From Daedaleopsis sinensis (Eukaryota; Basidiomycota; Agaricomycetes; Polyporales; Polyporaceae): 64,000 nt of DNA. How positions within the stretch are numbered: position 1 is the stretch's first letter; every line of letters begins with the position of its first letter. Below the pieces are notes generated by a model that was not told the origin of the DNA, did no database searches, and saw only the letters and a list, made by a program, of their open reading frames with translations. This document shows, piece by piece, positions 1 to 64,000 of this stretch. The position numbers and the translations under genes were made by a program. Location of the stretch: NCBI GenBank assembly GCA_033807695.1, contig CM066308.1, positions 2,046,001 through 2,110,000 on the forward strand, in the 5' to 3' direction.

Positions 1-2117
1 CCATATACGTCGAAGAAGAAGTGGACGCACCATGACGCCGAAGATGCGGTTCGCGGCGGCGACGAGCGCGTTGCCGGTCCCGCGGTCCTTCGCGGGGAAG
101 ATCTCGGGCGAGAGCGCGTAGAGCGTGCCGTACATGACGTTGTTCGTGAACGTGTAGCCGCAGTTCCAGCCGAGGAGCGCGTCCGAGGTGCGTGCGGTCG
201 TGCTCGCGAACAGGAAGACGCCGGTGAGGGCTGTTTGCCAGGGGCGTCAGCGGGGCCGCGGACACGCTGCACACGAACGGGAGGACGCACCTGTCGAGAT
301 TGCGAGGGTGCCTTTGCGGCCGAGGAGGCGCTGCTCGACCATCCAGCCCGCGAGCAGGGCGCCGGGGATACCCATGACGCTCAGGATGACTTGCTGTAGC
401 ACAAGATGAGTACGCTGTGAACATGTCGGGAGAATTGACGCACGTTTCTGTACGTGATGTACAGAGATCCGTCCCCGAAGTCAGCGCCTCTGGTTTGTAG
501 GCTACGGGAACACGGAAGTCAGGGTCAATCGCCACCTCAAGATTAGGATGATTCTCACAAGACTGTCACGAAGCCGTTGTACCTGTAGGTGCATAGTCAG
601 TATGTGCGTGCTACCGTGATTCGCCGATAGCATGCGCGACGAACAGAGGATACGCAAGCCCAATGAGAGCTACAAAGCGCTGTCAGTTCTGCTGGGTCAT
701 GCGGTCGACAGAAAGCCACGCACCCCAGAGGGTCATCAACAAGCTTGTCGAGTAAGCGATCTTCCTCGTCGCGAACAGCGCCCTCAAGTGGTCGATGTTG
801 AACGCGCGCAGCTTCCGCATCAATGCAGCCTTCGCACTGGTGTCCATTTTGCCAGGCTTCACGTCCTTCTCCCTGCGCTCGACCGCCTTCCCCCCGGCGA
901 CGTCCTCTGCGTCCTGGAGCATCTCGAGCGTCAGACTTGATGTCTTCCCATTGTACTTCGCGATGGCGTGTACGATCTCGACCGCTTCTGCGTCGCGACC
1001 CCGGCCCATGAGGTACTTCGGGGACTCGTACATGTGGAAGACGAAGAAGCGGAGGATGAAGAGCACCATCATGATCCCGCCGAGCGTCCAGAGAAGATAT
1101 CTCCAGCCTTGGTTGGACGAGCGCGGGCAGTCGTCGGCGGACGCGCACGAGAAGTTCGCGATGAATGGCCACGCAAGCTGGGTAGAAGTGGTGCGCGTCA
1201 GAGAGTGGATTCAGGCTCTCCTCTAGCGGTGATAAACACTCACAAGACTCGTGACAAGCTGCCCGAAAGCCCACCAGATGGACAGGACCGTGAGCAGCCA
1301 CTGGTGCGACCCGGGCACAAATTCCAAGAACACCGCAGAGTCGACGGGGAGATTCCCGCCCACGCCGAGATTCCACATCGAAATGAGCACACACAGCGCG
1401 ATCGGATTCGGCGCTCCTCCCGCAGCGAGTGCGAAAATAGCGTTGATGAGTAGGGTCAGGTTGAAGGACCATCTGCAAAGTGCTTCTTGTCAGCCGGCTT
1501 ACAACCCGCATGGACCGTTTGGCGCGTACTTTCGACCCCAGACATCGCATCCGACTCCCCAAAACACTGCACCGACCACGAGGCCTATCGACTGAGCAAG
1601 AATGAGGAAGGGGCCTTTGAAGTGCGGGAATTCATTGGTGACAGGGTTGATGATGAGACCCGTTAGGCACTAAGGATGCCAACGATGTCAGGACCAAAAT
1701 TGCTTGGGATTTCGATTTATTCAGCGCAACTCACTAGCCAAGCGTTGTCTCTGTAAACATCTCATGAGCATGGATCGACATCGACTTGCAGGCCTGACTT
1801 ACGCAAACCATCCGAACCCCCCAACGAAGAAGAGGAACCACTAAACTCGCCGCGACGCGCGTTAACTGCTGCCCCACAGCCCGCGCTCCGATACGAGGAC
1901 ACACCTGGTACTTGCCCATTCCGATCTCCTGGAATGCCGCATTCAGAATCCTCGCCTTTGCTTGGTACACGGGGTCCACCGCGTGCGTCTCGCTGTCATA
2001 GATGTCGAGGACTGCCACCATCCGCACGTCCTCGACGTCTCCTATGGGATCCTTGAAGGCTGCAATCTTCGAGTCTGTCGAGGGTGCGTCCCGCGTGAGC
2101 GGAGGGGTCGAGTTCAT
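1..2117 (-). CDS. MFS transporter (SVOP/sugar-porter-like), copy 1, 3' end outside window
   Basis: Multi-exon gene on the minus strand; the last exon lies beyond base 1. The start is the ATG at 2117, giving an N-terminus that ends in AAFQEIGMGKYQ before a GT donor. Later exons read WFLFFVGGFGWF, DNAWL, GLIINPVTNEF, FWGVGCDVWGRK (the loop 2-3 signature of the superfamily), GVGGNLPVDSAVFLEF and FFVFHMYESPKYLMGRG, followed by a charged cytoplasmic loop and a second membrane half near 1-400. This is the layout of 12-helix SVOP-like or sugar-porter transporters of the plasma membrane. The substrate cannot be told. The exon order matches the second copy at 3548-5925, and no stop or frameshift was found in the exons checked, so it looks functional but is truncated by the window. 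Confidence 0.82.
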
Positions 2118-2171
2118 TCTAGCAGGAGGTCGTGACAGTGCGGCGCTGTATGTTCCTCTCTAGCGTGTTCC

Positions 2172-2179
2172 TATATATC
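2172..2179 (-). promoter_or_regulatory. Possible TATA box of transporter copy 1
   Basis: A TATATA core on the minus strand lies about 55-60 bases upstream of the ATG at 2117, a normal place for a fungal TATA element. This rests on position and motif only. Confidence 0.4.
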
Positions 2180-2520
2180 CGAGATTGCAGGCGACGTCGC
2201 GCTCGAGAAGTCAAAGGGGCAGATAGAAGGAGGGGATGGCGATAACACCGCGCCTGCACGTCCACTCGGCCCTTATGTACCGACAGTCGACATTCTCCAT
2301 GTTCAGACGACCGGTCGCTTTTGGCCACACGACTCGGTTCGAAACAGGGGATCGCGATGAGGGCCTGCAAGCGTCCGACACCAGGCGGCGGGTGGCGTCC
2401 ACTGTCGGCCTGAGCGATGGAACATCTCGCGTAACTCTCTGATGCCAGTCGTGCATGGCCACGGAGTCGGAGAGTCAGCTGCTCCCTCTCCATCCTCGAA
2501 CGCTCTTATCGACAGGTCGT

Positions 2521-2547
2521 GCTCACGGTGCTCACGGTGCTCACAGT
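2521..2547. repeat. Short tandem repeat, 9-base unit x3
   Basis: The unit GCTCACGGT occurs three times in a row, the last copy with one change (GCTCACAGT). It lies about 400 bases upstream of the transporter start at 2117. No function is evident. Confidence 0.7.
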
Positions 2548-3547
2548 CTCATGCGGTGTGGTGATTGTCGATATCAGAGAGTTATGGGAGAGCTGTCAGA
2601 GAGTACGTGAGATATGGCATGTTCGCGCGACTGTGCGGGCAAAGAGAGACCCACGTTTGAGAGTACTGCTTGCTTGGAGTGGCCTTCCCGAGTCTACATT
2701 TGAAACGTGCGCAGACGGATGAGCGCGTGCCGAGCGCGCGAGAGGTTATGATGTCACTAACACGTGGCTCGGCTTGTACATGGCCGACCACCCTGTTTCT
2801 CTCGCCGCCCTCTGCGTTTTGCAGCATATGGCAGCCTGATCAGTGAAAAATCGCATTCCATCAGTACGTTCACGTACTAGTACTCACCTGTACAAGACTC
2901 CCGGAGCGTAAGTATACTTATCGAGTAAAAGCCGAATGACCATCTTCCTCCCGGCTTGTTCACGGCTTTACAGAAAAAAGGGTACTTAAGGTACACTAAG
3001 TACTAATGTTCCGAAGGCTCATCATGATGGCGAAGGATCCTGTGCAGCGACCGTGGCGCAGTAAACAAATTCGGGAGGAGGTCCTCGAAACGACCATCGT
3101 TGTACTTGTTGCTCGACGTCGACTTGGTTTCATTTACGTGCACCAGTGACAAGTACCATGGAGAAACGCTCAAAAGGGAAATGTACATACGTACCTCTCA
3201 CCGGCAGTGCTTAAGCAAAACTTCCAAGATCGTAACTGTGAAGCTCCGCCCTTAGAAAATTGCTATGAATGACGGTCCGATCCAGTCGGAGGGCGATTTG
3301 AGCCCTGGAAGTTTGTGAACCACACCACCCAACCACAGTGAGGGACTGTAGGACGTACTTAAGGTACCACCTCTTCTCCATACGCAGGTAGAACGCTCGA
3401 TTGGAACTCGGACGCCTGTCTTATTCTCCTTCGAAATTCTACGAACTAAGATCTTGTGCGAAAGCACGTAAGTCTAGTAGCCCGTAATGTAGTAGCCCGT
3501 CGGCCGTAGTACGTTGCAGTCTGTTGCAGTGCCACTGCCACCGCAAC

Positions 3548-5925
3548 TCAAATGGACGCCCTCCCACGAGGTTCGTACGGCAGCAGCAGCGCAACGAGGC
3601 CCGCGACAACGAACAACGTTCCCGAGACATAGATCGGGACAGACGTCCGCAGGTCAGTGTACAGCGCGATGAGTGGCGCCTGTGCGTCACCATGTTAACC
3701 GGTGTGCATAGCTATAAGAATTTTGCGGGTCGACTGAGACTGCTCACCATAACGCTGAAGATGCGACTGGCGGCACCGAGGAGAGCGTTGCCCGTCCCCC
3801 TGTCCTTGGCGGGGAAGAGCTCGGGCGAGATCGCGTACAGGGTCCCGTACATGATGTTGTTCGTGAACGTGTAGCCGCAATTCCAGGCGAGGAGGGCGTT
3901 CGAGGTGCGTGCCGTCGTACTTGCGAGCAGCAGGACGCCGGTGAGTGCTGTGCGTACGACGTCATATATCGAGAAGCAACACAATACGGGATGCTGTCAG
4001 TGTCATTACAGGCAAAGTTGATGCATTCATTGCTAGGCACGTACCAGTCGAAACTGCCAGTGTGCCTTTCCTGCCGAGCCCGCGCTGTTCGACCATCCAT
4101 CCCGCGAGCAAGGATCCCGGTATGCCCATTGTGCTAAGGATGACTTGCTACGTGATAGGATCAATGTATGAATGTCTCTACGAGCATACTAAGAGTGGAC
4201 TTACGTTCCTGTAGGTGATGTAGAGCGACCCATCTCCGAAGTCTGCACCCCTTGTCTGCAAACTGTGAGAACAGCGAGCCTTGAGCTACATCACAACGCG
4301 GAGCTGCACTCAGTGCTCACAAGACGGTGACGAAGTTATTATACCTGCCGGCCAAAGTTTTCAATACGAAAAGCAGAAACTGGCCGCGCAGTGCAACTCA
4401 CAACGGGAAAGCCAGTTCGATCAAAGCTAACGCCATTTCAGTGTCAGCATGACACGACTGCGCAGTAACAAAGGAGAAACGGTACCCCAGACGGTCAGAA
4501 GCAAGCTCGTCGAGTACGCCATCTTCTTTGTCGCAAACAATGCCCTGAGGTGGCTTATGTTGACTTTCCGTAGCTTACGCATCGCGGCGGCCTTCACACC
4601 TGTAGGGGCGCCTTCGGATTGCGCCTTCGTATTCGTATGCTTCTCCTCGCCGCCGTAAGAGTGCACAACCGCCCGTTCCACCTCCTGCAGCATCTCGAGC
4701 GTCAGGCTCGACGTCCGCCCGTTGTACGCCGCCACCGCGCGGACGACCGCGACCGCCTCGCGGACGCGTCCGCGGCCGATAAGGTACGAGGGGGACTCGT
4801 GCAAGTGGAAGACGAAGAAGCGGAGGACGAAGAGGACGGTCATGAGCGCCCCAGACGTCCAGAGCACGTACCGCCAGCCCTGGTTAGACGCGCGCGGGCA
4901 GTCGTCCGCGGATGCGCAGGAGAAGTTCGCGATGAACGGCCACGCGATCTGCGCAGCACGGCGTTAGACGTCAGACGAAGAGTATATACGTTCGAGCCTG
5001 CTGCGAGCCTGCCGAGGACTAGTACTCACGAGGCTGGCGACGAGCTGCCCGACGGCCCACCAGATCGAGAGCACGGTGAGCAGCCACTGGTGTGTCGCAG
5101 GCACGAACTCTAGGAACACCGCGGAGTCGACGGGCAGGTTCCCGCCGACGCCGAGGTTCCACGCGGCGTTGAGCGCGCAGAGCGCGACCGCGTTCGGGGC
5201 GCCCCCCGCGGCGAGCGCGAAGATCGAGGTGATGCAGAGCGTGAGGTTGAAGGACCATCTGCGGGCTCGCGCTCAGCTGCTGCTCCCGCCCGTGACACAC
5301 TGCGACGCGAGTGATGCGCACCTTCTGCCCCAGATGTCAGAGCCCACACCCCAGAACAGCGCACCGACCATCAGGCCGATGCTCTGTGCCAGGACGAGGA
5401 AGGGGGACTTGAATCCTGCGAACTCGTTGACGACGGGGTTGATGATTAGCCCAGTCAGAGTCTGGACAGAGTGTTAACGCGTAATACTCTCCGTTTCGTC
5501 TGTCGCACTTGACTTACCGGCCAAGCATTGTCTCTGGTAGCAGTAGGTGGTGAGCACAGGATTCAATCGTACGTATACGACTGGGCGTTTACTCACGCGA
5601 ACCACCCAAACCCGGCAACAAAGAACAGGTGCCACTGCAGTGCGCATTATAATTCAGTGTCACTTCGTGCAAGTTCATGACGCCGTGATCGTGAGTGACA
5701 CACCTGATACCTGCCCATCCCGATCTCCTGGAAGGCGGCGTTCAGCAGCTTCGCCTTGGCATGGTACACAGGATCCACGGCGTCCTCCTCGCCCTCGAAA
5801 ACGTCGTGGACGGAGATCAGCCCCGCCGGGCCCTCGACGTCGCCCGCGGGGTCCTTGAGCGTCTCCATTTTCGTAGGTGCAGCGGCGTTTGGCGATGCAG
5901 TCATTCCGAGCGGCGCGTAGTCCAC
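3548..5925 (-). CDS. MFS transporter (SVOP/sugar-porter-like), copy 2
   Basis: Complete multi-exon gene. The ATG at 5925 opens a 74-codon first exon (5704-5925) ending in AAFQEIGMGRYQ, nearly the same as copy 1. Following exons read WHLFFVAGFGWFA, DNAWP, TLTGLIINPVVNEF, GVGSDIWGRR (loop 2-3 motif), GVGGNLPVDSAVFLEFVP, FFVFHLHESPSYLIGRG, a long charged central loop, then LFPAKDRGTGNALLGAASR and a last exon ending LLLPYEPRGRASI before the stop at 3548-3550. The ESP(S/K)YL-GRGR stretch after helix 6 and the PxxxRGTG motif in the second half are typical of SVOP-like and sugar porters. Expected in the plasma membrane or an organelle membrane. Substrate unknown. It stands head-to-tail with copy 1, so the pair arose by tandem duplication. 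Confidence 0.88.
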
Positions 5926-6850
5926 AGGTTATGGTTCGTATCGTCCGTGATGTTTCGCTGTAGGATGGTGAGTACTGAGTGTCAGCGGACTGGAGAATAG
6001 GGGGTGAGTTGAAGGATCGGGAAGTGGATAGGCGCAGTTAAATACCGCATGTACGTACGTCGCCGTTGGGCCACACGATTCGATAGAAGACGCGAGGCGA
6101 TAAGGAACGAGCAAAGAGGAACGCCCGTTTCGAGTAGAACGCAGGACGCTGTCAACTGCGCAAGAACTTCGATGCCTGACAGTCGTGGAGTTCGCAAGTC
6201 AGCTGCTGGGTCTCGTAAACGCTCTTTCTGCTTTTTACACTCACCCTCCTGGACCCTGGTGGATGTATGCGGAAGACAAACTGACGATATGATCTGGTGT
6301 ACCCGTATTTCTTGGCCGGGGGAACGGGATGGTAAGATCGCACTGAGACAAACATGAAGATTCACATGTGAATCCGGCCACAACAATTTGATTGCAACAC
6401 TCGCTGCAGCTACTGATGTATTAGATCTGTGATATGTTGGGCGGGTTAACAGACAAGTGTAGGAGGACACACTATTCACTTACCTGTGTTTGACAGCACC
6501 CCTAGGCCCTTGTAGGGTGAGGGGGGTTCTAGTTCACAATGTATGTCATTATCAGTACACCGATCTACAAGCTAGTGTGTCGAGGAACATAAATACAAAT
6601 AGCCAGTTGTACAACCCCGAGATCCCAGCACTACGCAGCGATACATACATAAGCCCAGCTAAGGGTGGTCGTCATCAGTCTAATCCGAAGTCCATGCGAG
6701 AGCACGCAACATAGTAGCGATAGATAGATGCAGGGAGAGATGAGGGATGAGATGAAGTCGTGAGAGGTCGTGAGCTTGAGTGTCGATGAACAATGCTTAA
6801 CAATGATAGGTATGCGATTGAAGTGAGAGCCGGATAAATGCGCCGGATGC
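5926..6850. other. Intergenic region upstream of transporter copy 2
   Basis: About 0.9 kb holding the promoter side of the transporter (start 5925) and the 3' end of the gene at 6851-7844. Both genes are on the minus strand. I see no supported gene in it. Confidence 0.5.
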
Positions 6851-7844
6851 TTAGAGCCGGAAGACTGTGAGTATTGCCACGAGGCCATCTTGCTCGATGC
6901 CATGGTTGACGCCTGCGACACAGAGAACGGTCATCATCACATGAACGAGCAGCAGTAGGCACATATACATGCCTCGCTTTCCGCGCTCGAGCAACCCTTC
7001 GCGCCACTCGACCTCGGCCTTCCACCACATGCCCTTCCAGCGGCTCCCTGTGGTAGCGCGTTCGACGATGTAGTCGCGCCCGCGGTTGTAGCCGTCGTCC
7101 ACAATCATATGATTCTTGGAGGAATCCATCTCCTCCGAAGCTCTGTGCGAGTGAGTGTTGAGCATGATGTCATTCTGAACGCTGCGGACCAGGACGTACC
7201 CTAGAAACCATGCTCCGCTGTTGGCGTCGGTGCCGTTCTGGCGCCATGCACGGAAGTGGTGGCCGCCTCGGACACTCTCCCAGCAGGTCCCCATGATCGG
7301 GAAGTAGTGCTGACGACCCAGGAACTGTTCTGGCTTGCGTCCGAGACCGTCTCCGAGGTCCGCGTCGTGGATGTGGCCGTAGTGCAGACCGAGACACTCT
7401 CGGTTGAACCCAATGGACCTATACGGTGGGAGATTCGGTCACTACCTGACTATATGCAGGCAAGATCTCACTTACTTGATGTAGGTTTGCATTCCTTGTT
7501 CCGTGAGGATGTAATCATCCGATTCGGATGAGATGATGATATTCAAGGGTTCACCAAGCTTGTCGGTGGTGTACTGTGGTAGATACTTGATATATGCGCT
7601 GAAATGCAGAATTGAGAAGTGGACATACGTCAATGAACCGGCCTCCATTGAGCCGAGGATCTATCCACCCGCGAGTATCCTCTACCGGGGGCAGCTCTCC
7701 ATTCTCGTATTCCCTGTTCTTCTTGTATGCGTCCGAGAGCACGGCCTGGCCATCCGAGTCCAGGTGCGAAGGCGAAGGCAGAGCAAGAGTAATGCCGATG
7801 AGGAAGAAGAGGGGGACGAGGTGACTCTGGACTGCGCCGAGCAT
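6851..7844 (-). CDS. Conserved hypothetical protein with signal peptide and C-terminal membrane segment
   Basis: Three exons: about 7629-7844, about 7476-7586, and 6851-7418. The start is the ATG at 7844. The first ~22 residues are hydrophobic and end in ALP, as in a secretory signal peptide. Exon 2 gives IIISSESDDYILTEQGMQ. Exon 3 gives SIGFNRECLGLHYGH, GTCWESVRGGHHFRAW and RNGTD-like and GMWWKAEVEWREGL stretches, and ends with a strongly hydrophobic run of about 20 residues (LLLLVHVMMTVLCVAGV). The protein is about 295 residues. I recall similar proteins of unknown function in other Agaricomycetes but cannot name a domain. It is probably secreted and membrane-held, or enters the secretory route. 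The exact acceptor of exon 2 is uncertain: the nearest CAG would break the frame, while a CAG or AAG a few bases further on keeps it. Confidence 0.7.
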
Positions 7845-9626
7845 GGTGGGTGGGTCACGGTACTGATCGGGCAGCGATGCCGCGCGGTCCGTCGTCCGCG
7901 GCCTAAGCTTCGGACTTGCTGGTGTCCAGAGTGTTCACGATGTGCGCGCTGGAATCGACGTCGACGGCCAGGGCGATGGGGGACGAAGACGGGCGAGGCA
8001 GCGAGACGGGGATAGGGTAAGAAATAGAATGTACATCGCCACTCGGAGAGGTCGTGGTGAGTGACGACCGCCTAGCGCCCTCCCCGTACTCCCCTTTTCG
8101 GGCAATGTCACGCTTTCTGGCACCGCTCGCCGTCCACGCTAATCCCGTCCTCCCTTGGTACCATCACTTGCACTTTCCTTATGACGGTCGTTTGTGGCCT
8201 ACAAGCGCATATGTGCACATTTTCTTGTCCCTAGGACTTGACTCTGAGCGACTTTTTCACTCCTCCGACTGGAGATTTATGGCTGCGGAATTTTGGTCCG
8301 GGTGTCGGCCGGCGAGCACTTAAGGCGCCTCTATTTCACTTTCCAACTTGTTTCCAACATGCTGCTGGGCGGTCGCAAGAAGAGCGGTACAAGCTACGGG
8401 TACGGGTCATTTACATCATGTGCATGCCAAACTGACCTGAGGTTAACGGGCCATCGTCATAGCAATCACCTGGAGTTAACACTGAACTCGACTGAGTCAA
8501 CTTCTCGTCCGAAACGTACTAACGTCAGTTTGTGACATTGCACAGCCGAGTTGTAACCTCGCTATTCGTAGGTCATCTGCTCTCGAAAGTACTCAGTACT
8601 CAGTGTTCAGCTGGTACCAATCATCTAGTGAGTGTGCAGAACCATACATCTCAAAATAATTCCAGTCCGCCAAACTGGATCAGGGACGATCAGGAGGTCT
8701 GCCGAGCCTACAGGGACGTTCATAGCCAGCTGTGCTTGGAGGACTGAAGTGCACAGCCAGCTCGCCCCCTTCTAGGATCCAGGTCAGCGAAACCTAGGTT
8801 CAGTCGCACTTGCTATCGCAGCCAGTGGCGAGTAGCTTCCACTGTCAGATCCCACACGGCGAATGTTTGAGCTCATATTTACAATTTTAGCAGGACAACC
8901 GCGGGAGGGCCGTACGTGTGCCGCGTTGTCGTTCGATTTACCGAGCCCCCGAAGACAGCTTCCGCCAAGATTTACTCGGTACGTGACGATGGGTGGTTTG
9001 TAAGGCATCATATTTCATCACTGCAAGCACGTTACAGGACCTAGCCTTACGCTGCGTTTGCATCTGGATGGTAAGGCTCGCTCGCCCGCCGACTGTTAGT
9101 GTGCACTGTGGGAGACCAGATGGAGGCGATGCTAATGTACTCACACAGTGGTACACGTCCTATTCAAATCTCAAGAATCAGTATCAAATCCGGAGCCCTC
9201 GAAACCTGGAAGTGACGTTGATGCGGGGAGGACAGCGATCGAGTGATCATCAGTCATTGTGAAAGTCGACGCCGGTCGGTCGCAGGCGGGCATCCTATAT
9301 ACATAGGTGCCCTTCTCATGACCACCACTCCATCACAACAGAAGATCGTCGTATGCATCGCAAGCTTATGCCGGTGATGCATACGGTCTATGTTTAACCG
9401 AGCAGCATATGGACCACAGGCATTCTACGTCGAAAACCATCACAACGATACTCAGATTAACAGGACTATGCCTCTCAAACCACGAAGCCTGCTTCGCAAG
9501 CAATTACATCGTGGTGTCCGGAAGTTATTGTCAAATTCACCCAAGGCTGTGAACAGGACCCAGTATATATAGGCTCTGCGTGTTCTTGCGCAGATTTTGA
9601 CAGGTTATCGCAGTCTCTCCCTCAGT
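7845..9626. other. Intergenic region, divergent promoters
   Basis: About 1.8 kb between two divergent genes (7844 minus and 9627 plus), so both promoters lie here. Translated short ORFs show no family features. I see no RNA gene or mobile element. Confidence 0.5.
9564..9572 (+). promoter_or_regulatory. Probable TATA box of the GH71 gene
   Basis: TATATATAG lies 55-63 bases upstream of the ATG at 9627, the usual spacing for a fungal TATA box. Confidence 0.55.
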
Positions 9627-11093
9627 ATGCGTGTTTTCGAGTCGTGCACTCTCGCCATTCTCGGTGCGCTTGTATGCCTGGTGGGTCGTGTCAATGCCGA
9701 CCTCAAGGGGGTGTTTGCCCACTACCTGGTATGTCCGCAATGTGCGACATTTGCTGCCCTTCGTTTCTGATATAGTTTGCTTCACAGGTAGGTAGTATGG
9801 GCAGCCTATCCCAAGCCGTGAAAGATGTGCAGGATGCGAAGCAGATGGGCCTCGACGCTTTTGCGCTCAACGTCCAGCAACCCAGCGCCGATTGGGCTTT
9901 GAACGCCATCTCGTGGCTCTTCACCGCGGCGAACGATAATGACTTCAAGCTCTTCTTCTCCTTTGACATGAATTCCATCGACCAGCCCTCGACCTTCCTC
10001 CCGCTCTTCCGCCAATACCAGAACAACGGCGCGTACTACCTCCACGACAACCGCCCCTTCGTCAGCACATTCAACGGCGGCCAGAAGTCTTTCGGCTCTA
10101 GCAGCCCCAACGCGGGCTGGCAGGCGCAGTTCAAAGACGTGCTCGCCTCGTCGGGCATCAACCCCTTCTTCGTCCCCGACTTCGACGATTATGGCGGCGC
10201 GACGTACGACGCCAACTTCTTCAGCAACTACCCCGTCGTCGACGGCGTCATGAGCTGGGAGTCGGCATGGCCCCAGGTCAGCGAGGGCATCACCAACGTC
10301 AGCTCATCCAAGGACTCGGCCGGGCTCTCCGCCGCACGCGCCGCGGGCAAGCTCTACATGATGCGTGAGTCTCTCTCATATCTCGTATAGTGGATCAGCC
10401 GCTCATCACGATCGACACACGGCAGCGCTCTCCTCCCTCCAGTTCAAGCACATCGACGGCGGCCAGAACTGGTACCGCCGCGGCGAGCTGAACCTGCCGC
10501 TGCGCATACAGCAGGTGCTCTCGCTCCAGCCCGACTTCGTCGAGATCATCACCTGGAACGACGCCGGCGAGTCGCACTACATCGGCAACAACTGGCCCGA
10601 GGCGATCGCGGGCGCGCCTGCGATCCAGGCGTACTCGAACGGCTACGACCACACCTCCTGGCAGGACGTCCTCGCGCCGTTCATCGCCGCGTACAAGCGC
10701 GGCGCGACGAGCCTCTCCGCCGTCACCTCGTTCGGCGCCTTTGCGGGGGCGTTCTGGTACCGCCCGCTTCTGAAGGACGGCGGTTGCTCCGACGGCCTCG
10801 GAAAGCCAAGCGGGTTCGAGAACGCGGAGGACCTGATCAACATCGCCGTCCTGCTCCCCGCGGGCACGAGCGGGGTCACGATGCGCGTCATCAGCGGCGG
10901 GAGCACTATCGCGACGCTCGCGACCACGGCGGGCCTGAACTACGCGTCGGTGGGCATCCGCACTGGGGCGCAGCGCGTCGAGCTCGTCAACTCGAGCGGG
11001 CAGATCATCGGCGCGGGGAGCAGCACGATGGACGTCGTGTCGAGCACGGGCGGGATCTGCAACTTCAACTACCAGGTCGTTCACATCGCGTGA
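9627..11093 (+). CDS. Alpha-1,3-glucanase (mutanase), glycoside hydrolase family 71
   Basis: Three exons: 9627-9728, about 9789 to about 10363, and about 10426-11093. Residues 1-24 form a secretory signal peptide (MRVFESCTLAILGALVCLVG then ...NADL). The mature protein opens with KGVFAHYLVGS, the conserved N-terminus of GH71, followed by GLDAFALNVQ, FFSFDMNS, RPFVSTFNGG, PFFVPDFDDYGG and VDGVMSWESAW. After the second intron come HIDGGQNWYRRGE and EIITWNDAGESHYIGN, a hallmark of the family. A further ~130-residue C-terminal part follows. The enzyme cleaves alpha-1,3-glucan, a wall polymer of basidiomycetes, so roles in wall remodelling or attack on other fungi are likely. Length (~445 residues) fits the family. 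The first intron splits codons cleanly between CTG and GTA. Confidence 0.95.
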
Positions 11094-11581
11094 TCGGTCG
11101 TGCACGGCGAGTCTTTGCTCTTGTATCTGCGAAACGGGGATAAATATTATTGATGTATGTGTGCACATTTACGCGGGGACACGTATGCTTTTTGAGTATC
11201 AGGTTTTTACAAGGAGACCTTGTGACGGTGAGCCACAGAGCCTGCGAATCTGCGGACTGCTCTTGCGCCATAACAATAAATAATCAACTCGGAGCCCCTT
11301 TACTAACCCCAAATGCTTTGCTCAAGGTCTGTCTGGCATGCGACAATACCGAGCTTTTGCAAAGCGTTTTAATCAAAGCATTGACGGCGCTAAGTCCCTG
11401 CTGTGAGCAAAGCATGTACCACTGCCCGTACATACATATACGGGTCCATCTCGACATCGCGCCTTCTCATATTCTCTAAATCCCTACTACTTCCACTGCC
11501 CTTACGAATCCGTGTTCACAAACAAAGGTGAGCTATACACATACGTTATACGTTGACATGTCCTGAGAGTCTCCATAACAG
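11094..11581. other. Intergenic region with a possible 5'-UTR intron
   Basis: Spacer of about 490 bases. A GTGAGC donor near 11527 and a CAG acceptor directly before the ATG at 11582 suggest a leader intron of the downstream leucine-rich gene. I see no other feature. Confidence 0.4.
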
Positions 11582-12362
11582 ATGTCTCAAAACACGCAAC
11601 GTCGTTCATCCCTCCAGTTCTCTGACGGGAGAGTATGTGAGGGAAACGCCCAAAACATCCTCGATCTAGTCCAGGAATACACCAACAGAAGGGTTAAGGT
11701 TCTCCGCCTCATCGACATCGACGTTGGCCAGTACAGGCAGGTCTTCGATCGCCTTGAGCGTTCGAGAGTCATGGATCAACTCGTCGATCTCGACGTAGGC
11801 ATTTCGTATCCGGCACAAACCAACGCTTTCCTGCCTCGTCTGTGTCTGGTAAAGATGCGCTTCCCAAGTCTGAGGCGTCTTGCTCTGGACGGTGCCTATA
11901 TTGCGAGGGGCAGCGACGTGGTCTCAGAGTTGCAGGTACTGCAACTATCAAACTACGACCGTTCTCCCGGTCCTTCGGTTTCTGTTGAAGACTTCCGGCA
12001 AGATTTGTCTATGGCCACATCTCTCCGTGAATTGCGGATTAGTCGCGCTCTCAAGGGCATCGACTTCGGGAATGGCCACATCAACCTCCCTATCACAACC
12101 ATCCCATCTCTGCAGACTTTCGACTGCGAGGAACAAGACATTCACATCCACGACTTCCTCCGCCATATCGATATTCAACCTCACGTTCAAGTCAAACTCA
12201 CCCCGCTGATCCCCGAGGATCCCGCCCGGACCCACTGGGCAGTTCAGTGGCTACACGCACGGTCCGCCGGGGCAAGCGACCCGTACGCACTTCGGGCGAC
12301 GTACGAAAGCGCACAGCTCATGCCAGCCGACTACGAACCGCTAGCGTCGCTATTCCCCTCGC

Positions 12363-12367
12363 TGGAT
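12363..12367. repeat. Target site duplication, left copy (TGGAT)
   Basis: TGGAT stands directly before the first base of the left LTR and is repeated directly after the right LTR at 17801-17805. Five bases is the usual duplication for copia elements. Confidence 0.95.
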
Positions 12368-12737
12368 TGTTATAGTACAGACCATGGACTATCCTTTCCT
12401 TACTATACGTTACGATAGTCCCCTTCTCTTTTCTTATGGTACATCGTACAGTACTTACTAGTTACGCTGACTAGACGCTCGTTACATAATCCGTAGACGC
12501 CGCTCTATCTTTTCATCGTTCGTCTCGCTACTCTTTCCTCAGCTGTTGTCTTCACGCACACAGACTGAGGTAAGATCCACGTTCCTTTATCATACGTTCA
12601 TGTTCATGTAACTAACAGTACCATGTAGACTCGTTCCTTCGTCTAGGTACAGTATTAATGAACTTAGCTGTTGTCTTCACGCACACAGACTGAGACTCGT
12701 TCCTTCGTCTAGCCCGCTGCCCGTTCAAACTACGACA
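12368..12737 (+). repeat. 5' LTR (370 bp)
   Basis: Direct repeat with 17431-17800, same length, two substitutions seen. It begins TGT and ends ACA. A pyrimidine-rich stretch at about 12510-12540 resembles fungal transcription start regions. It contains the internal duplication described for 12541-12712. Confidence 0.96.
12541..12712 (+). repeat. Intron-containing and intron-less tandem segment inside the LTR
   Basis: A 29-base block (12541-12569) and an 18-base block (12629-12646) are separated by 59 bases that look like a complete intron: GTAAGA donor, TAACTAAC branch site, TAG acceptor (12570-12628). After a 19-base spacer the same two blocks recur (12666-12694 and 12695-12712), joined exactly where the intron would be spliced out. 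The right LTR repeats this at 17604-17775. The 29- and 18-base blocks are identical between the two units by eye. Confidence 0.93.
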
Positions 12738-12751
12738 GGTTATGAGCCCTG
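12738..12751 (+). promoter_or_regulatory. Primer binding site, matching initiator tRNA-Met anticodon arm
   Basis: GGTTATGAGCCCTG begins at the base after the left LTR. It is the reverse complement of CAGGGCTCATAACC, the anticodon stem and loop (anticodon CAT) of fungal initiator tRNA-Met as known from yeast. Priming would then use a tRNA cut in the anticodon loop, as in Drosophila copia and yeast Ty5, and not the tRNA 3' end. Confidence 0.82.
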
Positions 12752-12825
12752 TTGGATCGCTCTAGACCAACAGGAAACCCCACATCTCTATCTCTGCGCT
12801 TCCACACAGCCAAATCCCACGTTCC

Positions 12826-15800
12826 TTGCTTCTTTCGAAAATCTTCCCAGCAATACATCACACCATGCCTTCTACGACAGATACCAGCGCCACGCCAGCC
12901 CAAGCGTCTGGCACAACTCAAACACCGTCGCTATCTGCAAGTTTGTCAGCTGCTGTATCAGGTGCGCTCACACCCTCGTCCACATTCCCCTCCGGCTCCA
13001 ATCGCCTCTACGACATCGCCGCCCTCAAAAATGATGCATCAAACTTCAAGACCTGGAAGTATCGATGCCAAAAGATCCTCGAGCTCCGCGAGCTCTGGGG
13101 TATCATCTCAGGCGCGGAACCGATGCCCGACGTGAAGGCCGATCCAGACGCCTACGCGGCCTGGAAAAGGCGTGATCAGCTCGCCCAGATGCAGATCACG
13201 CTCACGCTGGAGGACGTCCCGCTGGACGGCGTAGTTCACGAGCCCACCGCACGCAAGATCTGGCTCAAGCTCATGACGAGCTACGAGGGTACCGGCAAGC
13301 AGACGATCGCGTTCCTCATATGCGATCTCTTCCGAGGCACGCTCTCTGACGAGTCCGCCATCCGCCCTCAGCTCGACGAGATGGTCCACAAGCACCATCA
13401 ACTCGTTGGCTTCGGGATCCACCTCGATGAGGTCATCGTCGCCATCGCCATGGTCGTCTCCCTTCCCCCTTCGTACAAGACCCTCAGCACGATCCTCATG
13501 TCGTCACAAGCGTCGCTCACCCCGGAGCTCGTGATCGAGCAAGTCACCGAGCACGAGAAGCAGATGAAAGGCGATCAGCAGCTCAACGCTCTCGTCGCCC
13601 GCGCTCAGCACAAGGGGAGCTCGAACGGCAACTCGTTCAAGGGCAAGGACAAGAAGAGAGGCAAGCAGGACGACGACAAGCCGACCTGCGGCCACTGCAG
13701 GAAGAAAGGGCACGTCAAGGACGAGTGCCGGAAGCTCAAGTCCGAGCAAGCAGCCGCAGCCGCCAGAGCCGCAGCGAAGAAGGACGCGGCCCCCGCAGCT
13801 CAAGCTGATCTCACCGCGAAGGTCGCCGAAGTGCACGCCGCACCCATGGCTCACCCGAGCGACGAGGTCGTCCGCCTCTACGTTGCGAAGGCCCTCCGAT
13901 CGTCAGACCCGACCCGCTGGATCATAGACTCCGGCGCGTCCGCTCCGATGAGCTCGCACCGCGACTACTTCGACACGTACAAGGTGCTGCACGCCCCGGT
14001 CCGCGTCTGGATGGGTGACGAGCGGTTCATCCTCGCCATTGGCGTAGGCTCTGTCCGCCTCTCACTCAAGGACGACGAGCAATCCGAACCGCTCGAAGTC
14101 CTGGTCCCATTCGTCTACCACGTCCCCGACCTCAACGGAAACCTGCTCTCCGTCTCCGCACTCGTCTCGCGGGGATACGCAGTCAACTTCCTCCGCAACG
14201 GCTGCAGGATCGTCGCACCAGATGGCCAATCTGTCGGCACCGTCGTGCACAAGGACGGACTGTACGTCCTCCGCGGATCCGTCAACGCTCCCGTGTCCGC
14301 CTCGATCGCCACCCTCGACGTCGATGGATCCGAGGTCTCCGACCCCGGCCCGACTCCTGACATCTCCGCACTCGTGGCACGCGCTAGCGGCGAGTCTCGT
14401 GCGACCGTACAGACCTGGCACCGCCGTCTCGCTCACATCAGCCCGGACGCCGTGATCAAGATGGTCCGCAAGGGACTGGTCAAGGGCATGGCACTCATCG
14501 GCGCATCTAAGAAGCCCGATGGAGTCTGTTCTCCGTGTCTCGCTGGCAAGCAGACTCGGAACGTCATCCCGAAGACCACGTCCGCCGAGTACCCCCGTTC
14601 CAACTACCGCATCCACTCCGACCTCTCAGGCCCCGTCCAGGTATCGACCCCGTCCGGCGAGAACTACGCCGATGTGTACGTCGATGGTTACTCACACCAT
14701 CTGACGGTCCACCTGCTCAAGGCGAAGTCCGACCAGCCGTCTACCCTGGACGCGCACATCACCCACGTGGAGAACCTAGTGGGCGAACCGGTTGCGATCA
14801 TCCGATCGGACGGTGGAGGGGAGTACGTCAACAAGGACGTCGTCGCGATCTGCAACGCACGCGGGATCAAGCACGAGCTAACGAACCCGGACACTCCACA
14901 GGAGAACGGTCTCGCGGAGCGCGCCTGGCGCACGATCTTCGACAAGGTCCGCACGATGCTCGCGGAGAGTGGCCTACCGCCGACGTACTGGGGCGAGGCC
15001 GCCAAGTACGCGGTCCACATCCTCAACATGACGCCATCCAGCGCGCTCGGGGACGAGACCACTCCACAGGAAGCCTACACCGGTGTCAAACCCTCTGTCG
15101 CGCACATCCGACCGTTCGGCTGCAAGGCACACGTCCACGTTCCTGACAAGCAGCGCAAGAAGCTCGACGCGAAGTCGCTCGAGTGCGTGCTCCTCGGCTT
15201 CTCCGAGCGCAAGAAGGCCTACCGGCTCCTGCACCGCCCCACTGGACGCATTCTGGAGTCCCGCGACGTCGTCTTCGACGAAGGGGAGCCCGACTCGGTC
15301 CCGACCCGCGTAGTCGTCTCGACGGAGCCCGTCTTCCCGTCCGAGACCGCAGGCACCCCCGCAACGCGCATCCAGTTCGTCAGCGAGGAGGACATCCCCG
15401 ATGCCCCATCGCGCAGAGCGGCTCGACCCGCTCCCGCTGCCATCCCTGATCCTCTCCCTCAGGAGGAAGACGTTGCGGATGGCGCTGCCGCACAGCCGCG
15501 CTCCCGCTCTCCTTCCCCGCCTCCGCCTCGCGCTCCGTCCCCCGCTGCCGCTGGACCCGCTCGCGCTCGACGCAATGCGGCTCCGCGCATCCCTGCCCCC
15601 TACCACGTTCCACCGCCAGAGGAACGGCGCCGCTCCTCGCGCATGCGGACTCAGCCTCTCCGGCTCGGCGAGGACCCGATCTTCAAGGTCACGTCCTACG
15701 CGCGCCGTCCTCGTGCCGCTGGAGGGGAGGAACAGGTCGCACCGGCTCCACAGCCAGTGGGCGATGATGCCGCTGAAGCAGAGCAGGAGCACGCAAACGA

Positions 15801-17403
15801 AGTGGGCGCAGAGTTCGCGCACCGCGCGTCGACTCTCAGCGACGAACCGCAGTCGTACGAGGAAGCCGTGGCACGCCCCGACGCAGACATGTGGAAGGCC
15901 GCCATGGCACAGGAGATGCTCCAATTCGTCAACACGAACCTCTTCGACGAGGTTGAGCGTCCGCGCGGCCGCAAGGTCGTTGACTGCCGGTGGGTGTTCC
16001 GCATCAAGCGGGACGCCAACAGGAACGTCGACAAGTACAAGGCCCGTCTCGTGGCCAAGGGCTTCACGCAGATCGAAGGCATCGACTATACCGAGACGTT
16101 CGCGCCCGTCGCTAAGTACACCACCATCCGCACTCTTCTCTCACTCGCCGCAAAGCACGACTGGCACATCCATCAGCTCGACGTCAAGTCCGCGTTCCTC
16201 AACGGCGACCTCGACGAGGAAATCTTCATGGAGGCCCCCAAGGGCTTCCGTGAATCGACCAAGATCGTCTGGAAGCTACGCAAGGCGCTGTATGGATTGA
16301 AGCAAGCCGGCCGCGAGTGGTACAAGAAGGTCCGCGAGGTCTTCACGGACCTCGAGTTCACGCGCAGCAACGCCGACCACGCCCTCTTCTGGCGTCGCGT
16401 CGACGGTACGATCCTCATTGTGTCCGTCTACGTTGACGACATGCTCGTTTTCTCCCCTAGCAAGGCGCTCATGGACGACCTCGAGCGTACGATGGAGAAC
16501 AACTGGGACATCACCCGTCTCGGCGACGCTCACTTCATTCTAGGCATGGAGATCAAACGCGACCGCGCTCGAAGGATCCTCACTCTCAACCAACGCCGGT
16601 ACACGCTCGACATCCTCGAGAAGCACGGCATGGCGGACTGCCGCCCTGCGCCGACCCCCATGGTGCAAAACCTAAAACTCCCGAAGCTCGACACCGCCGA
16701 GGTTGACACCCAGAAGTACCAGAGCGCCCTTGGATCGCTCATGTACCTCATGCTGGGTACACGCCCGGACATCGCGTTCGCTGTCGGCGTACTCAGCCGC
16801 CATGCGAACTGTCCCGGCAAGGAACACTGGGACGCGCTCATGCGTGTCTTCCGCTACCTCCGTGGAACTGTCGACCGCGCGCTCGTATACGACGGAAACG
16901 CTGGCAAGACCGTCGGCGCCCTCCAAGGATACGTCGACGCGGACTGGGCCGCCGACATCAACGATCGCCGCTCCATCTCGGGATTCGTCTTCTTCGTCTC
17001 CAACGCCGCCGTCAGCTGGTCCTCGAAGAAGCAGTCGTCCTGCGCTCAGTCCAGCACTGAGGCAGAGTACATCGCGATGGCCTCATCCGCCAAGGAGGCC
17101 CTCTGGTTCCGCACATTGTTTGAGGAGCTGGAGGAGATCGCGACGGACTCGCCCGAGCAAGGCACGCTGCTCCTCGTCGACAACCAGTCGGCCATGGCTC
17201 TCGCGAAGAACGCCACTTTCCACGATCGGACGAAGCACATTGCCGTTCGTCATCATTTCATTCGAGATGAGATCGAGGATGGCAACCTCCGCGCGGAGTA
17301 CGTCCCCACCGACGACCAGATCGCGGACGTCCTCACCAAGGCCCTGGCCCGCGAGAAGTTTCACAACTTCTGTGTTGACCTCGGTCTAGTTGATTTGGAC
17401 TAG
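12826..17403 (+). CDS. Copia gag-pol polyprotein (1525 aa)
   Basis: One open frame. The ATG at 12826 is first; the ATG at 12865 (MPSTTDTSATPAQ) may be the true start because the text before it is poor. Order: gag with the LYDIAALKNDASNFKTWKYR opening typical of copia gag; CX2CX4HX4C zinc knuckle (CGHCRKKGHVKDEC) near residue 288; aspartic protease with IIDSGAS near 368; H-C zinc region before the integrase near 525-570; integrase core with D (HSDLSGP) near 598, D (RSDGGGEY) near 661 and E (QENGLAER) near 693; proline/serine/alanine-rich linker near 870-930; reverse transcriptase with WVFRIKRD, LDVKSAFLNGDL and YVDDMLV near 1204; RNase H with DADWA near 1371 and SSTEAEYIA. Gag and pol share one frame with no frameshift site. 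The protein is self-processed and makes particles in which the RNA is copied. Confidence 0.97.
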   Translation: MLLSKIFPAIHHTMPSTTDTSATPAQASGTTQTPSLSASLSAAVSGALTPSSTFPSGSNRLYDIAALKNDASNFKTWKYRCQKILELRELWGIISGAEPMPDVKADPDAYAAWKRRDQLAQMQITLTLEDVPLDGVVHEPTARKIWLKLMTSYEGTGKQTIAFLICDLFRGTLSDESAIRPQLDEMVHKHHQLVGFGIHLDEVIVAIAMVVSLPPSYKTLSTILMSSQASLTPELVIEQVTEHEKQMKGDQQLNALVARAQHKGSSNGNSFKGKDKKRGKQDDDKPTCGHCRKKGHVKDECRKLKSEQAAAAARAAAKKDAAPAAQADLTAKVAEVHAAPMAHPSDEVVRLYVAKALRSSDPTRWIIDSGASAPMSSHRDYFDTYKVLHAPVRVWMGDERFILAIGVGSVRLSLKDDEQSEPLEVLVPFVYHVPDLNGNLLSVSALVSRGYAVNFLRNGCRIVAPDGQSVGTVVHKDGLYVLRGSVNAPVSASIATLDVDGSEVSDPGPTPDISALVARASGESRATVQTWHRRLAHISPDAVIKMVRKGLVKGMALIGASKKPDGVCSPCLAGKQTRNVIPKTTSAEYPRSNYRIHSDLSGPVQVSTPSGENYADVYVDGYSHHLTVHLLKAKSDQPSTLDAHITHVENLVGEPVAIIRSDGGGEYVNKDVVAICNARGIKHELTNPDTPQENGLAERAWRTIFDKVRTMLAESGLPPTYWGEAAKYAVHILNMTPSSALGDETTPQEAYTGVKPSVAHIRPFGCKAHVHVPDKQRKKLDAKSLECVLLGFSERKKAYRLLHRPTGRILESRDVVFDEGEPDSVPTRVVVSTEPVFPSETAGTPATRIQFVSEEDIPDAPSRRAARPAPAAIPDPLPQEEDVADGAAAQPRSRSPSPPPPRAPSPAAAGPARARRNAAPRIPAPYHVPPPEERRRSSRMRTQPLRLGEDPIFKVTSYARRPRAAGGEEQVAPAPQPVGDDAAEAEQEHANEVGAEFAHRASTLSDEPQSYEEAVARPDADMWKAAMAQEMLQFVNTNLFDEVERPRGRKVVDCRWVFRIKRDANRNVDKYKARLVAKGFTQIEGIDYTETFAPVAKYTTIRTLLSLAAKHDWHIHQLDVKSAFLNGDLDEEIFMEAPKGFRESTKIVWKLRKALYGLKQAGREWYKKVREVFTDLEFTRSNADHALFWRRVDGTILIVSVYVDDMLVFSPSKALMDDLERTMENNWDITRLGDAHFILGMEIKRDRARRILTLNQRRYTLDILEKHGMADCRPAPTPMVQNLKLPKLDTAEVDTQKYQSALGSLMYLMLGTRPDIAFAVGVLSRHANCPGKEHWDALMRVFRYLRGTVDRALVYDGNAGKTVGALQGYVDADWAADINDRRSISGFVFFVSNAAVSWSSKKQSSCAQSSTEAEYIAMASSAKEALWFRTLFEELEEIATDSPEQGTLLLVDNQSAMALAKNATFHDRTKHIAVRHHFIRDEIEDGNLRAEYVPTDDQIADVLTKALAREKFHNFCVDLGLVDLD

Positions 17404-17430
17404 GTAATCCGCTGATACGCTGAGTGGGCG
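17404..17430 (+). other. 3' leader end with weak polypurine tract
   Basis: The 27 bases between the stop codon and the right LTR end in GAGTGGGCG. This is the place of the polypurine tract that primes plus-strand DNA, although the tract is short and broken. Confidence 0.5.
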
Positions 17431-17800
17431 TGTTATAGTACAGACCATGGACTATCCTTTCCTTACTATACGTTACGATAGTCCCCTTCTCTTTTCTTAT
17501 GGTACATCGTACAGTACTTACTAGTTACGCTGACTAGACGCTCGTTACATAATCCGTAGACGCCGCTCTATCTTTTCATCGTTCGTCTCGCTACTCTTTC
17601 CTCAGCTGTTGTCTTCACGCACACAGACTGAGGTAAGATCCACGTTCCTTTATCATACGTTCATGTTCATGTAACTAACAGTACCATGTAGACTCGTTCC
17701 TTCGTCTAGGTACAGTATTAATGAACTCAGCTGTTGTCTTCACGCACACAGACTGAGACTCGTTCCTTCGTCTAGCCCGCTGCCCATTCAAACTACGACA
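17431..17800 (+). repeat. 3' LTR (370 bp)
   Basis: Copy of 12368-12737 with two differences by eye. Its last base A joins the following duplicated TG to form an ATG at 17800-17802 that is in frame with the host gene remnant. Confidence 0.96.
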
Positions 17801-17805
17801 TGGAT
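17801..17805. repeat. Target site duplication, right copy (TGGAT)
   Basis: Matches 12363-12367 exactly and joins the right LTR to the rest of the host gene. Confidence 0.95.
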
Positions 17806-18524
17806 ATGGTCCCAGGATTCGCCGCACCCTCCATCCTGGGCAACATCGCGTCCATTAACATCTGCAAGCACTCCATGGCGAATAAGATCAACGTGGTGCG
17901 CTTCGTCGCAAATGCGCAGGATGGCCACGGACAACTCGCGTTCGAAGTGTCGTCGCGGTCGCACGCGGAGCTCTTCCAGCTCCAGAACTCCGCGCTCTCA
18001 TCTCTGCCCACATTGCCTTCAGGCGCACCCCGGCGGCCCCGCTCACGATGCTTATCATGGCGCTCGACCTGGACTGCATCGACCCCTTCAACTGGGTTCA
18101 GCCCTTCAGCAGCACTCCGGTTCTGCAGTTTCTGCACGTCACCGACACTGCGTCGTTCGATCCCATCGCACTAGGTGCAATAGAGCTCCTCCGGGCGTTG
18201 CGTCGGCCTACGAGGGCCCGGGAGTCCGCCAATTTGAAGGGCGTCGCCGCCCCTCGCCTCGAGATGGTCGCTCTGAATAGAGTGGTGTACTCGGGGAATC
18301 TGCTAAAGGCGATTCTGACCTGCATGGTCGAGCGCACGAGCGGCAGCTACCAGGTCCGCACTGAAACCCTTCTCTTGCGCCCTACGGTCTTGGATAGCCT
18401 CACCCTCAGTTTTGTCGTTGGGCGCGCCGATGGTCCTAAGGAGGCGGACATCAAGGACTTCAGGCGGACTATGCAAACTGTGAACCCGGGCATTCGACTC
18501 TCCATTGAATCTCACCAGGTTTAG

Positions 18525-18877
18525 CAGAGGTTACCGGGAGCTCTTGATCTCCGTATATCTTGTCGTCCCCGTTATTCATCGTTGTTACTCCTGGACACGA
18601 CTCACTAGTGTATAGTACTCACCATCGCTGTCAGTATACATGTTGCGAAGTCCGAGGTCTAGCGTCAACTTGCACAGCGAATGATAGCCAGAGGGTTTTC
18701 CTCTGCAATACATTGTACAATAGTCGGCGAACCCATAACCGGTGAAGTGTGCCCAGCAACGACAGCAGGAAAGCAAAAACAAAACGAACTACTAGAGTCC
18801 TGGGAGGGCGATGGCGGGGGACCGCGGCACAAAATATGACGTCTACACGATATCAGGGGATACTACACTTCACTTCC
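18525..18877. other. Intergenic spacer
   Basis: About 350 bases between the 3' end of the broken leucine-rich gene (plus) and the 3' end of the DUF6534 gene (minus). The transcripts converge here. I see no other feature. Confidence 0.5.
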
Positions 18878-21297
18878 TCACATCTGCGTGTACGAGTATG
18901 CGTCGTTGCGGTCGTCCTTGCCGTCCTTCAAGTTGCCATGCGTACCATTTGGGCTGCGCTGTCTCTCCGTCTGCGTCTGGCTCAGTGTGCCGTCACACTG
19001 CTCGACGTCATCCTTGGGCGACTGCGAGCTCCCGGCGGGTGACACCGCCGGCGCGCTGCGGTGCTCGGAGTGCGCGATCGTCGACATGCTGAGTTTCGTC
19101 GGCGGGCGGTCGTCGTGCTCAGTGATGCCAGTCGCCGTCGTGCGAGAGAGCTGCAGCGTCTGCAGGGGGCATGGTTGTCAGTCGCCCTTCTGCAAGAGTA
19201 GCGCGAGCTCAGACATTCAGAAACAGGACCGGACGGAAGGGTGAAGCGGCATGCAATGGGTTCTACAGCCAGGAATTGGAAAGGGGGAGAGAGGAGAGAG
19301 TGATGCAGCACCAGATGTACGTTGCAGACTTACCGCAATCTGGTACTGGCGGCCCATGGCTTCTGTTGGGACATTGCTCACCGGCGTACCCGAGGCGTGT
19401 GAAAACCCCATTGAAGGGAGCGTCTCGCCCAGATTGCTGTTCATGAGCATATTCCGGAGCGTGACCCGTGAGTTGAGGCTGTATGGGCCAGTGAGGCGAC
19501 CACGTCAATAGATATGGGCCCGGTCCCTGGTGAGCTCACCTTGCAAGCATGGAGTTGGCGTACACCTTGGAGAGCGCGTTGTGAAACGCGATCCAGACGA
19601 GGGTCTGGGGCCAGATGAATTTCTGCAGAGCAGTCAGTGGGTGTCAGTACTGCGACACGCACGAATGTCTATGAGTGACTCGCCGTCGACAGGGTTAGGA
19701 TCTGGATGACGCTATAGGCGCATTAAGCGGGGCTTAGCCAACTTGAACACCGACATATTGGCGACGAATATGGGACTTACGCGGCGATTGCGCCCCGGTT
19801 GACTAAGAACACGATGAGGCGGTTCAACAACATGTTCGTGCTGCGACCGCAGCGAACGTTAAAGCACGCATTCTAAGAAGAGATATTAAAGCTTGCAACA
19901 TACTTTTTTCGAACGCCAAACTTCTCGCTCCAGAGGTACCAGCAGAGCACGACAGTGATGGAAACGTCGACAACATTGCCGAGAGCCCAGTTCGCAGTTA
20001 GCGGCCACTGAACATTATTCGTCAAGGGGAAGCTCTGAGAGGATAAGGTGGTGCGGAATAAACTATTGCATACCGTGACCTCTGGGCGATTGATCGCTTC
20101 CCAATTGTCGTCATGAATACTGAAACGCAAAGTCAGGCTTGGGTGGATGTGGCGGCTGCGAGCGGTCACGGTGAACCTACACTATGATGAAACTGGCTGA
20201 TGGGCAGCGTTGACAATATGACGTGAGCAGGATCCTGTAATGTCACCGTCGCCGCTCGCGTACCAATGACTATGCCTGAACGCATGACAGTCAGCTCTCG
20301 CACAGATCGACACGAGTTCTACGCGCAGACTCACAGAATGCTGCAAACGCAAAAAAACCCTGATTATATGCGTACCGGGATGCTCAGCGGTGCCCCTCTT
20401 GAACAGTTAGACAAGGTTCTGCTCACCAGCAACGCGGGGATGTACCAAAACTGTGACCGAACTGATAGGCAATTTCAGACAAGACGCTCCAACATCGAAG
20501 ATATGGGCACAAACGTTGATATATGCGGAAAATGAAGAACCTATGGAGGAAATGAGAATTCATATCATGGATACCGAAACAGTGAGACGCCGCCTACATC
20601 TGCACGATCAAGACAATAGTGTACTGCCCATATAACATCAGCGGTGTCTCGCAGATGCTCGTAAGTCAATACGCACTGCCACGAGGAGTTCCACCTGAGT
20701 CGAACATCACATTTCTCAGTAGAGTGGTCAGCCGGTCGGCGTTATGGCGGAACTTACTTGCGCACTCCTGGAGGTCGGCGATGTGAAACTATTAGCACCG
20801 AGGTGACAGCTCTTGGATAGAAGAACGTACCAAACTTGTGTTTGCAGTGCTGCTGGGTTCGCATAGTTCGTGATGAGGTAGAAATAGATGGCATGAGCAT
20901 TCAGGAAGAGCGTCAGTGTGTCCAGAACCCTGAGGAGATCATTCAGAATTCCGCGCAGTGTGCTTGGGCGTGTTCCGTTTACCAGACACCTGCTACCTGT
21001 ATACGTCCCCACACAAATCACCGCACCGGATGAGAAACCGTCAAAGCACCGTACAGAACGAGATGACGTACGGTCACTTTTAGGATCCATGGGTCTTTAG
21101 GGAAGTTTTCGTAGTAGTAGAGGGACTGAAGGACGGTGATTCCGTACAAGCTATAAAATCGACGTCAGGAAGAAATAATGTACGCCATGAGGGGGAACGC
21201 ACACTGCAACAATGATGGTAGAAAGGAGCATCGCGCCGTATGTGTCCCCGAGCTCGAGGTCAACGGGAGGTCCGGAGGGGTCTGGGGTGAACGGCAT
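18878..21297 (-). CDS. DUF6534-type seven-helix membrane protein, copy A
   Basis: A gene of a dozen or so exons, some very short. The ATG at 21297 opens MPFTPDPSGPPVDLELGDTY then GAMLLSTIIVAV. Next come LYGITVLQSLYYYENFPKDP, VAGVW, LDTLTLFLNAHAIYFYLITN, VELLVA, YTIVLIVQM, FFIFRIYQ, FWYIPALL, the VQWPLTANWALGNVVDVSIT exon, NMLLNRLIVFLVNRGAIAA, FIWPQTLVWIAFHNALSKVY and LNSRVTLRN, and a polar C-terminal tail ending at 18878. The mix of seven hydrophobic helices with DTLH/YFYLITNY-like and late AxxN..SKxYANS(M/L)L motifs is the fungal DUF6534 (PF20152) family, whose role is unknown. Acceptors and donors keep the frame through every exon I tested. The intron at 20930-20982 is missing from copy B. 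Expected in a membrane with the tail in the cytosol. Confidence 0.78.
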
Positions 21298-23052
21298 GGT
21301 GGTGACTAGGCTGGCCAGTGCAAGGGCAAAGGAGAAGGGTCTATAGCATGGAGATGTATAGAATGTTCATGTTCAGAAACTACTTATACACTGCGCTTCG
21401 TTGATTCGATGATTAATTGCGGCTACCTGTTCTTCAGCCTGATAGTTGATCTGGGGTGCAGTTGCAGCTGTTAGGACCCTGCCCCATACTGTGACATTTT
21501 TCTGAGAGAACTTGCGATATGCTCCCCCGAGGAGCCTACCTCCGCGGTCCTGCCTAGTGCCGAGCTGAGAGAGTCAACTTGAGAGGTTGTGAACGGTTGC
21601 ACGATTGAGCACACATAATGGACATTGGAGCTACTGAACATCCTATTAGGTCTTCATCGATCATCATGGAGAGTTGGACAACACCACGTGTAGAGAATGT
21701 CGGACACCTGTGCACATGTACAGGTGCAGTGACTCGAGCATTGTCGCCGCAGTGATTCTGAGCGCGCGATGGCAACGTGGAATGGGTGCTTCACTGACGA
21801 GTTTAAGACTTTGTCTCCAGCTGGCGAGCGTCATCTCGATGTACCTCATGGACTATATTGGTTTATAGGAACGAATATTCTAACACTCACTAGAAGGAAT
21901 ACCACGCGTAGTATGCACCCGACATTCCAGTCGCCCAAAGAATATGTCCAGTGGGCCCGCGACTTGGGAGTGAGTGTAGCTAGAATCGTTTACGATGTTA
22001 CCTGATCTGAAATCTGAGTCCTCAGCTTCTCACCCTTAACTCTATCCGAGTCGGTGGTCACCATCTTGCCAGTGGACGTCGGACACCGGTTGGATCTTCG
22101 GGATGCTATACCGTAACTGTTTAACGTTCGAACTCGAAGCAGTTCATATATCACTTCACAACACGTACGCACATGTATGCCTTGTGGGTTGAGTGTTTGG
22201 GGCGATACTCTGCAGATGATCACATCAGGAAGGCGGAACTTCACCGGAAGAGAGTAGGATGCATTCGGAGAAGCTAGGAAGTTCCGAGTCCGAGTCGGAT
22301 CTCAGCTGGACCCTTCAAGTTACCTTTTCGTGCCGGAACATGCCCAGCTTGCGTAGGACTGTTCGATGCGATGGAACCTAGCGCTAATGGAATTGTCGAC
22401 TGAGCGAACTCGAGCAGCAGAGCTTGAGGAGCAGGGCTTTGCCAGTGGACACTGGACGTTCAACGAGTTGATGACCGTATTGAGGTACGTTACGTACCGA
22501 GTGATGTAAGCGCTGGAGGATAGCATCTAATCGGATTTACCTTGGATTTACCTCAATAGAACCAAAACTACACTACTATACCAGCCTGTGGGGTTTTCTG
22601 TCTAATCGTCTGTATTTCATCTACTGCTCTACTACTGTGTTTCCATGAATGCAGAACAATGGCCGTGCAGTGACCTTGCGGGGCTCTCTCAGTTGACACT
22701 CAGGCTTATCCTCCTACTAAGTACTATGCTTTCTGCCACCCGGGTTTGGCGCTCGATGTATGCGCAGCACCGTATGTTCTGTAGGTACTAGCGAGCGACG
22801 TCGACAGGGTAGCATGGAGGTATCGGACAGTAGTACTTGACTGACTGCATTAAGAAGCACCATTCTAGACCTATGCCAACCATCTATCTATCCATCCTGA
22901 GGCCCATGCGGAGAAAAACGTGCATACTATTACAACAACTCCAATCCTGGGAGAGCGGGGGGCGCGGGGAACGTTGAGCTCCGCTGGCACGAAAGTACTC
23001 GGAGTCCGCGGATGGCGCGTTGACCCGATCCGCGGGTGGCACCCACTACGAG
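21298..23052. other. Intergenic region between the DUF6534 copies
   Basis: About 1.75 kb. The first ~400 bases next to copy A resemble the sequence upstream of copy B (25670-26060), so the duplication included the promoter. The rest shows no supported gene. Confidence 0.5.
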
Positions 23053-25669
23053 TCACGTCTGCATGTACGAGTACGAGTACGCGTCGTCGTCCCCACCGAC
23101 CGTGCGCGCGGTGCGCTGCGCCTGCGTCTGCGTCCGGCTCAGCGCGCCGTTGTACTTGACGTCGTGCTCAAACGGCTGCTGCGGGCGCACGGAGGTGGCC
23201 GCGGCGTGGTGGTACGAGTGGTCGGTCGTCATGCCGAGCTTCGTCAGCGGGCGCGGGTACTGCTCGGTGATATCCATTGTGGTCGTGATTGTCGTCGCCG
23301 TGTTGCGCGAGTCGAAGCTGCGTGCAGCGTCGTAGTAGCCCGGTGCTGTGGAGTGGTTCGTACCCGTCGCCGTCGTGCGAGCGAACTGCAGTGTCTGTGG
23401 GGGTGCACGGTTGTCAGTCGCGATTCTGCTGAACGTACACTGCCACTGCTGCAATCTGCCGGTGGAAGCTCAGAAATTAAGAAGCAGAAGCGGAGGGTCG
23501 AGGGAAGGATGATGTGTGGATGTACGTAGGTGGCATTGTCATTCGACGACAACGCACCATACTACCAGTCGCGGGGGTTCGCACGATCACTGATCGTGGG
23601 CGCGGAGTGCGGACGGCTGAACCTTGCGCGCGCAAGGGGAGATAAGGTGATCGTCGTGATCGAACATGAGAACATCAGGTTCGGTGGATTGGATAAGATC
23701 GGGGGATTCGCAGCCATAACAGAGAAGGGGAGAGGAACAGAGGGGATGCAGCACTGAATGCACTTTGTAGACTTACCGCAATCTGGTGCCTGTCGTGCAG
23801 CTGACGGCCCATGGCTACCGTCGGGTTCATGCTCACCGGTCTACTAGGGGCATGCGAGAACGCGGAGGGGGGCCCTGTCTCGTCCACCTTGCTTTCCATG
23901 ACCATTTTGCGGAGCGTCACCCGTGCGTTGAGACTGTATAGGGCAGTGAGTCGACCACGTCGGCAGCATCATTTGGAAAGCACGGGCGACTCGAACTCAC
24001 GTTGCGAGCATGGAGTTAGCGTACACCTTGGAGAGTGCGTTGTGAAACGCGAGCCAGACGAGTGTCTGAGGCCAGATGAATTTCTGTACGAAGCGTGTCA
24101 GTACATGCGACGCGAGCCAACCTCTGTGAGTGACACTCGCCGTCAGAAGGGTCAGGATCTGAACGACACTACAGTTCCACCAGGCATGAGCCAATGCCAA
24201 CAGTAATGACGAGCTAGGGACTTACGCAGCGATTGCGCCTCGGTTGACCGAGAACACAATGATGCGGTTGATCATCATATTCGTGCTGCGAACGCAGAAA
24301 GTTCAGTCGCGTATCTTGCAAAGGGAGAACAACACGCGCAGTTCACCTTTCACGGATGGCAAGCTTCTCGCTCCAGAGGTACCAGCAGAGCGCGACGGTG
24401 ATGGAGATGTCGACGAGGTTGCCGAGGACCCAGTTCGCGGTCAGCGGCCGCTGTAGAGAACTCGTCAAACAGCAGCTCTGAAAGATGGTTGTGGGACAGA
24501 ATCATTGCATACAGTGACCTCTGGACGATTGGTCGCTGCCCAATTGTCGTCATGCACACTGCAAAGGAGAGTTAAGCTCATGTATATGTGGCTGCGAGTG
24601 ATGAACCTACACTGTGATGAAGATAGCTGATGTGCGGCGTTAGAGACATGTCGTGAGCAGAGTTGTGTGGAGAGCTCTGTCGCTCAAAATGCGTACCGAT
24701 GACCATGCCTGAACACATGACAATTAGCCCACACAATTCGGAACGGGCTCCGGGCGCAGACTCACAGTACGACGCAAACGCAAGCAACCCCTGATTACAC
24801 GCATACCGGGAGGCTCAGTGGCGTGTCCTCCGAACAGTCAGACAAGGTTTGGCTCACTAGCAACGCAGGGATGTACCACAAGTGTGGCCGCACTGATAGG
24901 CAATGTCAGGCTTGACGCTTCAGTGACGGAAATATGGGGCACGAACATTGATATATGCGGAAGATGAAGAATCTAGGGAGGACATGAGCATTCGATCAGG
25001 GATACCGAAATGAGACGCAGCGTACATCTGCACGATCAGGACAATAGTGTACTGCTCATAATATCAGCGATGATTCGGTAATGCTCGAACGACAATACGC
25101 ACTGTCACGAGGAGCTCCACCTAGGTTGAACATTGCTCAGCAGAGTATGAGGCTGCCGTCATAGCGAAACTTACTTGTGTGCTCCTAGATGTCGGCGATT
25201 GGACACTACTATCAGCACCGCGGCAGTGTGAGGCCTTAGATATAACATACCATATTTCTGTCTGCAGTGCTGGAGGGTTTGCGTAGTTCGTGATGAGGTA
25301 GAAATAGACGGCATGGGCGTCCAGGATAAGAGTCAATGTGTCCAGAAACCAAACGCCCGCTACCTGTGTACATTTCCGCCCATGATCGTCGCAGTGGTTG
25401 AGAAACCGTGAGGTAGCCATATAGTACGAGGGGACGCACGGTCAGCTTGACGATCCGTGGGTCTTTGGGAAAGTTTTCGTAATAGTAAAGGGACTGGAGG
25501 ACGGTAATGCCGTACAAGCTGCAAGTACTGGTGTTAGGAAGGAAAATTTTGTATAGCCATGAGGTGGAACGTACGCTGCAACAATGATGGTAGAAAGGAG
25601 CATCACGCCGTACGAGCTCCCGAGCTCGAGGTCGGCGGGAGACGCGGCGGGGTCTGGGGCGAGCAACAT
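23053..25669 (-). CDS. DUF6534-type seven-helix membrane protein, copy B
   Basis: Tandem paralog of copy A with the same exon order. The ATG at 25669 opens MLLAPDPAASPADLELGSSY then GVMLLSTIIVAA. Next come LYGITVLQSLYYYENFPKDP, then VAGVWFLDTLTLILDAHAVY without the intron found in copy A, YFYLITNYANPPALQTEIW, VELLVT, YTIVLIVQ, FFIFRIYQ, LWYIPALL, NRIIVFSVNRGAIAA-like, FIWPQTLVWLAFHNALSKVY and LNARVTLRKMVMES. The C-terminal tail is longer than in copy A (repeated Thr in TATTITTTMDIT) and ends at 23053. The last intron (23395-23776) is 382 bases against 174 in copy A. Function unknown for the family. Between the copies, coding differences in the short exons fall often at third positions, which supports both being real genes. 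Confidence 0.78.
23582..23598. repeat. Perfect 17-base palindrome in an intron
   Basis: CACGATCA-C-TGATCGTG, two 8-base arms around one base, lies in the enlarged last intron of DUF6534 copy B. It may mark the end or centre of an inserted segment. Confidence 0.6.
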
Positions 25670-26734
25670 AGTGGCGACTAGGCTGGCCAGTGCAAGAGGA
25701 AAGGGGCAAGGCCCATAGCATGGGGGGTTCTTGTATGTTCAGAAAGCATATATGCAGTAGCTTCTGATGAGTTTGATCGCGGGAGATGATCGCGTTATTT
25801 GTCTTCCGGAAACTGTAGTCGTTTTGGATTGCAGTCGTCAGGACGCCTGCCCCGTGTGTATGTCGTGACAGGACTGTGAGAGAACCCTGCGATACCCGTG
25901 AGATGCCCGGTCCTGCCGCGTGCCAACAGCGAATCATCATGCGTCTGGCTGCGCACATACTAGGACACAAGTATATTGGATTTGAAGCTACTTACTGAAC
26001 GTCTCATCAGGTCTTCATCAATAAACAATACGCAGAAGGATGTTGGCGTACCTGTGCCGTGATTCTTTGCGCGATGATAACCTCGGATGGTCACTTCACG
26101 AACCATTAATGTCTCCAAACGTCGTCTTACTGGATACCTCACGAGTGAAACGCTAGAAGCTCAACACTCATCAGGCGACCTCAGGTGCCGGCATCCACCC
26201 TGCAAAGGAAGCAATAGTATTAGCCGACTGGGGCATAGTACGTATGCGCCCACTAGCAATACTAGTTTTGAGACGATACGTGACCACAGGACAGGCTGAG
26301 AGCAAATAACCAAAATGGACTACCTGATCGGGGGCCTTGAGATCTTCTCTCAACTGTGTACAAGTCGGTACGTACTGGGTAGTCATCACTGTCAGTGCTA
26401 TGATGTGGTCATAAATCATAAAGTTGATCACTGGGCCCTGGCTGCCACTCACCGCTGATCTGATCTGGCTAATCCGTAACGTTCAGGCAGTCCTATCACC
26501 TCACAGCATGTGTCATGAGGAGGAGGCTAGGATCTGGGGAGGTCAAACCGGGCCCACGAAGTTCGACGTTGAAAGAGAGTCGCAATACTGGCTTTGACTC
26601 TCAGTTCAGGGCCGGGTCCGAGCGCCGAGCGCTGGCAGTCGCACTGGTGCGTCTAATGAAAGGAGGATTAACGCTCACTGAGTCGCTCTTTCACCTACCA
26701 CCACTGGCTAGTCTACGAGTTCCTTGCTGACTGC
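25670..26734. other. Intergenic region, divergent promoters
   Basis: About 1.1 kb between DUF6534 copy B (minus) and an F-box gene (plus). The part next to 25670 resembles the upstream region of copy A. A possible short minus-strand gene near 26150-26452 (MSGSQGPVINFMIYDHII...) with an intron could be drawn but has no family support. Confidence 0.45.
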
Positions 26735-28657
26735 ATGGAGGCACCCATCGCTATGACAAACACAAACCACCTCAATAATCAACCCTTCCGCCCATTGTTT
26801 ATAGCGGAAATTTTCAGAAACATTTGCTCCTTCTCATCCAAAGGCACCCTCGTCTCGCTTGCTGGCAGCTGCAAAGCCTTCCACACCACTGCGATCAAGG
26901 CTTTATGGCACACGCTAGCAAACCTCGATCCGCTTATAAGCTGCCTCCCGGAGGATGCCGTTGGGAGTGCGCCAGCCTTTTACCATGTGAGTGACGTAAC
27001 GGACTTCGGAATAGTACATATGTACGCAGCCTGGATTTATCACTTAACCTGCGCCGTTCAGGAACTCGGTCGCTATCTTCAACAAGAAGACTGGGACACG
27101 TTTGTCAAGTATGCACCGTACGTTCAGGTTCTTGGGGACTTTGCCGACATCCTGCCGAGGCAACCGACCATTTCGGTCGGGCTGTTGCAGGCCATATGCG
27201 CTCTCCGACCCACGATGGTTCTACTACCGAACCTCCGTGAACTAGCAACACAATGGCTTGGTATAGAGCACGATTGCATTCCGTATCTGCTCTCTATCAC
27301 AGGGAAGAATCTCATGGCCGTCGACATACAACTACTTGAATTCGACGTGAACAATCCTGCCGACTCAGACACAGTCACAGCTATCATAGCGCGCTTGGCT
27401 ACGCTCCCTCGTCTACAGAAGCTCAGATATCGTGAAGACTTCCAGTCCGAATATCTCGGTACACATGCCACGTTTTCGACATTGCTGCGCAATTCTCTGC
27501 CTCTCACAGAAATAGTGTGCGATATAGTCTCTGTCTCACAAGAGGACATTATCACGCTTGGCCATCTTCCAACTCTGAACGACGTGAGCATCCGCCTGCC
27601 TGACGAGGGTATAGAGTCTTGGTCACAACTCCCCCATAACACGGCTTTCCATCAAGTGAAACGGCTCAGTATCACATCTACGGCACTTTCTTACAGTCAA
27701 TTCGCAGACACGATGAAGCTCCCAACTATCCCCGACTTCACTCTATTCCTAGTAGACGATTCAGATCCAGGTGTGCCCATAGGGTCACTGATCACTTCCA
27801 TCCGAACGCAGTTCTGCATCAACACTCTCACCTCGCTACACGTCACACAGGCTGGCATCACCCCGGGCACAATTCCTGGGGGCATGGTCGTGACGCCCGA
27901 CGACGTCCGCCCCCTCTTCGACTTCACGAATCTACGCAACTTCAGGTTCGTGCCAGCCAGTCTCTACCACATCGGCGACGAGTTTTACCACGAGATGGCC
28001 AAGGCCTGGCCCCGCATCCAGTACATCAACTTCGCCGAAGGCCCCTCCTGCAAGCACGTCCCACCCCTAACCACACTGCGCGTCCTGTCCTACTTTGCGG
28101 CGCACTGCCCGGAGCTCAAATCCCTCGGGCTGCGGTTCGACGCGACCGGGTGGACGCGCGACTGGCCGCGTCCGTCCCCCGCGAGCGCCAGCGCGTGCAC
28201 CCCAAAAACGAACGTGCCCCCGGAACTGTACAGCGCGCTCGGGGGCAAGCGGAGCACGTCGCAGCTCGCGCGGCTGATGATCGACTGCAACGCCTCCCCG
28301 GTCGACCGCCCCGCGGACGTCGCGCTGTACCTGACGTGGGTGTTCCCGCGGCTCGAGGAGGTGTTTGGCTGCTGGGACGACGACAGCTGCGAAGGGCCCG
28401 CAAGGCTCTTTGGGCGCCGCTGGTCGCAGGTGAACGCGATGATCCCGGTGCTGGCGCGCATGCGGGAGATTGCGGTAGACGATATCGGGAAGGCAGCCGG
28501 GCGACGAGGTGAGTGTCGGGTCATGATCGATGGCTGGAAGGAACTAAACGTTGTGCACGACAGACTCGTCGCCCTCAACTTGACGAATAAGCCAAATTTT
28601 GGAGGAAATATCTTGCCAGTTGTATCGCTATCGATACGACACCGTCGAATGTGGTAG
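26735..28657 (+). CDS. F-box/leucine-rich protein
   Basis: The ATG at 26735. Residues ~17-60 (PFRPLFIAEIFRNICSFSSK then LAGSCKAFHTTAIKALWHTL) form an F-box-like start of the type common in basidiomycetes, which in such proteins binds Skp1 in an SCF ubiquitin ligase. The rest is irregular leucine-rich text (LPNLRELATQWLG, LPRLQKLRYR, FTNLRNFRFVPASLYHI, CPELKSLGLRFD) that would bind the target. The frame is open throughout (640 codons), but bases 26987-27061 look like an intron: GTGAGT donor, CTTAAC branch site and TTCAG acceptor, 75 bases long, so removing it keeps the frame. A second GTGAGT near 28508 could start a 3' intron that would replace the odd last ~50 residues. The target is unknown. 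Confidence 0.82.
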   Translation: MEAPIAMTNTNHLNNQPFRPLFIAEIFRNICSFSSKGTLVSLAGSCKAFHTTAIKALWHTLANLDPLISCLPEDAVGSAPAFYHVSDVTDFGIVHMYAAWIYHLTCAVQELGRYLQQEDWDTFVKYAPYVQVLGDFADILPRQPTISVGLLQAICALRPTMVLLPNLRELATQWLGIEHDCIPYLLSITGKNLMAVDIQLLEFDVNNPADSDTVTAIIARLATLPRLQKLRYREDFQSEYLGTHATFSTLLRNSLPLTEIVCDIVSVSQEDIITLGHLPTLNDVSIRLPDEGIESWSQLPHNTAFHQVKRLSITSTALSYSQFADTMKLPTIPDFTLFLVDDSDPGVPIGSLITSIRTQFCINTLTSLHVTQAGITPGTIPGGMVVTPDDVRPLFDFTNLRNFRFVPASLYHIGDEFYHEMAKAWPRIQYINFAEGPSCKHVPPLTTLRVLSYFAAHCPELKSLGLRFDATGWTRDWPRPSPASASACTPKTNVPPELYSALGGKRSTSQLARLMIDCNASPVDRPADVALYLTWVFPRLEEVFGCWDDDSCEGPARLFGRRWSQVNAMIPVLARMREIAVDDIGKAAGRRGECRVMIDGWKELNVVHDRLVALNLTNKPNFGGNILPVVSLSIRHRRMW

Positions 28658-28887
28658 CAACTCGGAAGCAGGGAGCTCTACTCTCGATGGTCGAATGACG
28701 CGAAATTCATCTCCATGCATTGGTGTGGGATGAAGCTTTAAGTCCCAGTACTTCGTCGCAGCGGCGCATGTGGAGCTAGACGCCGCAGGAAACAGAGCTC
28801 GAGGATGTGGTGATTCGCGGTGTATAATGTTGCAACGTACATCGACATAACTTGACTATGAACAACGTCGACGTCACTCCGAGCCTA

Positions 28888-29463
28888 TCACTGTCCGATG
28901 TGAACGTTCACTATTTGCATGTAACATACACGCAGGACAAACGTACCTGACTCGCGCGAGGACTCCACCATGGACGACCGCAAAGCCGTGTCCGCACTCC
29001 CCCCCGTCCCGAATGCAGCCCTTTGCAGGTCCCGCGCGAACGTCTGCGACGCACTCGACACTAGGGAAAGAAAGCATGTCCTAACATGAGCGCCTCGATC
29101 GCGATGTCTGGACCTCTGAATAGACTGTAGACATGGGACAAGTGCGAAAACTCCCACCTGCGCCGACGACGGGCTCCTCCTTGTTCCTGCGCAGGCCCTC
29201 CTGCGTCATCGCGAGCATCTGCGCAAGCTGCTCCTGCACGCTCAGCGTGCGCTGCTTCTGTGTGTCGTCGTGCGCAAGCACGAGCCCGTGGCGCTCGTCG
29301 CTGGCCGTCTTGCACTCGTGGATGCTCCCCCCGACTTCTTGAATCGCTGTCGTCAACCGATCGAGCTGATCGTGGAGGGAGGGAGGATGGAGGTCTGAGT
29401 CCGAGGATGCTGGCTTGCCCGGATTCGACTCCGAGGCGGAGGGAGAAGCGGGATCGGGCATGG
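28888..29463 (-). CDS. Small hypothetical protein
   Basis: The ATG at 29463 opens MPDPASPSASESNPGKPASS, a disordered, serine- and proline-rich start. A predicted helical part follows (LHDQLDRLTTAIQEVGGSIH and VQEQLAQMLAMTQEGLRRNK) that could form a coiled coil. A GTGGGA donor after VVGAG and a TAG acceptor join this to SSASQTFARDLQRAAFG. The stop is near 28888. About 150 residues. I do not recognise the family. The helical pattern and the frame-keeping intron are the only support, and the start and last exon are uncertain. Confidence 0.4.
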
Positions 29464-30908
29464 CTTTGGGCCTGAGGCCTGAGGCCTGATTTGTCAGGGG
29501 TGGTGGTGGTTGGTGGACAACTTGGACATGCGGCAGGGTCGGATGCGCTAAAGACGAAGTGTGGAAGGCGCAGCTTGGGCTCGTGGATTGTGTCTGGTAC
29601 GATATACACATGCACTCTCGTCCTAACCCCTGGTTCCCTGACCTCCCACCAAGCACTTCATCCGTCCACCGATTCACGCCGCCCTGCAAGGTAGACCGCG
29701 ATCTATTCAGATCGGACAGTAGACGAACCAGGACGAACAAGGAACATACCTGAAGTCCTCCACTCTTAAAAGCTGCAGAAGATAGACAGCGGAAGATATG
29801 ATGGCCCACGAAGGGCATCCAGCAAGGAAAAAATTGCAAACGGACGACGACAGCACCAGAGTAGTCTGAATCGAGTTTCGCAGGAGCACGAGGCCCCGGA
29901 AGCGCGAGCCGCGAAGTGCACTGAAGGACGCAGCACGATTCCCTCTGTGGCAAACGAGGGCGTCGATGCGCGCCCGATCCCTGCGCCGTATCCCAAGGTC
30001 CCGCCACCACCCCTCGACGCCACGGCGTGTCTCCGGGGCCCACGGAGGGAGAGATTCGACCGCGTCTGCCAGGACGAGCCTGGTTTCTTCAGTCCAGGCT
30101 CTGGAAGGGACCGTATTTCTGGTGCGACGCTCAGTCTGTTCAGACTGGGCCCAGCTGGAGCCGATCGAGAGGGATTGAAATGCTCAGACCTTAGCCCGCT
30201 CACGGAGATGGACCCTGTGGAGTCCTGTACGGGGTGAGCCTCGCGGCTTTGGTGCTGTCGTCGTGGATGAGAAGAAAGCTGAACTCGGTCGGCGGTCTGC
30301 AATTTTGCTTCCGGATGCATGCGGGCACGTGATCGTGACCGATCATGCGCGATCGAGTCGGATCGCGTACTCAAAGCAAAGTTACTCTTGGACAAACTTG
30401 AGACTCGTCGCTATATCTGCCCGGGAGGACCGACCCCTCGTGCAATCACGAGCGTATGCTGGCTGTATATTCTCATGTTCTTGGACGAATGAACACAACG
30501 GTCGCGAGGACAGTCGCCTGGGAGACGGCAGGAGGTGGGAGCCTGTTGCGGACGCGCATCAGAATCGACACGAAGGCTCCCTATCGCGTTCGCACATCAT
30601 CCATGCCGTCCTCCTCGGTGCCCGCCAGAACACCCATACCTGGCATTGGTAGGCCACCAGCCCGACCCGAAGGCGCGGTTGACGACGAAGACAACCCGCT
30701 GCTTGACTTCCCCTCAATCTCACCATCCCATCCACGATCCGCGCCCTGCATCCTTCCAACTGCAACTGACAGGCTGAGCCTTTCGCAGCAAGCAAAATCG
30801 TACGACATCTCTTGTCTTCTCCGAACCATTTAGACTGCTCCGACCCGCTCGCGGCGAAGCTGCCACCACGCGACTCCACACGAACTCTTCTCCCAACGTT
30901 CTCAAGAT
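29464..30908. other. Intergenic region, divergent promoters
   Basis: About 1.4 kb between a minus-strand gene (start 29463) and the plus-strand methyltransferase (start 30909). It has a short GGCCTGA-type repeat near 29468-29490 and a GGT-rich run near 29500. ORFs here show no family features. Confidence 0.45.
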
Positions 30909-33712
30909 ATGGCCAGCCTTGTCAATACCGTAGTCGCCTCGTCGTCCGCGCTCGTCAAAACTCCGCTGTGCACGCTGGCAGAGAAGGCTGCGACCAGGTG
31001 AGTGCGCACCTCGCAAGCCCTGTCCCCGTCCTCACGACGCGCGAAAGCCTGCTTCAAAACATCTCGAACGGCTCGCTCGTCATCCACACTCCCGCGCACA
31101 CGTACTGCTTTGGCCAGCCTCAAGCCCCGCATGACGAGCCCTCCGCCGAGTCCTCGTCGGCGGCCCCAGTCGCGGAGCTCACAGTGCGGAACTCGACGTT
31201 TTGGCTGCGCCTCTGCGCCATGGGCGATCTCGGCTTCTCCGAGGCGTACATGTACGGCGAGATCGACTGCGAAGACCTCGTGAAGGTCTTTTTGGTGCGT
31301 CCCTCCCCACCTCGCCATGCTCCCCGCTTCTAGTTTCGAACCAGCCAATATAGGAAGATTCTGTGCTTGGGCGGAGAGAAGACCCAAGCAAAGAATCGTC
31401 CTATAACGTTCGGTGACTTGCGTATAGACGGGTACCGGTGGGGGTATTTCTCAAGCGGACATCCCATCGGCTGCAGCCGACTGCGAGAGCCGTGAGGCAC
31501 TCTGCAGAATAACCTGCAAGTGAGCCCCCTGGAGTCTCGTCGTGGTGCCAAGTGATATTGTTCACTCAGGGCCTTCCGACGCGCATATATATGCTCATGA
31601 AGGCGGCGCGTCGGTCGAATTTGACGAAGGTGCTCTGGGGATAGCCCCACCCGTGTATACGAATCTCACCAATCCCTATACGTCTGGTTACGAGACTACC
31701 CCGCTTCCTGGCGCGTCCCTTCGCTGTCGTTGACGCTCTCTGTGTCCCATCGCGCTCTTGTGACAGGTTTTCCTGGCCAATCGCGCGCAGCTGTCTGCGA
31801 TAGACAGCTCCGTCTTCGCGCGCCTGATGGGCCGCCTCCCGGAGCTCGGGCTCACTGCGCGCATCGTGAATACCGTCACGAACGCGCGGAAGAACATCAG
31901 CGCGCACTACGACATCAGCAACAGCATGTTCATGGGTGCGTTCATCCTTCTGACCGCTCACTACTGCAAGTCATCGCGCCGTATAGGGTGGCTATATGCG
32001 CCCGACCGGCGTGTTCTTGCTACGCAGGAATATCCTGCAACGAGCTGATATGTTGAACCCGTCGTGCAGGCTTCCTGTCAAAAGACATGACATACTCGTG
32101 CGCGATATTCCCCGAGCTCGACGGCGACCTCCACCCCGAAGCCTCCGCGATCTCCACCCCAAGCTCCGGCCGCACGCCCTCGCTGACCGGCGCATCGACT
32201 CCGAGCACGCTTGCGGGCGCCGAGGACTCCAAGCCGATAGAGATCCCCGCTCTCGGCCTGTTCTCGCCGCCAGGGCGCATGCGCGAGCTGCCGCTCGTAC
32301 ACGAGGCCGAGGACCCCCTCTCGGCCGCGCAGTACCGGAAGCTGCACCACATCATCCGGAAGGCGGACATCCGCCCAGGCCACCGCGTGCGTCCGCGTCC
32401 TCTCCTTCACCCCCCTCCTGCGTGTGTATGCGTATCGGGGTGTGCTGACTGGCCGATGCAGGTGCTGGAAATCGGCTCGGGCTGGGGCTCGATGGCCATC
32501 CTGATCACGTCGACGATCCCGGGCACGACCGTCGACACGCTCACGCTCTCGACGCAGCAGGCGGCACTCGCGCGGCGGCGCGCGGCGGACGCAGGGCTCG
32601 CGGACCGCGTGCGCGTACACCTCATGGACTACCGGCACATGCCGCCCGAGTGGGAGGGCGCGTTCGACCGGCTCGTCAGCATCGAGATGGTCGAGGCCGT
32701 CGGGCGCGAGTACATGGAGGTGAGCATATTCAACAGTAACGTTTGAACCCCCAATGGCGCCGGCGATGGAAGGGGGACGGGCTGACGGATGTGCTTTGTG
32801 CTTTGCGCAGACATACTGGGAGAAGATCGACTGGGCGCTGAACAAGGAGACGGGCGTGGGCGTCGTGCAGGGGATTACCATCCCGGAAGCAAGCAAGTCC
32901 GCTCCGTTGTGCTTTGTCTGTCCCTGCGGCGACTGACTGCGGGCGGTTTGTGCACAGGATTTGAGCAGTATATGCGCGAAGTGGATTTCATACGGAAATG
33001 GGTCAGTCGACTGTCTCATCCCTGCGAAAACGATTGCTTACCTATAACCATCGCCGTCCATTGTCGATTGTCTGCCCTAAATAAATGATCTTTAGAGTGA
33101 GTCAAGTACTGTGTCATGTAGCCGAACTCTCGGACGCTGACTGGGAGGACCCTCCGTGTAGTCTTCCCCGGGGGCTTCCTTCCGACGCTCTCCTTCCTCG
33201 TCGAGACCCTCACGAAAGGCTCGCAAGGCCGGCTCGTGGTCGACTCGGTCTCAAATATCGGCCCCCACTACTCGCGCACACTCCGCGAGTGGCGGAGACG
33301 GTTCGAAGCGCGCTTCGAGGACACCATCGTACCAGGTCCGCGCTCAGCCGACTGCATGGCGTCGAGTAACATGGTTCTGACTCGTGATATATAGCACTGA
33401 GGGCGGAGTATCCTGGGATCATGGACTCGGACGACGAGAAGTCGCGCGCGGAGATCGAGGTGTTTCGTAGGAAGTGGATATACTACTAGTGCGTGCGGAC
33501 TCGACGACTAGCGCAGCGCTCCATGCTCACTGCGAATGCGTTTCATTTTCAGCTGCTACTGCGAAGTGGGCTTCACGACACGACGCCTCGGCGGTACGTG
33601 CATTGTGCATCCACATAGACGCGTTATGATCTCACTCACGCGCTCTCCAGACCACATCGTCACCTTCAGTCGAGAAGGCAACGTCGAGTACGGCTGCCAG
33701 GTGTATGAGTAG
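30909..33712 (+). CDS. Cyclopropane-fatty-acyl-phospholipid synthase-like methyltransferase
   Basis: About eleven exons. The ATG at 30909 gives MASLVNTVVASSSALVKTPL. N-terminal part: FWLRLCAMGDLGFSEAYMYG and NISAHYDISNSMF, the classic CFA-synthase entry (HYDxxNxxF). The SAM-binding loop LEIGSGWGSMAI comes after a codon-clean intron, then LTLSTQQ, the acidic DRLVSIEMVEAVG, and later FEQYMREVDFIRKWVIFPGG, which fits the FIxKYIFPGG motif. The protein ends FSREGNVEYGCQVYE at the stop 33710-33712. It should transfer a methyl group from S-adenosylmethionine onto the double bond of an acyl chain in a membrane lipid; cyclopropane formation or simple methylation cannot be told apart here. Length ~530 residues, long for CFA synthase because of an inserted serine/proline-rich loop near residues 190-240. 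One intron (31286-31766) is 481 bases, far longer than the rest. Confidence 0.9.
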
Positions 33713-33847
33713 CGATGTGATTGACTCCTCCGCGGACGGACCTACGATGCGAGCACTGCACATAGAGTAACTGCCAACATATCCGGTGCGATAGAAAAAG
33801 AATAACGATAGAGCCCGGGACTCCCCACGGCCACGGGCCATTCACCG

Positions 33848-36800
33848 TCACCGCTCGTCGTCTTTCCTCTTCCCCCTATTATTCTCGCTCCCCGACGCGC
33901 CCGAGGGCCCGCCCAGCTTCTTCGACAGCTTCTCGCTCAAGAGCGCCCCGAGCCGGTGCGTGAGCGCCGTCGCCGCGAGCATCTCGTCCACCTCGAGCTG
34001 CGAGCCGTCTGCCTGCAGCGCATCGCATACGTGCTGCAGGTCGTCGAGCTGCACGGAGCCCGTGCGCGCGCGGCGGAGGGGCGGCGCGGGCCGCGCGGGT
34101 CCCGGGTGCGGCGCGGGGTCGTGCTGGAAGCTCGCGGGCGCGGTGCGCATCCGGACGGGCGACGGCCGCCGGCCGCGGCCTGCGCTCGACGCTGCCCTTC
34201 TCGGAGCGTGCTCCTCCTCCTCGTCCTCGTCGTCGGAAAAGGCGGAAGAGGGGGCGGGCGGCGCTGTGTCGTCAGAGTGTAGAAAGGGCGAGTCCTCGGC
34301 TCGCGCTTTGCCTTTGAGCGACTTCATGAAGCTCGGGAGGAGCGAGTCGTCGTCGTCATCGTCGTCATCTCCGCGTTCCGGCTGGCTGTCCGGGACGACG
34401 TCTGAGTCCGAGTCGAGGTCCATGTCCGTGCAGAGCGGGACCTCCCATGTGTCGTAGTCGTCTGAAGAAGGCGGGCGCGACCTCGCGGCGGTGGCCGGAG
34501 AGGGCACCTCTGGGCTGAGGACCAACTCCGCCTTCGTCTTCGTCGTCGTCCTGGACGCCTTCGGAGTGGTGGGGGGAGAGGGGGACGCGACGGGTGCAGA
34601 CGCAGATGCGTGGTCGCGGCGGGCCGGCAGCTCGACCCCATCGAAGACCCACCTGCTGCCGCCCGCACTGCTCGCGCCCGCTGACTCTGACGCGTCCCGC
34701 GCATGCGGTCTGCGCTTGATAGGGCTCGGGATGCTCGTGCTCGGCACGAACGGGTTCGAGGGAATCTTTGAAGTGTCCTTGCCCTTCCCTCTCGAAGAGG
34801 AGGTAGATGCGAGCGGCGAGGACGGCTCCGCGAGCTTGCGCCGCTTCAACGGCCGTTCGGGCGTCCGCGACGCCCTCTCGTGGGACACGCGGCTCATCGG
34901 CGCACGCGCGAACACTTTCGCGCGGAGCGCGTCCGTGGGCGCGCTTGTAGCGGCATGACTCTCTCCTGTCGGAGACGCGTGGTCGTCCTTGCGCTGCCGT
35001 ACGGAGGACGTCGCGGAGTTCGTCGTGTGTTGGGAGTGAGAGAGCGGCGAGGTGACTTTGGGAGTGGTGGGAAGACGGGGACCTTGGAGAGCTGGAGGAC
35101 TACTGACTAGCGGCCGCTTTGCGTACATATGGCTGTCCGCTTCCGCACGGGTCCGCGTCGTGCGTTTAGTAGGAGTGACGGATGTAGTGGACGACGGAGA
35201 GGAGACCATCTGCGCATACATGACGTGAGTTGAACGCTCGACTGACGAGTAGCGGAGGGGGACAAACCGATGCTGCGTGTGATACTTGAAGCTGGGATGC
35301 AACTTGGGACTCTGCTTCTAGAGACAGGTCCTCTGGTAACTCCGTCCCGAACGCGTCATGGCATGCCTGCAGAGCCGTTTTGATCTCTTCTGGGTATGAG
35401 CCTTTGAGATGTGCCAGTGACGGTTGTATATGTGTCCAGAACTCGTAGAAAGCGATGGGGCCGTGTCCGGGATCCGGGATGCGGATGAAGGCAGAGTACA
35501 GGAAATGCGCTAGCATATGTAGGGTATCTGAGGAGATGGGTATATCCCGAAGCGCATGAAGGGTGTCGCAGTACAATGGAACAACCTAGGTTAAATATCA
35601 ACCATGAGGAGAGGGCAGTGCTGAGCGCAGAGCGGTGATGGACGTACGTATTCGTTGTGCTCCTCTTCAGACAGGTGTTCGGCTTCATCGCCAATCCAGG
35701 TAGAGAGTCCGTCGGAAAGCGACGATAAGACGTTCAGGATTACGTTGCGTGGGGCTTCTACTATAATGTGTCGTGTATGCTCAAAGATGTTCAGGGCGAT
35801 TGCAGCATTCTCGGAGGAGCCCGAATAGAGATTGCAAAGCGATGCTCCTACCACTTGAAGAAAAGGAGAGGGCGAGCTGAGCTCTTGCCCTACATTGACT
35901 CGGGAGAGAAGTAGCAAAAGGATATCAGGCGCTACGGCCAGCCTGTGGTTAAGAATGAGCGATTCGTGGTTTGACGTCTGGAAATCATGGTGACTCACTT
36001 CTCCCGTACACTGCCTTCCCCCTTTCCGTCCTCTACCAAGGCATCGAATACCAAGAGTGAGTCACCCGAGATGGTGACCGCGTACTCTAGGATAGCAGTC
36101 CATGCCGCTAACTCCTCCTCCGACATAATCCAGTGTCTATCGCAAACAGTCATGACGACGCCATATTTCCAGACAGTAACGTAAGACACATACCTGAAGG
36201 GCATGGAGAGGAAGCTCACGGAATCTGCTAAGCTTGCTTGCGACTCCATGCGAAACCACGCTCGCGCCGTCATCGCCCATAACGACCGCCTAAGCTCCAA
36301 AGTCCGCTCTTCGTCTGTCTCCGCAACCAAAAGCGTTATCAGCTCTGGAGAGCTCGCAGAAACGAGAGCTGCACACAGCGCCCCCCAGGCTGCCTTGACG
36401 TCTTCGGAAGAGACGTCAAAAACATGCCGTGTGACGCGAGCTAGAAGCGTTGTCGCGGCTTGAGATAACCACGACTGGGAAAAGACGTTGCGGATGACAC
36501 TCCAGAGCTGATTGCACAGAGAGAGAACGCGTGCTTGTATCCTGGTCTCCGGAACGGCCGCTCGAGTAGTCCCGTGCGGTGCGGGCCAATCCAGGAAGCT
36601 TGCGACTGTAGACACCGCGTGGTCGGTAGTCTCTTGGGTGGCGGTGAGATGCCCTCGTTCCTGGGTCAGATGGGTCTGTACGAGCAGGAGCGCCTGCCAT
36701 GCCTCTAGTAGAGTATCCTTGGTAAACCGAGAACGTCAGTTTGAACAAGCATTAGAGTAGTCGCGTCGTACCGTCAACGTAACAAAATCCGCCCCCTGCA

Positions 36801-38818
36801 ACTCCCTCCGAATGCACAGTACCCAGATGTCCAATAGCTCGCCCCAAACCTGTTGAATCTCGTCTTCGTGCAGACATCGGATGCTTGCGGCATCGAACCG
36901 ATTGGCTTCACGAATCGCATGTGAAAATGAAGCTATTGGGAGGTCCATGGCACGGCGCGAGAACAGGACTTTGCCTACGGTGCCGTGAAACGTCCAAAGC
37001 TTGGCCTGAGACGACGTCGTAGAAGTGTCTGCGGACGTCCCGATTGAGCTCAGCATCCTTGCCAGTATCAGAACGCCGTCGTTGAAAATATCATCAGACA
37101 GGTTCGAGACCATATCTTTGAGGACCGAGACAGCCCGGGTGATATCCTGGTGGGGCGTTTGAGCGGCAGAAGAGTGTTGTGGACTTGAGGAGAGAAGCGT
37201 TGCAACCAAAGATGCTCCTAAACCATGGCGAATTTCCTGCCTGACGATCCCGAACGCAACGTCTCGTGAATTCTCTGGGCGCTTTCTCCTGTGCTGCTTC
37301 TCTTCAGGCTGCTTGACGAGGACCGCCACCATGTCGTCGGGTGGTAGTTGCGAGAAGGCCCAAATCAAACATCGCCACAGGCACCCGTGCAGTTCTTCGA
37401 ATACTCTTCCCCGCTTCCGTCTCAGTTGCTCTGCTGCTCGTAGGACCAGTCTACACGCCCTGGACCCAGAAAAAATAGTAGATCCAGAGAGAACGATCAG
37501 GCAACAGATAACCGTAACAGCCCAGCGTGGGCCGTCCGCATTCGACGAATCGCTTGAGATAGCTTGCTTGAGATAATCCGGGAGCAGTCTCGCGGTCGCA
37601 GGATCAGATACTTGTGGCTTATTAGGGAGCTGGGCGACGATGAATTCATGAATCATGGTGACAATAGATTGCTTGGTGTCAGGTCTGACAGATGCCCAGA
37701 CAGATGCCAACGCTGAAGCGTAGCCTGAGAGCGCAAGGGACGCGTCCATGCGATCTCGTGGGTCGGATGCAACTATCCGAGCAAAATTTTCGGGCAGTAG
37801 TTGCATCGTCTCCCAGAGGAAAAGAGAAGGGTACGTTGACAATAGATGATGGATAATCTACAGTTTGACTATGAGCTCGTGTAAGAGACATGACTGAGGC
37901 AGCACTTGCCTTTGAATTATCCGTTTGTGCGCACATGGACTCGACCAACTCACGTAACCAGATAAGGATTCGGTCTTTCTGACGCTTCACGACCGTGTCG
38001 GGGATGCACAGGGCAGCGAAAACTGATGCAGCCATCGCACACGTCTTCCCTGTGTTGATGCCTACGAGCTTGGCCGACGTGACAACAGCCAGTAGGTCAT
38101 GGAGGAGCGATGATAGGTGATCCTCTATGAACTGTTGAGCGAGACTTCAATTGATGGACAGAGAACGAGTACCCACGCGAGAACAGCGAGTGCAAAGATG
38201 GTAGTCTGAATACCACAGCAGCTACCTGAATTGCATGTTGACAAACCATTGACACAATCGTGGCATGGTGGGCAGCATCCCCGTGAGGTTCGTTCATTGA
38301 GAACGTGGTAACCACTCCGGATTGCGACGTTGACCGAAGAGGTTTGTCAAGTACACGGCGAATATCTCGCTGCAGACACCGTGCCAGATAGGCAGACGAG
38401 TCAGCGATTAGCGCTAGTTCTGGATGGTGAAGAGCGTTGGGTGTGACAATTGAAGGGGTAACGGTTCGGATTCGGATGAGGAGAGTGGAATACGCGTCGA
38501 GAATGTCGTAAAGGGCTATGTCGTCTGTAGCGTCATCTTGAAGAGAGTAAATTAGGGTGAGTAAAGGCGACTTGAAATAAGTTAGGGATGAAGATGTGTT
38601 CGCATTATGCGCCAAGTGATCCGGTCGTTCTGTCATTGCCCCTGTCGATGGTTTTGCGTAAGGTCATTGAAGAAGCTCATGAGTCTGTCGCAAAAATGTC
38701 GGCGAGGGCACGCGAGACTGTCCGGTGAGGGCTCACGGGCGCGGAGGAGGGAAGGAGGTGATGGTGGTGGATGTTCAAGTCGAACAATTGGCTCCTGCCT
38801 ACGCCCACAACCACTCAA
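33848..38818 (-). CDS. Rif1-like telomere/replication-timing protein
   Basis: Large multi-exon gene of about 1500 codons. Two starts are possible. The ATG at 38636 gives MTERPDHLAHNANTSSSLTY. The ATG at 38818 can be joined to it in frame by a GTGAGC donor and a CGACAG acceptor. The N-terminal part (TYFKSPLLTLIYSLQ, YDILDAYSTLLIRIRT, ARCLQRDIRRVL, AVVFRLPSLHSLFS) matches the order and spacing I know from basidiomycete Rif1 N-terminal domains. A long helical-repeat body follows (MQLLPENFARIVASDPRDRM, LSSLSDGLSTWIGDEAEHL). The C-terminal ~450 residues are disordered, rich in Ser/Pro/Arg, with acidic runs (eight Asp near 34345-34375) and a short helical end. Rif1 binds chromatin, limits origin firing through PP1 and acts at telomeres. 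I did not find a clear PP1-docking motif. Its 3' end lies 135 bases from that of the methyltransferase gene, and the two converge. Confidence 0.65.
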
Positions 38819-39465
38819 CCTGCCATATCGGGACGTCGGGAGCCGGCAAACGCACTCGCCACGTGGGCCTGCCCTTTGGGTGGGCGTCTAGTCCCAAGAA
38901 CAGTAAATGCCGTTAACGTTTTCTGAGTCGACCTAATTGTGGCAACTTCCTGCGACGAATTTGAAGGACTACTATCCCAGTGCATCTAAGAAAGGTCAGT
39001 CATCTGGTTTCCCAATGTGACTATCTTTAACAGGCTATGGGAACAGAACTCGACCGTTAGCTGGGAACGCCGCCGTACTATGGCAGTACGGATAGCAAAA
39101 TTCAGCTATTACGAGTTGCACAATGAGTCATCTAGGCAAGTGAGAATGTAAGGAAACCCGCTTAATGGCTCCTCTCTTGATATTCTACAAAGTCACAGCC
39201 CGACTGTCTGTACCCCCGCATCTGCAAAGCCGAACTTCACCACCTAGCAGTGTTCGCTACTAGCAGTACACCGGGAGATGCGCCATGACAACTTACCATT
39301 GGGACACTGATGCTATAAATACCAATCAGTGAAGCTCCGGCTAACTATACATGACATTGACAGGGAGAATGAGGCGTTGCCGTTATCCCGTCGCAGACCG
39401 GTACATACAAATTTAAAAGGGCTGGCAGGATGAGGCAGGATAGCAACTTTGCCAACGCACCTTGA
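38819..39465. other. Intergenic region, divergent promoters
   Basis: About 650 bases between the Rif1-like gene (minus) and the first methyltransferase (plus). A TATAAAT lies near 39314 and a TTTAAAAG near 39413, either of which could serve the gene starting at 39466. Confidence 0.5.
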
Positions 39466-40259
39466 ATGCACACCTTCATCATGACAGCCAAAATCCCCAT
39501 GCTCCTGGCTCTCTTGTGGGCAAACTATGTCACCTACACCTCCCCTACTCCCGTTGTCACTGCCTCTGACTCAGCTTTACCCGTACGTGCGGGGTACTCA
39601 ACGATCAAGATGAGGCCGCCATGGGTGAGAACAATGTCGAGGGTACGTGATCGAGGTATCACCGTAGCTTTCGATCCTAAGATGTTTTACATGACCATTT
39701 GCAGGCCGTATTTCGATGTGTTGTCACCGTCGAGGTGCTCGCCATCGCAGCTACGTATTTTCAGCATCAAGGCCAACAGTTCCCAGCCTCCTTGCGGACA
39801 ATCCTCGCTTGGACTGGCTGTCATGGCGTCCGTCTCACACCTACCTTCATCCTGGGCTGGTTCATGTCAATGCTTGGCGCGTCAATCAGAGTAGCGTGTT
39901 ATCGCGCCATGGGCAAGCACTTCACGTTCGAAGTCACTATTCGCAAGGACCACCGTTTGGTGACCAGCGGGCCCTACTCAGTCGTTCGTCACCCCAGCTA
40001 CACCGCTCTCTGCATGGTCGCTTCAGGATCATTCCTATGCTTATACGGGAGAGGCTCGTGGCTCGCGGAGTGCGCGCTGAAGAGTTGGGCGGGCAAAGCT
40101 TTCGCTTTGGTGTGGATGGCCGAGCTGTTATACCCGTCGTATGTCATGGTGTTCCTGCGGGTCAAGACGGAAGATGAGTTGTTGAAGAAGACATTTGGTC
40201 GGGAATGGGAGGAGTGGGCGAGCCGCACGCCATACAGGCTCGTTCCAGGGCTTTACTGA
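39466..40259 (+). CDS. Isoprenylcysteine carboxyl methyltransferase-like membrane protein, copy 1
   Basis: Two exons, 39466-39642 and 39705-40259 (GTACGT donor, TTGCAG acceptor), 243 residues. The ATG at 39466; the ATG at 39481 (MTAKIPMLLALLW) is as likely. Hydrophobic helices: an N-terminal one (MLLALLWANYVTY), then TPTFILGWFMSML and MVASGSFLCLYG. Conserved C-terminal core: GKHFTFEVTIRKDHRLVTSG, PYSVVRHPSYTAL, KTEDELLKKTFGREW and TPYRLVPGL, which is the ICMT/PEMT family pattern (the RHPSY and E..W regions bind SAM and form the active site). Such enzymes in the ER membrane methylate the C-terminal prenyl-cysteine of Ras-type proteins and of mating pheromones. Whether this divergent copy does that is not shown. 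It forms a tandem pair with 41330-42120. Confidence 0.85.
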
Positions 40260-41329
40260 GTACGTCACGGTCCTCACGCGCCGATTGTTTGATGATACGA
40301 CGATCGTGTCCTGACCCGCATATGCTTACAGAAAGACGCAGATCGACATTCGCGTGAGCACTACCACGATTCATGATATGTTGCCTTCCTCACTTGTTAT
40401 AGGACAGCTGACCGCATCGGCGGCCGACGTCGAACTCAGCTCAGCGGAGCGCTCAACCTTTGAAGATGAAGATACAAGCCTGCTGCAAGCGTGTAACAGT
40501 ATTCTTGGGGTGGAATATTTCATGACGTATACATCACATGGATGCTTCGCAAGCCCTTTGCGTGCTGAGACTTGTTTCGGCAGCCCAGGTTACGGTGAGT
40601 CCAGAAACTTAAAGGCTCCAACTCAAACATACAGTGGCAGGTTAACAGGCACTGTGCCGCGCGTTGCTGTTTTCCTACCCGCTGGTGCATAACACATGCA
40701 TAGCGACAGATCTAAATGCACCGTCGTCTGGTTCTACTAGTCTCTTACACAAAACTAATCCCACCATCCGCGCGCCGGGAGAGCTGAAGGCGTCAATTTA
40801 CTGCCTGTGGCCTCTGCGTTCCCATCTCGAAGCTCCCCTCGTGCACCCACGTATCCGATCGCGCTCTTCTTGGAACCGTGCAACTCTTTTCTTCCACAGC
40901 CATGTTTGTCTTCGGCGCCCTGGTGGCTGGACCGCTCCGCGCTTCCAGAGTATCCGGTGAGTCTCACGCAAGTCAATCTCGCTGTTTGTTCCCGTGTTGT
41001 CGGCTCCCAGTACGCTTATGTACTTAACTTCCCACCACAGGACGTCCGCGATGCGGTGAAGGTGGTTCTGCCGCAGACGCAACTGGTCCGTAGGCTGAGA
41101 TGGCGGCCGCCGCTGATGCTTTCATGGCCGCCTTGTTCCAATATGTGCTAATCGTGGGGATGGTGTCGGCGGTGAAGTCCATGGCAGGCACGTCATGCAT
41201 CGAATGTATGCCTGCAGGTGGGTCTTTGGGTGTGGAAGCCCACCTGCTGCACAGGTATAAAAGATTGAGCTCCCGTATGCTCGTAACCCATCACAATATT
41301 CTCTCCTGCAAATCCCATTCACCATCACC
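40260..41329. other. Intergenic region between the two methyltransferase copies
   Basis: About 1.1 kb. A short spliced reading frame can be drawn from an ATG near 40904 (MFVFGALVAGPLRASRVS) but has no family support. The promoter of copy 2 lies at the right end. Confidence 0.45.
41256..41263 (+). promoter_or_regulatory. TATA box of methyltransferase copy 2
   Basis: TATAAAAG, a full consensus, 67-74 bases upstream of the ATG at 41330. Confidence 0.7.
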
Positions 41330-42120
41330 ATGCCCGTCTCAGTATCAACGTTGTACAAAGTGCCACTTCTCCTCCTCACGGCGTACGCCAACTTTATCAC
41401 CTTCACCTCACCCAACCCGCGCACCGCTCCGGACGAGCAGACGAAGTACTCGGGCGTGAAGTATATTGTGCGGCAGGTCCGTCCGCCATGGGTGCGTGCA
41501 CTCGAGAAAGTACGTGCTGCTCACAACCATGTCCTCGTGATGTCCCCGCCGCTAACGACTCGCAGACGATCACGCAGAGCTTTATCCTCTTCGAGCTCGC
41601 CACCATCCTCGCCACACAGCTCCCTCCTTCTGTCGCCAGCCGTGTCCTGCCCATGCTCGCCTGGCGCCCCGCCACCTCCGCGCTCGGCGTGCGCATGACG
41701 TCTGTCTTCCTCGTCGGCACGCTCCTCTGCACGCTCGGCGGCATCGTGCGCATCCTCTGCTACCGCGCGCTCGGCCGCCACTTCACCTTCGAGCTCTCGC
41801 TCCGGCGGGACCACAAGCTCGTCACTGACGGGCCGTACGCCTTCGTCCGCCACCCGAGCTACACAGCGCTCATCATGGTCACCGTCGGCACCCTCCTCTG
41901 CCTCACGAGCAGCGGCTCGTGGCTCGCGGAGAGCGGGATCATGAGCACGCTTGTCGGGAGACTGCTCGTCGTCGCGTGGGCGGCGGAGGTGGCGTGGATC
42001 CCCATCGTCATGATCCTCAGGGTGGATACGGAGGACGAGATTTTGCGGACGGAGTTCAAGGATGAGTGGTTGGCATGGTCGAGGAGGACGCCGTACAAGT
42101 TGATCCCGGGTCTTATCTGA
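41330..42120 (+). CDS. Isoprenylcysteine carboxyl methyltransferase-like membrane protein, copy 2
   Basis: Two exons, 41330-41509 and 41566-42120, 244 residues. The intron sits at the same place as in copy 1, and the second exon is exactly as long (555 bases). The ATG at 41330 gives MPVSVSTLYKVPLLLLTAYA. Shared landmarks are RPPWVRALEK, RILCYRALGRHFTFELSLRR, DHKLVTDGPYAFVRHPSYTA, VDTEDEILRTEFKDEW and TPYKLIPGLI. Several hydrophobic helices fit an ER membrane enzyme of the ICMT/PEMT family that uses SAM. Exon 2 is more GC-rich than that of copy 1 and creates long open frames on the other strand, which are not genes. A strong TATA box upstream suggests it may be expressed differently from copy 1. 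Confidence 0.87.
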
Positions 42121-42418
42121 GTGACATAGAAACTGAGTAAATCGACCAGTAGACACTTTGTAATCGTATGGGTACATCCTCACAAGGCTCAGACCTCGCA
42201 ACGCAGTACTAATTCTCAACTTCAAAGTGTCACACCGTTGTCCCCTCGTCCACTGGCCCGGAATCTCCCGCAGTAGCGAAGTGAGTATACGCGATCACGT
42301 GAGAGAAGACACGTTGATTCCAGCAGATCATCATGATCTATCCACTGAGCAGCACTCCACCACTGCCAGTAAACGGGACCACCACCTTGACCCACTACTA
42401 GTACTAGCAGACTGCAGT

Positions 42419-42963
42419 ATGAGTATCGCCACCCAGATGGATGCTCTTTCGGTAAGACCCCATGTCCCACCTCCACGCCATTTGCTCAACGCGACTGTCG
42501 ACAGCTCGACGATACTTGTCATAAATCATCCGGATCCGAGACGCCTCCTGCGCCGCGGCAGATCGACTGTTCCTCGTTCCCACCTCTTGAGGAGTACAAC
42601 CATCCCGAGTATACGGGCGCGTTTTACTACGGGATCTACGTCCGCGAAGGTGGTCTCGAGGAGTACGCGATGCGTGTCAACCCCGACGCCGTGAACCACC
42701 ACTGTTCCGTTCCGTACTTTTACGCCCTCGACCACCTTCGTTGGATCGTGAACGACGCCTCTCTAGACCTACAGAGAGTCGTGCTGAAGCCGAGGCATTA
42801 GAAGGCCATGACGTGCATCACAGAGCCCTCATCAGCGATGATATTGTGTTTATTCTCTGCTGAGAAGGCGGTCAAGAAAAGGATGTCGGCGGAGAAGATG
42901 CAAAAACTGGTTGACGCGCTGGGCTGCCAGCCGGATTGGTATGAGATCTTTTTCTTCTGCTAG
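42419..42963 (+). CDS. Small hypothetical protein
   Basis: Exon 1 42419-42451 (MSIATQMDALS) with a GTAAGA donor; exon 2 from 42505 (GACAG acceptor): LDDTCHKSSGSETPPAPRQI, then PPLEEYNHPEYTGAFYYGIY and VNPDAVNHHCSVPYFYALDH. Read straight through, it stops at 42799-42801 (109 residues). A GTCGTG site after LDLQRV could instead donate to the acceptor before AAGGCGGTC near 42862, giving a tail KAVKKRMSAEKMQKLVDALG and CQPDWYEIFFFC with stop at 42961-42963. That tail reads like real coding sequence, so I favour the longer form. No domain recognised. I see no membrane segment. Confidence 0.55.
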
Positions 42964-43596
42964 AAGGTACGTCTGCAGCTGCTTGTTGTTATCGTGCATG
43001 TAACCATTCTTTCTTCCAATATTAGCGTGCAAGCTCCCTCTCGACGAACGCACGCCCGTTGTTTGACAGCTTCATCATGCCATCTAGGCTCGTAAACACC
43101 AGCCTCTAGTTCAACAAGCGGAAGACAGTCTGACTGTTCCTAGCTTCATCGTCTGCGTTCCGAAGTTCATATTGCTCTCCGAGTCCCGCCATCCATGCAC
43201 CTGCTTCGCTATCCTTCTACTGTCTGTTGAATCGTCGCTTTCCCTGTTTATGTGTCGACGTCCTTGCATAATGCATTTTCATATAAATGTTATAAATGTG
43301 GGGCTTGCCAGATCTAGACTTGTGTATTACTCTCCAAGCCCTGACACCGGTGTGGGTATCACTGAAGACCGGGTCGCGTTGTTGTGCTATATTGGCCTCA
43401 GTACTAGTACCATCTCACTCGTCAAATATGTCAGGAATAGCATTAGAGCGTATCTGTGGTAAGATAAGTAGGGCCACCTTGTTCCCACACAATCCTTTGC
43501 CCGACAAAGATGGTCTTTTCCGTAACCCGCGGTCACTTTCTACACGGGATACCCTACCCACCTTCAGCCAAGCCCGTCCCACAACAAGGCCCCCGT
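42964..43596. other. Intergenic spacer, convergent 3' ends
   Basis: About 630 bases between a plus-strand and a minus-strand gene whose 3' ends face each other. No supported feature. Confidence 0.5.
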
Positions 43597-46294
43597 TCAC
43601 TCCTCATCGCTGTCGACTACGTACACCGCGCTCTTGATCCGCCCGTGCGGATTCGGCTTCCGATACCAGAGGGACTGTTGGGACAATCTCGCCGAACCCT
43701 TCTTGCGTTTCTTCCCGGCGCCAGAAGCGCCCTCCTCGACCACATCCTCCTCCTCCTCCTCGTTGCGATCATCGTCGTCACGCTCGTCCTCTCCGCTATC
43801 GTCGAAGAGCTCGGCCTCCACATCGCGTTCGTCCGCGACCACCTCGCCGTCCCTAGGTTCCCGAGTAGCAGGATCGTCTCCCTGAGCTTTCTTTTGCCGC
43901 TTGCGCGGGGGGGACTTGTCCGAGGAACGGGCGTGAGGAGGGTCGTCGTGAGCGGGCTGAGCTGATAGTGCGGGCGGAGGGAGCTTCCCGAACTGCTTCC
44001 ATAGCGTTCGCTCGACCTCTGCTTCGTAGAGATGATCCTCGTGGTCCAGCGCGCTCTCGTGACGAAGCTCGCGGACGAATTCTTCCGTGTCGGACTCGTC
44101 AAGGAGGAGATATGGGTCGTCGTCGTCGTTTTCGTCGTCATCGTCCTCGTCCTGCTTCGGCTCATCGGCGGAGGATAAATGGTTAGAGGGGGGCCATGGC
44201 ATATAGACAGAAGGGTCGATCGAGCTTGATGAGCCACCTACGTGGAGGCCGGAAGAGGGTGGGTTGATGAAAGGAGGAAAAATAGTCCGGAGGCAAGAAA
44301 GAGGTTGAAGGCTTATGTCGTCGGTGGTTTGATCTTTGCTAGAGTCCCCATGAGCGTGAGCGGCTTCATCAGGAGCAGCCTCCGTGACGTGATTGTCCCG
44401 TGCGTCGTTATCATTTGCCTGTTCGTTCACGTCGGCATCCACATCGGCATCCTCCTCAAGATCTAACTTGCGTAGAAGACCGTTGAAGTGATTCCGCGTG
44501 CTCAGAGAATCGGCGCCATTGAGTGCAAGGGCATACTTGACATTGGAGGTCGAGACGACCTGCGTCCAGCGTGTCAGCATCGTCCGAAGATCCCAGATGG
44601 GTACCTCAACATACCTGATTCTCCGTGAGTCGCCAAGCCTTCGTCTGTAATTTGGCGATACGCTCTTGCTCGCGGACGACTATAGCGATAGACATGACAC
44701 GGGAAACAAACTGAACGACGAGCCCACGAAGTAGGCTCAACGTTTCTGCTGAAATGGCAGAGCCGACTGACGAAGGAACGTCGTGCAGCTCGTTGTAGGT
44801 GCTGAGAGTGGAGATATTGTGAGCATATCACGACATCGAGAGATGATTCCTGACGTACTGCATAAGCTTCGACACTGACTGTAGGTGGAAGAGGTCGAGA
44901 CCTTCTCTACGGAGCCGCTGCACATCTACTCTGTTAGAGATGAAGTCTAGCTGGCGCTTGTACGGGAGAGTCTTCCCAGAGACCTTATGGTGCCTGTAAG
45001 CAGACTTGTCGTCACTGGGTCCCTCTCCGTCCCTTACACCGCCTTCATCAGCCATTTGTTCGGTAGCACCAGTCGAACCGGATCGTGCGACGGGGGTGGT
45101 CGCTCGGACATTCGGATGAGGCTGCTTCTTCGGTTTCCTCCCAGGCTTCAACCGTTCTGCCTTCTCGTCCAAGGCCGCACCGGTTTTCTGGGCGCGCTTG
45201 CGACGCATATACAACCTTTTCTGATGACGCCGCCGAGATATAGGTGACATCTGGGATATGTCTTCGCTTCCGATCGTCGATCCTCCATACGTCGTAAGAG
45301 ATGGAGCAACGGATGGAGACGAGGATGGACCAAGTCCTTCGGGAAGAGGGTTAGTAGCGGATGGAGGAGTTCTGGGCTGGACAGGTTCGACGAGAGCGAA
45401 AGAAGGCATCGTAGGCGAAGTGGAGGGACTTGTGGGTGGCGGCATGCTTGAGCTAGGTCGAGATAGGTCGAGTAGAGCGGGGTCGATGAGCTCTTCGCTA
45501 ATACCGGGCCTCGGGGCACCTAGAGCATCCACTTCCATAGCATCCAACACGGTGTTACCCTCAGGAAGAGTAACATGGGCGTCCAACGTGAAAGCCCTTC
45601 CCTCTTCATCGTCCCTCAGCATCCGATCAAGAGCTGCAAGGCTTACTTTATCCAAGGAAGCCAGTAGGTCCCTCCCCTCCCAATCGGCCTTCTTTCGGGC
45701 CAACCACTTGTCAAACTCCTCTCTCCTGGCCCTTTCTCCCTCCCTATCCCGCTCGTTACTCGCCGTGCGAGCGCCCCCTTTCCGAGCTTTGGTAGCTTTC
45801 CGGTGAACATTGGTCTCCTCTTCGCGCTCTTTGAGGAGAGTATCGAGTGCATGCGAGTGCTCGGACTTGATTAGACGATCCGCCATACGTTCTTCATGAG
45901 CGAGCCATTCGTCCGAGACTTCAGCTGCTGGGAGATGGTATTTGCGTAGGAGTTTGGCGTGAGCCATGTCTCTACCTCCCTTTGAAGCATTTTGTTCCGC
46001 CTGTTTCAGCAATGCGATGTACGAGCAGATATCCGGGATGGTCTTGGTCTTCACCTCCGCCGCGATCAGGTCAGGACGTAAGCGAGAATGCACCGCTAGC
46101 CCTCGGAAAAACGCGTCCTTTTCAGCAGCAGACCAGTAAGCATTCGGGGCATAGAATGAGGCATAGGAGGGTTCATCGCGAGTCCTTCCGACCAGATGCG
46201 CACGGAAGTCAGTGAGATGTTGTGAGAAAATTGCAAGGTAAGTCGGGTCGACGTCCTCGTCGTCAGGGCTTTGCGTGGACATGAAGACGAGCAA
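43597..46294 (-). CDS. Rrn5-like RNA polymerase I upstream factor subunit
   Basis: Three exons: about 44861-46294, about 44620-44810, and 43597-44565. The ATG at 46294 (or 46282, MSTQSPDDEDVDPTY). A SANT/Myb-like unit near residues 53-95 (NAYWSAAEKDAFFRGLAVHS, then LIAAEVKTKTIPDICSYIAL) is the signature of Rrn5-type Pol I factors. Central and later parts are disordered and basic (RRRHQKRLYMRRKRAQK). After the first intron a histone-fold-like helix set follows: HDVPSSVGSAISAETLSLLR, GLVVQFVSRVMSIAIVVREQ and, across the second intron, NQVVSTSNVKYALALNG. This fits the UAF member Rrn5, which pairs with histone-like partners at rDNA promoters. The C-terminus is very acidic (runs of D and E) with a KKRKK basic patch. 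Splice joins keep the frame. The alternative is another SANT protein of chromatin. Confidence 0.6.
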
Positions 46295-46972
46295 AAGGCC
46301 AGACAGTCATCTCTTCGAGCTGTTCAGAATGTGAGGACTGGGCACCCGATGGAAGACCTCAGGGTCAGTGACGGAGAGAAGGCCATGGCCCGTCATCCTA
46401 TGCAAATGTGAAGGGCGTATTGGCGCTCGGAGGACGCCGATCAAAAGTACTCGATAAAGTAAGTAGTGTCGCAAGTTCAATATTCCAGTGGTTACACGCA
46501 CGGTGAAGACGGAGATAATATTGATGTGGGTCGTTCCCCCTTACCAAGGACTGTGTCGCACCGGTTAAGAAATATTTTCGGCTCTGGTGAATGTCACTGT
46601 GCTCCTCGAGTCGCACATACATGGGGAGAATGAGACGAGAGGCAGTTCTAGTACTAGTACAGGCTGTGCTGCTTCTAAGCCGAATGAGATAAGATAAAGG
46701 GCGCATCATGCACGTTGCAAATCAGGCCGTTATGGAGAAAGAGACCTTTGTCAAGACATTGGACAAAGCAACAGGTGCCACCAGGGATTGGAACAGATAG
46801 CGCCGGCGTATAAGTAAAGCTGAGCGCACGAGTGCCAGCCCCCCACTCAGACCTTTCCGCTGTACATATCACATCCTCCTTCCCAACGACGGTTGGGCTA
46901 TACTCACCGAAGACCTGCCACCTCTCCGGTCTTTTCATCGACTTGATACCCCCATTCCCCGAGACGCATCGG
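46295..46972. other. Bidirectional intergenic region
   Basis: About 680 bases between two divergent starts (46294 minus, 46973 plus), so it must hold both promoters. No TATA box stands out. Confidence 0.5.
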
Positions 46973-48225
46973 ATGCCTACCTTCTCCAGGATTATCGCCC
47001 GACCCACCGCCCTTAAGAAGGATGGGTCAATCGTCGCCCCTCCTTCCTCATCGCAACAGTCGATATGGGGCCTTGACCCTACTCTGCGTCGCTTTGTAAG
47101 TCACTCATGTTCATGCGATCATTCATCTTCGAAACGAGAGCTCACCTCACATGAATCTAGTCCGGTAGGAGTGCGACCATCTTTGGGACCCCCCTGCCAC
47201 AGAAAGACGGGGGCGTCTGTGCATCTCAGCCGCCTTCGTGCCCATCTAGCCAGAAGACGATGTCTAGGGACCTATCCCCGAGTCCGCCTCCCCTGGTGCC
47301 GGACGACGACTCCTTTGAGTCCCTCAATGACCGTTCATCCTCTTCGCCAGACTTTTTCTCTCCTCCTACGACTGCTTGCTCCACTCTCGCCGTGCTCGGG
47401 TCGCCCGGCTTGAATCGCACCTTCGAGGACGACTACGATCGCCCGGAGGCAGACCCGAACTTCACGCGATACGTCCTGCGACGCAGCAGTTCGCTCCGGC
47501 GTCAGGCTCGGATGCGCGATGGCGAATTCAGGGATACCGACGAGGAGCTGGATTACAGCGTGACATCGGAGAAGGTCACGACCGTCATAACTGTCCCTGC
47601 CGACTTCACCTCGGTCTTCCCGGCCGACCCGAGCCTGCCACGCCCCGGTAGAGCTCCTGCAACCCGTGCTGCTAGTGCTTCTGTGGGGAAAACCTTCAGC
47701 ATTGACGAATCCACGATCGATCCACGTACAGCGATGACGCCCTCACGCGTAAGCCAGCGTCGAGGCGTGAAGCCACCAGCACCCATCGACACTCAGAAGA
47801 AGACTCTCCGTAATGGAGTCCACTACGAGTCTCTTCACGCGTCCAAGTACGCTATCGAAGGAGGTTACGTCGCGATCGGACCCCCTTCCGCTGATACCGA
47901 GTCCGGTTTCGACGCCGACGACGAGGATGAAATGTCCGTGCATTCGCCTGCCAACGACATTCAGCAATTCCCCACCATCGCACGCACCCATTGTGGACCG
48001 ACGGTTTCTGTGATCGCCCCGAAGCCACAGTATCCCGAGGATATTCAGCCGTGCAAAAGGTCTTATGCTGCGGTTGTCGCTTCGTCGTCCCCGGAGTCCC
48101 ACCGGTCGGTATCGCGTACGGTCCCTGTGGGGAGGATGTGTCCGACGTTGAAGGTCGACGCCGCGCAGCACAACCCCACGTCCCCGTTTGTGTGGCACCC
48201 GTTCATCGAGCCATTGGATGGGTAG
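46973..48225 (+). CDS. Hypothetical disordered protein
   Basis: Two exons, 46973-47095 and 47161-48225 (GTAAGT donor, TCTAG acceptor), 395 residues. The ATG at 46973 gives MPTFSRIIARPTALKKDGSI. The protein is poor in hydrophobic residues and rich in Ser, Pro, Asp and Arg (SPSPPPLVPDDDSFESLNDR, RRSSSLRRQARMRDGEF), so it is mostly disordered, with an acidic stretch (DADDEDEMS) and a C-terminal FVWHPFIEPLDG. No domain recognised. It could be a regulatory or scaffold protein with phosphorylation sites. Reading frame, codon-clean intron and length make it a real gene. Confidence 0.72.
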
Positions 48226-48764
48226 GGCCTTGCAGATCTTGTTTCCATATTCGAAGTTGTGACGACAACATATGCATCTCACCCTCCCGAATGTAGCATA
48301 TATATGCCCGACAGGGCCACAAACACTGTATTGTAGTTCCTATCCACGCCCCCTACCAATGCAGTCAACGTTAATGCCCTTTAATGAGAAAAGTTGCAAC
48401 CCGAGACGACTCACGGTACACCAGTACTGCGCCATTATCATACTCGGGCTCTTCCGAGTCGTGAGCACTTTCAATATGAGTACTTCACTGGCGTGTTTGG
48501 GCTCTGTCACTAGAGCTATATAGGACGGACCTGGAACGGACAATGACCTTGTAGGTTGAGACTCAAAATACTCGACTCCGAGTCGTAGCCCTACCGTACG
48601 TTGCGGGTATAGACGACGAGGAGGACGGCGAACTCAAGGAATCGCCCACTAGACGACAGCACTCAAGCGCCTGTCACTGTAAGGAGCATGGCGCTTACAA
48701 GCCCAGGCAAACCCTTTCCGTATCCACCACCAGCCTCATTCGTCCCGCCGCTCCTACTACTAGC
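48226..48764. other. Intergenic region
   Basis: About 540 bases between two plus-strand genes. It holds the terminator of the first and the promoter of prp6. No other feature seen. Confidence 0.5.
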
Positions 48765-51700
48765 ATGGCGGCCAACGGCAACAAAGCCAACAAGCTGGCG
48801 TTCTTGTCTATGCCAGCGCCAGCATCTTATGTTGCTGGTCTTGGACGAGGGTACGCTCTTGTAGATCTCGCATATGTGCTAATTCTCATGAGGTTCCTCC
48901 AGTGCCTCCGGTTTCACCACACGTTCCGATATCGGTCCTGCTCGCGAAGGTCCATCCGCGGAGGCTGTCGCGTGAGTCCTTTCGCTTCCGGTGCTCGTGT
49001 ATTGTTGATTTATATATGACTGTAGAGAAGCACAAGCACGGCGAGGTGAAGAGGCAGATGTCGACCCCGAACAGTTCCAGGATCCGGACAATGAATATGG
49101 TCTCTTCGCGGGAACCACATACGAAGCGGATGACGAGGAAGCGGATAGGATATACGAGCTTGTGGACAAGAATATGGACGCGAGAAGGCGTGCTCGAAGG
49201 TGAGTTTGTACTCTCGTCGGTGTTTCAGGATGCATACCATGGGAGATCAGTGCGTCGTAATACTCCCCGACATATGCCGCCCACCAGAGACAGTGCATCT
49301 GCCGTCCCCCGTCAGCTGCATAACTTCCCTCTTCTCTGTATTCCATTCTTAAAACATGATGTGACTCATTGGTTATCCTCGTACAGGGAAGCGCGCGAGA
49401 ACGAAGAGCTGGCTAAACATCGCGCAGAGCGACCCAAGATTCAGCAGCAATTCGCGGATCTGAAGCGCGGCCTTTCTGTCGTCACGGATGAAGAATGGGA
49501 AAGCATTCCTGAGGTGGGCAATCTTACGAGGAAAAAGCGTAAAAGGGACGAGAGGTCATTCGTTGTATCCGACAGCGTCATTGTCGGAGACAGGGGTAGG
49601 ACCGAGTACGAGACCTCGTTGGATGCCCATCAACAAGCAGTACGTCCCCGTCCTAGTAAACGCTACTTCGCTTGCTTATCGTTCACTTATGCGCCCCAGA
49701 CTGGCGGACTTGAAACACCTGCGGATAATGGCACTCTTACGAACTTCACGGAAATGTCGCAAGCCCGTGACAAGATCCTCTCGCTTAAGCTTGACCAGGT
49801 CTCGGGCACTGCTACCTCTGGCTTGCAAACGTCTATCGATCCTAAAGGTTATCTTACTTCGCTCGATAGCGTTGTGATCAAGACCGATGCTGAGATTGGT
49901 GACATCAAGCGCGCCCGTATGCTGTTCGACTCTCTTGTGAAATCCAACCCCAAGCACGCTCCCGGATGGATCGCGGCCGCTCGTCTCGAAGAACATGCTG
50001 GACGTATGGTTGCTGCGCGGAAAGTCATCAAACAGGGTTGCGATCAATGTCAGAAGAACGAAGACGTTTGGTTGGAAGCGGCTCGTCTGCATGTGAGTGG
50101 TTCAAACTCGAAGTGAGACCGACCTACAGTGTTGGTTGATAATGTGTATCATAGAACAACGACGACGCAAAGGTCATTTTGGCCAGTGCCGTGCAGCACG
50201 TCGGACAAAGTGTCAAGATATGGATGGCAGCCGCAGATCTAGAACATGATGTCAAAGCGAAGAAACGTGTCCTCAGGAAAGGTACGATCCCCTAGTGTAA
50301 TGAAGAGGCGGCGGGCTCATTGCTCGATAGCACTTGAACATATTCCGAACTCCGTACGTCTCTGGAAAGAGACAGTCAATTTGGAGTCTTCCGCTGTTGA
50401 TGCGCGGATCTTACTCTCACGCGCGGTGGAAGTCATACCCCAATCCGTAGAGTTGTGGCTCGCGCTCGCTCGTCTTGAGACTCCGGACAAGGCCAAAGCT
50501 GTCCTCAACAAGGCTCGCAAGGCGATCCCGACCAGCCACGAAATCTGGATAGCAGCTGGTCGTCTCCTGGAACAGGAAGCATACGCTACAGAGAAGTCGG
50601 AAGAACAGCGCGACAAGGAACTTGCTGTTGTCGACAAGACCATCGAAGCTGGCGTGCGCGAGCTACGTCGCCATCAAGTCCTGCTGACTCGTGAGCAATG
50701 GCTGAAAGAGGCGGAACGGTGTGAGAATGAGGGAGCTATCCGGACATGCGAGGCGATCATCAAGGCCACTGTGGCAATGGATGTCGAGGAGGAGGATCGA
50801 CTGGACACGTGGACAGGCGACGCCGAAGCCGCAGAGGCCAAGGGCAACATCGGTGCTGCTCGTGCAATCTTAGCATACGCCCTCAAGGTGTTCCCCGACA
50901 AGAAGAGCTTGTGGCGGAAGGCTGCCGATCTGGAGAAAGCGCGTGGGACGAGGTACGTCTTCACCTTCGCGATAGTCACTGTGTCCGATCATAAATAGAT
51001 GCCTAACTATCTCTGGTACAGGGAATCGCTCAACGCTATCCTCGAGCGTGCTGTGCATCATTGTCCGCAGGCCGAGGTCCTGTGGCTGATGTGGGCGAAG
51101 GAGAAGTGGTTGGCCGGTGATGTACCGGCCGCTCGCGAGGTCCTGGAGCGTGCATTCGTCGCCAATTCGGAGAGCGAGCAGATCTGGTTGGCTGCCACCA
51201 AGCTCGAAGCTGAAAACGGCGAGCTCGGCGTTGCGCGAGAGCTACTCGTCCGTGCTCGGACCGTCGCTGACACTCAAAGGGTACGTGTATTTTGATAGGC
51301 TAACACCTGGGTTCTCATCATAATCCGAATTGCAGATTTGGATGAAGTCCGCAGTTTTCGAACGGCAGCAAGGACAGCTCTCTAACGCGCTGGAGACACT
51401 CACAGCTGCAATCAAGAAGTACCCGAAGTTCGCGAAGCTCTACATGATCCAAGGACAAATCCACGAGCAGCAAGGGGATCGTGCGGTCGCGCGTGCGTCC
51501 TACGCTGCTGGGATCAAGGCGTGTCCCAAGGATGTGAACCTCTGGATCTTGGCAAGTCGTCTCGAGGAAGCGGACAACAAGAGCATCAAGGCTCGGGCCC
51601 TATTAGACAAGGCGCGATTGGCGAACCCTAGAAGTGATGTCCTCTGGGCAGAAGCGGTCGGCGTCGAAGAACGCAGCGGAGGCGCTGCTCAGGCGAAGAC

Positions 51701-52269
51701 TGTGCTCGCACGAGGCAAGTATTCCAAATTATACGCCTATTCAATCGTGAAGTCAATGCTGATATCGCATCACGCAGGGTTGCAAGAGTGCCCGACGTCG
51801 GGGCTACTGTGGTCAATGTCCATTTGGATGGAGCCCCGTCCGACACGGAAGGCTCGGTCAGCCGACGCGCTCCACAAGGCGGGAAGCGACCCTTGGGTGC
51901 TCTGCAGCGTCGGACGGCTGCTCTGGGCAGAGCGCAAGATCGAGAAGGCGCGGGAGTGGTTCGAGCGCGCGGTGTCGGCGAGCGAGCAGCCCAGCGACAC
52001 CTGGGGTGACGTCTGGGCGTGGTGGCTCAAGTTCGAACGACAGCACGGGACGAAGGTGCGTGCGGTGATGGCCCGAGTTGGCGGTTGGCTGCATGTTACT
52101 GACAGATCGTCCGCTCTTTATTTAGGAGCAGCAAGAGCAAGTGATCAGCAGAGCCATCAGTGCAGAGCCTCGGTACGGACCGACGTGGCAGCGCATTGCG
52201 AAGGACATTGTGAACACGCGCAAGAGCTCCAGGGAGATAATCGAGCTCGTGGCCAATGCGCTGCACTGA
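48765..52269 (+). CDS. prp6: Pre-mRNA splicing factor Prp6 (U4/U6.U5 tri-snRNP)
   Basis: About ten exons, near 920 residues. The ATG at 48765: [20 protein letters not shown] then [20 protein letters not shown], the conserved PRP1 N-terminal domain of Prp6/Prp1. It continues with [20 protein letters not shown] and [20 protein letters not shown]. The rest is a long row of HAT/TPR-type helical repeats ([78 protein letters not shown]) to the stop at 52267-52269. Prp6 bridges the U5 and U4/U6 particles in the tri-snRNP in the nucleus and is essential for spliceosome assembly. All splice joins examined keep the frame. Single-copy housekeeping gene; nothing broken. Confidence 0.96.
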
Positions 52270-53302
52270 AGTGGGCGCTAGTGTGCGATGTGAGTGCTCC
52301 AGTGCTGCCGCGCAGGAGGATGGGATGCTACTCATGGGGAGATTCGGGCACTGCGGCGTGGGTGTGTACGATATATCATGGATGTCTAGTGATGCTGTGC
52401 TTGGTGATCAGATCACACGTTGTTGTGAACGCACTGACAGTTTTGTCAGTTTGGTGTCGTCGACCTACAGCCGTCCGAGTTCTATTGGCAGTTGCCCCAG
52501 ACGTGGGCGGGACGAGTTGCGATCAAGACGTCGATCAAGACGTCGAATAGGAATAATGCTCACCGTCCGAGAGTCGGTGGACGGTGGACCACCACTGACC
52601 ATGGTTATTTTTGACTTGTTAGATGGGCTCCCACCAAGCTGCGGTACCATCAACTCGTCTCGGAGGTTGCTATGATGATCTGTTTCGGCGTACGTGCGTT
52701 TGCGGTACGTTCCATCCCCCCGTTTGAGCAGGTCAATACCAAACCGACGTACGTTCGGACTGCGCACTTAGGATAAGTTAGGAACAGAGTATTACTCTCG
52801 TAAGGTAAGCTGGCGAACTGCGACTGTCGGTGTCGACTGTGCACATCCTGCGCGCTATAACTGCGTGTATATAAACAGCACTTATTCTAAGGACGTCCTT
52901 GAGTTGCTTGCGATTATTCTTGTATTGTTCGTGAGGACTTGGCTTGACAGAAAGAGCTTCTTATGATGCGATACCAGTGCATGCACGGCGAGCGTGTTGC
53001 GCGGGCCAATAGGACGGGGCGGAGGGCGTCTTCATCCAGGCGAGCGGGTCTGATAGACTGATAGAGAGCAACAGCCTGTCGTTACTGGCTGGTTGCCACC
53101 CCTTGTACCGTCCGCTCGGGCTGAGAACTACGGAGGAATACTTAAGTATACAACATGGCCGACGGTCTGGGTCTGTTCTGTGACCTTCCTGTCGCTCTCT
53201 GGTCGAAGGTAAGGCCACTGGTCTGGGATCGCCCTCTTCACGCTATCTGGTATACTTTTGTTTTCTTTCTTGCGCAGGTCGCCGCTATTTGTTACCTTCA
53301 CG
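52270..53302. other. Intergenic region with a 5'-UTR intron of the protease gene
   Basis: About 1 kb. GTAAGG at 53209 and TTGCGCAG ending at 53277 bound a 69-base intron in the leader of the protease gene, so the upstream ATG at 53258 lies inside an intron and is not the start. A 12-base direct repeat (GATCAAGACGTC) lies near 52521-52546. Confidence 0.55.
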
Positions 53303-55729
53303 ATGTACACGTCTAGCTGGTGCTCCTACGTCCTCGCCCTCGCGCTCTTCTCGCACCTCGCCGTCGCCATCCCGGTCCCTGCCGCCATCTCCGCCCCCAC
53401 ACTCTCCAGTCACCGGAACTCGACGAAGCCGAAGAAGGGGGGCGTCGTGCTCCCGTTCAAGCGCAGTGCTGTCTCTGCCCCGACGCTCTCGAGCAGCAAG
53501 AAGAACACAAACCCAAAGAAGGGCGGCGTCACGCTCCCGTTCGTGGGCAACCGCAGGGTCGTCGAAAGACAGGAGAAGCCTGACGATGGGGACGTCCTCG
53601 GAGGAAGCGTTGGCCTGGGTAACAGTGGCGATCTGTGAGTTTTCATATAATACCTCATATTGTGTGGGTCTGAACCCGATGGCCTGGTAGCTTCTACACC
53701 GTCGCCGTCACGGTTGGTGATACTACGACCGCCGTCAATCTTGGTGAGTACTTCTAGGTTTGGCTTAGTACTATTGGCAGAAGATTATCAAGCGAGCGGG
53801 GAGTTCGAAAGTGAAGGGCATTGAGAGGATTACAGTCATGAACTTAGTATCGACTATTGGCTACAGGTTGGCGCCGGTCCGCGACCTTGAGCACGCTCAA
53901 ACGACTTCTCCTAGTCCGCGACTGACATATACTCCTTCCACCAGATACCGGATCCAGCGACCTCTGGGTGATGTCCGACCAGTGCAAGACGACGCAATGC
54001 CGGAGATCAAGTGCAAAGCCGTACAGCACCCAAACCTTCAAGCCCTCTGGTGGCGGCGTCACTCTGCAGTACGGCGATTCCACCACGGGAACGCATGCGA
54101 CCGGCCCCGTCGGCCGGGACACCGTCACTCTTGCTGCGTTGACTCTCCAAGACCAGACAGTCGCCGCTGTGAACGACACCGACAACACTGCTGTCTCGAA
54201 TGGTGGTGCCGGCATCATGGGCCTCGGCTTCCCTTCCCAGAGGTAAGAGGGTCTGAACAGAATGTTATTGTAATATTAGCTGAGTGTCGGCCTGAAGTTT
54301 CGTACAAGCTGCCGCTATCAACGCCGAGGTACGTACACCTCTTGGAGTATATGAAGCGTCCTATTAATCCAGCGCGTAGTTCAACAACCCTCCCGGCACA
54401 GATACCTTTGTCGCGCAGACCCCCAACTATGGACCTGTCGTCCCTCGCCTAGCTCTCGCTGATATGATTGACGACCCTCTGTTCTCGGTATGTCAAACCA
54501 TCGCATCTAATTGGATGTTGTGCTCATCTGTGTTCGATAGATTACCCTTCAGCGTAACACCATCGATGTTGGCGGTCGCGGCCAGATCACCATTGGCCAG
54601 TTGCCGGACGGCATCGATGAAGATGCAATCACTTGGGTTCCTGTCCGACTCTACCACGCTTCCGAGGGTGGTCTCCCTGCTCCCACCTTCGCGCCGAACG
54701 AGGTCTACCCTTTGTATGCAACATCAAAATCTGCCCGTGACGTTTGCTAACTCTGCTGTCAATCTGTTAGGCGTTGGGAGGTTGAGATCGACGGTGTCTT
54801 CCTCGACGGCCAGAAGTTGTCTGACTCCACACAACCGGGTGCTGGCGTTGACAAGACTGTTGTGTCCGCATTGATCGATACTGTATGTTCCTTGACACAG
54901 CATTACGAGGGTTTCTGCTGACACGACACGGTTCAGGGTAACTCCCTCATCCGTGGCCCCTCGGACGTCGTCAGCAACATCCTTTCGAAGGTCTCGCCCG
55001 CCTTCGCCGCGAACGCGAACGCAAGCCCGACGCTCCCCTGCGACGCCGCGCACTCGCTCGCGTTCCAGATCGGCGGGAAGATGTTCCCCGTCGACCCGCG
55101 CGACTTCGTCGCCCAGAACAAGAAGGGCGACGCGACGACGTGCGTCGCGAGCAACGTCGTCAGCACGGACGGGCCCGCGTCGGGCAGGCTCTTCAGCTGG
55201 AACCTCGGCGACCCGTTCCTGAAGAGCAACCTCGTCGTCTTCTACTACGGCAACATCTCGAACCCGTCCGTCGACCCGCCCCGGATCGGCTTCCTCTCGC
55301 TCGTCCCGCAGAACGCGGACGACCTCCTCGACCAGGCCGTCGACGACGCGCAGGCGGCGGGCGGCAACTTCGAGAGTGAGTGTCCACTGCATGTGTGCGC
55401 ACGTGCGATGCTCGGTGGCTAACTGCGATATGTTTGTGTTCGTGTTCGTGATTGCAGGCAAGCTGGACGCCGCGCCCACCGCGAGCAGCCTTCTTGTCGA
55501 GGGCGAGTCCGCGACGGCCAGCCCGACATCGTCCCCGTCTTCCGCCTCAGCAGGGAAGCCAACAACAGCCCCCGCCTCTTCGCCGGCATCCCCATCCGAC
55601 TCCACCAAAGCGAACGCGGCCCCGGCGCCGACCGAGCCGTCGAATGCTGCAGCGCGCTTCTCGCCCACGGTGTGGTCGTCACTAGCTCTCGTGTCGCTCT
55701 CGCTGCTGTCGTCGCTGTGCATTCTGTGA
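53303..55729 (+). CDS. Secreted A1-family aspartic protease with probable GPI anchor
   Basis: About nine exons. The ATG at 53303 starts a signal peptide (MYTSSWCSYVLALALFSHLA then VAIP). The propeptide carries a 23-residue repeat (see 53390-53542) and RQEKPDD. The mature domain opens with a FYTVAVTVGD-like strand. First active site DTGSSDLWV spans an intron. Then YGDSTTGTHATGPVGRDTV, GIMGLGFPSQ and PRLALADMIDDPLFS. The second active-site Asp lies in IDTGNSLIRGPSDVV, split by an intron after DT. FYYGNISNPSVDPPRIGF closes the fold. The C-terminus is a Ser/Thr/Pro/Ala-rich stalk of about 70 residues, then a hydrophobic end (WSSLALVSLSLLSSLCIL), as in GPI-anchored yapsin-like enzymes. It cleaves proteins at acid pH at the wall or outer membrane. 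Confidence 0.93.
53390..53542 (+). repeat. 69-bp coding repeat x2 in the protease propeptide
   Basis: Two 23-codon units, 53390-53458 and 53474-53542, both of form SAPTLSS...PKKGGV(V/T)LPF, separated by five codons (KRSAV) that start with the dibasic pair KR, a Kex2-type cutting site. Many differences between the units are silent or in the middle part. Confidence 0.85.
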
Positions 55730-55989
55730 ATGGTTATTATTGGACATTGTTATTGCAGGACATCACGTACATTCTCTTCGCATCACACGTAGCGCATACA
55801 GCATACTAGCATACCATACACTCATCATGGACACTCGGAACACTCGTGCTGCATACTGGCTGCTACATGTAGACATATCTTATAGTGGGAAACAGGGCTT
55901 CCAGATCGTTGTGGGCTGTTGCCGCGAGTGAGACTTGGCTGACAGTTGCGGCCTCATGCTTCAGGATGAATTACGCTTCACAGCACTAG

Positions 55990-58071
55990 CTATTTGGTCT
56001 CGTCATCTAGGTAAAGCAAGGTTTCCCGGGCAGATGATCGCGGTTTCACGGTGCAGCGACCATCTTCAGGATACCTGATTGAATATGTAAATGTCTGAAG
56101 AGCGCTATATGGCAGTGGGTTATATGCACGTACAACACCAGAGACCCGGTCATCCTTGGCTCAATAACAATTGAGTTTCCGTGCTCATCACACGGCGGCG
56201 AGATATCAAAGATATGCAAGGCTATCGCCATATTGATGAATAGGCTGGCTTCAGCATATCCGAGTCCCGGACATTTCCTATATCAGGTCCATTGAGCAAC
56301 AAGACCGGCGAGATAGATATTAGACTGACCTTCTTCCATAACCAAAAGCGAAGTCGAAAGGGTTACGAACGTCCGGGTCCGGCTTGCCGCCTCGCAGAAA
56401 TCGTTCGGGGAAGAAGCGGTCAGGCTCCTTGTACACTTCAGGGTCATTCAAGCAAGCCCTAGGTTATACTTCCGCGGTGAGTATGATATCCGGCAATATC
56501 TTCTAGAACAACTGACCATGTTAATGGCAAGAGGAGGGTGCCTTCGGGAATGAAATATCCCCGATATTCCAGATCTTCGCTCATTGTATGTGGTAACCCA
56601 GCAGGAGCAATAGGCTGCCATCGAAGAGTCTCCTTCAAGACGGCGTGCAGATACGGAAGGGAGTCCCGGTCGTCATGGTTTGGAAGGCGATCTGGTCCGA
56701 CAACCGCGTCCAGTTCTGCGTGGGCCTTCTGTTGGACTTCGGGATGTAGGGACATCGCGAGGAAAAAGAACTGCAAAGTTGCGTAGGTCTATTGGGCAGC
56801 GTCTGAGTCGTGTGTGTTCATGATCAATTCAGCTGTACGCACCGTGTCGACCGCACCTGTGCAGACCAGCTTGAGCTCTGTGGTTGGCAGTAGGACTCGT
56901 ACGGCGACTCACCTTCGAAAGCTGTCATCGCAACGTTCTTCGCGATATCTTGTTGTTCCAACAACTCAGTTCCCTCCAAAGCTTCCATCTTCTGTAGGAG
57001 GCTACCGACCACCGAGTCGGCAACGTCTTTGTCGTTGTCCTGTGAACCTCGGTAATCGCATGATGATCGGTTTAGGAGCAGCATGCAGTGACTTACGACG
57101 TTGTTCTTCGTGCGCTCGAAGAGAGTATGCTTTACTTCATCAGCATTTGCCTTCCATACTCCCAGTTGTCGCATTTGAGAGCCCAAAAAGGGCGTCCAGG
57201 TTGGGATATGCTTGAAAAAGGGCAGGTGTTGAACGAGGAATTGACCGGGAGTAAAGGCGTGAATTCCTTCGATAGCGGTCTCCATTACCGCAATGGTATG
57301 GTCGTTCTTCTCAGCTACATCGACACCATAGACAGTCTTCACGATTGATGCTGCGAAGGTACTGATAGACGTGGGTAAGACATGTACGAGAGTCGCCAAT
57401 TAAAGCATTAGGACTCACTATCGAACGTGTTGGCGCAGTTCAGAGGGATCCTCCAACAGCAGGCGGGCGAAGAGGCGGGCGTATCGCCACTGAATACCCA
57501 GCTGCCTAGTGCTCACTTTGGGGGTGAACTGTTGAGCGACTGCGCGTCGATGTTGTCTCCATTGTTGTCCGTACGGCATGAAGGCGATGTTGAAATCTTG
57601 GCCCGACCTTTAAAGCCTAACATCAGGACTCTATAACTTTGCAGAGGACCGGGCCCACTCACAAGGAAAGCAGTGAAGACTGCTGTCTATCGGACGCAAT
57701 AGCGGAACGCTTGTCCATCAGGTCAAAGATAACTTCGGGACTTCCGAGAAGCACGATTCTCTGACCCAAGATTGGGACGTATACGACATCACCTGCCAGC
57801 GCGAGATGGTGTTAAGGATTCAATGCAACTGAATAAGGGTCATTCGAGCCAAGCACTCACCGTAGATTTTGCAGAGGTCTCTGTAAGCCTTCCAAGGCTC
57901 CGGCTTTCGCATATGGAGGAGGGTGCCTATGAATGGCAAGGTAGTCGGCCCAGGCGGCAGTGGTAGCCCATGGCTGCGAAGTCTCCATCTGGCTAGTGAG
58001 AAGACACAAGCAAACAGCAGCGAGGCGAAGGCCACATAAAGCGAGGTGAACATGTCGACCGACAAAGCCAT
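55990..58071 (-). CDS. Cytochrome P450 monooxygenase
   Basis: Multi-exon gene. The ATG at 58071 gives MALSVDMFTSLYVAFASLLF, an N-terminal membrane anchor, then the proline hinge LPLPPGPTTLPFIGTLLHM. Further exons: GDVVYVPILGQRIVLLGSPE, MPYGQQWRQHRRAV (helix C), the I-helix oxygen motif GAVDTT formed across an intron followed by LQFFFLAMSLHPEVQQKAHA, the K-helix LKETLRW, PPAG-like and FIPEGTLLLPLTW, PDRFFPERFL, then FGYGRRKCPGLGYAEA, where an intron falls inside the heme loop and C is the heme ligand. The last exon ends KPRSSARETLLYLDDETK at the stop 55990-55992. The style resembles basidiomycete CYP5144/OrdA-like enzymes that oxidise small hydrophobic compounds on the ER with a reductase partner. 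The substrate is unknown. All key motifs are present. Confidence 0.88.
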
Positions 58072-58945
58072 CGGTGCGTTGTGGTCGTCAGCCCAGTGTG
58101 GGGTGAGCTTCCTCAGGAGGCTATAAGTCGGGATGTAGCAAGTTCCACGTCCACGTATATGCAAAATTCTTATAGGCGACCCGAGGGGCTTTTGAGCGGG
58201 AGCACCATGTTCCGCCACCCGTGTGCGTAGACGGTACTTCAAATGACAGCAGTTGAAGGGAATCGTGTCGAGTGCTACACATTATGCATGATGACCCTAT
58301 CAGCCGCCTCGAGCGGAGACCGAGTCGCGGTGTGTGGGAACACAAGGGCTGATGCATGATGTGTCTCACTCATCTGCTGCGGCTGAATTTACCCTCCTCC
58401 TCCGAGCCTGTGGCGCACTAACAGCTATTGGAACGCAAACTACCGTGAGTTACCACATGGCGGTAGAGAGTATTCAAAACGGTGCTCACCTCACATTCGA
58501 CGCATACAGCACCCTTACTGCCTTTGAATACACTGCATCCGGCAGAGGGTCATTCGACTTGGAGAACCACACTTATGCTGCGAACTCATGGGAAGAGCCT
58601 ACTTACCTGCTCTTGAGCTTGAACCCGCAAGTCATGGGACACCCTCTGGCACGTCAGCGCTCAGCGCTCAACAGTCATGTATCTTCCGGCTCCTCCTCCT
58701 CCGGGGTGGACAGGGGTACGGTTCGGAGACTGGATTAGGCTAACACACTTGCGCCCGCTAGGTATCTGCGATGATCACCGCGGTCGCGTCGTGCACGGAC
58801 GCCGTCCGAGTTCTGCACCCCCGTCTTCCCAGTCTCCTCGCCCATGGCTTCGTCCCCGTCCATGCCCCAGCGCCCGTGCTACAAGAGTGTCGAGGGCGAT
58901 GGTTTGACATGATCCTTCGACTTGAGCTCTCCCGGCTTGGACGGC
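58072..58945. other. Spacer between intact P450 and P450 remnant
   Basis: About 870 bases. It holds the P450 promoter. A 134-codon plus-strand ORF at 58334-58738 has no family features and no splice support; I do not call it. Confidence 0.45.
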
Positions 58946-59250
58946 TCATTGCGAGTCGAAACCGTTTCCATAGATCAATGCTTCGCCTCGCACGATGCGA
59001 GGTTTCACGGTGCATCGGCCATCCTCAGAAGACCTAGATTGAGTGGAGTCAGAGGGGACGTTGTGACAGTCAGACATACGCACAGGACGAGTGAGCCGGT
59101 CATTCTCGGCTCGATGACTATGGGATATCCTTGCTCGTCACATGGGGGCGTGATGTCGAAGACTTGTAAGGCAATCGCCATGTTGATGAACAAAGCAGCT
59201 TCAGCATACCCTAGTCCGGGACACTTCCTATCCCGCATTATGGCTACGGG
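58946..59250 (-). pseudogene. Orphan 3' exons of a second P450
   Basis: A TAG acceptor at 59228-59230 leads into an exon reading KCPGLGYAEAALFINMAIAL and then VIEPRMTGSLV, followed by an intron and SSEDGRCTVKPR with a stop at 58946-58948. This matches the last two exons of the neighbouring P450 (about 39 of 46 residues in the first part), including intron placement and the tail of the heme-loop intron. Nothing upstream resembles the rest of a P450, so this is the 3' end of a truncated tandem copy. The reading frame is still open. Confidence 0.82.
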
Positions 59251-60356
59251 GTCTCCATCTTGCCCGCGACAAAGCATAAGCGAGCAGCAAGCATGCAATA
59301 AGAACTTGAAATGAGGTGGATAGGTCGATCGAGGTCTGCATCGTGTAGTTCAGGTGGTCGTCCAACAAGTGTAGGAAATGCTAGACTGTGAGGAGAAGGG
59401 ATGAGCCTGACACACCTCCATATATACCGTGCGTCCATTCATTTTTGTCGACTTGACACTGCCTCCAAGCCGAGGTAAAGGAAATTACCTTCGTGACGCA
59501 AGCATGGAGGTTGTGTCTACAATGACGACACTGAGGCGGGCATTCGTGATAGCCCTACTAGACAGTCAGACAGACTTATTAAGTGCCGCTGAGCTACTAA
59601 GAGCAGCTCGGAGTCGGGATGCCTCCACACAACTTTCCGAGTCATCATATACATATCTCCTGGGCACCACTCACTAGATTCTGAGCAATTGTAGAGTTGG
59701 TATGCGCATGTTGATATCCGGCCATATTTTGCTATTCTGTATTTAGAACCTTCATGGATGCGAAACGAGTGACAATGGACTTGGCCGCCTCGGACCCGAG
59801 GCCGCGAGGCCGCGATGCCGCGACTCAGAGGCCGCAAATCGAGGAACGTGGAGCTTGGCCATGTGACTCGTCAGGGCAACAAAACTATATCATATATGCA
59901 GATATGAGGTTCCCAAGTGATATGACCACGTACTAGAGACGTTGAGGCAGGTTGTCGCGCTATGGTTTGTCGTGGTGAATGGAGGACTCAGGAAAGGCGT
60001 CACGCGTCACGGTGCACGCCGCACGCGCGGCGGCTCAACGTGACGTCGTTGACCAGCGTCTGATACATAGTCGCGACCTCCGAGCCACCGCATCCTCGTT
60101 CTCAACTTTGCTCGCGTTGTTTCACTCTGCCACTCGCCCTGTTTACATAACACACACGCAACTACACGCGAAAGTGACTGTCAATTTAGGGAAACTAGGT
60201 ATGTGTGAACAAAAGATTTGAGGAGATGCCGCACAACTCATAGAGTCGTCTTACTAATTATCTAAGTTTCGTTTCAGACTTCACCTGAACACATTTACAG
60301 TTCGAAACCACACCTCATAGCCTCAGCAATATTGAAAGCTGAAGCTCTCTGTACGG
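59251..60356. other. Intergenic region, divergent
   Basis: About 1.1 kb. It has a GAGGCCGC-type short repeat near 59795-59835. I looked for further P450 exons on the minus strand and saw none. It holds the promoter of the F-box gene at 60357. Confidence 0.5.
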
Positions 60357-62107
60357 ATGGCTGAGACCCAAGACCTGAGCACCACACAATCGACTTCGGG
60401 GTCAACCATGCATCGCTGCCTTCATGTCCCGGAACTGCTCAATATAATCTTCCAGAAGGTCCAAATTGAAAGTGGTGGCAATTCAGCTGTAATCGCTCTT
60501 GCATGTACTGCTCGCGGCTTCCAGGACGCTGCGCTCGACACTTTGTGGCAAAACCAGGCTTCGCTCGTGCCACTCATCAAGTGCTTTCCAGAAGCATTGT
60601 TGACAGAGACGAAAGAGGAAGATGGCAGCAGGGAGTTGGTGCGTTGCGCAACACATGTCACTACGTACAACATTGACTATGCATTCAGTCGTTTGTGAAA
60701 GATCCAGAGCCACAGGACTGGACGCGCGTTGCGACGTACGCAGCGCGCATCCGTGCAATCAATTTGGATCCCTGTGCTTACCCCAGCTATTACGGCACAA
60801 TCCAACTCGCGGGCTCGGTGGTGGAGACTCTTCACAGATTGACAAAGGCCACACCTTTGCTTCCCAACCTCAGATCATTCGAATGGGCGCAGTCGTTCAC
60901 GACTGAATCTCATAACGTCGCCTCCCTGCTCCTCTACCTGAGCCCCAAGGTGTCCTGTATGGACATTCTATTGGGTGCGATGTCCGAGCAGTCGGCGAAG
61001 GTTATTGCTGATGCGTTGAAGACAACGTTCAGCGAGAATCCTTCGCAACTTCGCACCATCCGCATTGCCTCTCCACCGTGTCCTGCTGTCGAACAAGCGG
61101 TTCTCGAGCTGGGCCTTCGACAGCAACACCTGCAGCGATTCAAGTACACGTGGGAGAACGAGATGACTCTCGCCACGGCTTCCCACCTCTCCACCCTTAA
61201 CAATCTCCAGGAAGTCTCGATTCGTGCCAACGCCGAGACCTCGCAGGGACTCCTTGAATTGGCACGAACCCGTGGGGGCCAATTCTTCCCCGCACTCCAG
61301 GTCTTTTCGCTCTACACCGACACCATCGCCGTTTGCGAAGCGTGGCTGAACACGCTCCTCCATCCCGATATCAGCCACCTCACCTTCACCGTGAACACGC
61401 CACCGCCGACCGCCGCTCTCCGCGAATTCTTCGTGAAGCTCGCCCAGCACCCCGTCCACCGTAATTTGTGTTATTTCCGATTCAACTGCACCACACCCTG
61501 CGCCGTCAACGAGCACGGGCTGCACCTCGTCCGTCCCGACACGCTCTCTCCGCTCCTCCAACTCAACCTGAGGTCACTCAAGCTCGAGCCGGGCGGCCCG
61601 ATCCAGCTCGACGACGACTTCGTCGCGCGCATGGCGCGCGCGTGGCCCGAGCTCCGCGTCCTCGAGCTCAACGCCGAGTGGCGGCGGTACGCGGCTCCGC
61701 AGGTGACGCTCGCGGGGCTCATCCCGCTCGCGCAGCACTGCCCGGACGTGCAGTTGCTCGCGCTGCCCGTGAGCACGGACGTGAGCGCGTTCCAGGAGCA
61801 GTACGAGGCCGGCTACCGCCCCACGGGCGGCGTGTCGTTCAAGCGGTGCCTCGTCTTCGGCGTCGGCCCCTCCATGATGGACGAGCAGGCGGACCAGCTG
61901 ATGATCGCGGGCTTCTTGTCGGACTTGTGCCCGGATCTCGTCGCGGTGCAGACGGCGTGGACGAAGAGAAGCGTCGCACTGCGGCCGGATGGAGCGATGG
62001 ACGCGGAGAACGAGGAGACAGGCGAGCTTTGGAAGCATGTGGAGAGGTATGCGCGGGAGATGGCGAGGGTGAGGAGGCAGGAACGGACGTGGATGGAGGT
62101 GTTATGA
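60357..62107 (+). CDS. F-box/leucine-rich protein
   Basis: Two exons, 60357-60638 and 60689-62107 (GTGCGT donor, TTCAG acceptor). The ATG at 60357. Residues ~20-70 (MHRCLHVPELLNIIFQKVQI then VIALACTARGFQDAALDTLW) are a clear F-box with the family's W. The long second exon is irregular leucine-rich text: LLPNLRSFEWAQSF, LSTLNNLQEVSIRANAE, FFPALQVFSLYTDTIAV, LNLRSLKLEPGG, AWPELRVLELNAEW, HCPDVQLLALPVS, and it ends in a basic helix (EMARVRRQERTWMEVL). About 565 residues. As an F-box protein it would link Skp1/cullin to a target bound by the leucine-rich part. The target is unknown. It converges with the F-box gene at 62423-64000. Confidence 0.88.
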
Positions 62108-62422
62108 TCGTGCGGTATGCACTGGTATGCGGCTGTCGTATCTTGCTGCCTTGGCGTGCTTTCAAGCACGTTCAGTACTCCTATGCTATTACAATCCACC
62201 AAACCAGATGTATTGATGCGCATATTGGAGCAGCGTCATCAGTCATTATATTACACAGAGATATCAACGGTGCGTGCAGACGCTGTGGGAGACTAAAGCA
62301 ACCGAAATCGTCTCTTGGCAGCTGGCCATGGAGCCTCAGTAGATCTTCCGGATGAAGGATGAGTTGGATCAACGTAGCCTGTAGCCTTACATGAAAGAAC
62401 TTACCCATGCTTAGTCCGTCTT
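62108..62422. other. Spacer between convergent F-box genes
   Basis: About 315 bases between two 3' ends that face each other. No feature seen. Confidence 0.5.
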
Positions 62423-64000
62423 TCAACCACTCGATGTCCACCGCCGCCGTTCATCTAACCGAGCCTCCCGCAGCATACGGACATGTGCCTGAATCTCTGA
62501 CCAGGATTCGGAGCACTGACGGTCTTGATCGCGAACTCGAGCGGGGCGTCTGAGTTCAGCCATAGGGAAGACGGAAGAGAGGAATTGTGCGACCATCCTC
62601 AGGGAGACTCCGTCGCTACGAACTGGTGAGTTCCCGAAAGTCAACAGCTCCAGCGTCGAGGAGCTCAGACGCGAGCGCTCGCAGAGTTCGCCGTAGAGCT
62701 CCGAGGGGACCTCGAGGACGCGTCCACCGAGTGTGCTTGCGTTAAGCTGGAGATGAAGTTCTCGCAAGTGAGGACAATGCACGGCAAACGAGGGCAGTGA
62801 CCGTAAGGTTGTCCGAAGCGGTGTGTGATAAAACGCAACAACTTTTTGTGACGCTCCCAGACAGAGGTGGGTGAGGGCTGGCCAAGCTTGTGCCATGGAG
62901 CATAGGATATCGTCATCGATGTCGAAGACCCAAGGCACGAGCATGGAGACCTTCTCCAGCTTGTCGAAGTTAAGTAATGGAAGTAGATGGGAAGAGTGGA
63001 CTGTGCACCTTTTCTTGTAGGCGATTTCGGCAAGTCTGGAGAATGGAAACAGGCCGCCGTGTTCCAGTGTAACGGTGAGGAGGGTGTGCGGCTCGAACTG
63101 AGAAGAAATGGAGGTGAAGATCGAAGACACAACCAATGGATCAGGTACATCGAGGAAGGCGAGGGTAAGGTGGCGGATTAGAGGAAGATGGAAAACCGTG
63201 CTAAAGGTAATGTATTCCTGAGCACGCGCGGAAATCTGTATTGATTCGAGAGCTGGAAAAGGATCAGGGATGGATGGTACCGAGTCCCACGCGAGAGGGG
63301 TTTCTGGTAAGTCCAAATGGAGAGACTTGAGATTGCGCAAAGCGGCGAGACATGTAACATCTGTCACAGACACGGCGATCCCTTGGCAGAGGAAAGCCGT
63401 CAGGTTTGTGGGTAAGCCTTGGCCACAATGTACAATGTCTAGTAGTGGCGATGACCACAGGGATGGTCCTGGTCCGTAAGCCACTGAAATGATGATCGTT
63501 TCCGTGCTAGGACACCTGTCCAAGAGGAGAGACAGGTATGAGCGAATTGACTGTCTTTCGTCGACGTCGATATGGGTCCGGCTAATGAACTGGAGCTTTC
63601 GTATGGAGGCGCTCCCAATGAGGGAGACCAAGGCAGGGAGCTGTCGGAGGGAAACTTCTTCATTCCGTAAGCTGAGGTCACGTAGAACAGGCAGTAAAGG
63701 TTTTGAGGGGCGCATAGCACATAGCATATTCAAGACGTCGTAGTGTGACTGCGCATAGCGGGAGGGGAGCGATCGCCGCGTGGGGAAGATGTCGCGATTT
63801 CCAATGGATCGCACAAGGGCTCCGTACTTCAGAACGCGGTGCCAATCCGAGAGAACAAGAGGACGAGTGAGTTTCTGGTATACAAAAGTCAGTACTCTCG
63901 AGGCATGGCACCTGATATCGCAAGTAGTGATCCTCACAAAAGGCTTGTTGGGATATGTCTTACTCTCCCAGGCATCTTCTGGTAGACACTGAAGGAGGTC
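62423..64000 (-). CDS. F-box/leucine-rich protein, 5' end outside window
   Basis: The first visible exon (63938-64000 and beyond) reads DLLQCLPEDAWESKTYPNKP then F, the usual segment just after an F-box in this family. The intron 63875-63937 (GTGAGG donor, ACCAG acceptor, 63 bases, no stop in frame) leads to KLTRPLVLSDWHRVLKYGAL. The body is leucine-rich: LLPVLRDLSLRNEEV, LAALRNLKSLHLDLPE, FPALESIQISAR, LLNFDKLEKVSMLV, AWPALTHLCLGASQ, HCPHLRELHLQLNAS, with stop at 62423. The F-box itself lies past base 64000. Same family as 26735-28657 and 60357-62107. Presumed substrate adaptor of an SCF ubiquitin ligase. Confidence 0.85.
   Translation of the reverse strand, partial: DLLQCLPEDAWESKTYPNKPFVRITTCDIRCHASRVLTFVYQKLTRPLVLSDWHRVLKYGALVRSIGNRDIFPTRRSLPSRYAQSHYDVLNMLCAMRPSKPLLPVLRDLSLRNEEVSLRQLPALVSLIGSASIRKLQFISRTHIDVDERQSIRSYLSLLLDRCPSTETIIISVAYGPGPSLWSSPLLDIVHCGQGLPTNLTAFLCQGIAVSVTDVTCLAALRNLKSLHLDLPETPLAWDSVPSIPDPFPALESIQISARAQEYITFSTVFHLPLIRHLTLAFLDVPDPLVVSSIFTSISSQFEPHTLLTVTLEHGGLFPFSRLAEIAYKKRCTVHSSHLLPLLNFDKLEKVSMLVPWVFDIDDDILCSMAQAWPALTHLCLGASQKVVAFYHTPLRTTLRSLPSFAVHCPHLRELHLQLNASTLGGRVLEVPSELYGELCERSRLSSSTLELLTFGNSPVRSDGVSLRMVAQFLSSVFPMAELRRPARVRDQDRQCSESWSEIQAHVRMLREARLDERRRWTSSG

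Follow-up and report, generated by a model that had tools for sequence, protein, structure and literature searches.

The window analysed here, a stretch of 64,000 nucleotides, contains a Copia LTR retrotransposon bordered on both sides by a 5-bp target duplication, TGGAT (12363-12367 and 17801-17805). Its open frame holds the domains Retrotran_gag_2, rve and RVT_2 in that order, i.e., the gag-INT-RT order of Copia elements. The features of the element, in window positions, are as follows.

12368-12737, forward strand: 5' LTR, 370 bp, TGTTAT...CGACA, pairs with the 3' LTR
12541-12569, forward strand: E1 of unit 1, 29 nt; probable transcription start at its left edge
12570-12628, forward strand: putative intron 1, 59 nt, GTAAGA...CTAAC...TAG; contains TAACTAAC
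12629-12646, forward strand: E2 of unit 1, 18 nt
12647-12665, forward strand: spacer, 19 nt, begins with GT; its 3' end differs among copies
12647-12712, forward strand: putative intron 2, comprising the spacer and the whole of unit 2; donor GT after YAG
12666-12694, forward strand: E1 of unit 2 (the spliced copy), a repeat of E1 of unit 1
12695-12712, forward strand: E2 of unit 2, joined exactly to E1; its final TAG is the putative acceptor of intron 2
12713-12737, forward strand: U5
12738-12755, forward strand: candidate primer binding site region, GGTTATGAGCCCTGTTGG, adjoining the 5' LTR
12865-17403, forward strand: gag-pol open frame (stop-to-stop 12766-17403, 1545 codons)
17431-17800, forward strand: 3' LTR, with the block plan and offsets of the 5' LTR
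17604-17632, 17633-17691 and 17692-17709, forward strand: E1, intron and E2 of the 3' LTR
17710-17728 and 17729-17775, forward strand: spacer and unit 2 of the 3' LTR

An earlier note on this DNA had described, in both LTRs, a 29-base and an 18-base block (here E1 and E2) split by 59 bases and followed, 19 bases on, by a copy in which the two blocks are joined, and repeat comparison found this description to be exact. In the 3' LTR the repeat begins at 17601, which extends it leftwards by 3 bases. Two substitutions separate the LTRs, so the arrangement that they share represents one event, not two. For the primer binding site region we assume a tRNA of the half-tRNA type; GGTTATGAGCCCTG also lies directly 3' of the 5' LTRs of other families, and GGTTATGAGCCC follows the LTR in the window element and in other families. 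Within the 5' untranslated region, AATCCCACGTTCCTT (12814-12828) is similar to GATCCACGTTCCTT of intron 1, a likeness that may be due to chance.

The same note took the 59-base insert for an intron, and the sequence marks of one are indeed present, i.e., GT-AG limits, a branch motif and a length like that of host introns. The Prp6 gene of the same window served for comparison, translated in three frames and inspected by eye for introns; these have donors such as GTACGT and GTGAGT, YAG ends and lengths of ~48-72 nt, with one near 190 nt, and on these features the insert resembles them. The gene, which encodes a splicing factor, lies at 48700-52300 and has about ten introns, one of them apparently GC-AG (GAG|GCAAGT near 51715). 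An introner origin, for which the note had proposed a search, was rejected: a 61-base query covering the window intron (E up to 10) found no match at unrelated genomic sites, and its 8 matches are the 8 LTRs of the window family.

The window LTR, used as a query, returned 8 full LTR matches on contigs C9, C5, C2 and C4, together with a diverged LTR on C3 that matched in two pieces. All 8 full LTRs have the plan of an intron-bearing E1-E2 unit followed by its joined copy, and the C3 LTR has one intronless E1-E2 unit, then U5 and the primer site. The elements on C5 and C2 have 0 substitutions between their 5' and 3' LTRs, and these near-identical pairs, like that of the window with its 2 substitutions, indicate recent jumps. 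Elements at ~66-73% internal DNA identity have the same plan built from different E1 and E2 sequences. Furthermore, 11 Copia loci were added from the list of RVT_2 matches and inspected at their 3' ends, and the plan is present in nine of these (L053 and L056-L063). One of the other two, L054, has an ordinary LTR (C6:4027539-4027899, pair confirmed; reverse-transcriptase identity 46%), and its family offers a natural contrast by which to judge the role of the intron plan; for L055, no LTR was seen in the stretch taken. The plan thus occurs in ~14 Copia LTR families of this genome, as grouped by ourselves, down to 33% reverse-transcriptase identity. Identity to the window element is 62-64% in the nearest group, 46-47% in the L053 family, 41-45% in the other sampled loci with a full reverse-transcriptase match and 33% in L063. 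A search for relatives in viral contigs gave 53 pattern matches, of which none was confirmed. That the host is a fungus is suggested by the type of its introns and of its Copia elements, and by a TTAGGG repeat at the end of one contig.

Several of the loci surveyed have histories of their own. The 3' LTRs of L050 and L049 (G000:C4:3499279 and 3607082), 108 kb apart, share their downstream flank and are truncated at an identical place within the element (query base 4250), which points to a segmental duplication. At L035 (C9:12500-20500) the internal part is 93% like the window element; a window-family LTR was not detected beside it, and a different LTR with the plan lies at 6219 on the reverse strand. 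A decayed LTR with the plan is found at L043 (C6:3604500-3613500), where the donor GTAAG reads ATAAG.

Two of our three plan detectors require GT-AG of the insert. The third, a repeat search over the loci sampled, makes no demand on splice sites, and it returned 31 structures of an insert plus a joined copy. The insert is in GT-AG register in 30 of the 31, the exception being a repetitive stretch in L051, and since splice sites played no part in the search the limits of the insert are not a matter of chance. Related LTRs whose inserts ignore the GT-AG limits, one half of the case that the earlier note had set against its own reading, were not found among these matches.

The repeat resembles a splice junction at its right edge as well. 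Of the 30 GT-AG structures, 29 (all but L058) have AG|GT where E2 ends, and in each of 15 representative LTRs, L058 not being among them, E2 ends in YAG and the spacer starts with GT. A second intron is proposed because YAG|GT is conserved and because two units have to be kept. The branch motif CTRAY lies near the acceptor of intron 1 in 10 of the 15 representatives, and near that of the putative intron 2 in seven, against 2.5 expected in either case; it is absent near the latter acceptor in the other eight, the window's own family included, and the donors of the putative intron 2 are weak (GTACAG, GTATAT, GTTAGC). An alternative splice, joining unit 1 E1 to the 3' end of E1 in unit 2, was considered as well and rejected, as no more than 10 of the 15 representatives have an E1 that closes with AG, and the E2 blocks would be left unmatched.

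The two units of an LTR were compared in 31 elements. Outside this count stand L043 (a decayed 3' LTR), the 3' LTR of L041, C3:6120-6295 and L066 (a single spliced unit each), L054, L055, the second LTRs of elements, the second C4 copy and those LTRs of the L053 family that were recognised by pattern alone. Block limits were set by hand for L052 (first LTR) and L063. As scored, the E1-E2 units are identical within the LTR in 24 of the 31 elements and differ by 1-3 in the other seven, giving 12 differences between unit 1 and unit 2 in total. The units of L063 are one base apart, and in L058, with a 4-base gap in E2, the comparison is limited to the shared 13 bases of that block. E1 and E2 vary between families yet match inside each LTR: the mean distance of unit 1 to its own unit 2 is 0.35 versus 19.4 to the unit 2 of other elements, and its own unit 2 is the nearest, ties allowed, in 28 of the 31 elements. 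Permutation within our groups set an observed value of 11 against a mean of 110 (p = 5e-5, the lowest value that 20,000 permutations can give).

Individual changes are likewise seen in both units. Every window-family LTR carries the same E2 variant twice, CCT on C9 and C5 or CCC on C2 and C4, and both units share a G to A change in L064/L065, a C to T change in L070 and an extra T in L068/L069. As the units change together across families, the spliced copy appears to have been re-made repeatedly. The earlier note had expected a rare, datable event, an expectation that does not survive a plan common to ~14 LTR families whose units change in concert. At L041, the 3' LTR alone has lost E2 of unit 1, and 2 of the 3 unit differences in the 5' LTR are CG to CA.

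Variation is also concentrated at the spacer/E1 junction, a span of 5 columns that was picked after the alignment was seen: in the window family 3 of these 5 columns are variable versus 10 of 366 (p = 3e-4), and in the L038 group 3 of 5 versus 21 of 316 (p = 0.003), all three in the latter coming from one element.

LTRs of other forms, which the earlier note had suggested looking for, do exist, namely the single spliced unit of the C3 LTR and L066 and the ordinary LTR of L054. Pattern searches in the L053 family, which give lower bounds, placed the spliced unit at no fewer than 29 sites and the intron unit at no fewer than 24. Among the matches listed, 24 of 27 LTRs have the intron unit and the spliced unit, 120-122 nt apart; two, which belong to one C3 element (L064/L065), have two spliced units 66 nt apart; and one (L066) has a single spliced unit with a rearranged U3. 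In L064/L065 intron 1 has been lost exactly from both LTRs, and a base change unique among the matches listed is present in both units of both LTRs. An LTR with the intron unit alone was not met among the forms compared. Three-unit LTRs number none among the 31 with the plan, a weak zero given that these were chosen for having it, and none among seven further L053-family LTRs.

The start of the RNA was approached through promoter motifs and folding. TATAWA occurs within 70 nt upstream of E1 in 4 of the 31 LTRs, in each of them with the first match 33-34 nt before E1, and it is absent from that interval in the other 27, the window's LTR included. A start at unit 2 was rejected, as it would not equalise the units and the four TATA matches point to unit 1. 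Together with a few bases before it, E1 folds as a hairpin in every one of the 8 LTRs examined by folding, which represent 8 of the ~14 families (z -2.1 to -5.2). The arms are CUCAG..CUGAG or CUCAC..GUGAG, with the putative first splice donor at the 3' base of the hairpin (window 12538-12569), and a compensatory G-C/C-G change is found between families. The left arm of the hairpin needs an RNA start ~3 bases before E1, and the hairpin might control the first donor.

Taken together, we think it likely, judging from the letters of these LTRs, that an RNA end spliced twice renews unit 2 as a landing site, and that the intron survives the jump in this way. Transcription would start close to unit 1 E1. 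The 5' end of the RNA would lose intron 1, which separates E1 and E2, and also intron 2, from the GT after E2 to the YAG closing the second E2; both removals are suggested by the junctions. The doubly spliced 5' end would then read E1-E2-U5-PBS, of which E1-E2-U5 is letter for letter unit 2 plus U5. In the 3' LTR the strong-stop cDNA could anneal to unit 2, the sole uninterrupted E1-E2 there, provided that this LTR stays unspliced; the model gives no reason for this contrast with the spliced 5' LTR. The new LTR would take U3-E1-intron-E2-spacer from the 3' LTR and E1-E2-U5 from the spliced RNA, so that unit 2 would be rewritten from unit 1 and the intron would thereby pass through an RNA intermediate.

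The edges of the duplication would each acquire a meaning under such a cycle: the left edge as the RNA start, the two inner edges as those of intron 1, and the right edge as the donor and acceptor of intron 2. The variable spacer/E1 junction is where the end of the cDNA would lie. LTRs with two spliced units or a single unit are outcomes expected if the 3' LTR of the template is spliced once or twice, and a single-unit LTR could also arise by transfer to unit 1. Counting against the model are the weak donors of the putative intron 2 and the gaps in its branch motif, the lack of TATAWA in 27 of 31 LTRs, the unit differences in 7 of 31 elements, the right edge of L058, the existence of L054 without the design, and the zero count of three-unit LTRs, which are expected if intron 2 is sometimes kept.

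Unit 2 might instead come from spliced RNA by another route, which we regard as unlikely. In one form, the cDNA, on reaching the capped 5' end, passes straight to the 3' end of the RNA, with a poly(A) site in the spacer; this suits the variable bases at the spacer/E1 junction, and many spacers are TA-rich, as fungal poly(A) signals are. In the other, intron 2 is left unspliced and the extra units are lost by repeat slippage. Slippage does not explain why all 15 representatives have YAG|GT at the right edge, and no three-unit LTR was seen in the two sets counted. Gene conversion or recombination between the units at the DNA level, after a single insertion of the intron in an ancestor, has in its favour that conversion between repeats is common and that only a short distance separates the direct repeats, which are 29 and 18 bases long. 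However, conversion would be apt to copy the intron into the other unit or to eliminate it, would not hold YAG|GT in place at the right edge during a complete turnover of E2, and is difficult to reconcile with a change private to one element in both units of both LTRs (L064/L065); we judge it very improbable.

There is only a slim chance that a one-off event in the ancestor of the element, either a template switch fixed once or an intron gain, accounts for the LTRs with no continuing process, as this fits the window element taken alone but not units that change together across families. Of the two origins offered by the earlier note, the joining of unspliced and spliced RNA by reverse transcriptase stands in so far as the LTR does combine both forms, and fails as a single fixation given the plan in ~14 families; the other, a tandem repeat that gained an intron in one copy, accounts neither for the concerted change nor for YAG|GT at the right edge. 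That the insert is a mere spacer with chance GT-AG ends is barely credible in view of GT-AG at the exact edge in 30 of 31 structures, the branch motif in 10 of 15 representatives versus 2.5 expected, and the exact loss in L064/L065.

If renewal of unit 2 by a doubly spliced RNA end is correct, it would represent a novel way of achieving minus-strand transfer, with jumping coupled to the spliceosome. It would also provide a natural record from parent to offspring, testable from genomes alone, in which the positions where unit 1 and unit 2 disagree can reveal the parent LTR behind each part. We lean, by a narrow balance, towards a wider statement: a whole radiation of fungal Copia elements would replicate via an RNA that needs two splices at its 5' end, the landing site being spliced out of the RNA and restored with every jump, and the intron inherited although the genome is the spliced RNA. 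The E1 hairpin may time the splicing, and the LTR would be a one-generation record of the 5' end of its parent.

The earlier note knew of no described LTR of this design, and the titles and opening parts of abstracts searched in the open-licence literature mention no LTR that combines an intron with a spliced copy of its flanks, although this does not prove the design to be undescribed. The element is like Ty1/Copia elements in having gag, integrase and RVT_2 in one frame and in Copia order, a 5-bp duplication and TG...CA LTRs, whereas an ordinary Copia LTR, e.g., that of L054, has no intron with a spliced copy of its flanks. HTLV-1 and BLV have a splice donor in R and, as such, a splice site within the LTR; their spliced RNA is a messenger and not the genome, and we know of no spliced copy in their LTRs. 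The RNA of the plant LTR elements EVADE and Ogre is spliced too, but their introns lie in the internal region and the unspliced RNA is the genome, whereas the intron of the window element lies inside the LTR and the spliced RNA seems to be copied back. According to PMC12786077, the functional introns of EVADE and Ogre are a source of subgenomic RNAs, and retrotransposition normally removes introns, which is the basis of classic intron-marked reporter assays. Introns do survive retrotransposition in Penelope-like elements, which are not LTR elements; for these an antisense template is favoured, without an unspliced sense one being excluded (PMC3846280). Finally, strand transfer has been linked to splicing-type chemistry in Ty1, for which an RNA lariat with a 2'-5' branch between the RNA 5' end and the 3' R was proposed (PMC1266399); the LTR in that proposal has no intron, unlike the LTR of the window element.
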